A stretch of 64,000 bases of DNA from Gordonia sp. X0973 (GTDB lineage: Bacteria > Actinomycetota > Actinomycetes > Mycobacteriales > Mycobacteriaceae), in NCBI RefSeq assembly GCF_013348785.1, contig NZ_CP054691.1:1674001-1738000 (forward strand), in the 5' to 3' direction. Below, in pieces: positions 1 through 64,000 of the stretch. The notes beneath the pieces are model-generated. The model did not search any database. It was not told the DNA's origin and worked only from the letters and a program-made list of their open reading frames with translations. The position numbers and the translations under genes were made by a program. The stretch's first letter is position 1; each line of letters starts with the position of its first letter.

Positions 1-75
1 TACCTATTCGCACCCGCAGCGGATTGCGTAGCCCCCAGCCGAACCAATAGACCGTATCCAGGAAGCGAGACGAGT

Positions 76-2421
76 ATGTCCATCGATCACAGTGACGACT
101 CCACCGATCAGCGACCCCGCGGCTTGCTCCCTGATGTGCCACGTCAAGGTGGATTCGGTCCAGTCGTCGACCGGGCATGGGCCAGTGAGCCCTACCACCA
201 CGCGGCCGCGTCCTGGGGTGCCGCCGAGTCGGTCGGCAAGATCCTCTTGAAGCAACGCGAGATCGTTCGCGGAACTCACTCGATGTTCGTCATGAACCAT
301 CCCAACGGCTTCGATTGCCCGGGCTGTGCTTGGCCGGACGACAAATCTCTGACACTCGACTTCTGCGAAAACGGCGTCAAACACGTCACGTGGGAGATGA
401 CCCCGAAACGGGTGCATCCCGATTTCTTCGCCAACCACACTGTTACCGAACTGGCCGGTTGGACCGACTACGAGTTGGAGGACCAGGGCAGACTCACCGA
501 ACCGATGGTCTACGACCAAGAGTCGGACAAATACGTGCCGATTCAGTGGCAGGCGGCATTCGACATGATCGGAGCCCAACTCCGCTCACTCGACGACCCG
601 AATCAGGCCACTTTCTACACCTCGGGGAGGTTGTCCAACGAGGCCACCTTCCTCTATCAGCTGATGGTGCGCGAGTACGGCACCAACAACCTCCCGGACT
701 GCTCGAATATGTGTCATGAGGCTTCGGGTCGCGCGTTGCAGGCGGCGATCGGTTCCGGAAAGGGGACCTGCGACCTGGCCGACTGGGAGGAGGCCGACGC
801 CCTGTTCATCATGGGTGCGAACGCGGCGTCCAATGCTCCCCGCATGCTCACCGCCCTCGCGGACGCGACCCGCCGCGGTGCCCGCGTGGTCCACATCAAC
901 CCGCTGGTAGAAGCGGGCGCCACCAAGACCATCGTTCCGCACGAGGTGGTGGACATGGCCTTGTTCAAGGCCACCTCGGTATCGAATATGAACATCCAGG
1001 TCAGACCGGGCGGCGACCTCGCATTGTTGCGCGGGATAGCCAAGGTGGTCATCGAGGCCGGGCAGACCGATCCGACCGTGATGGACGCCGACTTCCTAGC
1101 CGAGTTCACCGACGGCTTCGACGCCTATCGCGAACTCGTCATGACAACGCCCTGGGCCGAGATCACCAGGCAGGCGGGCGTTCCCGAGGACGAGATCCGT
1201 CGGGTGGCACAGATCTACCTCGATTCCACGAAGACCATTGTCTCGTGGTGTCTGGGCGTCACCCAGCACGAACACGGGGTGGACACCGTTCGGGAGATCG
1301 TGAACCTGCTGATGCTGCGCGGGAACCTCGGTCGGCCGGGCGCGGGTCCGTCGCCGGTGCGCGGACACAGCAACGTGCAGGGGAACCGCACCTGCGGGAT
1401 CGATCACCGGCCGCCGAAGTGGATCGACAAGCTCGACGAGGCCTGTGGGATAGACAGTCCGCGCGAGCATGGCCTGGACACCGTGAAGTCGGTGCAGGCG
1501 ATGCACGACGGGTCGGTGAAGGTCTTCGTCGGGATGGGTGGCAACTTCGTACTCGCAGCGCCAGACACGACCTACACCGCCGCCGGTCTCTCCCGGTGCG
1601 AGATGACCGTGCAGGTCAGTACGAAACTCAATCGCAGCCATCTGGTGCATGGACGTAAGGCATTGATCCTGCCCTGTCTGGGCCGGACGGAGAAGGATGT
1701 GCAAGGCGCCGGCCCTCAGGGTGTCACAGTGGAGGATGCCATGGCGATGGTGCACATCTCCCACGGGAAGCGGCGACCGGCGTCACCCGATCTGCTGTCC
1801 GAACCGGCGATCATCGCCGGCATCGCGCAGGCGACGCTGCCCGGCAGCACCACCCCGTGGCAGTGGTATGTCGACGACTACGACCGCATACGAGACCTGA
1901 TGGCCCAGGTCCTCCCCGGATTCGAGGGCTTCAACGAGTTGATCAAGACCCCCGGTGGTTTCCGGATCCCACAGCCGGCGCGTGAACGGGTCTTCGAAAC
2001 ACCCTCCGGTCGGGCGGTATTCTCCGTGGCACCGATGCCGAACGTCATACCGATGGATCCCGACACGCTGATCTTGCAGACCATGCGATCGCACGACCAG
2101 TGGAACACCACGATCTACTCGGCCGACGACCGGTATCGCGGGATCAAGAACCTGCGAGAACTCATCTTCTTGAACGAGTCCGACATGGCGGCGCGAGGTC
2201 TGTCCGAGGGTGATTTCGTAGACATCACGGCCACCTCGATCGATGGCTCCCAACGCACGCTTCAGCGCTTCCGGGCGCTGCGCTACGACCTGCCGCGCGG
2301 TAGCGCGGCCGGGTACATGCCAGAGATGAATGCCCTGGTGGGGATCGCGGACTTCAGCACCCAATCCGACCAACCGCTGATGAAGAACCTGCGGGTCACC
2401 GTGGTGCCCAGCGCAACGTAG
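76..2421 (+). CDS. FdhF/YdeP-type molybdopterin oxidoreductase
   Basis: Predicted cytoplasmic molybdopterin-dependent oxidoreductase of the YdeP / formate dehydrogenase alpha-like group, 781 aa, which is normal family length. Seen: a CPGCAW motif with Cys81 and Cys84 plus a downstream FCENG cysteine, typical of this group, and a Cys213-His214 pair in the NMCHEAS context where formate dehydrogenase H carries its catalytic Sec/Cys-His. A C-terminal molybdopterin-dinucleotide domain follows from about residue 640. AGGAAG lies about 10 nt before the ATG. Many members have no assigned substrate, so formate oxidation should not be assumed. The gene is convergent with icd, with only about 20 bp between stops. 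An fdhD maturation gene is not visible. Confidence 0.85.
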   Translation: MSIDHSDDSTDQRPRGLLPDVPRQGGFGPVVDRAWASEPYHHAAASWGAAESVGKILLKQREIVRGTHSMFVMNHPNGFDCPGCAWPDDKSLTLDFCENGVKHVTWEMTPKRVHPDFFANHTVTELAGWTDYELEDQGRLTEPMVYDQESDKYVPIQWQAAFDMIGAQLRSLDDPNQATFYTSGRLSNEATFLYQLMVREYGTNNLPDCSNMCHEASGRALQAAIGSGKGTCDLADWEEADALFIMGANAASNAPRMLTALADATRRGARVVHINPLVEAGATKTIVPHEVVDMALFKATSVSNMNIQVRPGGDLALLRGIAKVVIEAGQTDPTVMDADFLAEFTDGFDAYRELVMTTPWAEITRQAGVPEDEIRRVAQIYLDSTKTIVSWCLGVTQHEHGVDTVREIVNLLMLRGNLGRPGAGPSPVRGHSNVQGNRTCGIDHRPPKWIDKLDEACGIDSPREHGLDTVKSVQAMHDGSVKVFVGMGGNFVLAAPDTTYTAAGLSRCEMTVQVSTKLNRSHLVHGRKALILPCLGRTEKDVQGAGPQGVTVEDAMAMVHISHGKRRPASPDLLSEPAIIAGIAQATLPGSTTPWQWYVDDYDRIRDLMAQVLPGFEGFNELIKTPGGFRIPQPARERVFETPSGRAVFSVAPMPNVIPMDPDTLILQTMRSHDQWNTTIYSADDRYRGIKNLRELIFLNESDMAARGLSEGDFVDITATSIDGSQRTLQRFRALRYDLPRGSAAGYMPEMNALVGIADFSTQSDQPLMKNLRVTVVPSAT

Positions 2422-2442
2422 CTGGTCGACTGGTCACCACGA

Positions 2443-4671
<2,229 letters not shown>

Positions 4672-4906
4672 GTATTTCTCCTGATCCTCTGGGTGGGGAT
4701 CGGCTGATCCGGACTCGTGCCGGCGCCTACCGCCTGACGCCGGGGTGTGGCGCCGTGGACATCACCAACCTATCGCGACCCGGGCCACGGTGCGGCGGTA
4801 TGGGTGCCCGTCGGAGTGGCAGACGCCCAAACCGACTGGGGGAGTCGGCCTTCGGCACGAATCCGGTCCGGTTCGCGATACCATCCCGACATGCGACGGA
4901 GGCCCC

Positions 4907-5260
4907 ATGAGTGACGACGACTCCGACGCCGCACCGATCCCGCCCGGCGCGGTGGACGCGCGGTTCACCCTGGCGGCCGAGCGCACGATGCTCGCGTGGC
5001 TGCGCACCGCGATGGGCCTGATCGCGGCGGGTGTCGCCGTGCTCCACCTCTTCGACCCCTTCGGTAACAGCACCGCGCGAACCGTCTTCGGTTCCGGGCT
5101 GGTGCTGGTCGGAGCCGTCACGGCGGTCATCGGCGTGCTGCGCTGGCGCAAGGTGGCGCGGGCGCTGTCGAAAGGCGGCCCGATGCCCGGCCCGCTTCCG
5201 GTGATGCTGCTGTGCCTGGTCCTCGTCGTCGTCGCGCTCGGATTCGTCGTCTGGTCGTAG
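4907..5260 (+). CDS. DUF202 family small membrane protein
   Basis: A 117-aa protein of the DUF202 (YidH-like) family. The signature is RFTLAAERTMLAWLRTA near residues 20-36, followed by a first membrane segment (MGLIAAGVAVLHLF), a second (GLVLVGAVTAVIGVL) and a third at the C-terminus. It is therefore an inner-membrane protein with three helices. The function of the family is unknown. The reading frame is open further upstream, but the ATG at 4907 has GGAGG 5 nt before it and matches the usual N-terminus. It is convergent with alkB. Confidence 0.85.
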   Translation: MSDDDSDAAPIPPGAVDARFTLAAERTMLAWLRTAMGLIAAGVAVLHLFDPFGNSTARTVFGSGLVLVGAVTAVIGVLRWRKVARALSKGGPMPGPLPVMLLCLVLVVVALGFVVWS

Positions 5261-5275
5261 ATCCGGGGCGGGACG

Positions 5276-5905
5276 TCACCACACGCCGGACGGACGGAAC
5301 TGGATGCTGATCCGCGGTCCCGACCCGGGTTGCTTCGGCACGCAGTGATCCCAGGTGCGCTGACACGCACCACCCATCACGAGTAGGTCGCCGGACCCCA
5401 GCGGGAACCGTCGCGACGCGCCGCGGTCGCGAGGGCGCAGCATGAGCGAGCGAGGGGCGCCGAGCGAGACGATCGCGACGAGGGTGTCCGAGTCGGCGCC
5501 GCGGCCGATCCGGTCGCCGTGCCAGGCGACGCTGTCCCCGCCGTCGCGGTACAGGCACAGCCCGGCGGTGGCGAAACCCTCCGGCAGCGGACCCGAACGG
5601 TAATGCGCGCTCAGCGCGTCGCGCATCTGGGTGAGCGCTGGGTCGGGCAGGGGGTCGGCCTCGGCATACCGGGCCACCAGTCGCGGCACGTCGACGACCC
5701 GGTCGTACATCCGACGTCGTTCCCGCCGCCACGGCACCTCGTCGGCGAGGCGCTCGAACAGTTCCGCCGAGCCGCGCAGCCACCCGGGTGCCACGTCGAC
5801 CCACGCGCCGCCGTCGAGTCGGGTCCGTCGCGCGGCGGCGAGGTCGCCGACGGTCGGCCCGGTGTCGGCGACGCTGAACAGCGAGTCCTGGAAGCCGTTG
5901 CGCAT
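5276..5905 (-). CDS. alkB: AlkB-like 2-oxoglutarate/Fe(II) dioxygenase
   Basis: Probable direct-reversal repair enzyme that oxidatively removes alkyl groups such as 1-methyladenine and 3-methylcytosine from DNA. Seen in 209 aa: the Fe(II)-binding HxD as WHGDRIG, the distal histidine as TWDHCVPK, and the C-terminal RISIQFRP arginines that bind 2-oxoglutarate. The start ATG has TAAGCT on its own strand (complement of 5913-5918) 7 nt upstream, so the transcript may be leaderless. Just upstream is one good half (TCGAAC, 5927-5932) of a mycobacterial SOS box; the other half is poor. The gene lies 34 bp downstream of a tetR gene read in the same direction. Confidence 0.88.
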   Translation of the reverse strand: MRNGFQDSLFSVADTGPTVGDLAAARRTRLDGGAWVDVAPGWLRGSAELFERLADEVPWRRERRRMYDRVVDVPRLVARYAEADPLPDPALTQMRDALSAHYRSGPLPEGFATAGLCLYRDGGDSVAWHGDRIGRGADSDTLVAIVSLGAPRSLMLRPRDRGASRRFPLGSGDLLVMGGACQRTWDHCVPKQPGSGPRISIQFRPSGVW

Positions 5906-5939
5906 GGGACCGAGCTTACGCGCTATTCGAACATATGCG

Positions 5940-6521
5940 CTAGTGAGGCTGATCGATTATGGCCTGGAGCTGCGGCCCGACGGAGGCGCAGAGCTCGTCG
6001 GCGGACTGTGCGGTGAAGGCCGGTGCGCCGATGAGATACCGCATGGTCGCGATCCCGAAGAGCAGTCCGCCGACCGCGCGGACGGTGTCGGTGCCGATGC
6101 CGAACTGCTCCGCCGCCACCGGGAGCATCTCGGCGGAGAGGAATTCGCCGAAACTCTGTGCCGTCGCTTCGTCGGTGACTGCGGACCGGAGGAAGGCGCG
6201 CAGCGGCGGACCGGTCGTCTCGCCCTCCCAGGTGGTGAGAAACGTCATGGCGATGCGCGTGCCGAGCTGGTCGCGGGGGCCCGCGGCCGCCGCGGAGACG
6301 AGTTCGGCTGGATCGAGAGGCAGTGCCATCGCGGCGACGAACAGGCCGCGCTTGTTGGTGAAGTAGTAGGGGATCAGCGCGACGTCGACGCCGGCGTGGC
6401 CGGCGATCGCGCGCAGGGAGGTGCCGTCGAACCCGTGTCTGGCGAACAGTTCTCGGGCGGCATCGCGGATGTCGTCGCGAGTGCGACTGTCGCCGCCGCG
6501 ACGGCCGGTGCGGGGACTCAT
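5940..6521 (-). CDS. TetR/AcrR family regulator
   Basis: DNA-binding repressor of 193 aa. The N-terminal helix-turn-helix reads from TRDDIRDAARELFARHGF to the recognition helix and the family-typical YYFTNKRGLF, residues about 14-60. The C-terminal ligand domain cannot be assigned. The frame could start at 6593, but the ATG at 6521 is preferred because TATCCT lies 6 nt upstream on the same strand and the N-terminus then has normal length. It is divergent from the membrane protein at 6617. A near-palindrome sits between them, so repression of that gene and of itself is likely (inference). Confidence 0.85.
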   Translation of the reverse strand: MSPRTGRRGGDSRTRDDIRDAARELFARHGFDGTSLRAIAGHAGVDVALIPYYFTNKRGLFVAAMALPLDPAELVSAAAAGPRDQLGTRIAMTFLTTWEGETTGPPLRAFLRSAVTDEATAQSFGEFLSAEMLPVAAEQFGIGTDTVRAVGGLLFGIATMRYLIGAPAFTAQSADELCASVGPQLQAIIDQPH

Positions 6522-6527
6522 GGTCTC

Positions 6528-6581
6528 AGGATAGCGTAAATTCAACGACTGTTGACATACCGCGTCGGCGCGGCCTACCTT
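6528..6581. promoter_or_regulatory. Divergent tetR / membrane-protein promoter with operator-like repeat
   Basis: Plus strand: TTGACA (6552-6557), an 18-bp spacer and TACCTT (6576-6581), a good sigma-70-type promoter for the gene at 6617. Minus strand: TATCCT (6533-6528), 6 nt before the tetR ATG. Between them an imperfect inverted repeat TTCAAC-GACT-GTTGAC (6541-6556) overlaps the plus-strand -35 element, a classical place for TetR-family repression. Binding is inferred. Confidence 0.55.
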
Positions 6582-6616
6582 GAGCTTCTGCAACTCCAGA
6601 GCGAAAGAGAATCACC

Positions 6617-7642
6617 ATGTCCGAGTTCCCCGTGCGCAAAGTCGTCGGTCTCATCGTCGGCGCGGCGATCGCCATTCCGCTCATCCTGCTGATGTTCATC
6701 GGCCCGGCGTCTCGCGGCGCCCCGCACGATCTGCCGATCGGCGTGGTCGGGCCGCCGGCCGCGGCCGATCAGGTCGGGCAGGCGTTGGCGCAGCGCCAGC
6801 CGGGTGCCTTCGAGGTGCGGTCCTATGCGTCGCAGGCCGAGCTCGAGAATGCCGCGCGCCACCGCGAGGTGTACGGCGGTTTCGTCCTCGGCCCGGCGCC
6901 GACGACGGTGATCGCCTCCGGTGCCGGACCGGCCCCGGCGCAGCTGCTCACCCAAATCGGCACCCAGATCGCGGCCCGGCCGGGGGCACCCGGTACGACG
7001 GCGGCGGCACCGCGGGTCGTCGACGTGGCGCCGCTGGCCGCCGATGACGCGCGTGGCGCCGGCTTCGGATCGATGGTGATGCCGGTCTTCATGGCCGGCG
7101 CGATCCTGGGGGTGGCCATCCCACAACTCACCCGACGGGCCCGGGCGACGGCCGCGCTCTTGCCGATCGGTGCGGCGGCGGTGGCCGCGACCTGTGTCGG
7201 CGCGGCGATGGCCGTGGGCGTCCTCCCGGGCGGCTTCTGGTCGCAGTGGCTGGCCCTGGGAGCAGGGATTCTCGCGATCGCCTCTGTCACGGCCGGCCTC
7301 GTCACCCTCATCGGGGTGGGCGGCATGGGGATCGCCGCGGCACTGTTCCTGCTCGTCGGGATGCCGTTGGCCGGTATCGGGGCACCGCCGGAGTTCCTGC
7401 CCGGCATCTGGGGTGCGGTGGGCCAGTGGTTGCCGCTCGGGGCGACCGGGACCGCGTTGCGCGGTGCCGCCTACTTCGCCGACGGCGACGTGGTGGGGGC
7501 GGGGACGGGTCGGGCGTTCACCGCGCTGGTCATCTGGATCGTGGTCGGTTACGTGCTTCTCGGTCTGGCCGTCGCGCGCCGGCGGCGGGTCGTCGCCGAG
7601 GTCGTCGAGGCGGAAACATCCGAAACGGCGGTCGGGGCGTAG
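6617..7642 (+). CDS. Multi-pass membrane protein, YhgE/ABC-2-permease-like
   Basis: A 341-aa integral membrane protein. There is one N-terminal helix (GLIVGAAIAIPLILLMFI), a soluble extracytoplasmic stretch of about 120 residues, then five or six hydrophobic segments from about residue 150 to 325 and a short charged tail. This layout resembles YhgE/Pip-like and ABC-2 permease-like proteins often placed next to TetR regulators. The identity of any exported substrate is unknown. No ATPase gene is adjacent. It is divergent from, and probably controlled by, the TetR gene at 5940-6521. Confidence 0.65.
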   Translation: MSEFPVRKVVGLIVGAAIAIPLILLMFIGPASRGAPHDLPIGVVGPPAAADQVGQALAQRQPGAFEVRSYASQAELENAARHREVYGGFVLGPAPTTVIASGAGPAPAQLLTQIGTQIAARPGAPGTTAAAPRVVDVAPLAADDARGAGFGSMVMPVFMAGAILGVAIPQLTRRARATAALLPIGAAAVAATCVGAAMAVGVLPGGFWSQWLALGAGILAIASVTAGLVTLIGVGGMGIAAALFLLVGMPLAGIGAPPEFLPGIWGAVGQWLPLGATGTALRGAAYFADGDVVGAGTGRAFTALVIWIVVGYVLLGLAVARRRRVVAEVVEAETSETAVGA

Positions 7643-7774
7643 CACGGGGCGCAACCCCGGTCTGGTCGTCGGCGTCCGCGCCTGGATTTCTCCGCCGAAA
7701 ACTCCCGATTACGATGCCGTTTCCCCACCCGGATTCGTTTGCGCCGGTCACCGTGCCATCGGAAGAATCACCGC

Positions 7775-8797
7775 ATGAGCAATACGGAACCGGACGACGG
7801 GTTGGCGGTCGTCGCCACGGCTGCCGACCGTGCGGTCCTGGGCGAGGCCATCGCGGCCGCGCGCGACGCGATAGCCGCGCGGGCACACCGACTCAGCGCC
7901 GACGAGGCGGCGGCGCGGTGGTCGGCATTGGTCGTCGAGGCGGTCGGCTCCGCGGCCCGTGTGGTCGGCGCGCCCACGGGTATGCGGTGGCAGTGGTTCG
8001 TCACCGGTAGCTGCGGACGGGGCGAGGGACTCCCGGGGGCCGATGTCGAGACCCTCGTCGGATTCGAGCCGAGTTCCGGCGACACCGCCGACGTGCTCGA
8101 GCGGGCGGCGCAGGTACACGAGTTGATCGAGCGGGTGGGGCTCGCCCCCGACCGCAACGGTGCGATCGGGAGCCGATCGCGCTGTTGTCGGACCGTCTCC
8201 GGCTGGGCGACCGCGATCGACGGGTGGGCGGCCGACCCGGCCGCCGACCGCGGAGTGGTCATGTCGGGCCTCGCGCTGGACTCGCGGCCCGCCGGTGCCG
8301 GGGGCGGCGCATCCGTGGACCTCGATCTCTGCGGCGCGGTGCTCCGGGCCGGCAAACAACACCCGGGATTGGGGCGGGCGATGGCCCAGGACAGCGCCGT
8401 GGTGCGCGAGGCGGTACCGGCGCGTCTGGCGGTGCTCGCCGGACGCCGCGAGACCGTCGACCTCAAACGGGCCGTCCTCGATCCGATCACCCGGCTGGGT
8501 CGGTTGAAGGCGGTGCTCGGCGGGACCGGAGCGCGGTCCACCCGGGACCGGCTGGGCGCCGACAACGGGATTCTCGACGAGATCGACTGGCCGGCGCTCG
8601 AACGCGCGTGGACCTCGGTCACCGCCATCCGCTGGGCGCTGCGTTCGGGTGACTGGCAGCGCAGTGGGGCGGCGGCCGACGTGGTGGGGCTGCGCGACCT
8701 CGCGCCGCACGATCGGGCGATCGTGCGCAGCGCCGGGCGCGAAGTGCTCGGCGCACAGCGGGTGCTGCGCTACCTCACGTCGGTGCAGACGAGTTGA
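7775..8797 (+). CDS. Nucleotidyltransferase-like protein with atypical active site (DUF294/DUF335-like)
   Basis: A 340-aa protein. Residues about 70-100 (FVTGSCGRGEGLPGADVE) resemble the GSxxRGE...DxD signature of the DUF294 nucleotidyltransferases, which are related to GlnD. The later part resembles the helical substrate-binding domain usually paired with it (PITRLGRLKAVL and onwards). In this copy the expected DxD metal site reads DVE, so one acidic ligand is conservatively changed. The ATG at 7775 was chosen because GGAAGA lies 8 nt upstream. The Fic gene starts 5 bp after the stop codon, suggesting cotranscription. The substrate is unknown. Confidence 0.6.
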   Translation: MSNTEPDDGLAVVATAADRAVLGEAIAAARDAIAARAHRLSADEAAARWSALVVEAVGSAARVVGAPTGMRWQWFVTGSCGRGEGLPGADVETLVGFEPSSGDTADVLERAAQVHELIERVGLAPDRNGAIGSRSRCCRTVSGWATAIDGWAADPAADRGVVMSGLALDSRPAGAGGGASVDLDLCGAVLRAGKQHPGLGRAMAQDSAVVREAVPARLAVLAGRRETVDLKRAVLDPITRLGRLKAVLGGTGARSTRDRLGADNGILDEIDWPALERAWTSVTAIRWALRSGDWQRSGAAADVVGLRDLAPHDRAIVRSAGREVLGAQRVLRYLTSVQTS

Positions 8798-8802
8798 CGG
8801 CG

Positions 8803-9678
8803 ATGGCAGGTACGACGGCGACGACGGATGGCGTGATGCCGCACGCCCGGAATCCGCTGGCGGTGTGGGCCGTCGCGGCCCAGCGGCTGGAGGGGTGGAC
8901 GCCGGATGCGGATGAGGTCGGCGGGTTGGACCAGCTGGCCGACGGCGCGATCACGATTCACGAATACCTGGGGCGCTGCCGACGACGGTATGCCGGAACC
9001 GCGGGCCACCGGCCGCCGGTGCTCGCGCGGCGGCGGCCCTATCTGATCCGTGGCACCGACGTACTCGAGAACAATCTGGGCTTGACTCAGGCGCAGGTCC
9101 TGGCGCGGGCCGAACACGCGATCAGTGCCGGTCGCACGGTCGGGATGCTGGCCCGGCCACCGCGCGACGTGACGGTCCCCGACGTGCACCGCGCCCTGTT
9201 CGCCGACGTGTACCCGTGGGCCGGGGAGCCGCGGCTGACCGGCATCGCCAAGTCGGGCGTCGCGTTCAGCGGGGTCCACGAGATCGGGGCCGGTTTGGCG
9301 CGGACCCAGCGCGACGTGGCCGAAGCGTGGGCCTGCGCGGACGGCTACGGCGCGACGGCGATGGCGCATCGTCTGGCCCGGATCTACGCCGACTACAACC
9401 TGGTACACCCGTTTCGGGAGGGGAACGGGCGCACCGGGGTGCTCATGCTCGCCCTGATCGCGATGCGCGGCGGACGCTGGCTCGACGTCGCGCGACTCGA
9501 CCGTCGGGAGTGGCTCACCGCCTCGCGCGACTCCGTGGCCCGCACCGGCGTCGCCGGCCCGGATGCCGAGCCGCTACGGGCGGTGATCGAGCCCTGTCTC
9601 GTCGCGATTCCGGCGGCGGCGGTAACAAGTAGCGGGTTCGCGTCCCAACCCGGCGACGTCGGGTCCGGACGCGCGTAG
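8803..9678 (+). CDS. Fic-domain protein (probable AMP transferase)
   Basis: A 291-aa protein with a complete Fic core: the catalytic HPFREGNGRTG motif near residues 205-215, and a preceding flap region VYPWAGEPRLTGIAK. Known Fic proteins transfer AMP or other nucleotide groups to hydroxyl side chains of target proteins. I do not see the inhibitory (S/T)xxxE(G/N) helix that silences many Fic proteins, in this protein or next door. Either the enzyme is controlled some other way or the inhibitor is diverged. The start could also be a TTG at 8794 that overlaps the previous stop. Likely in an operon with the nucleotidyltransferase-like gene. Confidence 0.85.
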   Translation: MAGTTATTDGVMPHARNPLAVWAVAAQRLEGWTPDADEVGGLDQLADGAITIHEYLGRCRRRYAGTAGHRPPVLARRRPYLIRGTDVLENNLGLTQAQVLARAEHAISAGRTVGMLARPPRDVTVPDVHRALFADVYPWAGEPRLTGIAKSGVAFSGVHEIGAGLARTQRDVAEAWACADGYGATAMAHRLARIYADYNLVHPFREGNGRTGVLMLALIAMRGGRWLDVARLDRREWLTASRDSVARTGVAGPDAEPLRAVIEPCLVAIPAAAVTSSGFASQPGDVGSGRA

Positions 9679-9688
9679 CGTGGGCCGC

Positions 9689-9964
9689 ATGTGCCGAAAC
9701 ATTCACACGCTGCACAATTTCGAGCCGGCCGCGACCTCCGACGAAGTCGCCGCGGCCGCTCTGCAGTACGTCCGGAAGATCGCCGGGACCACGAAACCGT
9801 CCCGCGCCAATCAGGAGGCCTTTGACCGGGCGGTGGCCGAGATCGCACACAGCACCCAGCACCTCCTCGATGCGCTGGTCACCACCGCGCCACCGAAGAA
9901 CCGCGAGGAAGAGGCCGCCAAGAAGCGGGCGAAGGCCATCGCTTCCGGGCGCTATGCCGGATAG
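9689..9964 (+). CDS. DUF2277 family small protein
   Basis: A 91-aa member of DUF2277. It begins with the family's hallmark MCRNIHTLHNFEP, continues with AAALQYVRKI and ends with a lysine/arginine-rich tail (KKRAKAIASGR). Its function is unknown. The ATG at 9689 is favoured over a GTG 9 nt earlier because it matches the family N-terminus and because TAGCGT (9676-9681) lies exactly 7 nt upstream, which suggests a leaderless transcript independent of the fic gene. Confidence 0.85.
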   Translation: MCRNIHTLHNFEPAATSDEVAAAALQYVRKIAGTTKPSRANQEAFDRAVAEIAHSTQHLLDALVTTAPPKNREEEAAKKRAKAIASGRYAG

Positions 9965-9991
9965 AACCGCACCGGACACCGGTATCGGCCG

Positions 9992-10855
9992 ATGAAACTG
10001 CACCAGGTGTTCGACGGAGTCGCCGACGCATTCGAATTCGCGGGCGTGGTGGCGATGGTCATCGGCTTCCTCGTCGCGCTCAGCCTGTCGGCGCGGCGGT
10101 ACGTCAGCCGCGAGGGCGGGGCCTTCACCCTCCTGCGGACCTCGCTGGGCAGCGCGATCCTGCTCGGCCTGGAGATCCTCGTCGCGGCCGACCTGATCCG
10201 GACCATCACCTCCGAACCGTCGTTGGAGAACGTCGGCGTCCTCGCGATCATCGTCATCCTGCGGACCATCCTGAGCTGGTCGATCGAGATCGAGATCGAG
10301 GGCACGCTACCGTGGCGACGGGCGCTGACCGAATCCGGCGCACAGGTACTCGCCTCGACGGCGGCGCGCGAGCGCGATCACCATGCGGCCGCCGACGTGG
10401 CGAACAGTCGGAAATCATCTCCCGCACGAAGGACCAGGGCCATGGCGAAGACTCGACCGACCGGCGAATCGGTGACCGACTTCATCGCCTCGATCGCCAA
10501 CGCGCGCCGTCGCGCCGACACGTCGACCGCGGTCGAGATGTTCCGATCGGTGACCGGTGCGCGGCCGGAGATGTGGGGGCCGTCGATCATCGGATTCGGC
10601 CGCAACCCGTACACGACGGCCGACGGCGCGGAGCACGACTGGTTCACCGTCGGACTCTCGCCGCGCAGGCAGGCGCTGACCCTGTACGGGATCTCCGAAG
10701 CCGCGCACGCCGACCTGCTGGACCGCCTCGGCCCGCACACCACAGGCAAGGGCTGCCTGTACGTCAAGAACCTCGCCGACGTCGACGAGGAGGTCTTGCG
10801 CCGACTGGTAGAGATCAGCTGGCGCGAGAACGACGACGCGGCGACGACAACCTGA
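9992..10855 (+). CDS. DUF1622-DUF1801 fused reading frame
   Basis: One open frame of 287 aa joins two families normally encoded separately. Residues 1-115 are a DUF1622 membrane protein with helices near 17-32, 50-66 and 78-95 and the family stretch ILLGLEILVAADLIRT. Residues 151-285 match DUF1801, with EMWGPSIIGFG, GLSPRRQALTLYG and TGKGCLYVKNLADVD. A basic linker of about 35 residues joins them. At the start of the second domain is an in-frame ATG (10442) with AAGGA 8 nt before it (10429-10433). A free DUF1801 protein could therefore be made from the same mRNA. Functions of both families are unsettled. Confidence 0.7.
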   Translation: MKLHQVFDGVADAFEFAGVVAMVIGFLVALSLSARRYVSREGGAFTLLRTSLGSAILLGLEILVAADLIRTITSEPSLENVGVLAIIVILRTILSWSIEIEIEGTLPWRRALTESGAQVLASTAARERDHHAAADVANSRKSSPARRTRAMAKTRPTGESVTDFIASIANARRRADTSTAVEMFRSVTGARPEMWGPSIIGFGRNPYTTADGAEHDWFTVGLSPRRQALTLYGISEAAHADLLDRLGPHTTGKGCLYVKNLADVDEEVLRRLVEISWRENDDAATTT

Positions 10856-10884
10856 CCGATCGGTGTCGACAGGAGGGTGGAGCG

Positions 10885-11259
10885 ATGCTCGATAGAGATG
10901 CCAAGCAGGTGGGGTTCGTCGGGGTCTCCGATCTCGATGCCGCGCAACGGTTCTACGGAGATGTCGTGGGATTGCCACTCGAGGATGCGCGTCCGTTCGC
11001 GCTCGTCCACGACGGTGAGCACGCGCAGTTGCGCATCACCCTGGTCGACGACGTCCGTGCCGCGCCTTACACGGTTGCGGGCTGGGCGGTCGCCGACATC
11101 GAGGCGGAGATCGATCGGCTGGCCACGGCCGGGGTGGTGTTCCGTCGTTACGACGGGATGGATCAGGACGAGCGCGGGATCTGGACGGCGCCCGGCGGCG
11201 CGCGGATCGCCTGGTTCGGCGATCCCGACGGGAACACGCTCTCGTTGCAGGCGCTTTGA
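10885..11259 (+). CDS. VOC/glyoxalase superfamily protein
   Basis: A 124-aa protein with the paired beta-alpha-beta-beta-beta fold of the vicinal oxygen chelate superfamily. The N-terminal motif is VGFVGVSDLDAAQRFYGDVVGLPL and the C-terminal motif is WFGDPDGNTLSL, both standard for glyoxalase/bleomycin-resistance-like proteins. A substrate cannot be assigned from sequence. The ATG has AGGAGG 8 nt upstream. It is convergent with the DUF2236 gene. Confidence 0.8.
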   Translation: MLDRDAKQVGFVGVSDLDAAQRFYGDVVGLPLEDARPFALVHDGEHAQLRITLVDDVRAAPYTVAGWAVADIEAEIDRLATAGVVFRRYDGMDQDERGIWTAPGGARIAWFGDPDGNTLSLQAL

Positions 11260-11276
11260 CCGCGGGCGGAGCCGAA

Positions 11277-12494
11277 TCAGCGACGCAGACTGCGGCCGGC
11301 GTCGAACTTCTCCTCGCGTTGGCCCAGGTGCCAGGCGTGCCAGCGCCGCCAACGGCGCACCTGGCCGAGCTGCCACCACCGGTCGATCGCGGGCGACAGT
11401 CGTCGGGCGGCCTCGATCAGGGCGACCAGCGGCGCCCGGACCAGCAGGATCGCCAGCCCGGGCACGCCCGACGGCAGCCGGTATCGGCGACGGTTCCACG
11501 GCAGCATGAACAGTCGCGTGTATCCGGCCTGCAACTGCAGGTGATAGACCGCGCGCAACCGGGAGAGGCCGCGTAGCTCCGGTCCGGGAGTGAAGGAGGG
11601 GACGAATCCCTCCACCAGTTCCGGGCCGAGTGGCCCGGAGTCGTGTTTGCGCGTCGCGTCGAAGAAGTAGAGCAACCGCAGGCCGTCGGCGACCGTCTCC
11701 GGGAACATGTCGTCGACATGGCATCCGACGAGGTGCCCGAGGTAGCGGTTGAAATGCAAGACCGCTCTCATCTCTGCGGGAGACGTCAGGAAACCGAGGC
11801 CGAACAGGCCGACCGCCGGGGCCACGCTGCCACCGAGCAGCGTGAGCATCATCTCGCTCTGGCTGATCGGCAGGCCGTGTTCGTCGGCATCCCACTCGGG
11901 ATGCTCCGCGACGCGGGCGCGGACCGAGACATGCATGACGCGTACCTTCAGCGAAACCTCGCGGGCGGTCGAGCCGGGGGTGAGGACGGCGCCGGGCCGA
12001 CAGACCTCCAACCACCAGCGGGAGGTCTCCAGGTATCGGTGCAACGCGCTGGCGCCGGCGTAGCCGCCCGAAAGCGAGAGGGGGACCGCCAGCGACGCCT
12101 CTGTGTAGGTGTCCATCGTGCCCGCGTTGCCCACGGCGCCCAGGCTGTAACCCCAACGGCGCCACACCGCGGCACCCCGTTCGACGAGTTCCGGATCGAC
12201 CCACTCGGGAATCGACTCGAACTCGGCGAACAGCTCGCGCATGGAGTCCGGCGCATCGGGGACGTTGTCGATGCCCACCCGCAGCGCCTCGTCGAGCAGG
12301 GCGCGGGACCGATCCGGCCCGAGTTCGCCGTGATACGTCTGCGCGACGAACCGCTCGGCCACCGGGTCGCCCGTGTCGTGGTCGCGGATGAAGGCCGCCT
12401 GCACGTCGGCAGTCGGTAGCAGGTCGACCCGGGTGAACCGCTTGACCCGGTCGCGTAACCGCTGGTGGGCGGGGGAGACCGTCGACTCGACCAT
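11277..12494 (-). CDS. DUF2236 (MpaB/rubber-oxygenase-like) protein
   Basis: A 405-aa protein of the DUF2236 (PF09995) superfamily, which includes MpaB oxygenases and the haem-b rubber oxygenase Lcp. Seen: the family core around SLKVRVMHVSVRARV, followed by WDADEHGLPISQSEM and a long helical C-terminal part. Unlike secreted Lcp proteins there is no Tat or Sec signal peptide, so it is probably intracellular and not a latex-clearing enzyme. The ATG at 12494 lies 20 bp past the stop of the sulfur operon's last gene. TACCGT 7 nt before the start could also give it its own leaderless promoter. Substrate unknown. Confidence 0.7.
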   Translation of the reverse strand: MVESTVSPAHQRLRDRVKRFTRVDLLPTADVQAAFIRDHDTGDPVAERFVAQTYHGELGPDRSRALLDEALRVGIDNVPDAPDSMRELFAEFESIPEWVDPELVERGAAVWRRWGYSLGAVGNAGTMDTYTEASLAVPLSLSGGYAGASALHRYLETSRWWLEVCRPGAVLTPGSTAREVSLKVRVMHVSVRARVAEHPEWDADEHGLPISQSEMMLTLLGGSVAPAVGLFGLGFLTSPAEMRAVLHFNRYLGHLVGCHVDDMFPETVADGLRLLYFFDATRKHDSGPLGPELVEGFVPSFTPGPELRGLSRLRAVYHLQLQAGYTRLFMLPWNRRRYRLPSGVPGLAILLVRAPLVALIEAARRLSPAIDRWWQLGQVRRWRRWHAWHLGQREEKFDAGRSLRR

Positions 12495-12514
12495 GCCCAC
12501 GACGGTAGTCGGCC

Positions 12515-12961
12515 TCAGGCGACCGCGGCGGCCGATCCCGATTCGACCGCGAGTCCGCGTGCGGTCAGCAGCGGGATCACGGCCGTGGCGACGGTGTGTG
12601 CCAGCGCTTCGGGGGCCTCGGAGCGCAGCGTGACCCCGTCGGCCACATGCGCGGCCCACATGTCCCACAGCAGACCCGCCAGCGTCGACGGGGTGCCGGC
12701 GTGGACCACGGTCGCGGTGACGGCTCCCGGCGTCCATCCGGGCCGCAGTCGGGCGAGGCCGTCGAAGGCGGCGGCGACCGTGTCGGCCAGATACACGTCG
12801 AGGTCGACGAAGGCCGCCCCGGGCGACCGCGCGGCGTGGTCGGCGGCATCGCGCAGGGTGGGGGCGCGGAACCGTCGCACCGGTTCTGGCCGCTGCGGGG
12901 TGATCTCGATCCAGGCCCCGTCGGCGGATTCCACGGCCAACCGGAACGGGTGCGCGCTCAT
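12515..12961 (-). CDS. Small protein resembling the C-terminal part of an LLM flavin monooxygenase
   Basis: A 148-aa protein of no named family that I recognise. Its second half (AGTPSTLAGLLWDMWAAHVA, then DGVTL, then AVIPLLTARGL) resembles the last strands and helices of the NtaA/SnaA/DszA branch of luciferase-like monooxygenases, where the equivalent is GTP..VA......GAADGF.L...........VPELQRRG. The N-terminal part of the barrel, with most of the flavin and substrate contacts, is absent. The start overlaps the flavin reductase stop (ATGA), so the two are translationally coupled. Being kept in a working sulfur operon suggests a role, perhaps regulatory or as a subunit, rather than decay. This homology is a visual match only. 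Confidence 0.5.
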   Translation of the reverse strand: MSAHPFRLAVESADGAWIEITPQRPEPVRRFRAPTLRDAADHAARSPGAAFVDLDVYLADTVAAAFDGLARLRPGWTPGAVTATVVHAGTPSTLAGLLWDMWAAHVADGVTLRSEAPEALAHTVATAVIPLLTARGLAVESGSAAAVA

Positions 12962-13461
12962 GCCGCCCCCTCCCGGTCGATACGCCGCAGTCGGCTGCGG
13001 TGGAAGACCAGGGGACTGGTCTCCGGCTCGGCGAAGTGGTCGACCACCTCCAGCAGCGCGATCGAATGGTCGCCCGCGGGAATCAGCCGTTCCAGGCGCG
13101 TGGTGAACCCGGCGGCGGCACCGTGCAGGTGGACCGCGCCCCCGAGGGTGGAACTCCAGCCGAGGCCGGTGAACCTCTCCGACGCCGGTGCGCGGAAGTG
13201 CTCGGCCACCGCCTGCTGGTCCTCGCCGAGCACGCTGATGCCCCACTCCGGGCGATCGCGCAACACGCGCAGCGTCGACGACGAGTGCCCGATGTTCACC
13301 GACGCCAGGGGCGGGTCCAGCGAGACCGAGGTGAAGGAGGAGACGAGCAGCCCGGCCGGACCGTCCGGCCCGAGCGCGGCGACCGCGACGAGGCCGGAGG
13401 GGAAATGGGCGAACGCCCGGCGGAGGTGCGCCGGATCGGTCGCGATGAGCGTCGACGACAT
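12958..13461 (-). CDS. Flavin reductase (MsuE-type FMN reductase)
   Basis: A 167-aa flavin reductase-like protein. It shows LRRAFAHFPSGLVAVAA, then GLLVSSFTSVSLDPPLASVNIG and SVLGEDQQAVAEHF, the standard order for the FMN-binding split-barrel reductases that partner two-component monooxygenases. It likely supplies reduced FMN to the SfnG, SsuD and DszC-like enzymes encoded immediately upstream in the same operon. AAAGGA lies 8 nt before the ATG. The stop overlaps the start of the next gene by 4 bp. Confidence 0.88.
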   Translation of the reverse strand: MSSTLIATDPAHLRRAFAHFPSGLVAVAALGPDGPAGLLVSSFTSVSLDPPLASVNIGHSSSTLRVLRDRPEWGISVLGEDQQAVAEHFRAPASERFTGLGWSSTLGGAVHLHGAAAGFTTRLERLIPAGDHSIALLEVVDHFAEPETSPLVFHRSRLRRIDREGAA

Positions 13462-13488
13462 CGACGTGTCCTTTCTGCGGAGCGGTGA

Positions 13489-14727
13489 TCAGTTGTTGGG
13501 CAGCGGGGAGGAAGGGGGCGGCAGGAAGGGCGAACCGAATCCGGAGCCGGCGAACCGGGGGTCGGCGGACGATGTCGGCTCGGCGGACCGCGCCGGGTCG
13601 GCGAAGGCGCCGTCGTCGAGCAGGCCGCGCCGGGCCAGGTTCCCGACCACCCCTTCGCCGAACCAGTACAGCTCCTCCAGGTGCGGGTAGCCGGAGAGGA
13701 TGAATTCGTCGATACCCAGGTCGGCGTATGCCGCGATCGCATCGGCGACCTCGGTGTGGCTGCCGACGAGGGCCGTGCCCGCGCCTCCGCGCACGAGACC
13801 GACACCGGCCCAGAGGTTGGGCTCGATCTCCAGCGCCCGCGGATCGCGCCAGGACCCGTCGGCGCGGTGCGCCGCGTGCAGCCCGCGCATGGCGGCCTGC
13901 CCGGTCGACTCGCTGCGCGCGAGACCGGCCTGCGCGGCCGCCACGACCTCGTCGTCGAGGGCGCCGAGAAGTCGCCCGGCCTCGGCCCAGGCCTGCTCGG
14001 AGGTGTCGCGGGCGATCACGTGCAAGCGGATCCCGAATCGGACGGTACGACCCTGCTCCCGAGCCAATCCGCGGATCCAGTCCAGCTTCGCCTCTACCGC
14101 GGCGCGCGGCTCTCCCCAGGTGAGGTAGACGTCGCTGTGCTTGGCCGCGACGGGACCGGCGGGCTCGGAGGAGCCCCCGAAGTAGATCGGCGGGGTCGGC
14201 AACGGCAGCGTCGGCAGCGCGGCCTCGTGGACCTGCAGGTGCTCCCCGCGGTAGGTGACCGTCTCACCGCGCCAGAGCGCGGTGACGATGTCGAGGAATT
14301 CGTCGGTGCGGGCGTAGCGGGCGGTCTTGTCCAAGGTGTCGCCGTAGGCGAGCTGGGTCGAGGTCTCGCCGCCGGTCACCACGTTGATCAGCAGTCGGCC
14401 GGGGGCGTGCTTGCTGAAGGTCCCCGCCATCTGCGCGGCGAGGGTCGGGCTGACGAGTCCGGGCTGCAGGGCCAGCAGGAAGCCGAGGCGCTCGGTCTCG
14501 CGGGCCACCATCGCCGTGGTGATCCAGGCGTCCTCGCACCACGGCCCGGCCGGGGTGAGCGCGGCGGTGAAGCCGAACCCCTCGGCGGCCCGGGCGATGG
14601 AGGCCAGATAGTCGACGGTGGCGTCGCGGTCGCCGCCGGCGCTACCGGCGGGCACGCCGTGACCACCGCCGACGATGGTGCGCGAATCGCCGTAGGTGGG
14701 GAGGAACCAGTGCAGTTTGAGAGTCAT
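13489..14727 (-). CDS. ssuD: FMNH2-dependent alkanesulfonate monooxygenase
   Basis: Desulfonates alkanesulfonates (in this context probably methanesulfonate) to sulfite and aldehyde using FMNH2 and O2. The 412-aa luciferase-like protein has the SsuD features WFLPTYGDSR at the N-terminus, GRLLINVVTGG, IYFGGSSEPA, GIRLHVIARDT and NLWAGVGLVRGGAGTALVGS. The C-terminal 35 residues are proline- and serine-rich and longer than usual. No ABC importer (ssuABC) is adjacent. Its place between the sulfone genes and a flavin reductase supports the msuD-type role; the exact substrate range is inferred. Confidence 0.88.
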   Translation of the reverse strand: MTLKLHWFLPTYGDSRTIVGGGHGVPAGSAGGDRDATVDYLASIARAAEGFGFTAALTPAGPWCEDAWITTAMVARETERLGFLLALQPGLVSPTLAAQMAGTFSKHAPGRLLINVVTGGETSTQLAYGDTLDKTARYARTDEFLDIVTALWRGETVTYRGEHLQVHEAALPTLPLPTPPIYFGGSSEPAGPVAAKHSDVYLTWGEPRAAVEAKLDWIRGLAREQGRTVRFGIRLHVIARDTSEQAWAEAGRLLGALDDEVVAAAQAGLARSESTGQAAMRGLHAAHRADGSWRDPRALEIEPNLWAGVGLVRGGAGTALVGSHTEVADAIAAYADLGIDEFILSGYPHLEELYWFGEGVVGNLARRGLLDDGAFADPARSAEPTSSADPRFAGSGFGSPFLPPPSSPLPNN

Positions 14728-14760
14728 ATCGGGCTTTCGTTCGTCGGCCGTATCGGGTGG

Positions 14761-16026
14761 CTACAGGGCTGTGTGGGTGGGTGGATAGCGACCCTGCAGC
14801 GCCCATCGGCCCAGGTGGTGGACCTTCCAGCGCTCCGGGTCGTGCAGCGTGTGGGTACGGGCGTCCCGCCAGAAGCGCGAGAGGTTCGCCCGCTCGGAGG
14901 CGGAGCGGGTACCGCCGAAGTCGAAGAGCTCCGCACCGGCGCGACGCGCGGCGCGCCCGGCCGCCACCTTGGCCGCGGCGGTGGCCAGCGATGCCTCGGC
15001 GACCAGGGCCCGACGCCGATCGCCGGTGCCGTCCGGATCGGCGTCGGCGGCCTGGATCGCATCGGCGGCGGTGAGGAGCAGGGACTCCGCGGATCGCACG
15101 GCCAACTCCAGATCGCCGGCCTGAGCGATCAGATAGGGGTCGTCGACGGCCTCGGTGACATCTGCTTCGAACCACGGTCGCGCACCCGTGGCGGCGATCG
15201 CGGCCGCGGCGAGCGCCCCACGGGCGATGCCGGTGTCGATCGCGGCGTGGATCAGTTGGGCCCGCGCGCCATAGGTACCCGGATCGGCCAGCAGCGCGGT
15301 GAAGTCCACCACGTGGTCGGGCCGCACGGCGACGCGGTCGAAGCTGACGGTGCCGCTGCCGGTGGTGCGCTGGCCGAAGCCGTCCCAGTCGTCGGCGATG
15401 GTGATCCCGGGGGCGTCGGCCGGGACGTAGGCGATTACCTTGTGCGGCGCCGAGCCGGTGCCGCGGCCCGAGACCGCGCGCACCGCCAGGATGTCGGCGT
15501 GCAGGGCGCCGGTGCAGTAATACTTCACGCCGGACAGGAGCAGGCCGTCGTCGGTGTCGCGCAGGGTCGTGCCGTCGTCGGCGGCGGTTCGGCCGGAGCG
15601 CTCGGTCTGGGCGTTGGCGATGCGGGCACCGTCGAGGATGCGGGGGTACACGGCGCCGGCGAGTGCGTCCGACCCGCCGCGGCGCAAGGCTTCGAGGAAG
15701 GTGAAGTGACTCTGCGGGATCTGTGCGAGCGACGGATCGGCGGCCGCCAAGACCGCCACGACCCTGGCCAGCGCCGCCGGCTCGACGTCGGCACCGCCGA
15801 ACTCGGCGGGCACCGTGATCGCCAGGAGGCCCGACGCCGAGAGCGCGGCGACCTCGTCATGCGGGTGGACGCGGACCGCGTCGCGGTCGCCCGCCCCCGC
15901 CGCGAAGGCGGGGGCGAGCGACTCGGCGACGGCGATGGCCTGGGCCCCGTCGCCGATCCGTCGGGCCGTCGGACCCTCCGGCGCGGCGTCGAGCGGATCG
16001 GCGCCCGTGCTGATGAGATCGGTCAT
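14761..16026 (-). CDS. Acyl-CoA dehydrogenase-fold FMN monooxygenase, SfnB/MsuC-like
   Basis: A 421-aa member of the SfnB/DszC group, proteins with the acyl-CoA dehydrogenase fold that use reduced flavin and O2 to oxidise sulfur compounds. Seen: LLAITVPAEFGGADV, AQTERSGRT, VKYYCTGALHADILAV, and the group's C-terminal DARTHTLHDPERWKVHHLGRW. In this operon a plausible job is oxidation of methanesulfinate to methanesulfonate (MsuC-like), but sequence alone does not separate that from other DszC-type reactions. ATG overlaps the stop codon of the upstream paralogue (ATGA), indicating coupling. Confidence 0.8.
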   Translation of the reverse strand: MTDLISTGADPLDAAPEGPTARRIGDGAQAIAVAESLAPAFAAGAGDRDAVRVHPHDEVAALSASGLLAITVPAEFGGADVEPAALARVVAVLAAADPSLAQIPQSHFTFLEALRRGGSDALAGAVYPRILDGARIANAQTERSGRTAADDGTTLRDTDDGLLLSGVKYYCTGALHADILAVRAVSGRGTGSAPHKVIAYVPADAPGITIADDWDGFGQRTTGSGTVSFDRVAVRPDHVVDFTALLADPGTYGARAQLIHAAIDTGIARGALAAAAIAATGARPWFEADVTEAVDDPYLIAQAGDLELAVRSAESLLLTAADAIQAADADPDGTGDRRRALVAEASLATAAAKVAAGRAARRAGAELFDFGGTRSASERANLSRFWRDARTHTLHDPERWKVHHLGRWALQGRYPPTHTAL

Positions 16027-17234
16027 CAGCTGTACAGGCTGAACTGCGGGGCGCGGTGGTTCAGCGTCCAATCGCCGACCTCGCGGGCCTTGTACGCAAC
16101 CGGGTCGTGCACGGTGTGCGTGCGCAGGTTGCGCCAGTGGCGGTCGAAGCCGTAGGCGCTGGTCGTGGCCCGGGCGCCCTGGATCTCGAACAGGCGCGAC
16201 GCGGCTTCCAGCGAGACCTTCGTCGTGACGTACTTGGCCTCGGCGATCGCCACCGCCGTCTCGGCGCGCTGCTCGGCGGTCAACTCGGGACCGAAATCGA
16301 GTGCGGCCTGCAGGGCGTCGCCGGCGCGGTCGGCCAGGAGGGCGGCCGCGGTGATCTGCGCCCGCAACTCGCCGACGAGTTCGAGGATGTACGGGTCCTC
16401 GACGGCCGCGTCCAACCCGGAGGTCTCCCAGGCGCTCGCGTGCAGCCGGGTCCAGTCCAGCGCCTCCTCGAGCGCACCCTCGGCGGTGCCGATGTAGAAG
16501 TTCACGAAGGCCAGCTGCCAGTGCGGGGTGACCAGCGTCTGATACGCCGAGAACTCCTTGCCGGTCAGCGGATCGGCGCCGAGGATCTGCTCGCGCGTCA
16601 CCGGCGTGTCGGCGAATTCGACGCCGCCGGAATCGGTGAGGCGCTGCCCGATGTTGTCCCAGTCGCCCAGCGGGGTGAATCCCTCGACGTCGCGGGGGAG
16701 CGCGAGGAACACCAAGTCGCCCTCGAAGACCGCGGTCACCGAGAGGAAATCGGCGACGCTGGCGCCGGAGGCGAAGGTGCGCCGCCCGTTGAGGCGATAG
16801 CCGTCGCCGTCGCGGGTCAGTTCGAGGGCCGAGCCACCGCGCGGGTTCTGCACCCCGCCCCAGAACAGCTTGTCGGCGGCGTTGCGGCGGGAGATCTCCT
16901 CGGCCTGCTCGGGGGTGCCGAACAGGTGGGGGATGCGCTGCTGGGCGTAGTGGTAGCCCAGCAGGTGGGCGATGGACGTGTCGCCGCGAGCGATCCGCCG
17001 GGTCAGCTGCTGGCTCTGCGCATAGTTCAGCCCGGAACCGCCGTATTCGACGGGCTCGCCGACCTGCAGCAGATCGGCTTGGCGGAGCAGGTCCACCTCG
17101 GCGACCGGGTCGGCGTTCGCGTGGTCGCGTTCGGCCGCGGTGGCGCGCAGCTGCGCGGCGACGGCGTCGGCGCGGCGCAGGGCGTCGGCGAACCGTTCCT
17201 GCTGGTCGACGGCGGGGGAGACGGTGGTGGTCAT
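16026..17234 (-). CDS. DszC/SfnC-like flavin-dependent monooxygenase
   Basis: A 402-aa acyl-CoA dehydrogenase-fold protein of the DszC/SfnC type. Diagnostic parts are DLLQVGEPVEYGGSGLNYA, LFWGGVQNPRGG, TFASGASVADFLSV and the C-terminal RNLRTHTVHDPVAYKAREVG. It is a diverged paralogue of the next gene, with which it overlaps. Two such genes in tandem downstream of sfnG suggest successive oxidations or a hetero-oligomer (inference). AAAGG lies about 10 nt before the ATG. Dibenzothiophene desulfurisation is not implied, because dszA and dszB are absent. Confidence 0.8.
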   Translation of the reverse strand: MTTTVSPAVDQQERFADALRRADAVAAQLRATAAERDHANADPVAEVDLLRQADLLQVGEPVEYGGSGLNYAQSQQLTRRIARGDTSIAHLLGYHYAQQRIPHLFGTPEQAEEISRRNAADKLFWGGVQNPRGGSALELTRDGDGYRLNGRRTFASGASVADFLSVTAVFEGDLVFLALPRDVEGFTPLGDWDNIGQRLTDSGGVEFADTPVTREQILGADPLTGKEFSAYQTLVTPHWQLAFVNFYIGTAEGALEEALDWTRLHASAWETSGLDAAVEDPYILELVGELRAQITAAALLADRAGDALQAALDFGPELTAEQRAETAVAIAEAKYVTTKVSLEAASRLFEIQGARATTSAYGFDRHWRNLRTHTVHDPVAYKAREVGDWTLNHRAPQFSLYS

Positions 17235-17288
17235 GAAGTGGTGCCTTTCGTTGTTGTGTGGGGTCGAGATGTCGAGCGGGTGGACGGG

Positions 17289-18455
17289 TCAGGCGAGGAT
17301 GCCGTTGGCGGCGAGTTCGCGTTCGAGGCGACCGCTGCTGGCCAGATCGGCCTCGAGTTCGCGGACCAGCGGGAGGATGCGGGTGCCGAAGTACTCGACG
17401 TCTTCGAGGTAGTGCAGGAATCCGAGGAGGAAGAGGTTCACACCGCGGGTCTTGTAGGCGACGATCCGTTCGGCGATCTGCTCCGGCGTGCCGATCAGGC
17501 CGGTGCGGAATCCGTCGTTGTACTGCACGAGGTCGGCGAACTCGGAGTCCTGCCACATCCCCTTGCCGTTCGACGTCGACTGCCCGGCCTGGCGGACCGC
17601 CGAACCGAAGCCCGCGACGGCTTCGCGGTCTGCCTTGGCCACGATCTCGCGCAGCACGTCGCGGGCCTCCGATTCGCTGTCGCGGCCGATGAGGAAGCCG
17701 TTCAGCCCGAACTTGACGTGGCGTCCGTGCAGCGCGGCCTCGGTGTTGACGTCGATCACCTGCTCGGTGATCCCGTCGAAGTCCTTGCCGTTGCTGAAGT
17801 ACCAGTCCGAGACGCGTCCGGCCATCGCACGGGCTGCCGTGGAGTTCCCGCCCTGGAAGATCTCCGGATGGGTTCGGCCGGGGACGTCGACCGGTTTGGG
17901 CTTCAGGTCGAAATCGTGCAGGCGGTAGAAGTCGCCGCCGAACTCGGCGTGCTCGGAGGTCCAGATGGCGCGCAGGTAGGAGATGAACTCTTCGCTGCGG
18001 CGGTAGCGCTCGTCGTGCTCGAGCCACGGCTCGCCCAGTTTGGTGAACTCGTCGCGGAACCACCCGCTCACCACGTTGACCGCGGCGCGCCCGCCGGACA
18101 GCTGGTCCGCCGTGGCGATCAGCTTCGCCAAGACGCCGGGCTGCCAGAGTCCCGGGTGTACGGCCGCGATCACCTTGAGGCGCTCGGTGGCGAGCAGCAG
18201 CGCCAGCGAGAAGCTCGTCGACTCGTGCTGATAGGCGGCTCCGTAGGAGGCGATGTAGCGGACTTGGCTCAGTGCGTAGTCGAAGCCGTTGTTCTCGGCG
18301 AGGACCGCCAACTGCCGGTTGTAGTCGTAGCCCCAGTCGGTCCGCTGTTCGATGGTGGAGACGACCAGTCCGCCGCTGACATTGGGAACCCAGTACGCGA
18401 ATTGCAGCGGTGCGGCGGCCGCGTCGAGTTGCTGATCGGATCGGTGTGCGCTCAT
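17289..18455 (-). CDS. sfnG: FMNH2-dependent dimethylsulfone monooxygenase
   Basis: A 388-aa luciferase-like monooxygenase closely matching SfnG, which converts dimethyl sulfone to methanesulfinate and formaldehyde. Landmarks: FAYWVPNVSGGLVVS at the N-terminus, QVRYIASYGAAYQHEST, AAVHPGLWQPGVLAK, AVNVVSGWFRDEFTKLGEPW, and the C-terminal VNLFLLGFLHYLEDVEYFG. It is the first gene of the minus-strand sulfur operon running to about 12515. Pseudomonas controls sfn genes through sigma-54; no such promoter is expected or seen here. Repeated GGTGGTT elements lie about 50-80 bp upstream. Confidence 0.92.
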   Translation of the reverse strand: MSAHRSDQQLDAAAAPLQFAYWVPNVSGGLVVSTIEQRTDWGYDYNRQLAVLAENNGFDYALSQVRYIASYGAAYQHESTSFSLALLLATERLKVIAAVHPGLWQPGVLAKLIATADQLSGGRAAVNVVSGWFRDEFTKLGEPWLEHDERYRRSEEFISYLRAIWTSEHAEFGGDFYRLHDFDLKPKPVDVPGRTHPEIFQGGNSTAARAMAGRVSDWYFSNGKDFDGITEQVIDVNTEAALHGRHVKFGLNGFLIGRDSESEARDVLREIVAKADREAVAGFGSAVRQAGQSTSNGKGMWQDSEFADLVQYNDGFRTGLIGTPEQIAERIVAYKTRGVNLFLLGFLHYLEDVEYFGTRILPLVRELEADLASSGRLERELAANGILA

Positions 18456-18504
18456 GTCGACCAGTGTGCGAGCAGCGCCGACGGCGCGGCACCCTTGCGC
18501 CCAC

Positions 18505-18535
18505 GGTGGTTTTGAGGCCCGGGGTGGTTCTAACC
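18505..18535. promoter_or_regulatory. Repeat elements upstream of sfnG
   Basis: Two direct GGTGGTT copies (18505-18511 and 18523-18529) start exactly 18 bp apart. The second forms part of the small palindrome GGTT-CT-AACC (18526-18535). They lie 50-80 bp upstream of the sfnG start, between it and the DUF503 gene. Spacing close to two helical turns suggests an activator or repressor site for the sulfur operon. No known consensus was recognised. Confidence 0.35.
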
Positions 18536-18541
18536 GGGACG

Positions 18542-18841
18542 TCAGTCGAGGTCGTCGGATTCGACGATGCGGCGCCGCACCGCCACCAGTTCGACCTCCG
18601 GGCGCGAGGCGCCGAAGCGCTCGACGCTGTCGAGGACGTCGACGAGGTGAGCGCGGTCGGGGCTGACCACGCCGACGCCGATCGCGGCCCGTCGGTGCAG
18701 ATCGAGGTGGTCGACTTCGGCGGCGCTCACCGCGAAGCGGCGTTTGAGCTCGGCGACGATCGGTTTGACCAGCGACCGCTTCTGTTTGAGCGAGTGCACG
18801 TCGCCGAGCAGGTAGTCGAATTCACACCAACCGATCCACAT
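18542..18841 (-). CDS. DUF503 family protein
   Basis: A 99-aa DUF503 protein. The N-terminus MWIGWCEFDYLLGDVHSLKQ, then KRSLVKPIVAELKRRFAVS, is the family hallmark. A beta-rich second half (AIGVGVVSPDRAHLVDVLDS) follows. DUF503 genes often lie beside rbfA in other bacteria, which has prompted a ribosome-related suggestion, but here there is no such neighbour and the role is unknown. The ATG at 18841 matches the family start; a GTG 9 nt earlier is possible. A TAGGCT box lies 10 nt upstream of the ATG. Confidence 0.8.
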   Translation of the reverse strand: MWIGWCEFDYLLGDVHSLKQKRSLVKPIVAELKRRFAVSAAEVDHLDLHRRAAIGVGVVSPDRAHLVDVLDSVERFGASRPEVELVAVRRRIVESDDLD

Positions 18842-18886
18842 ATCGCCCACCAGCCTAGTGTGCTGGTCAAGTGACTATCGGGGACA

Positions 18887-19735
18887 TCACGCCAGGCGGG
18901 TGATCCGAACCGTGACATCCAGTTCGGAGCCGGCGCCGCCGGTGTAGATCCCCTTGACCGGGGTCAGGTCGGCGTAGTCGCGGCCGGTCCCGACCGTCAC
19001 GTGATGGTCGTCGACGAACTTGTTGTTGGTCGGGTCGATCGCCCACCAACCACCGGTCCACACCTCGACCCAGGCGTGGCTCTCGCCGTCGACGGCCTCC
19101 CCGATCTCGGCCCGGTCGAGCGGATGGAGATAGCCGGAGACGTAGCGGGCCGGGATGCCGAGGCTGCGCAGCATCGCCAGGGTGATGTGGGCGTAGTCCT
19201 GGCACACACCGGTGCGGTGCTGCCACGCCTGTGCGGCGGTGGAGTGGACCTCGGTGGTGCCCGGCTCGTAGGTCATCGCGTCGTGGACGTGTGCGACGAC
19301 CGCCTCGGCGGCGGCCGCGGGGGAGAGCCCGGTGGCCGCGGCCGCGGCGAAGTCGGCCAACTCGGCGGTATGCGGCGTGTATCCGGTGGGGCGCAGCATC
19401 TCGTCGTATTCGTCGACGACCGAGCCGTGGCGCAGTTGGATCCAGTCGACCGCCGTCGTCTCCGCGCCACGCGTCTCGTCCTCGGTCTCCACGACGGCGG
19501 TGCCGACGACCTCCAGCCGGTCGTGCGGGGTGTGCAGGTCGAACACGGTGACGGTGGTGCCCCAGTAGTCGGTGTAGCGGAACTGTCGCGCCCCGGGCGT
19601 GGTGTCGACGTGCTCGACGACGACGCTTTGCCGCGAGTCGCTGCGCGGGGTGATCCGCGCCTCGTTGAAGGAGGAGCTCACCGGCGCGGAATAGGTGAAC
19701 CCGGTGCTGTGGACCAGGCGCAGGCGTGCGCTCAT
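18887..19735 (-). CDS. Transglutaminase-like cysteine peptidase-fold protein
   Basis: A 282-aa protein. The N-terminal domain of about 80 residues is of the bacterial transglutaminase-like type (LRLVHSTGFTYSAPVSSSFNEAR). A transglutaminase core follows with its complete triad: Cys in GVCQDYAHI, His in ESHAWVEVW and Asp in AIDPTNN. It is the last of three overlapping genes with the alpha-E and ATP-grasp proteins, a conserved association thought to make and process a peptide tag. It may act as an amidase or peptidase; the substrate is unknown. The ATG overlaps the preceding stop (ATGA). Confidence 0.85.
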   Translation of the reverse strand: MSARLRLVHSTGFTYSAPVSSSFNEARITPRSDSRQSVVVEHVDTTPGARQFRYTDYWGTTVTVFDLHTPHDRLEVVGTAVVETEDETRGAETTAVDWIQLRHGSVVDEYDEMLRPTGYTPHTAELADFAAAAATGLSPAAAAEAVVAHVHDAMTYEPGTTEVHSTAAQAWQHRTGVCQDYAHITLAMLRSLGIPARYVSGYLHPLDRAEIGEAVDGESHAWVEVWTGGWWAIDPTNNKFVDDHHVTVGTGRDYADLTPVKGIYTGGAGSELDVTVRITRLA

Positions 19736-20721
19736 CAGTGGTTCCCTTGGTCGGTGGCGCCGGGCGGGGTGCCGTAGTCGAAGCTGAGGCCGGCATCGGT
19801 CCAGGACACCCACGGCTCGACGTGGAAATGCTCCTCGGCGATCGACTCGCTGACCTCGCGGCAGGTGTTCTGGAGATCGTCGAGATAGGCGGGCAGGTCG
19901 CGGACCATGTCGGCGACGCCGATGAACTCGATCGAGCTGCGCGCCCGGCCCAGGAGGGTCAACGCCGTGGACTGCGACCCCACCCGGTCGGGGCGGTTGT
20001 CGAGTTCGGCGAGGTGGCGCTCGGCGACCCGCAGCGAATGGAAGACGGAGCGGGGGAACAGCCGGTCGAGGATCATGAACTCCACGACGTTCTCGGTGTC
20101 GACGGCCCCCCGGTAGGCGTGGATGTAGGTGTCCTGCGCGCCCGCCGCGACGAGCAGGCTCATCCACGAGAGTGCGTCGCGCCGGTAGGCCGAGCGCGAC
20201 ATGAGCAGTCGGACCGTCATGTCGACCCGCTCGATGGACCGGCCGACGATCAGGTAGCTGTACCCGTCGTCGTGGCTCAACGTCGCATCGGTGAGGCCGG
20301 CGAACATCGCCGCCCGCTCTTTGACGTGGGAGAGGAAGGCGTGGGGGCCGATGAGCCGTGCCCGTCGCTCCGCGTCGCCCAGACCCATGTAGGTGGCGTT
20401 GAGGCATTCCCACATCTCGCTGGAGATGACCTCGCGCGCGCCGCGGGCGTTCTCCCGCGCGGCGGCGATCAGGCCGAGCAGCGACCGCGGGTCGGAGGGG
20501 TCGTAGGCGACGCGGTCGACCATCGACCACACCGTCTCCGGCACGTCCGGCTCGGTGTCGAACCCGAGGACGCCGAGTACGTGGCGTGCGGTGGAATCGG
20601 TGTCGACCGTGGTGTCTTCGAGCAATTGCTGGACGGCGACGTCGAGGATGCGGGCGACGTCGTCGGCGCGTTCGACGTAGCGCCCGATCCAGTACAGGGA
20701 GTCGGCGTTGCGGGCGAGCAT
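19735..20721 (-). CDS. Alpha-E domain protein (DUF403)
   Basis: A 328-aa, almost wholly helical alpha-E family protein starting with the hallmark MLARNADSLYWIGRYVERAD. Further family elements are EMWECLN, YSYLIVGRSIERVDMTVRLL and QDTYIHAYRGAV. Its function is unproven; it accompanies circularly permuted ATP-grasp enzymes in many bacteria. Both ends overlap neighbouring genes by ATGA-type junctions, so the three proteins are probably made together in fixed proportion. Confidence 0.88.
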   Translation of the reverse strand: MLARNADSLYWIGRYVERADDVARILDVAVQQLLEDTTVDTDSTARHVLGVLGFDTEPDVPETVWSMVDRVAYDPSDPRSLLGLIAAARENARGAREVISSEMWECLNATYMGLGDAERRARLIGPHAFLSHVKERAAMFAGLTDATLSHDDGYSYLIVGRSIERVDMTVRLLMSRSAYRRDALSWMSLLVAAGAQDTYIHAYRGAVDTENVVEFMILDRLFPRSVFHSLRVAERHLAELDNRPDRVGSQSTALTLLGRARSSIEFIGVADMVRDLPAYLDDLQNTCREVSESIAEEHFHVEPWVSWTDAGLSFDYGTPPGATDQGNH

Positions 20722-22211
20722 CAGCTCCCGTCCTTCCCGGTCGCCAAGACCCAGGTGTCCTTCGACCCGCCGCCCTGCGACGAGTTCACCACCATCGAGC
20801 CCTTCTCCAGGGCGACACGGGTGAGCCCGCCGGGCAGGACCCACACCGACTCGCCGTCGTTCACGGCGAAGGGCCGCAGATCGACGTGGCGGGGCTCCAG
20901 GGCGTCGTCGAAGAGGGTGGGGTTGGTGGACAGCGCCACGAGGGGTTGGGCGATCCAGCCGCGCGGGTTCGCGCGGATCCGGTCGGCGAGACGGTCGAGT
21001 TCGCCGCGCGTGGCGAACGGCCCGAAGACGATGCCGTATCCGCCGCTGCCCTCCACCGGCTTCACGACGAGTTCGTCGAGGCGGGACAGCACCTCGGCGC
21101 ATTCGTCCGGCAGCCAGCACCGCAGCGTCTCCACGTTGCGCAGCAATGGCTCCTCGCCGAGGTAGTAGCGGATGATCTCCGGCACGTAGGTGTAGACGAG
21201 CTTGTCGTCGGCGACGCCGTTTCCGACGGCGCTGGAGATCACCACGTTGCCGGCCCGCGCGGCGTTGACGAGGCCCGCGACGCCCAGCACCGAATCCGGC
21301 CGGAACTGCAGGGGATCGAGGTAGTCGTCGTCGATGCGCCGATAGATGACGTCGACGCGGGTGCGGCCGTCGGTGGTCCGCATGTACACGACGTTGTCGC
21401 GGCAGATGAGGTCGCGACCCTCGACCAGCTCGATCCCCATCTGCCTGGCGAGCAGGGAGTGCTCGAAGTAGGCGGAATTGGCGACCCCGGGCGTGAGCAG
21501 CACGACCGTCGGATTCGTGACACTCGACGGTGCGGAGGCGCGCAGGGCGCGCAGCAGGTGGCGCGGGTAGTCGCGGACCGCGCGGACCCGGTGGGTGGCG
21601 AACAGGTCGGGGAAGACCCGGGCCATAGTCCGGCGGTTCTCCATCACATAGGAGACGCCCGACGGTGAGCGGACGTTGTCCTCCAGGACGCGCAGATCTC
21701 CCTTCTCGTCGCGGATCAGGTCGATTCCGGCGACGTGGATGCGGACCCCGTTGGGCGGGCGGATCCCGAAGGCCTGGCGGTGGAAGTGCGCGCACGAGTT
21801 GATCAGCCGGCGGGGCAGCACACCGTCGCCGAGAATCGCCTGCTCCCCGTAGACGTCGTCGAGGAACATCTCCAGCGCCCGTACCCGCTGGGTGATCCCG
21901 GCCTCCAGGCGGGTCCACTCCGTGGCGTCGATGACGCGCGGCACCGGGTCCAGGGGGAAGGGGCGTTCCTGACCGGAGAGGGAGAAGGTGACGCCCTGGT
22001 CGATGAACGCACGACCGAGTGCGTCGAGTCGCGCACGCAGATCGCTCGGGTCCATCGCGCGCAGCGCGGAGGCGATCTGGCCGTAGGTGGGTCGGACCGA
22101 GCCGTCGGTGTCGAACATCTCGTCGACGGCGCGCTGCTGCTCACCGGCGCGGTAGGCCCCGAACGGGCCCCGGCCCGAAGAAGGTGTCGCGGTCCCAGTC
22201 ACGTCTGTCAC
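20721..22211 (-). CDS. Circularly permuted ATP-grasp protein (DUF404/DUF407)
   Basis: A 496-aa circularly permuted ATP-grasp enzyme, predicted to ligate amino acids or amines to an acceptor using ATP. Recognisable blocks: VRPTYGQIASAL, DVYGEQAIL, LRVLEDNVRSPSGVSYVMENR, DLICRDNVVYMRT, and the glycine-rich VKPVEGSGGYGIVFGPF loop near residue 390. It begins with GTG at 22211; no strong Shine-Dalgarno precedes it. First gene of the ATP-grasp / alpha-E / transglutaminase operon. The proteasome-like (Anbu) peptidase found with this set in some genomes is not present here. Confidence 0.88.
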   Translation of the reverse strand: MTDVTGTATPSSGRGPFGAYRAGEQQRAVDEMFDTDGSVRPTYGQIASALRAMDPSDLRARLDALGRAFIDQGVTFSLSGQERPFPLDPVPRVIDATEWTRLEAGITQRVRALEMFLDDVYGEQAILGDGVLPRRLINSCAHFHRQAFGIRPPNGVRIHVAGIDLIRDEKGDLRVLEDNVRSPSGVSYVMENRRTMARVFPDLFATHRVRAVRDYPRHLLRALRASAPSSVTNPTVVLLTPGVANSAYFEHSLLARQMGIELVEGRDLICRDNVVYMRTTDGRTRVDVIYRRIDDDYLDPLQFRPDSVLGVAGLVNAARAGNVVISSAVGNGVADDKLVYTYVPEIIRYYLGEEPLLRNVETLRCWLPDECAEVLSRLDELVVKPVEGSGGYGIVFGPFATRGELDRLADRIRANPRGWIAQPLVALSTNPTLFDDALEPRHVDLRPFAVNDGESVWVLPGGLTRVALEKGSMVVNSSQGGGSKDTWVLATGKDGS

Positions 22212-22289
22212 CTTGGCATCGGGGTGTTTCCGCGCCGGGGCTCCGGTGTTGCCGAGGCGTTACGCGCGCGCAAGTGGCAAGATAATCCG

Positions 22290-22910
22290 GTGCCCGAATA
22301 CATGACCTATGAGGAATTTGGCCGGCGCTTTTTCGAGGTCGCCGTGACCGAGCCGCGTATCGCCGAGGCGTTTCGGGGGATCGCCGGAGAAAGCTTCGAC
22401 GTCGGTCCGATCCCGTCGGGACCCGGCGGGATGGTCAAGGTGCTGGCGCGCGTACACATCGACGAGCCCGACATCACGCGGTCGGTCGAGGACCTGATCC
22501 GTTTCACCGTGCAGATCCCGCTGCGCATTCGGATCGAGATCGACCTCAAGCTGGACCGGCTCAAGTACGACGTCGACGGCCTCATCACCCTCCCGCTGAC
22601 CTGTCACGCGGTGGAGCCGCTACAGATCCACTTCGACGTGCAACCGCCCAAGCCGGCCGACGTCCACGTCGACGTCGCCTCGCACAACATGCGGGCCGAA
22701 CTGGTCCGCAACCTCGCGCAGGTCGACGACGAGGTGCGACGCGTCATCGCCAAGCAGGTCGCGCAGGAGATCGACAAACCAGAGGTGCGCGCCGCGCGCA
22801 TCATCGACGTCGACAAGCAGCTGCGCGATGCGATGGATCCGAAGCCGGAGGCCGAGGTCGTCGAAGTGGTCGTCGACGAAGCCGACGAGGCCGCGTCGAC
22901 TAGCGGCTAG
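22290..22910 (+). CDS. Conserved actinobacterial hypothetical protein
   Basis: A 206-aa soluble protein starting VPEYMTYEEFGRRFFEVAVT. Similar N-termini are conserved in uncharacterised mycobacterial proteins. The middle is rich in beta strands with alternating hydrophobic and charged residues (RIEIDLKLDRLKYDVDGLI). The C-terminal third is helical and acidic. No catalytic motif is visible. The start is either the GTG at 22290 or the ATG at 22302; a GATAAT box (22281-22286) lies 3 and 15 nt before them respectively, so the ATG cannot be excluded. The 3' end overlaps the convergent trxA gene by 4 bp. Confidence 0.65.
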   Translation: MPEYMTYEEFGRRFFEVAVTEPRIAEAFRGIAGESFDVGPIPSGPGGMVKVLARVHIDEPDITRSVEDLIRFTVQIPLRIRIEIDLKLDRLKYDVDGLITLPLTCHAVEPLQIHFDVQPPKPADVHVDVASHNMRAELVRNLAQVDDEVRRVIAKQVAQEIDKPEVRAARIIDVDKQLRDAMDPKPEAEVVEVVVDEADEAASTSG

Positions 22911-23278
22911 ACCTCGGTCGCGCCGTCCGGCTCGCTCTCCGCGATCGCCTTCTCGACGTCGAGCTTCTTGAGCTGGCCGATCAGGTCCTCGAGGGCCTCG
23001 GGCGGGAGCGCGCCGGCCTGGTTGAACACCATGTAGCCCTTCTTGAAGGCCATCAGCGTCGGGATCGAGCGGATGTTCGCCGCGGCGGCGAGCTGCTGCT
23101 CCGCCTCGGTGTCGACCTTGGCGAACACGATGTCGTCGTGGTTCTCCGAGGCGCGTTCGAAGGTCGGGGCGAACTGTCGGCACGGGCCGCACCAGGAGGC
23201 CCAGAAGTCGACGAGCACGATCTCGTTGTCGGTCACGGTCTGGTCGAAGGCCGCTGCGGTCAATTCTGTGGTTGCCAT
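22907..23278 (-). CDS. trxA: Thioredoxin
   Basis: A 123-aa thioredoxin with the active site WASWCGPCRQF near residues 29-39 and the cis-proline loop RSIPTLMAF. It reduces protein disulfides, normally with thioredoxin reductase, which is not in the window. The C-terminal 15 residues are an acidic extension beyond the usual fold. The frame is open for another 17 codons upstream, but the ATG at 23278 gives the standard N-terminus. The gene starts 7 bp after the lycopene cyclase stop and is probably transcribed with it. Confidence 0.93.
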   Translation of the reverse strand: MATTELTAAAFDQTVTDNEIVLVDFWASWCGPCRQFAPTFERASENHDDIVFAKVDTEAEQQLAAAANIRSIPTLMAFKKGYMVFNQAGALPPEALEDLIGQLKKLDVEKAIAESEPDGATEV

Positions 23279-23285
23279 GCCCGGT

Positions 23286-24458
23286 TCAACGTCGCGCGGA
23301 ACGGATCTGTTCCAGCGCGTCCGCGGCACCCGCGCGCAGCAGCCCGCCGCGTCCGCGCCAGTCGAGCTCGGCGAAGGTCAGCGCCATCGCGCGGAGCACG
23401 CCGGGTACGTCGTCCCGGGCGCCGAGGTAGGCGCGCTGCGCCGCCGGGTCGATGCGGAAGAACGCGTCGAAGAACTCCGCAGTCTCGTCGTCGTGCAACC
23501 CGAGTAGAACGCCCAGGCCGCGTCGGCGCAGGCGATAGACGGTACGTGCCCGCGCCGGCCACAGCGCGGTCCGCGGCTCCCGCCCGGCGCGCACCGCCGC
23601 GACGACGGTGTCGACGCAGCGCAGCGACTCGGCGACGCTGTATCCGGTCGCCGGGTGCATCATGCCGCCGGCGGCGCCGAACCGGACCGGTGCGCCGTCG
23701 TCGACCCACGGCGCCGGGCCGGAGTCGACCAGGGGGAAGTCGACGAACTCGACCTCCGGATTCCCGTTGGAGCCCCGCCACCCACTCGGGGTGCCGCGCT
23801 GTGCCCATCGGCGCGCGAGGTCGTCCATCGACGGTGGACGGCCCGCGAGAAAGGTCTCCTCGACGAGGAAGCGCCCGCCGCCGAGTGGAACCCGATAGCT
23901 GAAGGTCGGCGTCCCGGGCGTGGCACCCGGCGGGGGCCGCCAGTCCATCAGCACGGATTCGACGTCGGCGCCTGCGGTGCCGATAACGCCGTAGGCCCGC
24001 TGGTGCGGGGCATCGGGGACACCGGCCCGGCGGCCGGTGGCGTCGATGACCGCGCGTGCGTGCAGCGTCTGTCCTCCATCGAGGCGGACGGACCGGGGTG
24101 TGGCCGTGGCCGCGCGGGCGGTGATGATGGTCACCGCGTCGAGGTGCAGGTACCGGCGCAGCGCGATGTTGTCGAGCACGATGTAGCGGCGTTCGATGAC
24201 CTGCCGTCGGGGGGTGTAGGCGACGACGCTGCCGCTGTGCGTGGCCGCCATCTGCGCGGGCAGCCAATCGGGCAGGTCGTCTTCGAAGGCGCCGAAGGTC
24301 TGTGACCAGGTCCGATGTGGATCGGGGTCGACGACGGCGGTGTCGAGGCCTGCCGCGGCGGCGCGGTGTGCGAGCGCCCGCCCCGCCGGACCGGCGCCCA
24401 GGACGACGAGATCGTGCGACGGGGGGACGCCGGTCGCGGGGGACGGGCGATCGGTCAT
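23286..24458 (-). CDS. crtL: Lycopene beta-cyclase
   Basis: FAD/NAD-dependent lycopene cyclase of 390 aa, converting linear lycopene to cyclic (beta-ring) carotenoids. Seen: the N-terminal dinucleotide-binding fold LVVLGAGPAGRALAHRAA, the family motif TWSQTFGAFEDDLPDWL, and FGAAGGMMHPATGYSVAESL near residue 280. It stands apart from other crt genes, so the rest of the carotenoid pathway must lie elsewhere. The ATG at 24458 was preferred over a GTG 9 nt earlier because TACGGT (complement of 24466-24471) sits 7 nt upstream, the leaderless arrangement. Confidence 0.92.
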   Translation of the reverse strand: MTDRPSPATGVPPSHDLVVLGAGPAGRALAHRAAAAGLDTAVVDPDPHRTWSQTFGAFEDDLPDWLPAQMAATHSGSVVAYTPRRQVIERRYIVLDNIALRRYLHLDAVTIITARAATATPRSVRLDGGQTLHARAVIDATGRRAGVPDAPHQRAYGVIGTAGADVESVLMDWRPPPGATPGTPTFSYRVPLGGGRFLVEETFLAGRPPSMDDLARRWAQRGTPSGWRGSNGNPEVEFVDFPLVDSGPAPWVDDGAPVRFGAAGGMMHPATGYSVAESLRCVDTVVAAVRAGREPRTALWPARARTVYRLRRRGLGVLLGLHDDETAEFFDAFFRIDPAAQRAYLGARDDVPGVLRAMALTFAELDWRGRGGLLRAGAADALEQIRSARR

Positions 24459-24465
24459 GGGTCTC

Positions 24466-24523
24466 ACCGTAGCCGTGCTGCGCGGTCGCGGATTTCGGGC
24501 GGGCCGTCGCCGCCCCGTAGACT
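24466..24523. promoter_or_regulatory. Divergent leaderless-type promoters of crtL and the ABC-F gene
   Basis: Minus strand: TACGGT (24471-24466), 7 nt before the crtL ATG. Plus strand: TAGACT (24518-24523), 9 nt before the ABC-F ATG at 24533. Both fit the actinobacterial TANNNT -10 form, and both distances would put transcription starts at or within a few bases of the start codon. No convincing -35 elements. Confidence 0.5.
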
Positions 24524-24532
24524 CGATTGGTC

Positions 24533-26161
<1,629 letters not shown>

Positions 26162-26169
26162 GTGAATTC

Positions 26170-27933
26170 TCAGTAGGGCGGGTCGCCGTCGGTTTCGCGG
26201 GGGTGTTCGCGTCGGCGTCGGGTTTCACGGTCGGCGGCGATTTTCTCCTCGGCGAGGCGTTGTTGGCGATTGGCCTCGCGTTCGGCTCGTCGGCGGGCGT
26301 GCTTGGCTTTGGTGCGGTCTCGGGGTTTGGGGTCATCGGGTGCCGGCGACGTCGGAGCGGCGGGCTTCGGGGCGTGCCATGTGATGGTGTCGAGGCTGGG
26401 GAATAGCGCGGAATTGGTTTCTGCGGGTCCTGGGAATCGAATTCCTTCGGGGGAGACGACCTCGGAGAGTAGGCGGCCGGTGCTGTCGCGGTATTGGTCG
26501 TCGACCCAGCCGCTGCCGAATGTTTTGAGGTTGTGGTGCATGCGGCATTTGGTGGCCAGTCCGTCGGGGGTGGTTTGACCGCCGGCGGTGGGGTCGTCGT
26601 GGTCGTATTCGGCGACGTGGTCGATATCGCACTGCCATGCGGGCTTGTCGCAGCCGGGTATCGTGCAGTATCCGTCGCGGGTGCGCACGAAGGTAGCCAG
26701 CGCCGTCGATGGGCGGTATGGATCCGACGGCAGGTGCGTCGGTAGGGACGTTTCATCGAGGTCGTTGCTATCGGCCGGGTTGAGGGGGCGGAGGCGGATG
26801 TCGTCACGAGTGAGCAGGTCGCGCAGGTGTGCGGCGGAGATGACGCCGTGTCCGTCGATGAAGGCGGGTTCGTCGTCGCGACCGTCGACGGTGGTCTGGC
26901 TGGCGATCACTTGGACGAGCACCCGGCCCTTGGCCACTTCCTGGTTTTGGTGGTCGGCGATCCATTGCGCCAGCGCGCCGGGCTCGGGGATGTCGGATGC
27001 GCAGTCGTGGGTGCCGCAGTCGCATTCGAAGCGCAATCCGCTGAGCAGTGAGAACAGCGCATCGCAGCGTCGGGCCGATTCGCTGCGCGGATCCTTCTTG
27101 CAGACTTTTCCGGCGAGCAGGAACACGTTGCGCAGCGCGATGTTGGCGTCTTGAGCGGTCATCGTCGCACCGAGGGTGGCCATGCCGTCGGCATCGGGCA
27201 GGACCCACACCGACCGGGAGGCCTTGGCCTTCTCGTGGCGACGACGGACTGCGTCGGGGTCGTGCCGGAAGATGATGCGGTCGATGAGGTCGGTCAACCG
27301 CTTGTTGGACCAGGTGCCGGTGCGGGAGTGCAGTCGGGCGGCGACATCGAGGTCGATCGTCTTCGACCAGTCCTGGCCGTCGATCAATTCGGTTCGGGAC
27401 ACCGCTAACCGGAATTGGCGGGGGCTGATGATGCCGTCGCGCAGGCAGCGCCCGATGGACGGGATGCGGTCGCGCATCGCGATCGCCTCGGCCAGCCACC
27501 TATCGCCCTGACTTTGACTGATGCCGCGGCTCATGGCGATCCGGGCAGCGGCTTGGGTTTCGATGTCGAGCATCCGGACCCCGCGCGCCGAGGCCTCCGG
27601 TCTACCGGTGGCGACCAACCCCGAATGCATGGCCCCGATCTCGCGATACTCGATCCAGGCCAGCATCGCGTTGGCCTTGCCGGTGTGTGTGAGAACATCG
27701 ACGGTCCACTCCGGATCGCCCAGCGCCAGCGACGCGGCCGCCCCGACCGCCTGGGCGCGCTGACACCAGAACGCCTCGTCATCCCAAGCATCGGGTTCGT
27801 CCCACGGTGCGGGGTGATCCCAGATGAGGTCGTAGCAGTTGTCTGACGCGGAATCGAGCCCGCCGCTGTCCCCACCCGACGGGATATCGCCGACGGATGC
27901 CCCGTCATCCGCTGCCGCCGTCTCGGTCTCCAT
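26170..27933 (-). CDS. 13E12-family (DUF222) HNH endonuclease
   Basis: A 587-aa protein of the DUF222/13E12 repeat family found in many copies in mycobacteria and Gordonia. The N-terminal two thirds is DUF222 (SQSQGDRWLAEA, RQFRLAVSRTELIDG). An HNH nuclease domain follows at about residues 415-475 (YCTIPGCDKPAWQCDIDHV, GGQT, CRMHHNLKT). It ends in an arginine/lysine-rich tail of about 70 residues. Base composition is lower in GC than its neighbours. It interrupts the conserved order between the ABC-F gene and acnR, so it is probably an insertion. The ATG at 27933 is chosen because TATAGT lies 6 nt upstream. Nuclease activity is presumed from the motif. Confidence 0.9.
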   Translation of the reverse strand: METETAAADDGASVGDIPSGGDSGGLDSASDNCYDLIWDHPAPWDEPDAWDDEAFWCQRAQAVGAAASLALGDPEWTVDVLTHTGKANAMLAWIEYREIGAMHSGLVATGRPEASARGVRMLDIETQAAARIAMSRGISQSQGDRWLAEAIAMRDRIPSIGRCLRDGIISPRQFRLAVSRTELIDGQDWSKTIDLDVAARLHSRTGTWSNKRLTDLIDRIIFRHDPDAVRRRHEKAKASRSVWVLPDADGMATLGATMTAQDANIALRNVFLLAGKVCKKDPRSESARRCDALFSLLSGLRFECDCGTHDCASDIPEPGALAQWIADHQNQEVAKGRVLVQVIASQTTVDGRDDEPAFIDGHGVISAAHLRDLLTRDDIRLRPLNPADSNDLDETSLPTHLPSDPYRPSTALATFVRTRDGYCTIPGCDKPAWQCDIDHVAEYDHDDPTAGGQTTPDGLATKCRMHHNLKTFGSGWVDDQYRDSTGRLLSEVVSPEGIRFPGPAETNSALFPSLDTITWHAPKPAAPTSPAPDDPKPRDRTKAKHARRRAEREANRQQRLAEEKIAADRETRRRREHPRETDGDPPY

Positions 27934-27939
27934 ACCTCG

Positions 27940-27968
27940 ACTATATGGGAACACACATTCGAATACAA
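27940..27968 (-). promoter_or_regulatory. Leaderless promoter with SOS-box-like sequence before the HNH gene
   Basis: Read on the minus strand: TTGTAT (-35), a 17-bp spacer and TATAGT (-10), then 6 nt to the ATG. The spacer contains TCGAAT-GTGT-GTTCCC (27962-27947), which matches 9 of 12 positions of the mycobacterial LexA box TCGAAC-N4-GTTCGA. LexA control of 13E12-family genes has been reported in M. tuberculosis, so this may be functional, but three mismatches leave doubt. Confidence 0.45.
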
Positions 27969-28022
27969 GGCCAAAAGTGCAGATCAGAGTCTATTGGACC
28001 TCGGCGATCTCCGGCGCCGGGC

Positions 28023-28051
28023 GGGGGTTCGTACGCGCTTGTCGAGCCCCC
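28023..28051 (-). terminator. Candidate terminator hairpin after fadD
   Basis: A 9-bp stem GGGGGCTCG / CGAACCCCC (one G-T pair as RNA) with an 11-nt loop begins about 22 nt past the acyl-CoA synthetase stop codon. There is no clear T-tract, as is common in actinobacterial terminators. It would separate fadD from the HNH gene downstream. Confidence 0.4.
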
Positions 28052-28072
28052 ATCGGGTTCCTGATCGTCGGC

Positions 28073-29620
28073 CTAGGCCGATTCGGTGTAGCGCTTGCGC
28101 AGCTCGCCCTTGACCATCTTGCCGGTGGGCGTGCGCGGGAGGTCGTCGAAGAAGTCGACCGACCTGGGGGCCTTGTAGGAGGCCACGGATTCCTTGGTGA
28201 ACGCGATGAGTTCGTCGGCGAGCGCCGCCGACGGCTCGTAGCCGTCGGCCAGCTGGACGCAGGCCTTGACCTGCTCGCCCATCTCGGCGTCGGGGACACC
28301 GATCACCGCGACGTCGTACACCGCCGGGTGGTTGATGAGCACGTTCTCCGCCTCCTGCGGATAGATGTTCACCCCGCCGGAGATGATCATGAACGCCGAC
28401 CGGTCGGTCAGGTAGAGAAAGCCGTCGTCGTCGAGGTAGCCGAGGTCGCCGGTGGTCGCCCAGGTCTCATGCTGGGGATGTTGGCTCTTGCGCGTCTTGT
28501 CCGGGTCGTTGTGATAGACGAACGGGACCTCGTCGCGCTCGAAGTAGATGGTCCCGACCTGGCCGGCGGGCAGATCGCGGCCCTCGTCGTCGCAGATGTG
28601 GACGATCCCGAGTACCGCCTTGCCGACCGAGCCGGGATGGGTGAGCGCATCGGCCGAGCCGATCATCGTGACCCCCGCGGCCTCGGTCGCCGCGTAATAC
28701 TCGTTGAGTACCGGCCCCCACCACTCGATCATCTGCCGCTTGACCTCGGCCGGACAGGGAGCCGCCGCGTGGATGGCGGCCTTCATGCTCGACACGTCGT
28801 AGCGGTCGCGGACCTCGGCGGGCAGCTTGAGCATGCGGACGAACATCGTCGGCACCCATTGGCTGTGCGTGACGCGGTATTCGTCGATGAGGCGCAGCGC
28901 CTCCTGCGGCTCGAATCGGTCCATCAGGATCGTGGTGCCGCCCAACGAGTTGACCATGCCGCAGTAGCGCAGCGGCGCCGCGTGGTAGACGGGCGCGGGG
29001 GAGAGGTAGACGGTGTCGGCGTCGAATCCGTAGGCCGGCCCGAAGACGGCCGACACCATATCGGGCACCTCGTCGACCTGCCCCACCGGCAGCGGCGGCT
29101 TGATCCCCTTGGGACGCCCGGTGGTGCCCGACGAATAGAGCATGTCGGTGCCGCGGGGCTGATCATCGAGCGGTTGCGCGGAGGCCGCGGAACGGATCTC
29201 CTCGTAGTCGGCGAAGCCGGGGACGGGACCACCCCAGGCCACCCGTCGGCCCGGAGCGGCGAGGGCCTCGATCTCACCGGAGTCGGCGACGGCGGCGGCG
29301 ACCGCCGCCGACGCGAAGAGCGCCTTCGCACCGCAATCGGCGAGGATGAAATTGGTCTCGGCCGCCGTCAGATGGTGGTTGACCGCGGTGACGTACAGGC
29401 CGCTGCGGATCGCCGCCCAATACACGTCGAATGCGCGCAGGTCGTTGTCGGTGACCATCGCGACGACGTCGCCGCGTCGAAGGCCCAAGTCATCGCGCAG
29501 ATAGTGTGCGATGCGGGTCGAATTCTCGTCGAGTTCGCGGTAGGTCACCTGCTCGCCGGAGGATGGCTTGACGATCGCGGGCTTGTCGGGGGTGCGGGCG
29601 GCATGGACTCCGGGGAACAT
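28073..29620 (-). CDS. AMP-forming acyl-CoA synthetase (FadD family)
   Basis: A 515-aa adenylate-forming enzyme predicted to activate a carboxylic acid to its CoA thioester. Motifs: MLYSSGTTGRPKGIK (P-loop, near residue 170), YYAATEAAGV (A5), TGDLGYLDDDGFLYLTDR (A7-A8 hinge) and PRTPTGKMVKGELRKR with the catalytic lysine at the C-terminus. Chain-length preference is not readable. TACCCT lies 6 nt before the ATG, a leaderless-type start. With the HNH gene it occupies a place that is empty in M. tuberculosis between Rv1473 and Rv1474c. Confidence 0.88.
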   Translation of the reverse strand: MFPGVHAARTPDKPAIVKPSSGEQVTYRELDENSTRIAHYLRDDLGLRRGDVVAMVTDNDLRAFDVYWAAIRSGLYVTAVNHHLTAAETNFILADCGAKALFASAAVAAAVADSGEIEALAAPGRRVAWGGPVPGFADYEEIRSAASAQPLDDQPRGTDMLYSSGTTGRPKGIKPPLPVGQVDEVPDMVSAVFGPAYGFDADTVYLSPAPVYHAAPLRYCGMVNSLGGTTILMDRFEPQEALRLIDEYRVTHSQWVPTMFVRMLKLPAEVRDRYDVSSMKAAIHAAAPCPAEVKRQMIEWWGPVLNEYYAATEAAGVTMIGSADALTHPGSVGKAVLGIVHICDDEGRDLPAGQVGTIYFERDEVPFVYHNDPDKTRKSQHPQHETWATTGDLGYLDDDGFLYLTDRSAFMIISGGVNIYPQEAENVLINHPAVYDVAVIGVPDAEMGEQVKACVQLADGYEPSAALADELIAFTKESVASYKAPRSVDFFDDLPRTPTGKMVKGELRKRYTESA

Positions 29621-29687
29621 GTCGCGAGGGTACCGCCGCCGCGATCGGGTCCGCCGCGGTTTGACCTGCGGCCGGACCGATCCCGGC

Positions 29688-30252
29688 TCAGCCGCGCGCG
29701 TTGACGCGGACCGACGTCTCGACGAGGTCGAGCACCGCCTCCAGGTTCGCGGTCGACTCGCCGGTCGCCAACCGGTTGATCAAACCGTCCATGACGAGGT
29801 CGAGATAGGTGACCAGCACCTCGGCGGGCAGGTCGTCGCGCAACCGCCCCTCGGTCCGGCGCGCCTCCAGCCGGGAGAGGGTGGCCGAATCCAACTCGGC
29901 CGAGCGGGCGCGCCACTGGTCGCGGAAGTCGGCATCGGTGCGGATCTTGCGCGCGATCTCCAGCCGGGTGCCCAGCCAGTCGAAGTCCTGCGGACGCGCG
30001 AGCATGTTGCGCATGACCTGGACCAGGCCGTGCTCGGCCGCCACGTCGGCCATCCGGTGCGCATCCTCGTCGGCGAGGGCGAGGAACAGCGCCTCCTTGT
30101 CCCGGAAGTGGTGGAAGATCGCCCCCCGGGACAGACCGGTGGCCTCTTCCAGCCGGCGCACGGTGGCGCCGTCATAGCCGTAGTCCGCGAAACACCGCCG
30201 CGCGCCGTCGAGAATCTCTCGGCGACGCGCGGCAAGGTGGTCGTCGGAAACC

Positions 30253-30260
<8 letters not shown>
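29688..30260 (-). CDS. acnR: TetR-family repressor of aconitase
   Basis: A 190-aa TetR protein whose helix-turn-helix covers residues about 11-57 ([40 protein letters not shown]). It starts 8 bp inside the end of acn and is read in the same direction, as acnR does in Corynebacterium glutamicum and Rv1474c does in M. tuberculosis, where AcnR represses acn. The window also contains a perfect copy of the AcnR recognition pattern upstream of acn (33202-33223), which supports the assignment strongly. Confidence 0.93.
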
Positions 30261-33069
<2,809 letters not shown>

Positions 33070-33370
33070 TTGAAAACATCTCCTCTTGTCTCCTCGGTGC
33101 GCTGAGGGGGCTTGCCTCAACGCGTCCGACGGGAATCTGACCGACGGGCTGTGTCGGATCCGTCTGGGGCGACGCCGGTGGCCGGCGTGTCACCGCCAGC
33201 CTAACAGTACGGTCGTACTGTTACTAGCGGGGGTGCGACGCCGGGCTGGCTATTCGGCGCCTCCCCATTGTGTCGTACTCTGACGCGACACGGTGGCCCA
33301 CCGGGAAACCCGGGGCCCTATGCGAGAGAATGTCCGATGACCGGTTCGTTCGTCGGCTGAAAGGCACAGC
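33070..33370. other. Divergent regulatory region between acnA and the Rv1476-like gene
   Basis: 301 bp without a gene. The acn side holds an AGGAG ribosome site, a leader of about 120 nt without an evident riboswitch, a TAGGCT -10-like box on the minus strand (33203-33198) and the AcnR palindrome abutting it. The other side holds a possible TATGCG box and an AAAGG before the GTG at 33371. Nothing else was recognised. Confidence 0.5.
33202..33223. promoter_or_regulatory. AcnR operator (perfect 22-bp palindrome)
   Basis: Two perfect 10-bp arms, TAACAGTACG and its reverse complement, flank a 2-bp GT spacer. The core fits the CAGNAC-N3-CGTACTG pattern known for AcnR of corynebacteria. It overlaps the TAGGCT -10-like box of acnA, so bound AcnR would block transcription of acnA and of acnR itself. 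Confidence 0.85.
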
Positions 33371-33997
33371 GTGAGTCCCGACCCCTCCTCCTTGGCACCG
33401 GCGATTCCCTACGGCGCGAGCGTGCCCACCGGGATCGACGTCGATGCGATCGTGCGCGACCTGAACGCCCAGGGCGTGTACGCGCCGGCCGCGCAGGTTC
33501 CCGCCCTCCAGGCCGTCGTGGCCGATGCGAAGGCGAAGGGCCACGACATCAAGATCGTCGTCCTCACCGACAAACTGCAGACCTTCACCCACTATCGGGA
33601 CATCGCGCTCACCGTGCAGCCGAAGACCGGCGGCACGGTCATCGTGCTCGGCCCGGATTCGGTGGGCAGCTCCGGTCCGGAGTTCCCCCGTGTGGTCCAG
33701 GAGGAGGCGGCGCAGAACCTGACGCTGTCCGACCCGCCGGGCGCCGCGAAGCAGATGGTGGCCCAGCTGACCGCGCCCCAGACGAATTGGACGGTGGTCA
33801 CGGTGGTGTTGACGCTCGTGGTCCTGTTGGGCGCGGTGGGCGCGCGACTGTTCTCCAAGCGCCGTGCGGCGGGCGCACACGCTCCCGGCGCGGTGGCGGC
33901 TCCGACGACGGAAGAGTCGGCGGCCGACGCCGGCGAGGCCGTGCGCGAGGGGCTCGATGACGGGCTCGACACCGCGACCTCGGCGGAAAAGGGCTGA
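33371..33997 (+). CDS. Single-pass membrane protein, Rv1476-like
   Basis: A 208-aa protein. Residues 1-135 form a soluble domain (VPTGIDVDAIVRDLNAQGVY, IKIVVLTDKLQTFTHYRDIA). One membrane helix follows near residue 142-160 (WTVVTVVLTLVVLLGAVGARL), then a basic stop-transfer and an acidic cytoplasmic tail. No signal peptide is evident, so the topology is probably N-out by the helix alone. Its place between acn and ripA is the same as Rv1476 of M. tuberculosis, a protein without known function. Start GTG with AAAGG about 8 nt upstream. Confidence 0.75.
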   Translation: MSPDPSSLAPAIPYGASVPTGIDVDAIVRDLNAQGVYAPAAQVPALQAVVADAKAKGHDIKIVVLTDKLQTFTHYRDIALTVQPKTGGTVIVLGPDSVGSSGPEFPRVVQEEAAQNLTLSDPPGAAKQMVAQLTAPQTNWTVVTVVLTLVVLLGAVGARLFSKRRAAGAHAPGAVAAPTTEESAADAGEAVREGLDDGLDTATSAEKG

Positions 33998-34241
33998 TCC
34001 GGCCCCCTTCCGAGGGCAATTCGATACCCGCGTAAACGCGTGGGGCGAATGTTGCAAAAGTGATACCTGGCGCTCAACCGCCGCCTTTGCCCAGTTCACG
34101 GCATCGCCGCAGGTAATCACAGGTTTGTAATTCAGTTTCCGGTGTTTCCCATGTTCACTGGTGTGACGTACGGTGCAAATGTCGCAGGTGTTACCGCTGT
34201 GACTGTTGATGTCCACCTCGCGAACTTGAGGAGTTACCGGC
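33998..34241 (+). promoter_or_regulatory. Leader/promoter region of the RipA-like gene
   Basis: This 244-bp gap is visibly richer in A and T than its surroundings. It contains GTTAC-CGCT-GTGAC (34190-34203), which loosely resembles the GTNAC direct repeats of MtrA, a response regulator known to control cell-wall hydrolases in actinobacteria; the spacing differs from the published form. GAGGAG (34228-34233) is the ribosome site. No riboswitch fold could be supported. Confidence 0.3.
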
Positions 34242-35717
34242 GTGAGGCGAACCCAGAAGACGAGCACGCACCGACCAGGCCGAATCACCGCGAAGCTCAG
34301 CGGTGGATTCCTGGTGGCGTCGGTGGCCCTGTCGACCCTGGTCGCCGCGACGGCCGGTGCCGCGCCGAACGACCAGAAGTCCGCGAAGATCTCCCAGCTG
34401 GTCAACGCGATCGCGGCCAGCGATCAGAGCATCGCCGACCTGGACGGCAACCTTGCCGGCAAGCGGGAGGGCGTCAACCGCGCACTCGTCGACTTCCAGA
34501 ACTCGATCGTCGCGCAGCGCCTCGCCACGGTGGCGGCGCAGGGCGCGCGGAAGTCGCTCGACACCGCCAACCACCGGTTGGCCTCGGCGCAGAAATCCTT
34601 CAACGCCTACGCGGCGACCGCCTATAAGCACGGCCAGGCGGGGTCGATGCGCGACTACATCTCCTCCGACGACCCGCAGAAGGTGCTCGACCAGGTCGGC
34701 GTGATCGACCGGGTGACCGCCCAGCAGCGCGCCGTCATCGAGCAGCTCAAGATCGCCCGCAACCAGAAGGCCAACCGGGCCGCCGCGCTGGAGGCCTCCC
34801 GCGTGCAGGCCGCCTCGGCGGTGCGCAGCGCCGCGAGCCGACGCGCCGACGCCATCGCCGCGGTGAAGACCGCGCAGCAGGCGATGGTCACCGAGCAGAA
34901 GCGCAAGGTCGCGCTGCTGAACAAGCGCGCCCAGACCCAGAGCCAGCTCGACGCCCTGCGCGGGGTCAAGCGGACCGCCGCCGCGCCGGCCATCCCCGGC
35001 CTCCCGCCGATCACGGTCGACGGCCTCGACTCCAAGGCCGCCCTCGACGCGGCCGCCGCCGCGGCCAAGGTGGCCGCCGACCTGGCGCAGAAGGTGCTCG
35101 CCGGTGTCGTCGGCTCGCAGCAGATCCCGCAGTCGGCGCTGTTCGACGAGCTCGGGCTCTCCGGCAGCGATCTCACCAGCATGGGGAGCAACGGCTCTCT
35201 CTCGCGGCTCTCGAACGGCTCGTTGGGGGCGCTGTTCGGCAGCACCGGCAGCTTCAGCGGCGGCGGTGGCGGACAGGTGCGCCCCGGGCTCCGTGGCCCG
35301 CAGGCCGTGGAAGTGGTCGTGAACCGCGGGATGTCGCAGCTCAACCTGCCCTACGCGTGGGGCGGCGGAAACGCCAACGGTCCCACCAAGGGCATCCGCG
35401 ACGGTGGTGTCGCCGACGCCCACGGCGACTACAACAAGGTCGGGTTCGACTGCTCCGGCCTGATGGTCTACGCCTTCGCCGGCATCGGCTACGACCTGCC
35501 GCACTACACCGGCTACCAGTACACCTCGGGTCCCCACGTCCCGCTCTCGCAGATGCAGCGCGGCGACATGATCTTCTACGGCGCCAACGCCAGCGAGCAC
35601 GTCGCCCTCTACCTGGGCGACAACAAGATGCTGGAAGCCCCCCAGTCCGGCGATGTCGTCAAGGTTTCGCCGTTGCGGACCGGTGGCGCGATGCCGAACG
35701 TCGTCCGGCTCTGGTAG
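34242..35717 (+). CDS. ripA: Secreted NlpC/P60 peptidoglycan endopeptidase (RipA-like)
   Basis: Cell-wall hydrolase of 491 aa that cleaves peptidoglycan peptide stems during daughter-cell separation. An N-terminal signal peptide ends near AAATAGAAPNDQ (about residue 41). A long coiled-coil region (residues 45-250) keeps the enzyme in check in known RipA. A Gly/Ser-rich linker follows, then the NlpC/P60 domain from about residue 360, with the catalytic Cys in VGFDCSGLMVYAFAG and His in EHVALYLGD. GTG start with GAGGAG 8 nt upstream. M. tuberculosis has ripA and ripB in tandem here; only one copy is present in this window. Confidence 0.93.
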   Translation: MRRTQKTSTHRPGRITAKLSGGFLVASVALSTLVAATAGAAPNDQKSAKISQLVNAIAASDQSIADLDGNLAGKREGVNRALVDFQNSIVAQRLATVAAQGARKSLDTANHRLASAQKSFNAYAATAYKHGQAGSMRDYISSDDPQKVLDQVGVIDRVTAQQRAVIEQLKIARNQKANRAAALEASRVQAASAVRSAASRRADAIAAVKTAQQAMVTEQKRKVALLNKRAQTQSQLDALRGVKRTAAAPAIPGLPPITVDGLDSKAALDAAAAAAKVAADLAQKVLAGVVGSQQIPQSALFDELGLSGSDLTSMGSNGSLSRLSNGSLGALFGSTGSFSGGGGGQVRPGLRGPQAVEVVVNRGMSQLNLPYAWGGGNANGPTKGIRDGGVADAHGDYNKVGFDCSGLMVYAFAGIGYDLPHYTGYQYTSGPHVPLSQMQRGDMIFYGANASEHVALYLGDNKMLEAPQSGDVVKVSPLRTGGAMPNVVRLW

Positions 35718-35856
35718 GAGTCGATCCGCCGATTGACGCGCGGGCCGTCGTTTATCGCCTATCGGAGTCCGCGCGGCTAGTCTGGTGCAGACCGTTCCAC
35801 CCCATGCGCCCCGATCCGGTGATCGCGGCATGTACAACGACGACAGGAGTTGGGCT

Positions 35857-36993
35857 TTGACGTCGCAGCAGCCCGCCACCGGCCAGCAGTCCTCGGCCAA
35901 ACTCAGCGAAGCCGATTCCAAGCTGCTCGAGAAGGCCGTCTTCGAGGTCAAGCGAGTAATCGTCGGCCAGGACCAACTCGTCGAGCGCATCCTCGTCGGC
36001 CTGCTGGCGCGCGGCCACATCCTCCTCGAGGGCGTCCCGGGCGTCGCCAAGACGCTGGCCGTCGAAACCTTCGCCACCGTCGTCGGCGGATCCTTCTCCC
36101 GCGTCCAGTTCACGCCCGACCTGGTGCCCACCGACCTGCTCGGCACGCGCATCTACCGCCAGGGCCGCGAGGAGTTCGACATCGAGCTCGGTCCGGTCGT
36201 CGCGAACTTCCTGCTCGCCGACGAGATCAACCGCGCCCCGGCCAAGGTCCAGTCTGCGCTGCTGGAGGTCATGGCCGAGCGCCAGGTCTCCATCGGCGGC
36301 AAGAGCTACCCGCTGCCCACCCCCTTCCTGGTGATGGCCACGCAGAACCCGATCGAGAACGAGGGCGTCTACCCGCTGCCCGAGGCGCAGCGCGACCGCT
36401 TCCTGTTCAAGGTCAACGTGGACTACCCGTCGGTGGAGGAGGAGCGCGAGATCGTCTACCGGATGGGCAACGTCCCGCCGACGGCGAGCCAGGTGCTCGA
36501 TCCGGAGACGATGATCCGCCTGCAGGAGGCGTCGGCCAACGTCTTCGTCCACCACGCGCTCGTCGACTACGTGGTCCGGCTGATCAACGCGACCCGACGG
36601 CCCGCCGACCTGGGCATGACCGAGGTCGCCTCCTGGCTCGCGTACGGCGCCTCGCCGCGCGCCACCCTGGGCATCATCGCCGCGGCGCGCGCGCTGGCCC
36701 TGGTCCGCGGGCGCGACTACGTGGTGCCCAACGACATCGTCGAGGTCGCCCCGGACGTGCTGCGCCACCGCCTCGTCCTCACCTACGACGCGCTCGCCGA
36801 TTCGGTCGACGCGGACGACGTGATCACCCGCGTCTTGCAGACCGTCGGCCTGCCGCAGGTCGTCGCGGCACAGGCGCCGGCCGGCGGGGCCGCGGCCCCG
36901 GGCCAGATCCCGGCGATCCCGAACCCGCAGCAGGCGCCGGCGCCGCAGGCGAGCCCGGTGTCGCCGACCGTTGCGCGGCATGGCGGCCAGTAG
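35857..36993 (+). CDS. moxR1: MoxR-type AAA+ ATPase
   Basis: A 378-aa MoxR family chaperone-like ATPase, Walker A GVPGVAKT near residue 60, Walker B LLADEINRAP, and the sensor region ATQNPIENEGVYPLPEAQRD. MoxR proteins help fold or activate partner proteins, typically VWA-domain proteins, which are encoded by the next two genes. TTG at 35857 is taken as the start because AGGAG lies 7 nt upstream and the N-terminus TSQQ resembles M. tuberculosis MoxR1; an ATG at 35830 lacks a ribosome site. A TAGTCT box lies at 35778-35783. The C-terminus is proline- and alanine-rich. Confidence 0.92.
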   Translation: MTSQQPATGQQSSAKLSEADSKLLEKAVFEVKRVIVGQDQLVERILVGLLARGHILLEGVPGVAKTLAVETFATVVGGSFSRVQFTPDLVPTDLLGTRIYRQGREEFDIELGPVVANFLLADEINRAPAKVQSALLEVMAERQVSIGGKSYPLPTPFLVMATQNPIENEGVYPLPEAQRDRFLFKVNVDYPSVEEEREIVYRMGNVPPTASQVLDPETMIRLQEASANVFVHHALVDYVVRLINATRRPADLGMTEVASWLAYGASPRATLGIIAAARALALVRGRDYVVPNDIVEVAPDVLRHRLVLTYDALADSVDADDVITRVLQTVGLPQVVAAQAPAGGAAAPGQIPAIPNPQQAPAPQASPVSPTVARHGGQ

Positions 36994-37921
36994 CGCCCCG
37001 CTGCCGTCCTTCGACGACGGTCTGCTCAAGGATCCGGCGCTGACCGCTGCGCTGCGCAACTTGGAGTTGACGGTTCGACGCAAGCTCGACGGTGTCCTCC
37101 AGGGCGAGCACCTCGGCCTGATCCCCGGTCCGGGCTCCGAGCCGGGGGAGGCGCGCCCCTACGAGCCGGGTGACGACATCCGACGCATGGAGTGGGCGGT
37201 GACCGCGCGCACCACGGTGCCGCACGTGCGGCAGATGATCGCCGACCGCGAGTTGGAGACCTGGCTGGTCGTCGACGTCTCCGGCAGCCTCGACTTCGGC
37301 ACCACCGGGCACACCAAGCGCGATCTCGCCGTCGCGGCGGCGGCGGTGATCGTCCACCTGACCGCGGGCGGCGGCAACCGGATCGGGGCCATCATCGTGA
37401 CCGGCGACGAGATCGTGCGCGTTCCGGCCCGCGGCGGCCGCGCACACGCGCAGACCCTGTTGAAGAAGATCGCCACCACGCACCGCAGCTCGCCGACCGT
37501 GCGCGGCGACCTGCGCGACGGGATCGAGGCGCTGCGCCGGCCGCAGCGCCGCCGCGGCCTGGCCGTGGTGATCAGCGACTTCCTCGGGCCCATCGACTGG
37601 GATCGGTCCCTGCGCGCCATCGGCGGCCACCACGAACTGCTCGGGATCGAGGTCCTCGACCCGCGCGACCTGGAGTTGCCCGCCATCGGCGACGTGCGAC
37701 TGGCCGACGCCGAGTCGGGGGAGATCCACGACGTCGTGATCACCGAGCAGGTGCGCGCCGATTTCGCCGCCGCCGCCGCGGAGCACCAGGCGAAGGTCCA
37801 CCGGACGATCCGCGCGTGCGGCGGCCCGGTGATGACGCTGCGCACCGACCGCGACTGGATCGCCGACACCGTTCGATTCATCTCGGGCCGCCGGCGCGGC
37901 CTGGCGGCAGGAGTCGGTTGA
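36980..37921 (+). CDS. DUF58 domain protein
   Basis: A 313-aa protein (Rv1480-like). The DUF58 signature is RPYEPGDDIRRMEWAVTART near residues 60-80, followed by a VWA-like segment with the metal-site motif DVSGSLD and later VISDFLG. It has no transmembrane segments, whereas many DUF58 proteins carry two. The start overlaps moxR by 14 bp and the stop overlaps the next start by one base, so moxR, this gene and the VWA gene are cotranscribed. The three probably form one functional unit at the membrane. Confidence 0.88.
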   Translation: MAASSAPLPSFDDGLLKDPALTAALRNLELTVRRKLDGVLQGEHLGLIPGPGSEPGEARPYEPGDDIRRMEWAVTARTTVPHVRQMIADRELETWLVVDVSGSLDFGTTGHTKRDLAVAAAAVIVHLTAGGGNRIGAIIVTGDEIVRVPARGGRAHAQTLLKKIATTHRSSPTVRGDLRDGIEALRRPQRRRGLAVVISDFLGPIDWDRSLRAIGGHHELLGIEVLDPRDLELPAIGDVRLADAESGEIHDVVITEQVRADFAAAAAEHQAKVHRTIRACGGPVMTLRTDRDWIADTVRFISGRRRGLAAGVG

Positions 37922-38895
37922 TGCTCGCAAACCCCTGGTGGCTGCTCGCGCTACTCGTCGTCGCGGCCCTCGTCGGTCTCTACGTGTACATCCAGCGCAA
38001 ACGCAACGCCCGCGCGATCCGGTTCGCGAATCTGGAGATCCTGCGCTCGGTGACCCCCAAGCGCACGGACCGCTACCGCCACGTGCCATTCGCGATCCTG
38101 ACCGTCGCGCTGATCCTGCTGACCGTCGCGCTCGCCGGCCCGCAGGCCGATCGCAAGGTTCCGCGCAACAAGGCGACCGTCATGCTGGTGATCGACGTGT
38201 CGCGGTCGATGAACGCCACCGACGTGGCGCCGACGCGGATCAAGGCGGCGCAGGCCGCCGCGAAGAAATTCGCCGCCGAACTCACCAAGGGCGTCAACCT
38301 CGGTCTCATCTCCTTCGCCGGCACCCCGACGACGCTGGTCAGCCCCACCCCGGACCACACGGCCACGGTGAAGGCCGTCGACAAGCTCCAGCTCGACGAC
38401 AAGACGGCCACCGGTGAGGGCATCTTCGCCGCGCTCGAACAGATCCGCACGCTGAACTCACTGCTCGGCGGGGACGAGGCGGCCCCGCCCGCCCATATCG
38501 TGCTGCTCTCCGACGGCAAGGAGACCGTTCCGGACAACCCCGACGACCCGCGCGGCGCGTTCACCGCGGCGCGCAAGGCCAAGGAGCGCAAGGTACCGAT
38601 CTCCACGATCTCCTTCGGCACCCGCACCGGGGTCGTGGAGTTGGAGGGCGAGCGCATCCCGGTCCCCGTCGACGACGCCTCGCTGAAGAAGATCTCGCAG
38701 CTCGCGGCACCGGGCGGCCGCTTCTTCACCGCCTCGAGCCTGGAAGAACTCAACGCCGTCTACAAGTCGCTGCAGGAGCAGATCGGCTACGAGACGACCC
38801 GCGGCGACAACTCGCACCCGTGGGTGCTGGCCGGTACCGCGCTCGCGTTGCTGGCCGCGGCCGGGGCGCTGCTGCTCAACCAGCGGCTGCCCTGA
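37921..38895 (+). CDS. Membrane-anchored von Willebrand factor A protein
   Basis: A 324-aa protein (Rv1481-like, BatA-type). Two N-terminal membrane helices (WWLLALLVVAALVGLYVYI and FAILTVALILLTVALAG), an extracytoplasmic VWA domain with an intact MIDAS motif DVSRSMNATD near residue 92, and a C-terminal helix (WVLAGTALALLAAAGALLL). VWA domains bind partners through a divalent metal. Encoded in an overlapping operon with moxR and the DUF58 gene, so it is the likely client of the MoxR chaperone. Confidence 0.9.
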   Translation: MLANPWWLLALLVVAALVGLYVYIQRKRNARAIRFANLEILRSVTPKRTDRYRHVPFAILTVALILLTVALAGPQADRKVPRNKATVMLVIDVSRSMNATDVAPTRIKAAQAAAKKFAAELTKGVNLGLISFAGTPTTLVSPTPDHTATVKAVDKLQLDDKTATGEGIFAALEQIRTLNSLLGGDEAAPPAHIVLLSDGKETVPDNPDDPRGAFTAARKAKERKVPISTISFGTRTGVVELEGERIPVPVDDASLKKISQLAAPGGRFFTASSLEELNAVYKSLQEQIGYETTRGDNSHPWVLAGTALALLAAAGALLLNQRLP

Positions 38896-39654
<759 letters not shown>

Positions 39655-39705
39655 GCCCGCCGGACCAGTCACCGCATCGCAGCAACCAACCACAAGGAGT
39701 CAGCC

Positions 39706-40542
39706 ATGGGCATCCTCGACGGCAAGACCATCCTCGTCACCGGAATCATCACCGACGCCTCCATCGCCTTCTCGACCGCCAAGGTCGCGCAGGAGCAGGG
39801 CGCCAAGGTGATCATCACCGGTATCCCCGAGCGCCTGCGCCTGATCGACCGCATCGCCAAGCGCCTGCCGCAGGAGGTGCCGCCGGCGATCCCGCTCGAC
39901 GTCACCGACGAGGAGTCGCTCGGCGAGCTGGCCGACAAGGTCCGCGAATTGGCGCCGGAGGGTATCGACGGCCTGGTGCACTCGATCGCCTTCGCGCCCC
40001 GCACGCTGATGGGCCCGGATTCGCTGCCCTTCCTCGAGGGCCCCGGCCCGGATGTCTCGAAAGCCTTCGAGATCTCCGCGTGGAGCTATGCCTCGCTCGC
40101 CCGCGCTGCACTGCCCGTCATGAACGAGGGCGGCTCGATCGTCGGCATGGACTTCGACCCCCGCACCGCGATGCCGGACTACAACTGGATGGGCGTGGCC
40201 AAGGCGGCGCTGGAGTCGGTGAACCGCTACGTCGCCCGCGAGGTCGGCTACGCCAAGCGCATCCGCTCGAACCTCGTCGCCGCCGGCCCGATCAAGACGC
40301 TCGCCGCCAAGGCCATCTCGGGCACCGCGACTGACGACGCGAAGAAGCTGAACATGCTCAACGAGTACTGGAACGGCGCGTCGCCGATCGGCTGGAACGT
40401 CGACGACCCGGGCGTCGTCGGCACGAGCGTGTGCGCGCTGCTCTCGGACTTCCTGCCCGGGACCACCGGTTCGATCATCTACGTCGACGGCGGGGCCAGC
40501 CACAACACCTGGTTCCCGGAGGACATGATCGCCGGCAAGTGA
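39706..40542 (+). CDS. inhA: Enoyl-ACP reductase, NADH-dependent
   Basis: A 278-aa InhA, the second reductase of mycolic acid FAS-II and target of isoniazid-NAD. Cofactor motif [10 protein letters not shown], the serine equivalent to M. tuberculosis Ser94 at Ser93 (VHSIAF), and catalytic Tyr157 and Lys164 in [14 protein letters not shown]. The substrate loop reads [20 protein letters not shown]. Compared with M. tuberculosis, the segment after Ser93 differs ([14 protein letters not shown] against IGFMPQTGMG). The C-terminus is about nine residues longer. Its stop overlaps the hemH start. Confidence 0.97.
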
Positions 40543-41567
40543 GCAGCCGTCCCGCGGACGGGCCGTTCACGGCCGTCCTCTTCCTCTCCTTCGGCGGGCC
40601 CGAGCGCGCCGAGGACGTCCTGCCGTTCCTGGAGAACGTGACCCGGGGTCGAGGCGTGCCGCGCGAGCGGCTCGAAGAGGTCGCGCAGCACTACTACCAC
40701 TTCGGCGGGGCATCGCCGATCAACGCGCTCAACCGCGACATGATCGACTCCCTGCGCGCGGCCCTCGCGCGCCGGGGACGCGAGCTGCCGATCTATTTCG
40801 GCAACCGCAACTGGGAACCGTATGTCGAGGACGCCGTCGAGCAGATGTACCGCGACGGCCACCGTCGGATCCTGGTGTTCACGACATCGGCCTGGGGCGG
40901 CTACTCGGGCTCCAACCAGTACCACGAGGACATCGCCCGATCCGTCGCGGCGCTGAGTGAGCGCGTACCGGGCAGTGCGGACGACCCCGTCGTGCTGCGA
41001 AAGCTGCCGCACTACTGGTCCGAACCGGCCTTCCTCGACGCCCAGGCCGACGCGGTGCGGCGGGCCCGTGCCGCGCTGCCCGATCCCGATGGCCCGATGC
41101 GCCTGGTCTTCACCGCCCATTCCATCCCGGTTCGCGCCGACCGGGCCGTGGGCGACGGGCTGTACTCGCGGCAGGTCGCGCAGGCGTGCGAGGCCGTCGC
41201 GCAGCGGCTCGCGGCCAATGAGATCACCGAATACGACCAGGTCTGGCAGTCCCGATCCGGGCCGCCCGAGGTGCCGTGGCTCGATCCGGACATCGCCGAT
41301 CACCTGGAGGAATTGGTGACGCGGGGGATCGGGCAGGTGGTCGTCGCGCCGATCGGATTCGTCTCCGATCATCTGGAAGTGGTCTGGGACCTCGACAACG
41401 AGGTCGCCGAACTCACCGCGAAGCTCGGTCTGGGGTATTCGCGCGCCGACACCGTCGGGACCGATCCGCGGTTCATCGAGATGGCGGCCGACATCGTCGA
41501 CCGATACGCCGATGGCAGCGGCGACCTGGCGGCCCCCGGCTGCGGCGACAACGGTGCGGGTGACTGA
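40539..41567 (+). CDS. hemH: Coproporphyrin III ferrochelatase
   Basis: A 342-aa ferrochelatase that inserts Fe2+ into a porphyrin. In actinobacteria the coproporphyrin-dependent pathway is used, so the product is probably coproheme (CpfC function; from family knowledge). Seen: [21 protein letters not shown], the long [15 protein letters not shown] segment, the metal-site histidine in [10 protein letters not shown], and [18 protein letters not shown] with the paired acidic residue. GTG start overlaps the inhA stop (GTGA). Same position as Rv1485. Confidence 0.93.
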
Positions 41568-41585
41568 GCCGCCGACCTGAGGGCG

Positions 41586-42383
41586 CTAGCGGTCACCGCC
41601 GGTTCGGTCGGTGCAGTAGGAGAACTCCGCCATGACCCGGTTGACGGCTGCCGCCAGGGCAGCGCGCGCCGCCGCCGTGACCTCGCTCAAGCTCTGATCG
41701 GATCCGGCGGCCTGTGTGCTCGACAGTCCGAACTGCACGCGCCGTGCCGACGCCAACGTCACGGTGGCCAGCACCTGGGCGGCCAGATCGGCGACCTCGG
41801 CGGCCCGCGCGTCGGCGCCCGGCGGCAGCACCGGTCGGTACTGGAACACCTTCTTCGCGAGGTCGGCGCGGAGGGTGTCGCCGTCCCCGTCCGACATCGA
41901 GGAGACCCGCGACAGCACCGAGGTCGCGGCGGCGACGACCTCGCGCAGCGACTGCCGGGCCTCGCCCATTCCCGTCGTCGACGACGCCGATAGCGACGCG
42001 GCCGCGGCGAAGGCGACCCACCGGTGGGCGCGATCGGGATCTCGATCGCCGACGATCACGAGTTCGCCGGTCTCGGTCTCGACGACGAGCGCCTCACCGG
42101 CCGCCAGCCCCGCACGCGCCGCCGGACCCGGCGGCAGGCCGTCCGGATCGCCGGGCGCGGGAAGGCGAAGAGACCAGGAGCGGGCCGACCGGGCGATCTC
42201 CAGCCAACCGATCTGGGCACCCGTCTCGTCGTCGACGATTCCCGGTGGCATGTCGAGCGCGGCCAACTCGTCGAGCAGGTCGTCACCGGCGCATCGCCCG
42301 GCGCCCAGCGCGGCCGCCCAGGGGCCGACGGTGGCCAGCGGATAGGCCGGAGCGGGGTCGTTCAGATGATCGGTGCTGGTCAT
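41586..42383 (-). CDS. Conserved mycobacterial-type hypothetical protein (Rv1486c position)
   Basis: A 265-aa alanine-rich soluble protein without recognisable catalytic motifs. The first half has short beta-prone segments (GQ-type EALVVETETGELVIVGDRD). The second half is helical (VAAATSVLSRVSSMSD, AARAALAAAVNRVMAEF). Orientation and place after hemH match M. tuberculosis Rv1486c, which is also uncharacterised. TAGGCT lies 10 nt before the ATG. It is convergent with hemH, 18 bp apart. Confidence 0.7.
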   Translation of the reverse strand: MTSTDHLNDPAPAYPLATVGPWAAALGAGRCAGDDLLDELAALDMPPGIVDDETGAQIGWLEIARSARSWSLRLPAPGDPDGLPPGPAARAGLAAGEALVVETETGELVIVGDRDPDRAHRWVAFAAAASLSASSTTGMGEARQSLREVVAAATSVLSRVSSMSDGDGDTLRADLAKKVFQYRPVLPPGADARAAEVADLAAQVLATVTLASARRVQFGLSSTQAAGSDQSLSEVTAAARAALAAAVNRVMAEFSYCTDRTGGDR

Positions 42384-42393
42384 GACTCCGACG

Positions 42394-42411
42394 AGCCTAG
42401 TCCCTTACCGT
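42394..42411. promoter_or_regulatory. Closely spaced divergent -10 boxes
   Basis: Minus strand TAGGCT (42399-42394), 10 nt before the ATG at 42383. Plus strand TACCGT (42406-42411), 6 nt before the ATG at 42418. The two genes' start codons are only 34 bp apart, so both transcripts must be leaderless or nearly so, and their polymerase sites overlap. Confidence 0.45.
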
Positions 42412-42417
42412 GAGGGG

Positions 42418-42978
42418 ATGACTGTCGCGGAGGCGCTGCCCGGCCTACTCGTGGTGATGGCGCTGTTCGGCGGCATCCCGTTCGTCACGGCCATCATCGT
42501 CGTCTACCTGGTGCATTCGGCGGAGAGGCGGTCATCGGCCGTCGTCGCCAGGCGCGGTTTGGGATCGTGGGCGCTGGCCGTCCTGGCGATCCTTGCCGGC
42601 GTCGGCCTCTGGTTCGCGTGGCTGAGTTGGGGTTCCTACTACGCCCGGCCGTGTGGCCACGTGGAAGGTCCGTACCGCCCTTGGCAGGTGATCGGGTGCG
42701 CGCTGAGTGTGGGCGCCGCGGTCGCGGCGCTGGGATGGAGTGCGCGCTGGCGGAGGTCCGGTCCGATCGTCGTCGCGACCGGTGTGCTGGCGGGGTTTTC
42801 CACGACCTGGGCCGTCGACGCCGTCCGGTCGGACGGAACCGGGCTGTGGGGGGTGGGCTATCTGCTCCTGGTGGTCGGCGGAGGTGCCGCACTGGGTGGT
42901 GTCGCGTTGGCGGTGATCGGGGTGCGCGCGGCGCTCGCCAAGAAGTCGGCTCGGCCGGTCTACGCTGAGCCATCGTGA
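42418..42978 (+). CDS. Four-helix membrane protein of unknown function
   Basis: A 186-aa membrane protein with hydrophobic segments near residues 5-30, 46-68, 90-108, 118-134 and 144-170. It contains a cluster SWGSYYARPCGHVEGPYRPW between helices 2 and 3. No family recognised. The start ATG at 42418 was chosen over upstream possibilities because of the TACCGT box 6 nt before it. The last four bases overlap the DUF3097 gene, so the two are coupled. M. tuberculosis has other membrane genes (Rv1487 onward) at this place; the relationship is unclear. Confidence 0.65.
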   Translation: MTVAEALPGLLVVMALFGGIPFVTAIIVVYLVHSAERRSSAVVARRGLGSWALAVLAILAGVGLWFAWLSWGSYYARPCGHVEGPYRPWQVIGCALSVGAAVAALGWSARWRRSGPIVVATGVLAGFSTTWAVDAVRSDGTGLWGVGYLLLVVGGGAALGGVALAVIGVRAALAKKSARPVYAEPS

Positions 42979-43796
42979 GAGACGATCGATACGGGCGGGA
43001 CGTCCTGGCGGCGCCGCGGCGGCGCGGGCCGCAGGTGCCGGTGATCCCGGCCGAGAAGGGCCTGGTCGTCGAAGACGCCGCCAGCGGATACTGCGGCGCG
43101 GTCGTCGGCTTCGAGAAGTCCTACGACGGTTTGTTCGTGCGCCTGGAGGACCGCCACGGCGGTACGCGGATCTTCGCGATGCGGCCGTCGGCCTTTCTGA
43201 TCGACGGCAAGACCGTCACGCTGGAGCGCCCGAAGCCGGCGGCCACGGCGTCGGCGGCGCGCACGGCATCCGGTTCCCGCAAGGCCCCGGTCGCCCGGGC
43301 ACGGGTCGCCCGCGCCAGTCGGCTCTTCGTCGAAGGCGTCCACGACGCCACCCTCGTCGAACGGGTCTGGGGCGACGACCTGCGCGCCGAAGGCGTCGTC
43401 GTGGAGAGCCTCGACGGCCTCGACAACCTCGCCGCGGCTTTGACCGAGTTCGAGCCGGGTTCGCGCCGACGCGCGGGGATTCTTGTGGACCATCTCGTCG
43501 CGGGCTCCAAGGAGCAGCGGCTCACCGGGTCCCTCGGCGAGAACGTCCTCGTCTGCGGGCATCCCTACATCGACGTGTGGGAGGCGGTGAAGCCCGCGTC
43601 GGTGGGCATCGCCGGATGGCCGAGGATCCCGCGCGGCACCGACTGGAAGACCGGCGTGTGTGCCGAGCTGGGCTGGGGCTCGCCGTCGGACGGATGGCGC
43701 AAGGTGCTTTCCGGGGTGCGCGACTTCCGCGACATCGAGGTGCCGCTGTTGCGGGCGGTGGAGGAACTGATCGACTTCGTCGCGGCGCCCGAATAG
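42975..43796 (+). CDS. DUF3097 protein with Toprim-like core
   Basis: A 273-aa DUF3097 protein, a family confined largely to actinobacteria. The N-terminal small domain (residues 20-85) has KGLVVEDAASGYCGAVVGFEKS. An alanine/arginine-rich linker follows, then a region RLFVEGVHDATLVERVWGDDLR, GVVVESLDGLD and GILVDHLVAGSKEQRL whose acidic spacing (E...DxD-like) recalls a Toprim fold used by topoisomerases, primases and OLD nucleases. That likeness is mine and unproven. The function is unknown. GTG start overlaps the preceding gene by 4 bp. Confidence 0.75.
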   Translation: MRDDRYGRDVLAAPRRRGPQVPVIPAEKGLVVEDAASGYCGAVVGFEKSYDGLFVRLEDRHGGTRIFAMRPSAFLIDGKTVTLERPKPAATASAARTASGSRKAPVARARVARASRLFVEGVHDATLVERVWGDDLRAEGVVVESLDGLDNLAAALTEFEPGSRRRAGILVDHLVAGSKEQRLTGSLGENVLVCGHPYIDVWEAVKPASVGIAGWPRIPRGTDWKTGVCAELGWGSPSDGWRKVLSGVRDFRDIEVPLLRAVEELIDFVAAPE

Positions 43797-43806
43797 CCCG
43801 GGTCGC

Positions 43807-44535
43807 TCAGGACTCGTCGACGGCTGGCTCGGCGATCGGCTCCACGGGCGCCTTGGCGTCGAGTAGCAGGCCGGCGATCCCGAGTGCGAAGAAGAAGACC
43901 GTCGACGCGATGAGCCACGGGTTGGGACCGCTGACCAGCGATTTGCCCAGAAGGACCACCGCGGCGGTGCCGGGGAAGACCCCGATCAGCGTGGCCAGCG
44001 TATACGGCCAGAAGCGGACCGCGGACAAGGCGGAACAGTAGTTGGCCAGGGAGAACGGGCAGGCCGCGATGAAGCGCAGCGAGCCGACGGCGAGCCAGCC
44101 GCGTCGGGCCAGGCGCGCCTCGATGGCCCGCACCACCGGTTGCTTCAGATAGGGCTGCACCTTCTCGCGGCCGATGACGCGGATCGCGATGAAAGAGGCG
44201 ACGGCCGCGAACATGGTGGCGGCCATCGCGCCGACGAGCCCGACCCACGCGGTGAACAGGATGCCCGACGAGAAGGTGAACGCCGAGCGGGGGACGGGGA
44301 ACATGGTGATGATCGCGTAGCAGGCGAAGAAGACGATGGGGAAGGCCGGGCCGAGGCCGCTGCGCCACTTCTCGATGCCCTCGACGATCCCTTTGGTGGG
44401 GACCAGATAGGAGGTCACCATGATGACCGCGATGACCACGCCAACGACGACCAGGCGGCGGATCACGGTGCCGCGGATGTCGGCCTCGATCAGTTCCTCG
44501 CCGACATGCGGGTGCTCCCCGGCCTGCTTGCTCAC
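43807..44535 (-). CDS. TVP38/TMEM64 (VTT-domain) membrane protein
   Basis: A 242-aa integral membrane protein of the DedA/VTT superfamily, the position of M. tuberculosis Rv1491c. Seen: an N-terminal helix (VIRRLVVVGVVIAVIMVTSYL), the re-entrant region MFPVPRSAFTFSSGILF and the second signature LRFIAACPFSLANYCSAL plus GVFPGTAAVVLLG. VTT proteins are linked to lipid scrambling or flipping; the substrate is unknown here. GTG at 44535 is preferred because TAGAGT lies 7 nt upstream; an ATG at 44595 is also in frame. Confidence 0.82.
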   Translation of the reverse strand: MSKQAGEHPHVGEELIEADIRGTVIRRLVVVGVVIAVIMVTSYLVPTKGIVEGIEKWRSGLGPAFPIVFFACYAIITMFPVPRSAFTFSSGILFTAWVGLVGAMAATMFAAVASFIAIRVIGREKVQPYLKQPVVRAIEARLARRGWLAVGSLRFIAACPFSLANYCSALSAVRFWPYTLATLIGVFPGTAAVVLLGKSLVSGPNPWLIASTVFFFALGIAGLLLDAKAPVEPIAEPAVDES

Positions 44536-44633
44536 CTGCGCGACTCTACTGGTTCGCGGCACGACCGGTGGCCGCGCAGGCCCGCCCGGAGCCATCGGCT
44601 ATCGTCCTTAGCACAATATGAAAAGGAAGTGAC

Positions 44634-46522
44634 ATGTCTCTCGCATCCGCCTACGAGCAGTGGTCGGAGTCGGCGGCGGCGGTGCTCGCCAAGTCCCGCC
44701 GAGTCGACGTCGCAGACCTCCCCGGCACCCCCACGGAGCTGCTCTCCACCCCGGTCCCCGGCGGGCTGACGGTGCGCCCCCTCTACACCCGCCTCGACGA
44801 GACGCGCGAACCCGGCCTGCCCGGTGAGTTCCCCTTCGTCCGCGGCGCCGACCGGGCGCGCGACGTCGTACTCGGCTGGCGGGTGACCGAGCGTTTCGGC
44901 GACGACGACACGGCTCCCGCGACGGTGAACGAACAGATCCTCGACGCATGCGGGAACGGGACGAGTGGACTGTGGCTGCGCATCGGCGAGGGGATCGCCG
45001 TCGACGGCCTGGCCGCCGTGCTGGACGGCGTCTACCTGGACCTCCTCCCGGTGACCGTCGACGCGGGCACGGCGGGGATCGCCGCGGGCAACGAGTTCCT
45101 GCGGATCCTCGACGCCGCCCCGGCTCCGCCGGTGGAGGCCCCCGTGACGGTGGCGACCGCCCACTCGCTCGGACTCTCGCCGCTGACCGCCGCGTTCTCC
45201 GGCCGGCCCACCGTCGACGAGGCGCAGGCGACCGCACTCGCGGTCGAGGTCGCCGGCGGTGCGCATGCCGACCGGGTGCGGGCGTTCCGCGTGGACGGGC
45301 TCGACTTCTCCGGCGGCGGTGCCGACCCGGTGACCGAACTGGGCCTGGCGGTCGCCGTCGGCGTCGCCCATGTGCGCGACCTCGTCGACGCCGGGCTCAC
45401 CGCCGCGCAGGCGTTGCGGCAGATCACCTTCGCGCTCAGCGTGACCGACGAGCAGTTCGGCGCGATCGCCAAGCTGCGCGCACTGCGCCTGATGTGGTCG
45501 CGCGTCGCCGAGGTACTCGGCGTCCCGGATGCGGGCGCCGCGGTCACCCACGCGGTCACCGATCTGGCGATGTTCTCGCAGCGCGACCCATGGGTGAACA
45601 TGCTGCGCAGCACGGTCGCCGCCTTCGGGGCCGGGGTCGGCGGCGCCGACCAGGTCACCGTGCACCGGTTCGACGCTGCCATTCCCGGCGACGAGCGGTC
45701 CGCCAATCCGGCGTTCGCGCGACGCATCGCGCGCAACACGCAGCTGCTCCTGTTGGAGGAGTCCAACATCGGTCGCGTGCTCGACCCCGGTGGCGGGTCC
45801 TGGTATATCGAATCGCTCACCGACGACCTCGCCGACGCGGCCTGGGCCGTCTTCGCCGACGTCGAGGAGCGCGGCGGATTCCGGGCCGCCCTGGCCGACG
45901 GCTCCGCCGCGCGGCGGGTGTCCGAGGCGCTCGCCGACCGCGATGCCGCGGTGGCGAAGCGCACGGCGCCGATCACCGGTGTGAGCGAGTTCCCGAACTT
46001 GGCAGAACCGGCCCTGCGCCCGGACTCCGCGGCGGTGGCCGACCTACCCGGAGCGGCACCGAACCTGGCGCGGGTGGCCCGCGGTTTCGAAGCGCTGCGC
46101 GACCGTGCCGACGCCGCGGCGGCGGGCACGCGGCCGAGCGCGCTGCTGATCCCGCTCGGTCCCATCGCCGAGCACAACGGCCGCACGACCTTCATCGCCA
46201 ACCTGCTCGCCGCCGGCGGCATCGAGGCGATCAACCCCGGACCCGTCGAATCCGCCGGCATCGCCGCCCTGGTGGCCGAGCACTCGCCGCGGGTGGCGGT
46301 GCTCTGCGGCACCAAGGGGCGCTACGCCGAGGAAGGGCCCGCTGCTTTGGCCGCGGCCCGGGCGGCCGGCATCGCACACGTCTACCTGGCCGGCCCGGCC
46401 AAGGAGTGGCCGGAGCCCGATTCGCCGCCGGACGGATCGCTGGCCGTCGGCATCGACGCGGTGTCCACCCTGACCGGCCTGCTGGACCTCATCGGCGGCC
46501 AGGCGGCGAACGGAGCACAGGC

Positions 46523-46526
<4 letters not shown>
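44634..46526 (+). CDS. mutA: Methylmalonyl-CoA mutase small subunit
   Basis: Non-catalytic partner of the B12-dependent mutase that interconverts (R)-methylmalonyl-CoA and succinyl-CoA, linking propionate and odd-chain or sterol-side-chain degradation to the TCA cycle. 630 aa. It shows the TIM-barrel domain ([40 protein letters not shown]) and a degenerate C-terminal B12-like domain that lacks the DxHxxG motif, as expected for this subunit. AGGAAG lies 4 nt before the ATG. The stop overlaps the mutB start. Confidence 0.95.
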
Positions 46527-48768
<2,242 letters not shown>

Positions 48769-48769
<1 letters not shown>

Positions 48770-49770
48770 TGGTCGCCGGTTCGTCGCGCACCGATCCGGA
48801 GCTCCTCGGGGCCGGTGTGCTGGCCGGACGTCGCGCCGATTTGGCGCGGGCGATCACCCTCGTCGAGTCGACCAACCCCGACCACCGGTCGAAGGCACAG
48901 GAACTGCTGCTGGCGATGACGCCGCACGCCGGGAACTCGTTCCGCGTCGGCATCACCGGCGTACCCGGCGTCGGGAAGTCGACGACGATCGAAGCGTTGG
49001 GGATGTACCTCATCGAGCAGGGCCACCGTGTGGCCGTGCTAGCCGTCGACCCGTCGTCGACCCGCACCGGCGGATCGATACTGGGCGACAAGACCCGGAT
49101 GGGCCGCCTCGCCGCCCACCCGGACGCCTATATCCGGCCGTCGCCGACGGCGGGCACCCTCGGCGGGGTCGCCAAGGCGACGCGGGAGACGATCGTGCTC
49201 GTCGAGGCGGCCGGGTATGACGTGGTGCTCGTGGAGACCGTCGGTGTCGGCCAGTCGGAGGTCACCGTCGCCAACATGGTCGACACCTTCACCTTCCTCA
49301 CCCTGGCCCGCACCGGCGACTCGCTGCAGGGCATCAAGAAGGGGGTCCTCGAGCTCGCCGACGTCATCGTCGTCAACAAGGCCGACGGCAAGCACGTCAC
49401 CGAGGCGCGGGCCGCGGCCCGCGAGCTGCGCGGAGCACTGAGCCTGATCTACCCCCACGACGCCTTCTGGACGCCTCCGGTGCTCACCATGAGCGCGTTG
49501 GAGAACAGTGGTGTCGACGACTACTGGGCCGCGGTGCAGCGGCATCGGCAGACGATGGTGGACGACGGCAGATTCGACGCGCATCGCAACCGCCAGCAAG
49601 TCGACTGGATGTGGACGATGGTGCACGACGAATTGCTCGCCCGTCTGGCGGGCAATCCGTCGGTCGGCGCGGTCCGATCAGACGTCGAGTCCCGGATCGG
49701 CGCCGGCGACCTCACCCCGGCGCTGGGAGCGGCGGAGATCCTGGCCGCCTTCGGCCGGCGCGCGGACTGA
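48769..49770 (+). CDS. meaB: G-protein chaperone of methylmalonyl-CoA mutase
   Basis: A 333-aa MeaB/ArgK GTPase that protects the mutase and gates cofactor loading. P-loop GVPGVGKST near residue 65, switch and base-recognition motifs [27 protein letters not shown] and NKAD. GTG start uses the last base of the mutB stop. In M. tuberculosis a mazEF toxin-antitoxin pair lies between mutB and the meaB homologue (Rv1496); here nothing intervenes. The lower-GC islet begins about 100 bp downstream. Confidence 0.95.
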
Positions 49771-49866
49771 GTGAATGGCATGATGAACCGACAGTGGCTC
49801 ATCTAACTCGACACCTGAGCTAAGGCCCCTGGCCCCGATCATCTTCTGACGCTGGTCACGGATAGT

Positions 49867-50199
49867 ATGAGCAGCACTATGCCAGCACAAGCTTGGGTTA
49901 CTCTGATCGTGGGTCTCGTCGCAGTTGTGGGTGTCGTTGCCACGCTCATCCAGCGCAATCGCGCCGACAATCGGCGAGAATGGTGGATGAGATTTCAATG
50001 GGCGATGGAGTCGACGTATAGCGGCGACGAGGGACGTCGACGTGACGGCTGGCGTATTCTCAGAACCCTGGTCGTATCGAATATCGCCACGAAATCGGAG
50101 GAGGATCTGATTTTGGAGCTTGCAGGTGAGGTGTTGAACGTGAGCCAGGGGACAGCACAGTCGGCGTCACGCCTAGGGCAGGGGGCTAACAGTGAGTAA
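49867..50199 (+). CDS. Small membrane-anchored protein of unknown function (islet gene 1)
   Basis: A 110-aa protein. One membrane helix near residues 8-28 (AWVTLIVGLVAVVGVVATLI) is followed by a basic stop-transfer (QRNRADNRREWWMRFQW), then a soluble mainly helical part. N-terminus out, C-terminus in is predicted. I do not recognise a family. Codon use is visibly richer in A and T than in meaB next door. TAGTAT (49863-49868) overlaps this ATG and lies 10 nt before a second in-frame ATG at 49879, which may be the true start. The last 8 bp overlap the next gene. Confidence 0.55.
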   Translation: MSSTMPAQAWVTLIVGLVAVVGVVATLIQRNRADNRREWWMRFQWAMESTYSGDEGRRRDGWRILRTLVVSNIATKSEEDLILELAGEVLNVSQGTAQSASRLGQGANSE

Positions 50200-50761
50200 A
50201 CTGGCCCGGAGCAGGCCGACTCGGAGCCGAGCGCGCGGGGAATCGCTAGGGGAACGTGTAGAAGCCGCTGCAACCATCGCGGCAATCTATGAGAAACGTG
50301 GCCAGAAGGTGCCCGAAGCGATTGAGGCAATTCTTTCTGTTCCCGAAACAGCGTTGGATTCGGATCGGATCGCCAAGGAAGATGAACTGGCTATCGCTGA
50401 TGAGGTTCGGAACGCGATTGAAGAGGCCAATCAGAAGGCCGAACTCAAAGCGGCTGAGCGTGCGCTAAAGGCGGCGAACATTGCTGAGGCGTTCATGAAT
50501 GGAGCCCATGTCACGGTCTACTCGTCGCGAGTTAGCGTCAACTCGCACGCCACACTGGCGAAGCTGGACCGAGACAAGATCCAATACGAAGAGGTCAGCA
50601 TCGAGGATGACGCAGACGCTCGCGACTACGTGATGGCGCTCGGGTACTTTCATACCCCTGTCGTGGTTGTCGGCGATCACCACTGGGCGGGATTTCAGCC
50701 TGACTATCTTGATGCCTTGTCGCTGCCGAACGCCCAAAAGGACCGGCCCGGTATCGCGTAG
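50192..50761 (+). CDS. Helical domain fused to a NrdH-like thioredoxin fold lacking both cysteines (islet gene 2)
   Basis: A 189-aa protein. Residues 1-20 are arginine-rich. Residues 20-103 are helical and charged, possibly coiled coil (ADEVRNAIEEANQKAELKAA). Residues 105-177 closely follow NrdH glutaredoxin: VTVYSSRVSVNS, LDRDKIQYEEVSIEDDADAR, DYVMALGYFHTPVVVVGDHH and WAGFQPDYLDAL. The redox CxxC is Ser115-Val-Asn-Ser118, so both cysteines are replaced while the cis-proline (Pro156) and the HWxGFxPD signature remain. Thiol chemistry is therefore unlikely; a binding or sensing role is inferred. GTG start, overlapping gene 1. Confidence 0.7.
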   Translation: MSKLARSRPTRSRARGESLGERVEAAATIAAIYEKRGQKVPEAIEAILSVPETALDSDRIAKEDELAIADEVRNAIEEANQKAELKAAERALKAANIAEAFMNGAHVTVYSSRVSVNSHATLAKLDRDKIQYEEVSIEDDADARDYVMALGYFHTPVVVVGDHHWAGFQPDYLDALSLPNAQKDRPGIA

Positions 50762-50810
50762 GGCTCTTCTGGCCAGTTGACCTGACGTACCCAGATCGCC
50801 GGCCCGGTAT
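50743..50810 (+). repeat. 12-bp direct repeat at the right edge of the islet
   Basis: CCGGCCCGGTAT occurs at 50743-50754, inside the last codons of islet gene 2, and again at 50799-50810, just after the nucleoside hydrolase stop. The copies start 56 bp apart. The sequence could be a duplication left by insertion or deletion. No third copy was seen at the left edge near 49771-49866. Confidence 0.5.
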
Positions 50811-50813
50811 GGG

Positions 50814-51779
50814 TCAGTCGGCCAGGTGCTGAGCCAGGCGGGCCAGAGCTTCCACCAACCCGTCGAGCATGGCCTCGGTGTCCGCCTCGGTGACGACCAG
50901 GGCGTTGGGCGGACCGGTCATCCAGCGGCGGTCGGCGACGGTCATCGCCCTGGTGTGCGTGCCCGCCAATTCCACCGCGACCCGGGCCGGCACCGCGGTG
51001 ACCGACTCGGGCGCCAACGCGACCATCGCCGCGAACGGATCGTGCAGGTAGGCCAGATAGCCCTCGTCCTGGGCGTCGTGGAACTCGAAGTAGAAGCGCA
51101 GCGCATCGGCGAGGTGATCGGTCAACACCCCGGCGGCGTCATCCCGCAGTTGTGCCAGATGCCGCGGCGTGAACCTCATCTGCTCGGTGATGTTCAGCCC
51201 GCACACCAACGGATCCGGTGCGTCGGGGCGGTCGAAGGCGGCGAAGACCTCCGCCGCCGCCTCCGGGTCGACGACCATGTTCCACTCGGCCACCGGCGTC
51301 GTGTTGCCCGCGACGCCGAAGGCGCCGCCCATGATCACCAGGCGCCGCATCCGGGTCGGTAGGTCGAGGTCGGCGCGGATCGCCAGCGCCAGGTTGGTCA
51401 GCGGGCCGATGGCGAGGCCGACGAGCGTGCCGGGGTGTCGTCGCCCGGCGTCGATCCAGGCCCGGGCGGCGTCGACCGGGGAGGCCGCGCGGGAGGCGGG
51501 CGGCAGTTCCGCGTAGCCGACGCCGCGCGGACCGTGGGTGTCCTCGGCCGTCCGCAGCGGCGCCGAGACGGGGCCGGGCGCGCCGCGGTGGACCGGCACG
51601 TCGTCGCGGCCGCACAGCTCGAGCCAGGCGAGGTTGTTGGCGACCACCACATCGGTGGGCACGTTGCCCGCGGTCGACGCGATGGCGACGAGGTCCACGT
51701 CGGTGCGGCCGAGCAGATACAGCAGCGCGAGAGAGTCGTCGATGCCGGTGTCGCAGTCGAGCAGTAGCGGGATGCCCAC
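50814..51779 (-). CDS. Inosine-uridine preferring nucleoside hydrolase
   Basis: A 321-aa nucleoside hydrolase that splits ribonucleosides into base and ribose for salvage. The calcium-binding N-terminal motif is LLLDCDTGIDDSLALLYLL, followed by AIGPLTNLALAI, IMGGAFGVAGNTTPVAEWNM and the C-terminal calcium-site aspartate in LHDPFAAMVAL. Base preference cannot be read. GTG at 51779 is chosen because TAGGGT lies 7 nt upstream and the N-terminus then starts at the first strand of the fold; the open frame continues upstream into non-coding sequence. Confidence 0.9.
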   Translation of the reverse strand: MGIPLLLDCDTGIDDSLALLYLLGRTDVDLVAIASTAGNVPTDVVVANNLAWLELCGRDDVPVHRGAPGPVSAPLRTAEDTHGPRGVGYAELPPASRAASPVDAARAWIDAGRRHPGTLVGLAIGPLTNLALAIRADLDLPTRMRRLVIMGGAFGVAGNTTPVAEWNMVVDPEAAAEVFAAFDRPDAPDPLVCGLNITEQMRFTPRHLAQLRDDAAGVLTDHLADALRFYFEFHDAQDEGYLAYLHDPFAAMVALAPESVTAVPARVAVELAGTHTRAMTVADRRWMTGPPNALVVTEADTEAMLDGLVEALARLAQHLAD

Positions 51780-51855
51780 GCCTGCGACCCTAGTGCGCGG
51801 TGCGGCCGCGGACCCGTGCGGATGCCGTAAGTATCCGGCCGACCGGGCAACGAGA

Positions 51856-51883
51856 AATCCCCGACCGGTTTCGGTCGGGGATT
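51856..51883 (-). terminator. Terminator hairpin of tRNA-Leu
   Basis: A perfect 12-bp stem (AATCCCCGACCG and its complement) with a 4-nt loop begins 5 nt past the 3' end of the tRNA. Read on the minus strand it is followed by a short T-containing stretch. It separates the tRNA from the nucleoside hydrolase promoter. Confidence 0.75.
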
Positions 51884-51888
51884 CGCGT

Positions 51889-51973
51889 GTCCGAGGGGGG
51901 ACTTGAACCCCCACGCCCGTTAATAGGGCACTAGCACCTCAAGCTAGCGCGTCTGCCATTCCGCCACTCGGAC
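51889..51973 (-). tRNA. tRNA-Leu (anticodon GAG)
   Basis: An 85-nt class II tRNA. The 7-bp acceptor stem is GTCCGAG paired with CTCGGAC. The anticodon arm CTAGC-TTGAGGT-GCTAG gives anticodon GAG, reading CUC (and CUU) leucine codons. A long variable arm (GCCC...GGGC) and the T-loop GGTTCAAGTCC are present. The 3' CCA is not encoded. Confidence 0.95.
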
Positions 51974-51986
51974 TTGGTGCGCGATA

Positions 51987-52016
51987 ACACTAACCGAGGA
52001 CGCGGCGATTACCCAA
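51987..52016 (-). promoter_or_regulatory. tRNA-Leu promoter
   Basis: On the minus strand: TTGGGT (complement of 52011-52016), an 18-bp spacer and TAGTGT (complement of 51987-51992), ending 13 nt before the mature tRNA 5' end. This is back to back with the start of the M20 peptidase gene. Confidence 0.45.
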
Positions 52017-52033
52017 ATTCGCATAATGGTGGG

Positions 52034-53383
52034 GTGACTGCTACCCGAGCGACAGACGAAGTCGTCGGCCTCATCGCCGATCTGATCCGCTTCGACACCT
52101 CCAACACGGGGGAGCCGGACACCACGAAAGGCGAGGCGGAGTGCGCGAGATGGGTGGCTTCGCAGCTGGCGGAGGCGGGGTATGAGACGACCTATGTCGA
52201 GTCCGGTCGGCCCGGTCGCGGCAACGTCTTCGCCCGGCTTGCCGGCGACCCGGCCAATTCCGCGGGGGCGCTGCTGGTGCACAGCCACCTCGACGTCGTG
52301 CCCGCCGAAGCGGCCGACTGGTCGGTCCACCCGTTCTCCGGCGCCATCGCCGACGGGTACATCTGGGGCCGTGGCGCCGTCGACATGAAGGATATGGCCG
52401 GGATGACGCTGGCCCTGGCACGCCAATTCGCCCGCGAGGGCACCGTGCCGCCGCGCGATCTCGTCTTCGCCTTCCTCGCCGACGAGGAGGCGGGCGGGAC
52501 GTGGGGATCGCACTGGTTGGTGGAGAACCGACCCGACCTCTTCGACGGCGTCACCGAGGCCGTCGGCGAAGTCGGCGGGTTCTCGCTGACCGTCGACCGG
52601 CCGGACGGGACGACCCGGCGGCTGTACCTGGTGGAGACCGCTGAGAAGGGGGTGTCGTGGATGCGGTTGCGCGCCACCGGCACCGCCGGACACGGTTCGA
52701 TGCTGCACGAGGACAACGCGGTCACCGAACTCGCCGCGACGGTGGCGCGGATCGGCGCGCATCGCTTCCCGCTGGTGCTGACCGACGCGGTGACCGAATT
52801 CCTCGCGGCCGCGGCGCAGGAGACGGGCCTGGACCTCGGCGTCGACACCCCGGATCTGGAGACCGCGCTGTTCAAACTCGGCGGTCTCGCCCGCATCATC
52901 GGTGCGACACTGCGCGACACCGCCAACCCGACGATGCTGAACGCCGGGTACAAGGCCAACGTGATCCCGCAGACGGCCGAGGCGGTCATCGACTGCCGGG
53001 TCCTGCCCGGCCGCCAGGCGGCCTTCGAGGCGGAGATCGACGGTCTCCTCGGCCCGAACGTCACCCGGGAGTGGATCACCCGGCTGGACCCGTACGAGAC
53101 GACTTTCGACGGCCACCTCGTCGACGCGATGAACGCCGCGATCCTGGCGCACGATCCCAACGGCCGGACGGTTCCGTACATGCTGTCCGGGGCGACCGAT
53201 GCGAAGGCCTTCGCGAAGCTGGGCATCCGGTGCTTCGGCTTCTCCCCGTTGCAACTGCCGCCGGAACTCGACTTCGCGGCGCTGTTCCACGGGGTTGACG
53301 AACGGGTGCCGGTGGACTCAGTGTTGTTCGGTACCAAGGTTTTCGAGCATTTCCTATTGCACAGCGCACCGACCGAGAGGTGA
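52034..53383 (+). CDS. M20 family metallopeptidase (Rv2141c-like)
   Basis: A 449-aa M20 peptidase/deacylase with a two-zinc site: HSHLDVVPAEAADW (first His/Asp), WGRGAVDMKDMAG (bridging Asp), ADEEAGGTWGSHW (catalytic Glu pair) and a C-terminal FHGVDERVPVDSV histidine. The dimerisation lid lies in the middle third. It corresponds to M. tuberculosis Rv2141c, sometimes called DapE2, but the substrate (succinyl-diaminopimelate, dipeptide or acyl amino acid) is not settled. GTG at 52034 follows a CATAAT box by 6 nt. The PEBP gene begins directly at the stop. Confidence 0.88.
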   Translation: MTATRATDEVVGLIADLIRFDTSNTGEPDTTKGEAECARWVASQLAEAGYETTYVESGRPGRGNVFARLAGDPANSAGALLVHSHLDVVPAEAADWSVHPFSGAIADGYIWGRGAVDMKDMAGMTLALARQFAREGTVPPRDLVFAFLADEEAGGTWGSHWLVENRPDLFDGVTEAVGEVGGFSLTVDRPDGTTRRLYLVETAEKGVSWMRLRATGTAGHGSMLHEDNAVTELAATVARIGAHRFPLVLTDAVTEFLAAAAQETGLDLGVDTPDLETALFKLGGLARIIGATLRDTANPTMLNAGYKANVIPQTAEAVIDCRVLPGRQAAFEAEIDGLLGPNVTREWITRLDPYETTFDGHLVDAMNAAILAHDPNGRTVPYMLSGATDAKAFAKLGIRCFGFSPLQLPPELDFAALFHGVDERVPVDSVLFGTKVFEHFLLHSAPTER

Positions 53384-53932
53384 ATGATCACAGTGACGAA
53401 CCGAACCTACGACCCGTATGCCGCCCTCCCGCAGCTGCCCGGGTTCTCCCTCACCTCGACCGATCTCGCCGACGGCGCGCCCTTGGCCCAGCCGCAGGTC
53501 AGCGGGATCTTCGGGGCCGGCGGGACCGACACGTCGCCGCAGTTGAGCTGGTCGGGATTCCCGGAGAAGACGCGCAGCTTCGCGGTCACCGTCTACGACC
53601 CGGACGCGCCGACCGTGTCGGGCTTCTGGCACTGGGCAGTGGCCGACATCCCCGCCTCGGTGACCTCGCTGGCCGCCGACGCCGGAAACGGCGAGGCGGG
53701 GTCGTTGCCCGACGGTGCGCTGACACTGACGAACGACGCCTCGCTCAAGCGCTTCCTGGGGGCCGCGCCGCCGGCCGGACACGGCCCGCACCGCTACTTC
53801 GTCGCCGTCCACGCGGTCGACGTCGAATCGCTGGGGCTGCCGGCCGACGCCACCCCGGCCTTCCTCAACTTCAACCTGTTCGGGCACGCCATCGCACGGG
53901 CGATCATCGTCGGCACCTACGAACAGCACTGA
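53384..53932 (+). CDS. PEBP / Raf-kinase-inhibitor-like protein (YbhB/YbcL)
   Basis: A 182-aa phosphatidylethanolamine-binding-protein family member. Landmarks are [51 protein letters not shown] and [13 protein letters not shown]. These form the anion-binding pocket (the DPDAP and GPHRY elements). Corresponds to M. tuberculosis Rv2140c. It is read with the M20 gene (start codon immediately after its stop) and convergent with the DUF3093-PyrD gene. Ligand unknown. Confidence 0.9.
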
Positions 53933-53939
53933 CGCGTCG

Positions 53940-55577
53940 TCAGCGCTCCTGTCGGACGCCCGCGCCGACGGCGTCGGCGATCGTCGCGAAACCGGCTCCG
54001 CGGACCCGCGCGGCCAGCCCGGCGTGGATCGCCTCGGCGTAGGTCGGACCGGCGTAGATGAATCCGGTGTAGCCCTGCAGCAGGGTCGCACCGGCCAGGA
54101 TGCGCTCCCAGGCGTCCTCGACGTCGTCGATACCGCCGACGCTGATCAACACGAGGCGGTCACCGGCACGGGCGTAGAGGCGGCGCAGCACCGCCACTGA
54201 CCGTTCGCGCAGCGGGGCACCGGACAGTCCGCCCGCACCCGCGGCCTCGACATCGGCGGCAGGGGAGGCCAGTCCCTCCCGGGAGATGGTCGTGTTCGTC
54301 GCGACGATCCCGGCCAGGCCCGCCTCGACGGCCAGATCGGCGACGGCGTCGATGTCGTCGTCGGCGAGGTCGGGGGCGATCTTCACCAGCACCGGGCGGT
54401 CGGTGGCCGCGCGCACGGCGGCCAGGATGGGCCCCAGCTGTTCGACAGCCTGCAGGTCGCGCAGCCCCGGCGTGTTGGGGGAGCTGACGTTCACCACCAC
54501 GAAGTCGGCCAGCGGCCCCAACGAGGACGCGCCGTGGGTGTAATCGGCGGCGGCATCCGCCAATTCCACAACCTTCGTCTTGCCGATGTTGGCGCCGATC
54601 GGCACCGGGCAGGCGGTGCGCCGTCGACGGGAACGCCCCAGCCGGCGCGCGGCGTCGTCGGCACCGGGGTTGTTGAAGCCCATCCGGTTGACCAGCGCGT
54701 GATCGGCGGGCAGGCGGAACAGACGCGGCTTCGGATTGCCGGGTTGGGCCTGGCCGGTGATAGTGCCGACCTCGGCGTAACCGAAGCCCAGCGCACCCCA
54801 CGAGCGGACCGCCGACGCGTCCTTGTCGAACCCGGCGGCCAATCCGAGCGGCGCGTCGAACCTGGTCCCGAACACCTCCTGGCGCAGGATCGGATCGTCG
54901 CTGTGCAGCGCCCGCGCGACGAGGCGACCCACCCCGGGCACCGCGCCGACGAGCCGGATGACCCGGGAGGCGAGGCCGTGGACCGTCTCCGGCGACAGCC
55001 GGAACATCAACCACAGCAGCGGGGGATACAACACCGCGTTGAGTGCGGCGACCGTCCGCGAACGTTGTGCCGCGACCGGGACCGGGCTCTCGAGGCTGCC
55101 GCCGAGCCGGGCGTCGGCGACCCCCATCGCGGCCAAGACCTTCTCCGGGTGCCGCGTCGAGACCAACCAGTAGGGGGTCGGGTCGTCGGGATCGTCGAGG
55201 ACCAGCAGCACCATGGAGTGGACCCAGCTGTGATGGACGAGGTAGGCGGCTGGATCGAGTTGGCGGCCCATCGCGGCGCTGCGGGCGCTGGGCGGAACCG
55301 TCAGGCCGCGGCCGACGATCGACCGGGGCAGGCGCGCCCGGCCGGCGAGCAGTTCGCCGTCGGCCGTGACGCGCACGCGGTGGCGGCCGACGGAGACGAG
55401 GACCGCGGCCAGCAACACGCCGATGACCAGGTAGGCCCACCAACTCCAGGAGGCGCGGTGCGCACCCAGGCGGATCTCGTAGCCGAGTACGGCGGTGAGC
55501 ACCGCGGCGGCCAACCACCACCACAGCGGCACCGACAGCCGTTCGTCGTATCGGTCGGTCTGGGCGTCACTAGTCAC
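53940..55577 (-). CDS. pyrD: DUF3093-dihydroorotate dehydrogenase (class 2) fusion
   Basis: A 545-aa protein in one frame. Residues about 8-160 are DUF3093 with two membrane helices ([20 protein letters not shown] and [18 protein letters not shown]) and the family ending [17 protein letters not shown]. Residues about 185-535 are quinone-linked dihydroorotate dehydrogenase: [36 protein letters not shown], catalytic Ser in [29 protein letters not shown] and [11 protein letters not shown]. PyrD oxidises dihydroorotate for UMP synthesis. No stop or internal ribosome site separates the parts. The GTG at 55577 has TACGCT 7 nt upstream. The two parts are separate genes (Rv2698 and Rv2139) in M. tuberculosis. 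Confidence 0.88.
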
Positions 55578-55584
55578 GGCGCTC

Positions 55585-55594
55585 AGCGTAGTCT
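55585..55594. promoter_or_regulatory. Overlapping divergent -10 boxes of the DUF3093-pyrD and dut genes
   Basis: Within 10 bp: TACGCT on the minus strand (55590-55585), 7 nt before the DUF3093-pyrD GTG, and TAGTCT on the plus strand (55589-55594), 6 nt before the dut GTG at 55601. The boxes share two bases, so polymerase can occupy only one at a time. Confidence 0.55.
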
Positions 55595-55600
55595 GCGGTG

Positions 55601-56077
55601 GTGTCCGACCGAACTCCGTCACCGTCGTCCAGTGATCCATTGCGCATTCGGCGCCTCGACAAAGATCTGCCGCTCCCGCTGCGTGCGCATCCCGGGGACG
55701 CCGGGATCGACCTCTACAGCACGACCGACGCCGAGCTGGCCCCCGGGCGCCGCCAACTGGTCGGAACGGGGATCGCGATCGCCTTGCCGATCGGGACGGT
55801 CGGGTTGGTCCACCCCCGTTCGGGGCTGGCCGCGCGCGCCGGGCTGTCTATCGTCAACACGCCGGGAACGATCGACGCGGGCTATCGGGGGGAGATCAAG
55901 GTCTGTTTGATTAATCTCGATACCGAGGAACCCGTCGTCATCAAGCGTGGCGACCGGATCGCCCAGTTGGTGATCCAGCGCGTCGAGCTGCCCGAACTCG
56001 AAGAGGTCGAGGAACTCGACGACACCAGCCGCGGCGCCGGGGGATACGGGTCCAGCGGCGGCCACGCGGCGTTGTAG
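55601..56077 (+). CDS. dut: dUTP diphosphatase
   Basis: Hydrolyses dUTP to dUMP and pyrophosphate, keeping uracil out of DNA and supplying dUMP for dTMP. The 158-aa trimeric-type dUTPase has all five motifs: [46 protein letters not shown] and the flexible [11 protein letters not shown] arm. A GTG one codon earlier (55598) is possible; 55601 fits the 6-nt distance from TAGTCT. Same place as Rv2697c, next to the DUF3093 gene. Confidence 0.95.
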
Positions 56078-56101
56078 GCCGCGGGGAGAAAGGGAGCGAA
56101 C

Positions 56102-56893
56102 ATGGCGGGCATGGCGAGGGTCGGCGAAGCGGCCGGGCCGTATGACATCGGCGACTTGGCGACGACCGCGGAGGAATTGGCCAATTCGCATCTCGACCTG
56201 GGATCGGTGCTGGTGCCCGTCGTCGAGGGCGGGCAGGTCAGTGTCGAGATGTCCGTCGACCACCAGCCCGAGGCCGTCTACCTGATGACGCCGGTCGGCC
56301 GGGTGTCGGTGGCGGCGTACGCGGCGCCGAAGTCCCCGGGCCAGTGGCGCGAGGTCGTCGGCGAGCTGGCCGAGTCGCTGCGCGCGGAGGGTGCGCAGGC
56401 GCGTACCGAGGACGGCCATTGGGGGCGGGAGATCGTCGCCGAGGTGCCCGGCGACGAATGCCATCGCTTCATCGGCGTCGACGGCCCCAGGTGGATGGTC
56501 CGCTGCGTGGCCAGCGGTCCGCCGCAAGCCGCCGACCAGCTCGCCCAGCTCGCCCGCGCCGTTCTCGCCGAGTCCGTGGTGCGCCGCGGCGGCGAGCCGT
56601 ACCCGCCGCGCGAGCCGTTGCCGCTGATCCTGCCCGACGTGCTGGCACAGCAGGTGCGGATGGCCCAACAGCAGATGGTCGACGACGGTCAGCTCGCCCT
56701 CGACGACCTGCCGCCCGACTTCGCCGACCACCCGCCGGCGCAGCCGGGATACGACGAACAGGGATTCGCGCCCGGTGCTCCTGGCGGCGACCCATTCGTC
56801 GACGCGCAGACCGAGCCGACCGGATCGGTACCGCCCGAACCCGGACACGTGTCGCCGGGGACCGCGATGCAGCAGCTGCGCGACCTGCGTTAG
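56102..56893 (+). CDS. DUF3710 family protein
   Basis: A 263-aa DUF3710 protein (Rv2696c position). A folded region spans residues about 12-190, with GPYDIGDLATTAEE, LDLGSVLVPVVEGGQVSVEM, EVPGDECHRFIGVDGPRWMVRCVA and EPLPLILPDVLAQQ. A low-complexity proline/glycine-rich tail follows. The function is unknown. It is cotranscribed with dut. GGGAG lies about 7 nt before the ATG. It ends 4 bp inside the convergent hydrolase gene. Confidence 0.85.
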   Translation: MAGMARVGEAAGPYDIGDLATTAEELANSHLDLGSVLVPVVEGGQVSVEMSVDHQPEAVYLMTPVGRVSVAAYAAPKSPGQWREVVGELAESLRAEGAQARTEDGHWGREIVAEVPGDECHRFIGVDGPRWMVRCVASGPPQAADQLAQLARAVLAESVVRRGGEPYPPREPLPLILPDVLAQQVRMAQQQMVDDGQLALDDLPPDFADHPPAQPGYDEQGFAPGAPGGDPFVDAQTEPTGSVPPEPGHVSPGTAMQQLRDLR

Positions 56894-57603
56894 CCGACCG
56901 GGCCCCGCTCACACACCTGGGCCCACGCCCGGGCCGCCAGGCGCCCGAGGAGCGCCGGATCGGCGCCCCAGGCGTCGAGGGTCGTGCGGCCCACCGCCGA
57001 CCGGGGCGCGGCCGCGGCCCACGCCAACCCGACATCGGCGGGATGGATCGGGTCATCCGTGGAGACGACGACGGCCAGCGGGACCCGCAGCGTGGCCAAC
57101 TGTGGCGCGGTGGGCCCGGTGAGTGCCGCCGCGGCGCGCAGTTGGCCGATCAGCCCCGGGTACAGCTCGCGCCACGAGCGGGAGAGTTCGTCGGCCAACC
57201 ATTTCGGACTGCCGGCCGCCATCGCCGTGACGGTGGCATCCAGTCCGTCCCGCTCGAGGGCGTCGGCGGTCGCGGTTGCCGACGCGGCGGCCGGGCTGGC
57301 CTCGGGCGGTCCCGACCACGGCGGCAGTGCGGCCCACACACCCGCGCAGCGGTCCGGACCGGCTGCGACCGCCCACTTGGCCGCGATACTCGCGCCGATC
57401 GACACCCCGCCGAGGAGGATCGGCTCGCCGACGGCGTCCGCGGCGAGACGGTCGAGTACGCGCAGGTAGCCGCCGACGAGATCCTCCTCGGGCTGCAGCG
57501 CCACCAGTGGTCGGCCGAGTTCCGCGGCGGCCGGACCGAATGCGCGACGGGCGTAGTCGGCGTCGGACCCGGTGCCGGGCATCACGACTATCGGGGCGGG
57601 CAT
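56890..57603 (-). CDS. Alpha/beta hydrolase-like protein (Rv2695 position)
   Basis: A 237-aa protein with an alpha/beta hydrolase pattern: an early oxyanion segment VMPGTGSDADYARRAF, the nucleophile elbow GGVSIGASIAAKWA (Ser near residue 69), and a late DDPIHP with an acidic residue and histidine candidate. The lid region is short. Substrate unknown. It interrupts an otherwise same-strand series (dut, DUF3710, OB, DUF3159), as Rv2695 does in M. tuberculosis. Confidence 0.72.
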   Translation of the reverse strand: MPAPIVVMPGTGSDADYARRAFGPAAAELGRPLVALQPEEDLVGGYLRVLDRLAADAVGEPILLGGVSIGASIAAKWAVAAGPDRCAGVWAALPPWSGPPEASPAAASATATADALERDGLDATVTAMAAGSPKWLADELSRSWRELYPGLIGQLRAAAALTGPTAPQLATLRVPLAVVVSTDDPIHPADVGLAWAAAAPRSAVGRTTLDAWGADPALLGRLAARAWAQVCERGPVG

Positions 57604-57679
57604 GACTAGATCTTGCCGCAGGGTTACGCTGGGCTGGAAACGACAGCCAGTTTCCAGCTCAGTCCCTGGGAGGGGTGTG

Positions 57680-58057
57680 ATGGCCGCAGCGGGTTCCGCG
57701 GGTTACCTGCGACGGATGACGCGCATGCTCGTCGAAGACCTCGAGGTCTCCGACGCCGCGGAGATCGCCGACGAGGCCCGGTCTCAGGGCGCCCAATGCG
57801 CCCGCGAATGCGCGCGCGGCGACGAGGTCCGCATCTTCGGCGAACTCCGTTCGGTGCAGACCTGTTCCAAGAACGCCAAGGCCGGGGTGGTCGCCGAGTT
57901 CTTCGACGGCACCGACACGGTGAAGCTGAAGTGGCTCGGGCGCAACCGGATCCCGGGCATCGAACCCGGGCGCCGCCTATGGGTCACCGGGCGCATCGGC
58001 GAACAAGACGGCGTGAAGGTCATCTTCAACCCCTACTACGATCTCGACGGTGACTGA
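57680..58057 (+). CDS. OB-fold nucleic-acid-binding-like protein (Rv2694c position)
   Basis: A 125-aa protein. A helical N-terminus (GYLRRMTRMLVEDLEVSDAAEIADEA) is followed by an OB-fold-like beta barrel (VRIFGELRSVQTCSKN, AGVVAEFFDGTDTVKLKWLG, PGRRLWVTGRIGEQDGVKVIF). The barrel resembles those in RecG and nucleic-acid helicases. ATG at 57680 has GGGAGGGG 4-5 nt upstream; earlier starts in this frame lack one. The stop overlaps the DUF3159 gene by 8 bp. Confidence 0.78.
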   Translation: MAAAGSAGYLRRMTRMLVEDLEVSDAAEIADEARSQGAQCARECARGDEVRIFGELRSVQTCSKNAKAGVVAEFFDGTDTVKLKWLGRNRIPGIEPGRRLWVTGRIGEQDGVKVIFNPYYDLDGD

Positions 58058-58781
58058 CCGCCGCATCGGCGGCGACGACGCGGAACCGGCGACCGAGCGC
58101 ATCGGCTCCGGGCCGACCGGCCGCGACGAGACGGAAGACGCACCCGCTCCGACCATCCTGGAGCAAATGGGCGGCGTGCCCGGCCTGATCTACTCGACCC
58201 TGCCGATCCTGGTGTTCGTCCCGGTCAACGCGTGGTTCGGATTGAGCGCCGCCATCATCGGCGCCCTCGCCACGGCGGGCGCGATCCTGGTCTACCGGCT
58301 GATCCGCCGCGACAACATCACCCCGGCGGTATCCGGTTTCATCGGCGTGGCGATCTGCGCGTACATCGCCCATCGGACCGGCGACGCGAAGGGCTACTTC
58401 CGGCTGGGCATCTGGACGATGCTCGTCTACGCGGCCGTTTTCGTTCTCTCCATCATCGTGCGGTGGCCGTTGGTCGGCGTCGTGTGGAGCCTGGTCAACA
58501 GCGCGGGCACCGCGTGGCGCAAACACCGCCCGACGCTGATCGCCTACGACCTCGCCACCGGCGTGTGGGCGGTGGTGTTCATCGCCCGCTACCTGGTCCA
58601 GAACGGGTTGTACGACACCGGGCACACCGGCTGGCTCGCCGCGGCCCGGATCGGCATGGGCTGGCCCCTGACGATCGTGGCCGTCCTGGCCACCGTGTGG
58701 TTGGTGCGCCGTGCGGACCGGGACGAGGAACGGTTCGCCGACGAGACCGGCATCGACGAAAACGACCGGTCGCAGCGCTGA
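58050..58781 (+). CDS. DUF3159 membrane protein
   Basis: A 243-aa DUF3159 protein (Rv2693c position). An acidic N-terminal tail of about 35 residues is followed by TILEQMGGVPGLIYSTLPILVFV and about six membrane helices, with the conserved NAWFGL and YRLIRRDNITPAVSGF loops. It ends in a charged cytoplasmic tail. Function unknown. GTG start overlaps the OB-fold gene, so they are coupled. Convergent with ceoC, 5 bp between stops. Confidence 0.85.
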   Translation: MTDRRIGGDDAEPATERIGSGPTGRDETEDAPAPTILEQMGGVPGLIYSTLPILVFVPVNAWFGLSAAIIGALATAGAILVYRLIRRDNITPAVSGFIGVAICAYIAHRTGDAKGYFRLGIWTMLVYAAVFVLSIIVRWPLVGVVWSLVNSAGTAWRKHRPTLIAYDLATGVWAVVFIARYLVQNGLYDTGHTGWLAAARIGMGWPLTIVAVLATVWLVRRADRDEERFADETGIDENDRSQR

Positions 58782-58786
58782 CCGGC

Positions 58787-59446
58787 TCAGTCGAGTTGCA
58801 TCACGCGCTTGAGTTCGCCTTCGACTTCTTCGGGCGCCACGAACACCAGCTCGTCGCCGCCCTCCACCGAGTCGTCCCCCTGCGGGGCGATCACCCGGCC
58901 GCCGCGCAGGATCGCGACCAGGGCCACGTCACGGGGCAGCACCAGTTTGCGGACCGGCCGCCCGGCCAACGGCGTGTTGTCGGGCAGGGTCATCTCGACC
59001 AGATTCGCCTGTCCCTGCCGGAAGGTCATCAGGCGGACCAGATCGCCGACGCTCACCGCCTCTTCGACCAGTGAGGCCAGGATGCGCGGCGTGGAGACCG
59101 CGACGTCCACCCCCCAGTCCTCGCCGAACAGCCATTCGTTGCGCGGGTTGTTGACGCGGGCCACCACGCGGTTCACCGCGAACTCGGTCTTGGCCAACAG
59201 GGCGACGACGAGGTTGGCCTTGTCGTCGCCGGTCGCGGCGACCATCACGTCGTAGTCCTGCAGGCCGGCGCGCTCCAGGTTGGTCAACTCGCAGGCGTCG
59301 CCGCTGATCCACGAGGCCCCCGGCACCGCGTCGGGATCGACGTTGTGCGGGTTCCGCTCGAACAACGTCACGTCGTGGTGGTTGGCGATCAACTCGCCGG
59401 CGATCGAGCGGCCGACGGCTCCGGCTCCGGCTATGGCGACTTTCAC
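58787..59446 (-). CDS. ceoC: TrkA-type K+ channel/transporter regulatory protein CeoC
   Basis: A 219-aa RCK protein. A Rossmann NAD-binding domain begins at the first residue (KVAIAGAGAVGRSIAGEL) and includes GDACELTNLERAGLQDYDVMVAATGDD. A TrkA-C domain follows (TPLAGRPVRKLVLPRDVALVAILRGG, VEGGDELVFVA). Such proteins control K+ flux by sensing nucleotides. GTG start with GGAG 4 nt upstream. The companion ceoB lies 20 bp upstream, the same arrangement as in mycobacteria. Confidence 0.92.
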   Translation of the reverse strand: MKVAIAGAGAVGRSIAGELIANHHDVTLFERNPHNVDPDAVPGASWISGDACELTNLERAGLQDYDVMVAATGDDKANLVVALLAKTEFAVNRVVARVNNPRNEWLFGEDWGVDVAVSTPRILASLVEEAVSVGDLVRLMTFRQGQANLVEMTLPDNTPLAGRPVRKLVLPRDVALVAILRGGRVIAPQGDDSVEGGDELVFVAPEEVEGELKRVMQLD

Positions 59447-59466
59447 TGTGCTCCTCGGTGGCCGGG

Positions 59467-60132
59467 TCAGTCGTGAACGGGCTTGGGCGCCGCGGCGGCG
59501 GCGCGGACGGCGGCACGGTCGGTGGTCCGGACCGCGACGTAGACGATGTCGTCGTCCTGCAGCGCGGTGCGCGGCTCGGGCAGGATCGGTCGGCCGACCC
59601 GGTTGAGGAAGACGACGTGCGCTCCGGTCTCCTCGGCGAACCGGGCCACCGACGTGCCGATCCACGACTCGTCCACGTCGAGTTCGATCAGGTCGACGTT
59701 GCCGCTCGGGTCGCGCCAGGCGACCGAATCGACGTCGTCGTCGAGTTCGGCGACGAACCGGTCGGTGGTCCAGGGGACGGTCGCGACGGTGGGGATACCG
59801 AGACGGGCGTAGACCTCCGCGCGTCGGGCGTCGTAGATCCGGGCCACCACCCGCTCCAGACCGAAGGTCTCGCGCGCCACCCGCGCCGCCACGATATTCG
59901 AGTTGTCGCCGGAGGACACCGCGGCGAACGCGTCGGCCGTCTCGATCCCGGCGCGCGTCAGGACGTCGCGGTCGAAGCCGACGCCGACGGTGGTCGTCCC
60001 GGTGAAGTCGGGGCCCAGGCGGGAGAAGGCGTCGGGGTCGCGGTCGATCACCGAGACCGTGTGTCCGCGGCGCTGCATCGCGCCCGCGAGCGAGGCGCCG
60101 ACCCGGCCGCAACCCATGATCACTACGTGCAC
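59467..60132 (-). CDS. ceoB: TrkA-type K+ uptake regulatory protein CeoB
   Basis: A 221-aa RCK protein with Rossmann motif VVIMGCGRVGASLAGAM, GVGFDRDVLTRAGIETADAFAAV and a C-terminal TrkA-C domain (VDLIELDVDESWIGTSVARF). With CeoC it should regulate a K+ transporter. The membrane protein is probably the APC permease transcribed divergently 62 bp away; no trkH or ktrB gene is adjacent. GTG start with TAGGTT 6 nt upstream, a leaderless-type promoter. Confidence 0.92.
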   Translation of the reverse strand: MHVVIMGCGRVGASLAGAMQRRGHTVSVIDRDPDAFSRLGPDFTGTTTVGVGFDRDVLTRAGIETADAFAAVSSGDNSNIVAARVARETFGLERVVARIYDARRAEVYARLGIPTVATVPWTTDRFVAELDDDVDSVAWRDPSGNVDLIELDVDESWIGTSVARFAEETGAHVVFLNRVGRPILPEPRTALQDDDIVYVAVRTTDRAAVRAAAAAPKPVHD

Positions 60133-60138
60133 GTGACG

Positions 60139-60187
60139 AACCTACACCGCCCCACGTTGCACGCGATGACCGCGAGGGGCCTAATCT
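60139..60187. promoter_or_regulatory. Divergent leaderless-type promoters of ceoB and the APC permease
   Basis: Minus strand TAGGTT (60144-60139), 6 nt before the ceoB GTG at 60132. Plus strand TAATCT (60182-60187), 7 nt before the permease GTG at 60195. Both fit TANNNT at leaderless distance, which would let the two genes share one 60-bp control region. Confidence 0.55.
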
Positions 60188-60194
60188 GAGCGAC

Positions 60195-62204
60195 GTGTCC
60201 AACCTGTCCCAGGTGCCGGTCGCGCTCAAGCGACTCGTGGTCGGCCGCCCGTTCCGCAGCGACAGCCTCGGGCATACCCTGCTGCGCAAACGCATCGCCC
60301 TGCCGGTGTTCGCCTCCGACGCGATGTCGTCGGTGGCCTATGCGCCGCAAGAAATCTTCCTGGTCCTCTCGGTCGCCGGGCTGGGCGCCCTCGCCTACAC
60401 CCCGTGGGTCGCGGTCGCCGTCGCCGTCGTCATGGTCGTCGTCGTGGCGAGCTACCGGCAGAACGTCCACGCCTATCCCTCCGGTGGCGGCGACTACGAG
60501 GTCGCCACGGTCAACCTCGGGAAGTCGGCCGGACTCGTCGTCGGCAGCGCGCTGCTCGTCGACTACGTCCTCACCGTCGCCGTGTCGATCGCCTCGGCCG
60601 TCGAGAACATCGGATCGGCGATCGGGTTCGTGCACCACCACAAGGTGCTGTTCAGCGTGGCCGCCATCCTCCTGATCGCCGCCGTGAACCTGCGCGGGAT
60701 CAAGGAATCCGGCGCGATCCTGGCGATCCCCACCTACCTGTTCATCTTCAGCGTCCTGGTCATGCTCGGCTGGGGCTTCTCCGAGCTCGCCCTCGGGGGC
60801 TCGGTGAAGGCGGAGACGGCCGACTACGGGCTGCGCGCGGAACCGGGGCATTGGGTCGGCTTCGCGATGGTCTTCCTGCTGGCCCGCTCCTTCTCGTCGG
60901 GCTGTGCCGCCCTGACCGGGGTCGAGGCGATCAGCAACGGGGTGCCCGCCTTCCGCAAGCCGAAGTCGCGCAACGCGGCGACCACGCTGCTGTTGCTGGG
61001 GGCCTTCTCCATCACCCTGCTGATGGGGCTGGTGCTGCTGGCCCAGAAGGCCGGCGTCAAGTACGTTGCCGACCCGGCGAAGGACCTGGTCAACGCGCCC
61101 GCCGGGTATCACCAGCAGTCGATGATCGCGCAGCTCGCCCATGCCGTGTTCGGCGGGTTCACCCCGGCCTTCTACCTCGTCGCCATCGCGACCGCGCTGA
61201 TCTTGATGCTGGCCGCCAACACGGCGTTCAACGGCTTCCCCGTGCTCGGTTCGGTCCTCGCCCAGGACCGCTTCCTGCCGCGCCAGCTCCACACCCGCGG
61301 CGACCGTCTCGCCTTCTCCAACGGAATCGTGTTCCTCGCCCTGGCCGCGATTGCGTTCATCGTCGCCTTCGGCGCCGAGGTGACCGCACTGATCCAGCTG
61401 TACATCGTCGGCGTCTTCGTCTCGTTCACGCTCAGCCAGACCGGCATGGTCCGCCACTGGACCCGACTGCTGCGCACCGAGTCGGACCCCGCGGCCCGGC
61501 GGCGGATGCAGCGCTCGCGCATCGTCAACACCATCGGCCTGGTGATGACCGCGACCGTGCTGATCGTCGTGCTGATCACCAAGTTCCTGGCCGGGGCGTG
61601 GATCGCCATCCTCGCGATGACGATCATCTACGTCCTCATGCAGTTGATCCACCGGCACTACGCGACGGTGCAGACCGAATTGGACGCGGCGGCGGACGAG
61701 GACGAGGTGCTGCCGCCGCACACTCGCTCGATCGTGCTCGTCTCGCGCCTGCACCTGGCCACCCGTCGTGCGGTGCGCTACGCGCGCGCCACCCGCCCGG
61801 ACACGCTCGAGGCCATCACGGTCAACGTCGATGACCGGGACACGCGCAAACTGGTCTCCGAATGGGAGGCCAGCGACATCACGGTGCCGCTGAAGGTCAT
61901 CGCCTCGCCGTACCGCGAGATCACCCGCCCGGTCGTCGACTACGTGCGTCGCGTACGCCGGGACCACCCGCGCGACGTCATCACCGTCTTCATCCCCGAA
62001 TACGTGGTCGGGCACTGGTGGGAGCAGATCCTGCACAACCAGTCGGCGCTGCGCCTCAAGGGCCGCCTGCTGTTCGAACCGAGCGTGATGGTCACGTCGG
62101 TGCCGTGGCTGCTGAGTTCGTCGGACCGCCGCAAAGACGAGGCGCAATTCGTCGCGCCAGGCGACGTCCGTCGTGGCCTGGGGCCGGTTTCCAGCGGTGA
62201 CTGA
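60195..62204 (+). CDS. APC-superfamily permease, KimA-like K+ transporter candidate
   Basis: A 669-aa membrane protein. About 12 helices lie in residues 40-485, beginning PVFASDAMSSVAYAPQEIFLVL, with YPSGGGDYEVATVNLGKSAG and FSSGCAALTGVEAISNGVPAFRKPKS. A cytoplasmic domain of about 180 residues follows (SRLHLATRRAVRYARATRPD, HWWEQILHNQSALRLKGRLL). This layout matches KimA (YdaO), a c-di-AMP-controlled K+ importer in Bacillus, better than amino acid permeases. Divergence from ceoB/ceoC fits a K+ role. The transported ion is an inference. M. tuberculosis Rv2690c is the positional counterpart. Confidence 0.8.
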   Translation: MSNLSQVPVALKRLVVGRPFRSDSLGHTLLRKRIALPVFASDAMSSVAYAPQEIFLVLSVAGLGALAYTPWVAVAVAVVMVVVVASYRQNVHAYPSGGGDYEVATVNLGKSAGLVVGSALLVDYVLTVAVSIASAVENIGSAIGFVHHHKVLFSVAAILLIAAVNLRGIKESGAILAIPTYLFIFSVLVMLGWGFSELALGGSVKAETADYGLRAEPGHWVGFAMVFLLARSFSSGCAALTGVEAISNGVPAFRKPKSRNAATTLLLLGAFSITLLMGLVLLAQKAGVKYVADPAKDLVNAPAGYHQQSMIAQLAHAVFGGFTPAFYLVAIATALILMLAANTAFNGFPVLGSVLAQDRFLPRQLHTRGDRLAFSNGIVFLALAAIAFIVAFGAEVTALIQLYIVGVFVSFTLSQTGMVRHWTRLLRTESDPAARRRMQRSRIVNTIGLVMTATVLIVVLITKFLAGAWIAILAMTIIYVLMQLIHRHYATVQTELDAAADEDEVLPPHTRSIVLVSRLHLATRRAVRYARATRPDTLEAITVNVDDRDTRKLVSEWEASDITVPLKVIASPYREITRPVVDYVRRVRRDHPRDVITVFIPEYVVGHWWEQILHNQSALRLKGRLLFEPSVMVTSVPWLLSSSDRRKDEAQFVAPGDVRRGLGPVSSGD

Positions 62205-63489
62205 TACCGGTGCGCCGCCGCTGCGGTGCGAGGTGACCGCACTCGCCCACGGCGGCGCGGGGGTGGCCCGCGTCGACGGCCGGGTCGTCTTCGTCTCCGG
62301 GGCGCTGCCGGGGGAGACCGTGCTCGCCGAGGTGACCGACGGCTCGCGGCCGGCGTTCTGGCGGGCCCGGGTCGTCGACGTGCTCGAACCGTCGCCGGAT
62401 CGCACGCCGGTGTCCTGCCCGGCCGCGGCGGCCGGGGCCGGGTGTTGTGATCTCGCGTATGCGACTCCGGCGGCGATCCGCCGGGCGAAGACCACGATCC
62501 TCACCGATGCCCTCAGCAGGATCGGGCGGCTCGACCCGCCGGCGGAAGTCGGCATCGAGCCGATTGACGGGGGAGGGTCCGGTCACGGGTGGCGCATCCG
62601 GGCCCGTCTGGGGGTCGGTGCCGACGGGGCCGTCGGATTCCGGGCCGCGCACGGCGAGCGGATCGTCGACGGGCGTTGTGCCGCGCTCACCGCGGAGATG
62701 ACCGCCGCCCTGGCCGCCACCGACCTCGCCGGCGTCGATCCGGGGTCGGAGTTGCTGGCCGTCCACGACGACGCCGGTGCGGTTCATCTCGCGGTGCGAT
62801 CACCCGGGTCGGCGCGTCCGGCGCCTCGGGCCCGCGGTCGGCGGCAGACCCGGGGCAAAGGCGCGCGGGCTTCGGCCCAGCGACATCGCTCGCTGCGACC
62901 GTCGGCACCCGACCGCGTCCTCGCCGGAGCACCGGTGGCGCGCTACCGGGTGGGCGCGCGGGAGTGGGAGCTGCCGGTCGGCGCGTTCTGGCAGGCCCAT
63001 CGCGGCGCGGCGGGAACCTACGCGGAGGTCGCCCGCGAGTGGCTGAGCCGACCGATGCCACCAGGCCCCGTGTGGGACCTGTACGGCGGCGCCGGGGTGT
63101 TCGCCGGTTCCGCCCTCGACGCGGGCGCCGGCGAGGTCCACGTCGTCGACACCGAGCCGGATGCGCTGTCCGCGGCGCGAGCGGTCTACTCCGACGGGCC
63201 GGTGCAGCTGGTGCGGGCGGCGGTCTCGCCGGCCGCGCTCGCCGACCTGCCCGCGCCGGCCGCGGTGATCCTCGACCCGCCGCGCAGCGGAGCAGGCGCC
63301 GCGGTGATGGACGCCGTCTGCGCGGCGGCGCCGACGGTGATCGTCCACGTCGGATGTGACCCCGCCTCCTTCGCGCGGGATGTCGGGCGGGCCGTCGCCG
63401 CCGGCTATCGGCTCGCCGACCTGCGCGGCTTCGACGCCTTTCCGCTGACACATCACCTCGAGGCCATGGCTCTCCTCATCCGATCGTGA
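62197..63489 (+). CDS. TrmA/RumA-family RNA (uracil-5-)-methyltransferase
   Basis: A 430-aa protein: N-terminal TRAM-type OB domain (CEVTALAHGGAGVARVDGRVVFV), a cysteine cluster CPAAAAGAGCCDLAY that may bind Fe-S, then an SAM-dependent methyltransferase with VWDLYGGAGVFAGSAL, ILDPPRSGAGA and the catalytic cysteine in VHVGCDPASFARD. It modifies a uridine in tRNA or rRNA; which one is unknown. An Arg-rich insert lies near residues 205-230. GTG start overlaps the permease stop by 8 bp. Counterpart of Rv2689c. Confidence 0.88.
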   Translation: MTDTGAPPLRCEVTALAHGGAGVARVDGRVVFVSGALPGETVLAEVTDGSRPAFWRARVVDVLEPSPDRTPVSCPAAAAGAGCCDLAYATPAAIRRAKTTILTDALSRIGRLDPPAEVGIEPIDGGGSGHGWRIRARLGVGADGAVGFRAAHGERIVDGRCAALTAEMTAALAATDLAGVDPGSELLAVHDDAGAVHLAVRSPGSARPAPRARGRRQTRGKGARASAQRHRSLRPSAPDRVLAGAPVARYRVGAREWELPVGAFWQAHRGAAGTYAEVAREWLSRPMPPGPVWDLYGGAGVFAGSALDAGAGEVHVVDTEPDALSAARAVYSDGPVQLVRAAVSPAALADLPAPAAVILDPPRSGAGAAVMDAVCAAAPTVIVHVGCDPASFARDVGRAVAAGYRLADLRGFDAFPLTHHLEAMALLIRS

Positions 63490-63554
63490 AACGTCCGTAG
63501 ACTGAAACCCGATCGCACAGCCCGCGACCGTGAACTGGACAGGAGGACTCGCCG

Positions 63555-64000
63555 ATGGGTCTATTGGAATCGATCCACTCCCCGGAGGATCTGTCCGACC
63601 TGACCAGCGACGAGTTGGAGCGGCTGGCCGGCGAGATCCGGCGCTTCCTGGTGGCCAAGGTGTCGGCGACCGGCGGCCACCTGGGACCCAACCTCGGCGT
63701 CGTCGAGTTGACGATGGCCATCCACCGGGTGTTCGACTCGCCGTCGGACCCGGTGATCTTCGACACCGGCCACCAGTGCTACGTCCACAAGATCCTGACC
63801 GGGCGGGCCGAGGGCTTCGACACCCTGCGCCAGCGCGACGGGCTGACCGGCTACCAGGAACGCGCGGAGAGCCCGCACGACTGGGTCGAGTCCTCACACG
63901 CCTCGGCCGCCCTCTCCTACGCCGACGGGTTGTCCAAGGCCTTCGAACTGCGCGGTGAGAAGCGCACGGTCGTCGCCGTCGTCGGCGACGGGGCACTCAC
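63555..64000 (+). CDS. dxs: 1-deoxy-D-xylulose-5-phosphate synthase (5' part)
   Basis: First 148 residues of DXS, cut by the window end. The enzyme condenses pyruvate and glyceraldehyde-3-phosphate with thiamine diphosphate, the first step of the MEP isoprenoid pathway. Visible: [56 protein letters not shown] and the start of the ThDP motif VVGDGALT. AGGAGG lies 8 nt before the ATG; TAGACT (63498-63503) is a likely -10. Counterpart of Rv2682c. Confidence 0.96.

Follow-up and report, generated by a model that had tools for sequence, protein, structure and literature searches.

The locus described here raises the question of what a pair of small, overlapping genes of low GC content is doing among the metabolic genes of Gordonia sp. 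X0973, and why the second of them should end in a domain that resembles the redoxin NrdH in fold and lacks its two redox cysteines. The features concerned are collected in Table 1, and the window means the whole stretch of 64,000 nt that was analysed. Both frames proposed by the initial annotation were recovered, with ORFs that overlap by 8 nt, and the difference in composition that it had seen from the neighbouring meaB was borne out: the stretch between meaB and the nucleoside hydrolase gene has a GC content of 0.58 against about 0.70 in its flanks, and GC3 is 0.627 in gene 1 and 0.635 in gene 2 against 0.904 in meaB.

Table 1. Features of the locus, in window coordinates.
Feature	Position	Strand	Basis or remarks
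meaB, left flank	48769..49770	+	ORF; 88–91% identical in G006, G009, G010 and G040
58% GC stretch, 1043 bp, carrying both genes	49771..50813		GC content and comparison with relatives
Gene 1	49867..50199	+	One membrane helix (predicted), then charged helical domain with EWWxRxxWA motif
Gene 2	50192..50761	+	189 aa; GTG start; AGGGGG upstream; 8-nt overlap with gene 1
Gene-2 family core, residues 10–51	50219..50344	+	Common to short gene 2s of other genomes
Long charged helix, residues 52–102, joining core to NrdH-like domain	50345..50497	+	Structure model, made without relatives
NrdH-like domain, residues 107–177	50510..50722	+	SVNS for CxxC; WAGFQPD for WSGFRPD
Nucleoside hydrolase, right flank	50814..51781	-	Pfam IU_nuc_hydro, E 6.5e-86; start codon approximate, longest frame 50814–51914
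tRNA-Leu(gag)	51887..51973	-	1.1 kb past the 1043-bp stretch

The four closest relatives by meaB indicate how the stretch may have arisen. Since three of them (G006, G009 and G010) have the hydrolase gene directly after meaB, with about 1–50 bp between, the two-gene stretch would be either an insertion in this genome or a loss in these three relatives; the fourth (G040) has different DNA at the site. Flanking repeats that could name an insertion mechanism were sought and none was convincing, and the ends of the stretch are not clearly marked; at its right edge there is a direct repeat of 12 bp (50743 and 50799). The tRNA-Leu(gag) gene gave no sign of use as an integration site, and scans for promoters and terminators found none, where 0.3 and 0.5 would be expected by chance. 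The genes around the pair are metabolic. One of the frames further along the window (53940–55640, minus strand), uninterrupted over 566 aa, joins DUF3093 (E 3.2e-48) to dihydroorotate dehydrogenase (E 3.1e-86) and may represent a naturally occurring fusion between a membrane domain and PyrD.

Gene 1 specifies the putative membrane component. Its likelier start is 49879 and not 49867, because the gene-1 family as a whole conserves the start MPAQAWV. In the MPAQAWV form, a single strongly hydrophobic stretch is found in protein 1, from residue 6 (best 19-residue mean 2.65), and the best mean in protein 2 is 0.85. The structure model (mean pLDDT 79.8) consists of helices at residues 4–46, 51–66 and 72–101, the first of which holds the hydrophobic segment, followed by many arginines. 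According to the positive-inside rule, the arginine-rich side of a membrane helix faces the cytoplasm, so that the bulk of the product after the helix would be cytoplasmic. No PDB entry matched gene 1 at E ≤ 0.001, whether by fold or by profile. A T4SS pilin, NinB and a holin were considered as identities and rejected, the Pfam and PHROG matches being weak, below cut-off or insignificant. In the protein database, a cluster representative 98% identical to gene 1 lies on a contig of 2,298 bp; taken with the protein-2 cluster described below, it suggests that there may be at least one further occurrence of the window pair.

Searches with gene 1 show what the pair is, namely one copy of a widespread, unnamed two-gene module of actinobacteria. 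Gene-1 relatives occur in 9 of 59 genomes of the genus (with a maximum in G048, seven matches at six loci), in 91 of 401 genomes of the family, where they are spread over 14 of 31 genera and often present in several copies, and in 20 of 394 genomes of the class; a wider profile found them in 34 of 397 genomes of the order and 4 of 396 of the phylum, the family, class, order and phylum samples overlapping one another. The protein database holds 170 relatives, with Gordonia, Rhodococcus, Mycobacterium, Tsukamurella and Williamsia among their sources. Among the 120 listed, those that have a name are called 'hypothetical' or 'uncharacterized', and a Pfam domain is recorded for none. Three IMG/VR contigs also carry gene-1 relatives; relatives of protein 2 were absent from the viral contigs.

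What makes this a module is a short gene downstream of gene 1, which has a core with a consensus of the type VAAAAARASIAxRERxGREVPQWIRDxAAG. Of 93 distinct gene-1 units, 81 have the core downstream of gene 1 or fused to it, as do 61 of the 73 units outside the profile training set; the units come from loci picked by score or by eye, and those held out are related to those used for training. In view of this co-occurrence, the idea that the two genes came together by chance was rejected. The core profile was also compared, for control, with 2,350 ORFs of 45–200 aa from 32 long loci, and gave 31 matches, all ending 157–530 nt behind a gene-1 match, and none from the other 2,319. The commonest junction is a 4-nt overlap (ATGA), found in 39 of the 81 units; frameshifted copies and distant ones are among the 12 of the 93 units that lack a recognisable gene 2. 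Gene 1 and the core also occur fused in one frame (L147, 30.1 bits; L212, 27.1 bits; and L218, a weak case at 13.3 bits). Physical contact between the two products is supported by these sequence relations, namely the co-occurrence, the overlap and the natural fusions.

Copies of gene 1 that are split between two frames or contain stops were seen at seven loci (L033, L037, L040, L042, L046, L165 and L175), some with an open gene 2 behind, so that the module is often broken. In five genomes of one genus (g6), elements whose left ends are similar interrupt gene 1 at one and the same site, the W of AQAW (L130, at 3303/5509 and 9253/17008; L131; L133; L139; L173). The four right ends observed are alike as well, and one of the elements encodes a tyrosine recombinase (Pfam) as part of what we take to be a Tn554-type set; gene 1 seems to be the target site of these elements. 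In another genome (G187, L137 7905–9689), a gene-1 copy that is matched only from profile position 29 adjoins a serine recombinase gene (Resolvase, E 7.5e-24), which looks like the outcome of an element's integration into gene 1. A gene for an M18-type aminopeptidase, named by eye, adjoins the module at three of the g6 loci (L130, L131 and L133) and in a distant family (f36, L180).

Gene 2 usually adds little to its core. Measured as longest frames, 73 of the 78 separate gene 2s have 48–95 aa, and the five longer ones, including that of the window, have 113 aa (L184), 131 aa (L146), 155 aa (L155), 181 aa (L210) and 189 aa (the window). The core is doubled in L184, L037 and L222. In L155 and L179 it stands behind DUF2188 (PF09954), which was detected with an E value of 1.1e-18 in the 146-aa form of L155, where the core occupies residues 98–146; in L210 a C-terminal stretch of about 120 aa follows, for which a Pfam match is absent. 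As other gene 2s also carry additions, the architecture in the window looks like the extreme case of an occasional tendency, with an NrdH cargo that is unique within our searches: an NrdH-fused gene 2 was found in the window genome only, among the genus genomes, the protein database, the viral contigs and the 93 units. In the protein database, full-length relatives of protein 2 were absent, and the search returned nothing beyond the same protein in a shorter form, as a cluster of three member sequences on two contigs. The initial annotation had made co-occurrence outside one strain decisive, and on this point gene 1 and the core do recur together, whereas the fused form does not.

The core in the window was recognised by a profile that was built from 20 gene 2s with the window's own excluded. 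It scores 26.0 bits in the first 75 residues and 22.6 bits in the whole protein, and the best of 2000 shuffles of those 75 residues reached 15.8 bits. In the structure model, two core helices (residues 19–35 and 42–48) lead into a helix some 50 residues long, which the NrdH-like domain follows. The core and this arm were modelled without relatives and the NrdH part with 16 NrdHs of the genus, the input being restricted to NrdH rows because aligning complete gene 2s together with these rows in MAFFT misplaced the gene-2 ends. The earlier view of gene 2 as an NrdH-like domain fused to a charged helical region, and coupled to a membrane protein with one helix, is supported.

The identity of the C-terminal domain, with SVNS where NrdH has CxxC, had likewise been proposed, and profile, model and Foldseek agree on it. 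Residues 107–176 match the NCBIfam NrdH family TIGR02194 (E 1.6e-17; 63.5 bits, short of the curated cut-off of 85.75 bits) and residues 107–165 match Pfam Glutaredoxin (E 9.1e-8), and the sequence match of protein 2 to the NrdH structure 4hs1 has an E value of 3.4e-18. The NrdH fold was modelled confidently (block mean pLDDT 88–95 over residues 101–170), and Foldseek aligned it with 4hs1 at 1.3 Å over 71 columns with a probability of 1.00. A canonical NrdH (TIGR02194, 114.5 bits, CxxC present) is encoded elsewhere in the same genome, so the NrdH-like domain of gene 2 is an extra copy.

The sequence of this extra copy reads VTVYSSRVSVNS, compared with ITVYTKPACVQC in all of the first 29 genus NrdHs examined, and it has SSRVSVNS for the loop TKPACVQC. 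The 59 genus genomes contain 85 other NrdH-type matches, one of them the canonical copy of this genome, and every one of the 85 keeps CxxC (CVQC in 80), making the window domain the sole case without it among 86. A close homologue with an intact CxxC at this site, which by the initial annotation would have refuted its reading, did not turn up in the genus search: none of the other matches extends into the gene-2 part, each of them beginning no earlier than query residue 85. The WSGFRP motif is significant in NrdH redoxins; W.GF.P is present in 77 of the 85, and in the WAGFQPD of the window a Q replaces an arginine conserved in the aligned genus domains. Faulty sequencing and a point mutation of recent date were both rejected as causes of the missing cysteines, since the whole loop has changed and the genome is a single contig of 3.75 Mb with a completeness of 99.99%.

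Forty positions are conserved to at least 95% in the genus, of which the window domain keeps 23 and changes 17. The changes are uneven: 7 of 18 such positions are kept in residues 105–130 against 16 of 22 after residue 130 (two-sided Fisher p 0.053), and YVMALGY, PVVV and GF.PD are retained while the active-site loop is for the most part altered, the two cysteines included. Because the redox face departs further from the conserved pattern than the remainder of the domain, a binding role is favoured over a redox one, in line with the selection on binding that had been argued for at the outset; the Fisher test is small, and the bias only suggestive. These data also bear on the idea that an nrdH gene came to lie behind gene 2 by accidental capture and that its domain is inert and decaying, so that only gene 1 and the core matter. 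The loss of 17 of the 40 positions, the confinement of the fusion to one genome and the frameshifted or interrupted state of several gene-1 copies in relatives would all fit such a history, which we nonetheless place on the unlikely side in view of the 189 codons that are open without a stop, the 16 of 22 positions retained in the second part of the domain, and the fact that cysteines and loop changed together around unchanged motifs.

The reading that we put forward, tentatively and with somewhat less than even confidence, is that gene 2 specifies a membrane-coupled adaptor whose non-redox, NrdH-like domain is held at the membrane to bind a partner of NrdH. The product of gene 1 would span the membrane with a single helix and present its helical domain on the cytoplasmic side, and the gene-2 core, as a short hairpin of helices, would dock there. 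To this core the strain has added a C-terminal arm and an NrdH domain, the latter with its fold preserved and both redox cysteines gone; the resulting tether would run from the core on the gene-1 product through the arm to the NrdH-like cargo. Held there, the dead domain could bind, sequester or recruit the normal partner of NrdH without electron transfer. We infer how this complex lies in the membrane, that it acts by binding, and what it binds. The most plausible partners would be thioredoxin reductase and the class Ib ribonucleotide reductase, as a cysteine-free copy could dock on either enzyme and block or recruit it. In the available text of a study of Mycobacterium tuberculosis (PMC10371808), NrdH takes electrons from thioredoxin reductase, and NrdE is absent from the NrdH partners given there for pull-downs, which weakens the ribonucleotide reductase option. 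With 17 of the 40 conserved positions changed, including the arginine of WSGFRP, the usual partners may no longer bind the window domain at all. In a wider and, in our estimate, unlikely form of the proposal, the module would be an actinobacterial membrane-tethering platform with exchangeable gene-2 domains, and the pseudo-NrdH a decoy or regulator of the thioredoxin reductase–ribonucleotide reductase branch; gene 1 would then be the anchor, the core the dock, and the gene-2 domain would decide what the membrane holds.

The initial annotation had, as an inference, pointed to defence or stress modules. In a module of this kind the dead NrdH would be bait for NrdH or ribonucleotide reductase partners encoded by phages, and would signal through the membrane protein. 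NrdH-type proteins do occur in some phages, many of them actinobacterial (74 of 50,697 INPHARED records match protein 2), and the module is sporadic, of low GC here, and sometimes on plasmids, 15 plasmid records matching the gene-1 relative P0009. Neighbouring genes are suggestive in two cases: in G115 (L134, 3484–8422), two module copies run on the opposite strand, the first shortly upstream of HmaA and the second in the interval from HmaA to HmaB, and in G048 (L136) a copy lies 0.8 kb from a protein matching several defence nuclease models. These are, however, 2 of 25 neighbourhoods, recognised by eye and without a baseline, with three neighbour proteins run through PADLOC, and by eye most of the 25 are metabolic, as is the surrounding of the window pair. 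PADLOC gave no family at E 0.01 for protein 1 or protein 2, and P0009 matched none of the 50,697 phage records. An anti-phage function is accordingly judged quite improbable, and the earlier suggestion was not upheld.

Small, overlapping and scattered genes that are sometimes plasmid-borne and recur several times in a genome, as in G048, also bring to mind a toxin–antitoxin-like pair, with gene 1 as a membrane-active toxin and gene 2 as its neutraliser; gene 2 is moreover intact behind an interrupted gene 1 in L130, L131 and L133. One-frame fusion and a toxin-first order are both unusual for toxin–antitoxin pairs, yet one-frame fusions of gene 1 and gene 2 exist and the presumed toxin comes first. 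In addition, apart from the redoxin families, no known family gave a significant match above cut-off, and this possibility is considered very improbable.

Redox-dead thioredoxin folds serving as binding modules are known in general. What appears new from these comparisons is the place of the islet in a common, unnamed module, of which it is a member with a cargo. More broadly, a widespread pair of 'hypothetical' genes turns out to be built to one design, which comes with fusions in nature and with domains added to it; an unnamed gene family becomes testable, and the window variant offers a cargo with recognisable candidate partners. A search of literature titles and the beginnings of abstracts with a few terms, which is weak evidence of absence, returned nothing on a cysteine-free NrdH or on the gene 1–gene 2 module.

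Among known systems, the NrdH redoxins (TIGR02194; PDB 4hs1, 4f2i and 4fiw) are alike to the window domain in fold and domain length, share with it the motifs YVMALGY, PVVV and W.GF.PD, and are 44–52% identical to it in the case of these structures; the window domain differs in having no CxxC, in scoring below the family cut-off, in being fused to a helical region, and in the change of 11 of the 18 strongly conserved positions of the active-site half. With the unnamed module the window pair has in common gene 1 over most of its length, the gene-2 core, the gene order and a short overlap, and it departs from it in the 8-nt size of that overlap and in a gene 2 of 189 aa, against the usual 48–95, that ends in an NrdH-like domain. 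The NrdB of Facklamia ignava carries a fused glutaredoxin domain that works as a reductant according to the title of the paper describing it (PMC6187632), so that there too a redoxin domain is joined to another protein, whereas that of the window has an active site without cysteines and is joined to a presumed adaptor. A parallel in design within the module is the gene 2 of L155 and L179, which combines the same core with an additional domain as in the window; its DUF2188 is N-terminal and unrelated to NrdH, unlike the C-terminal domain described here.
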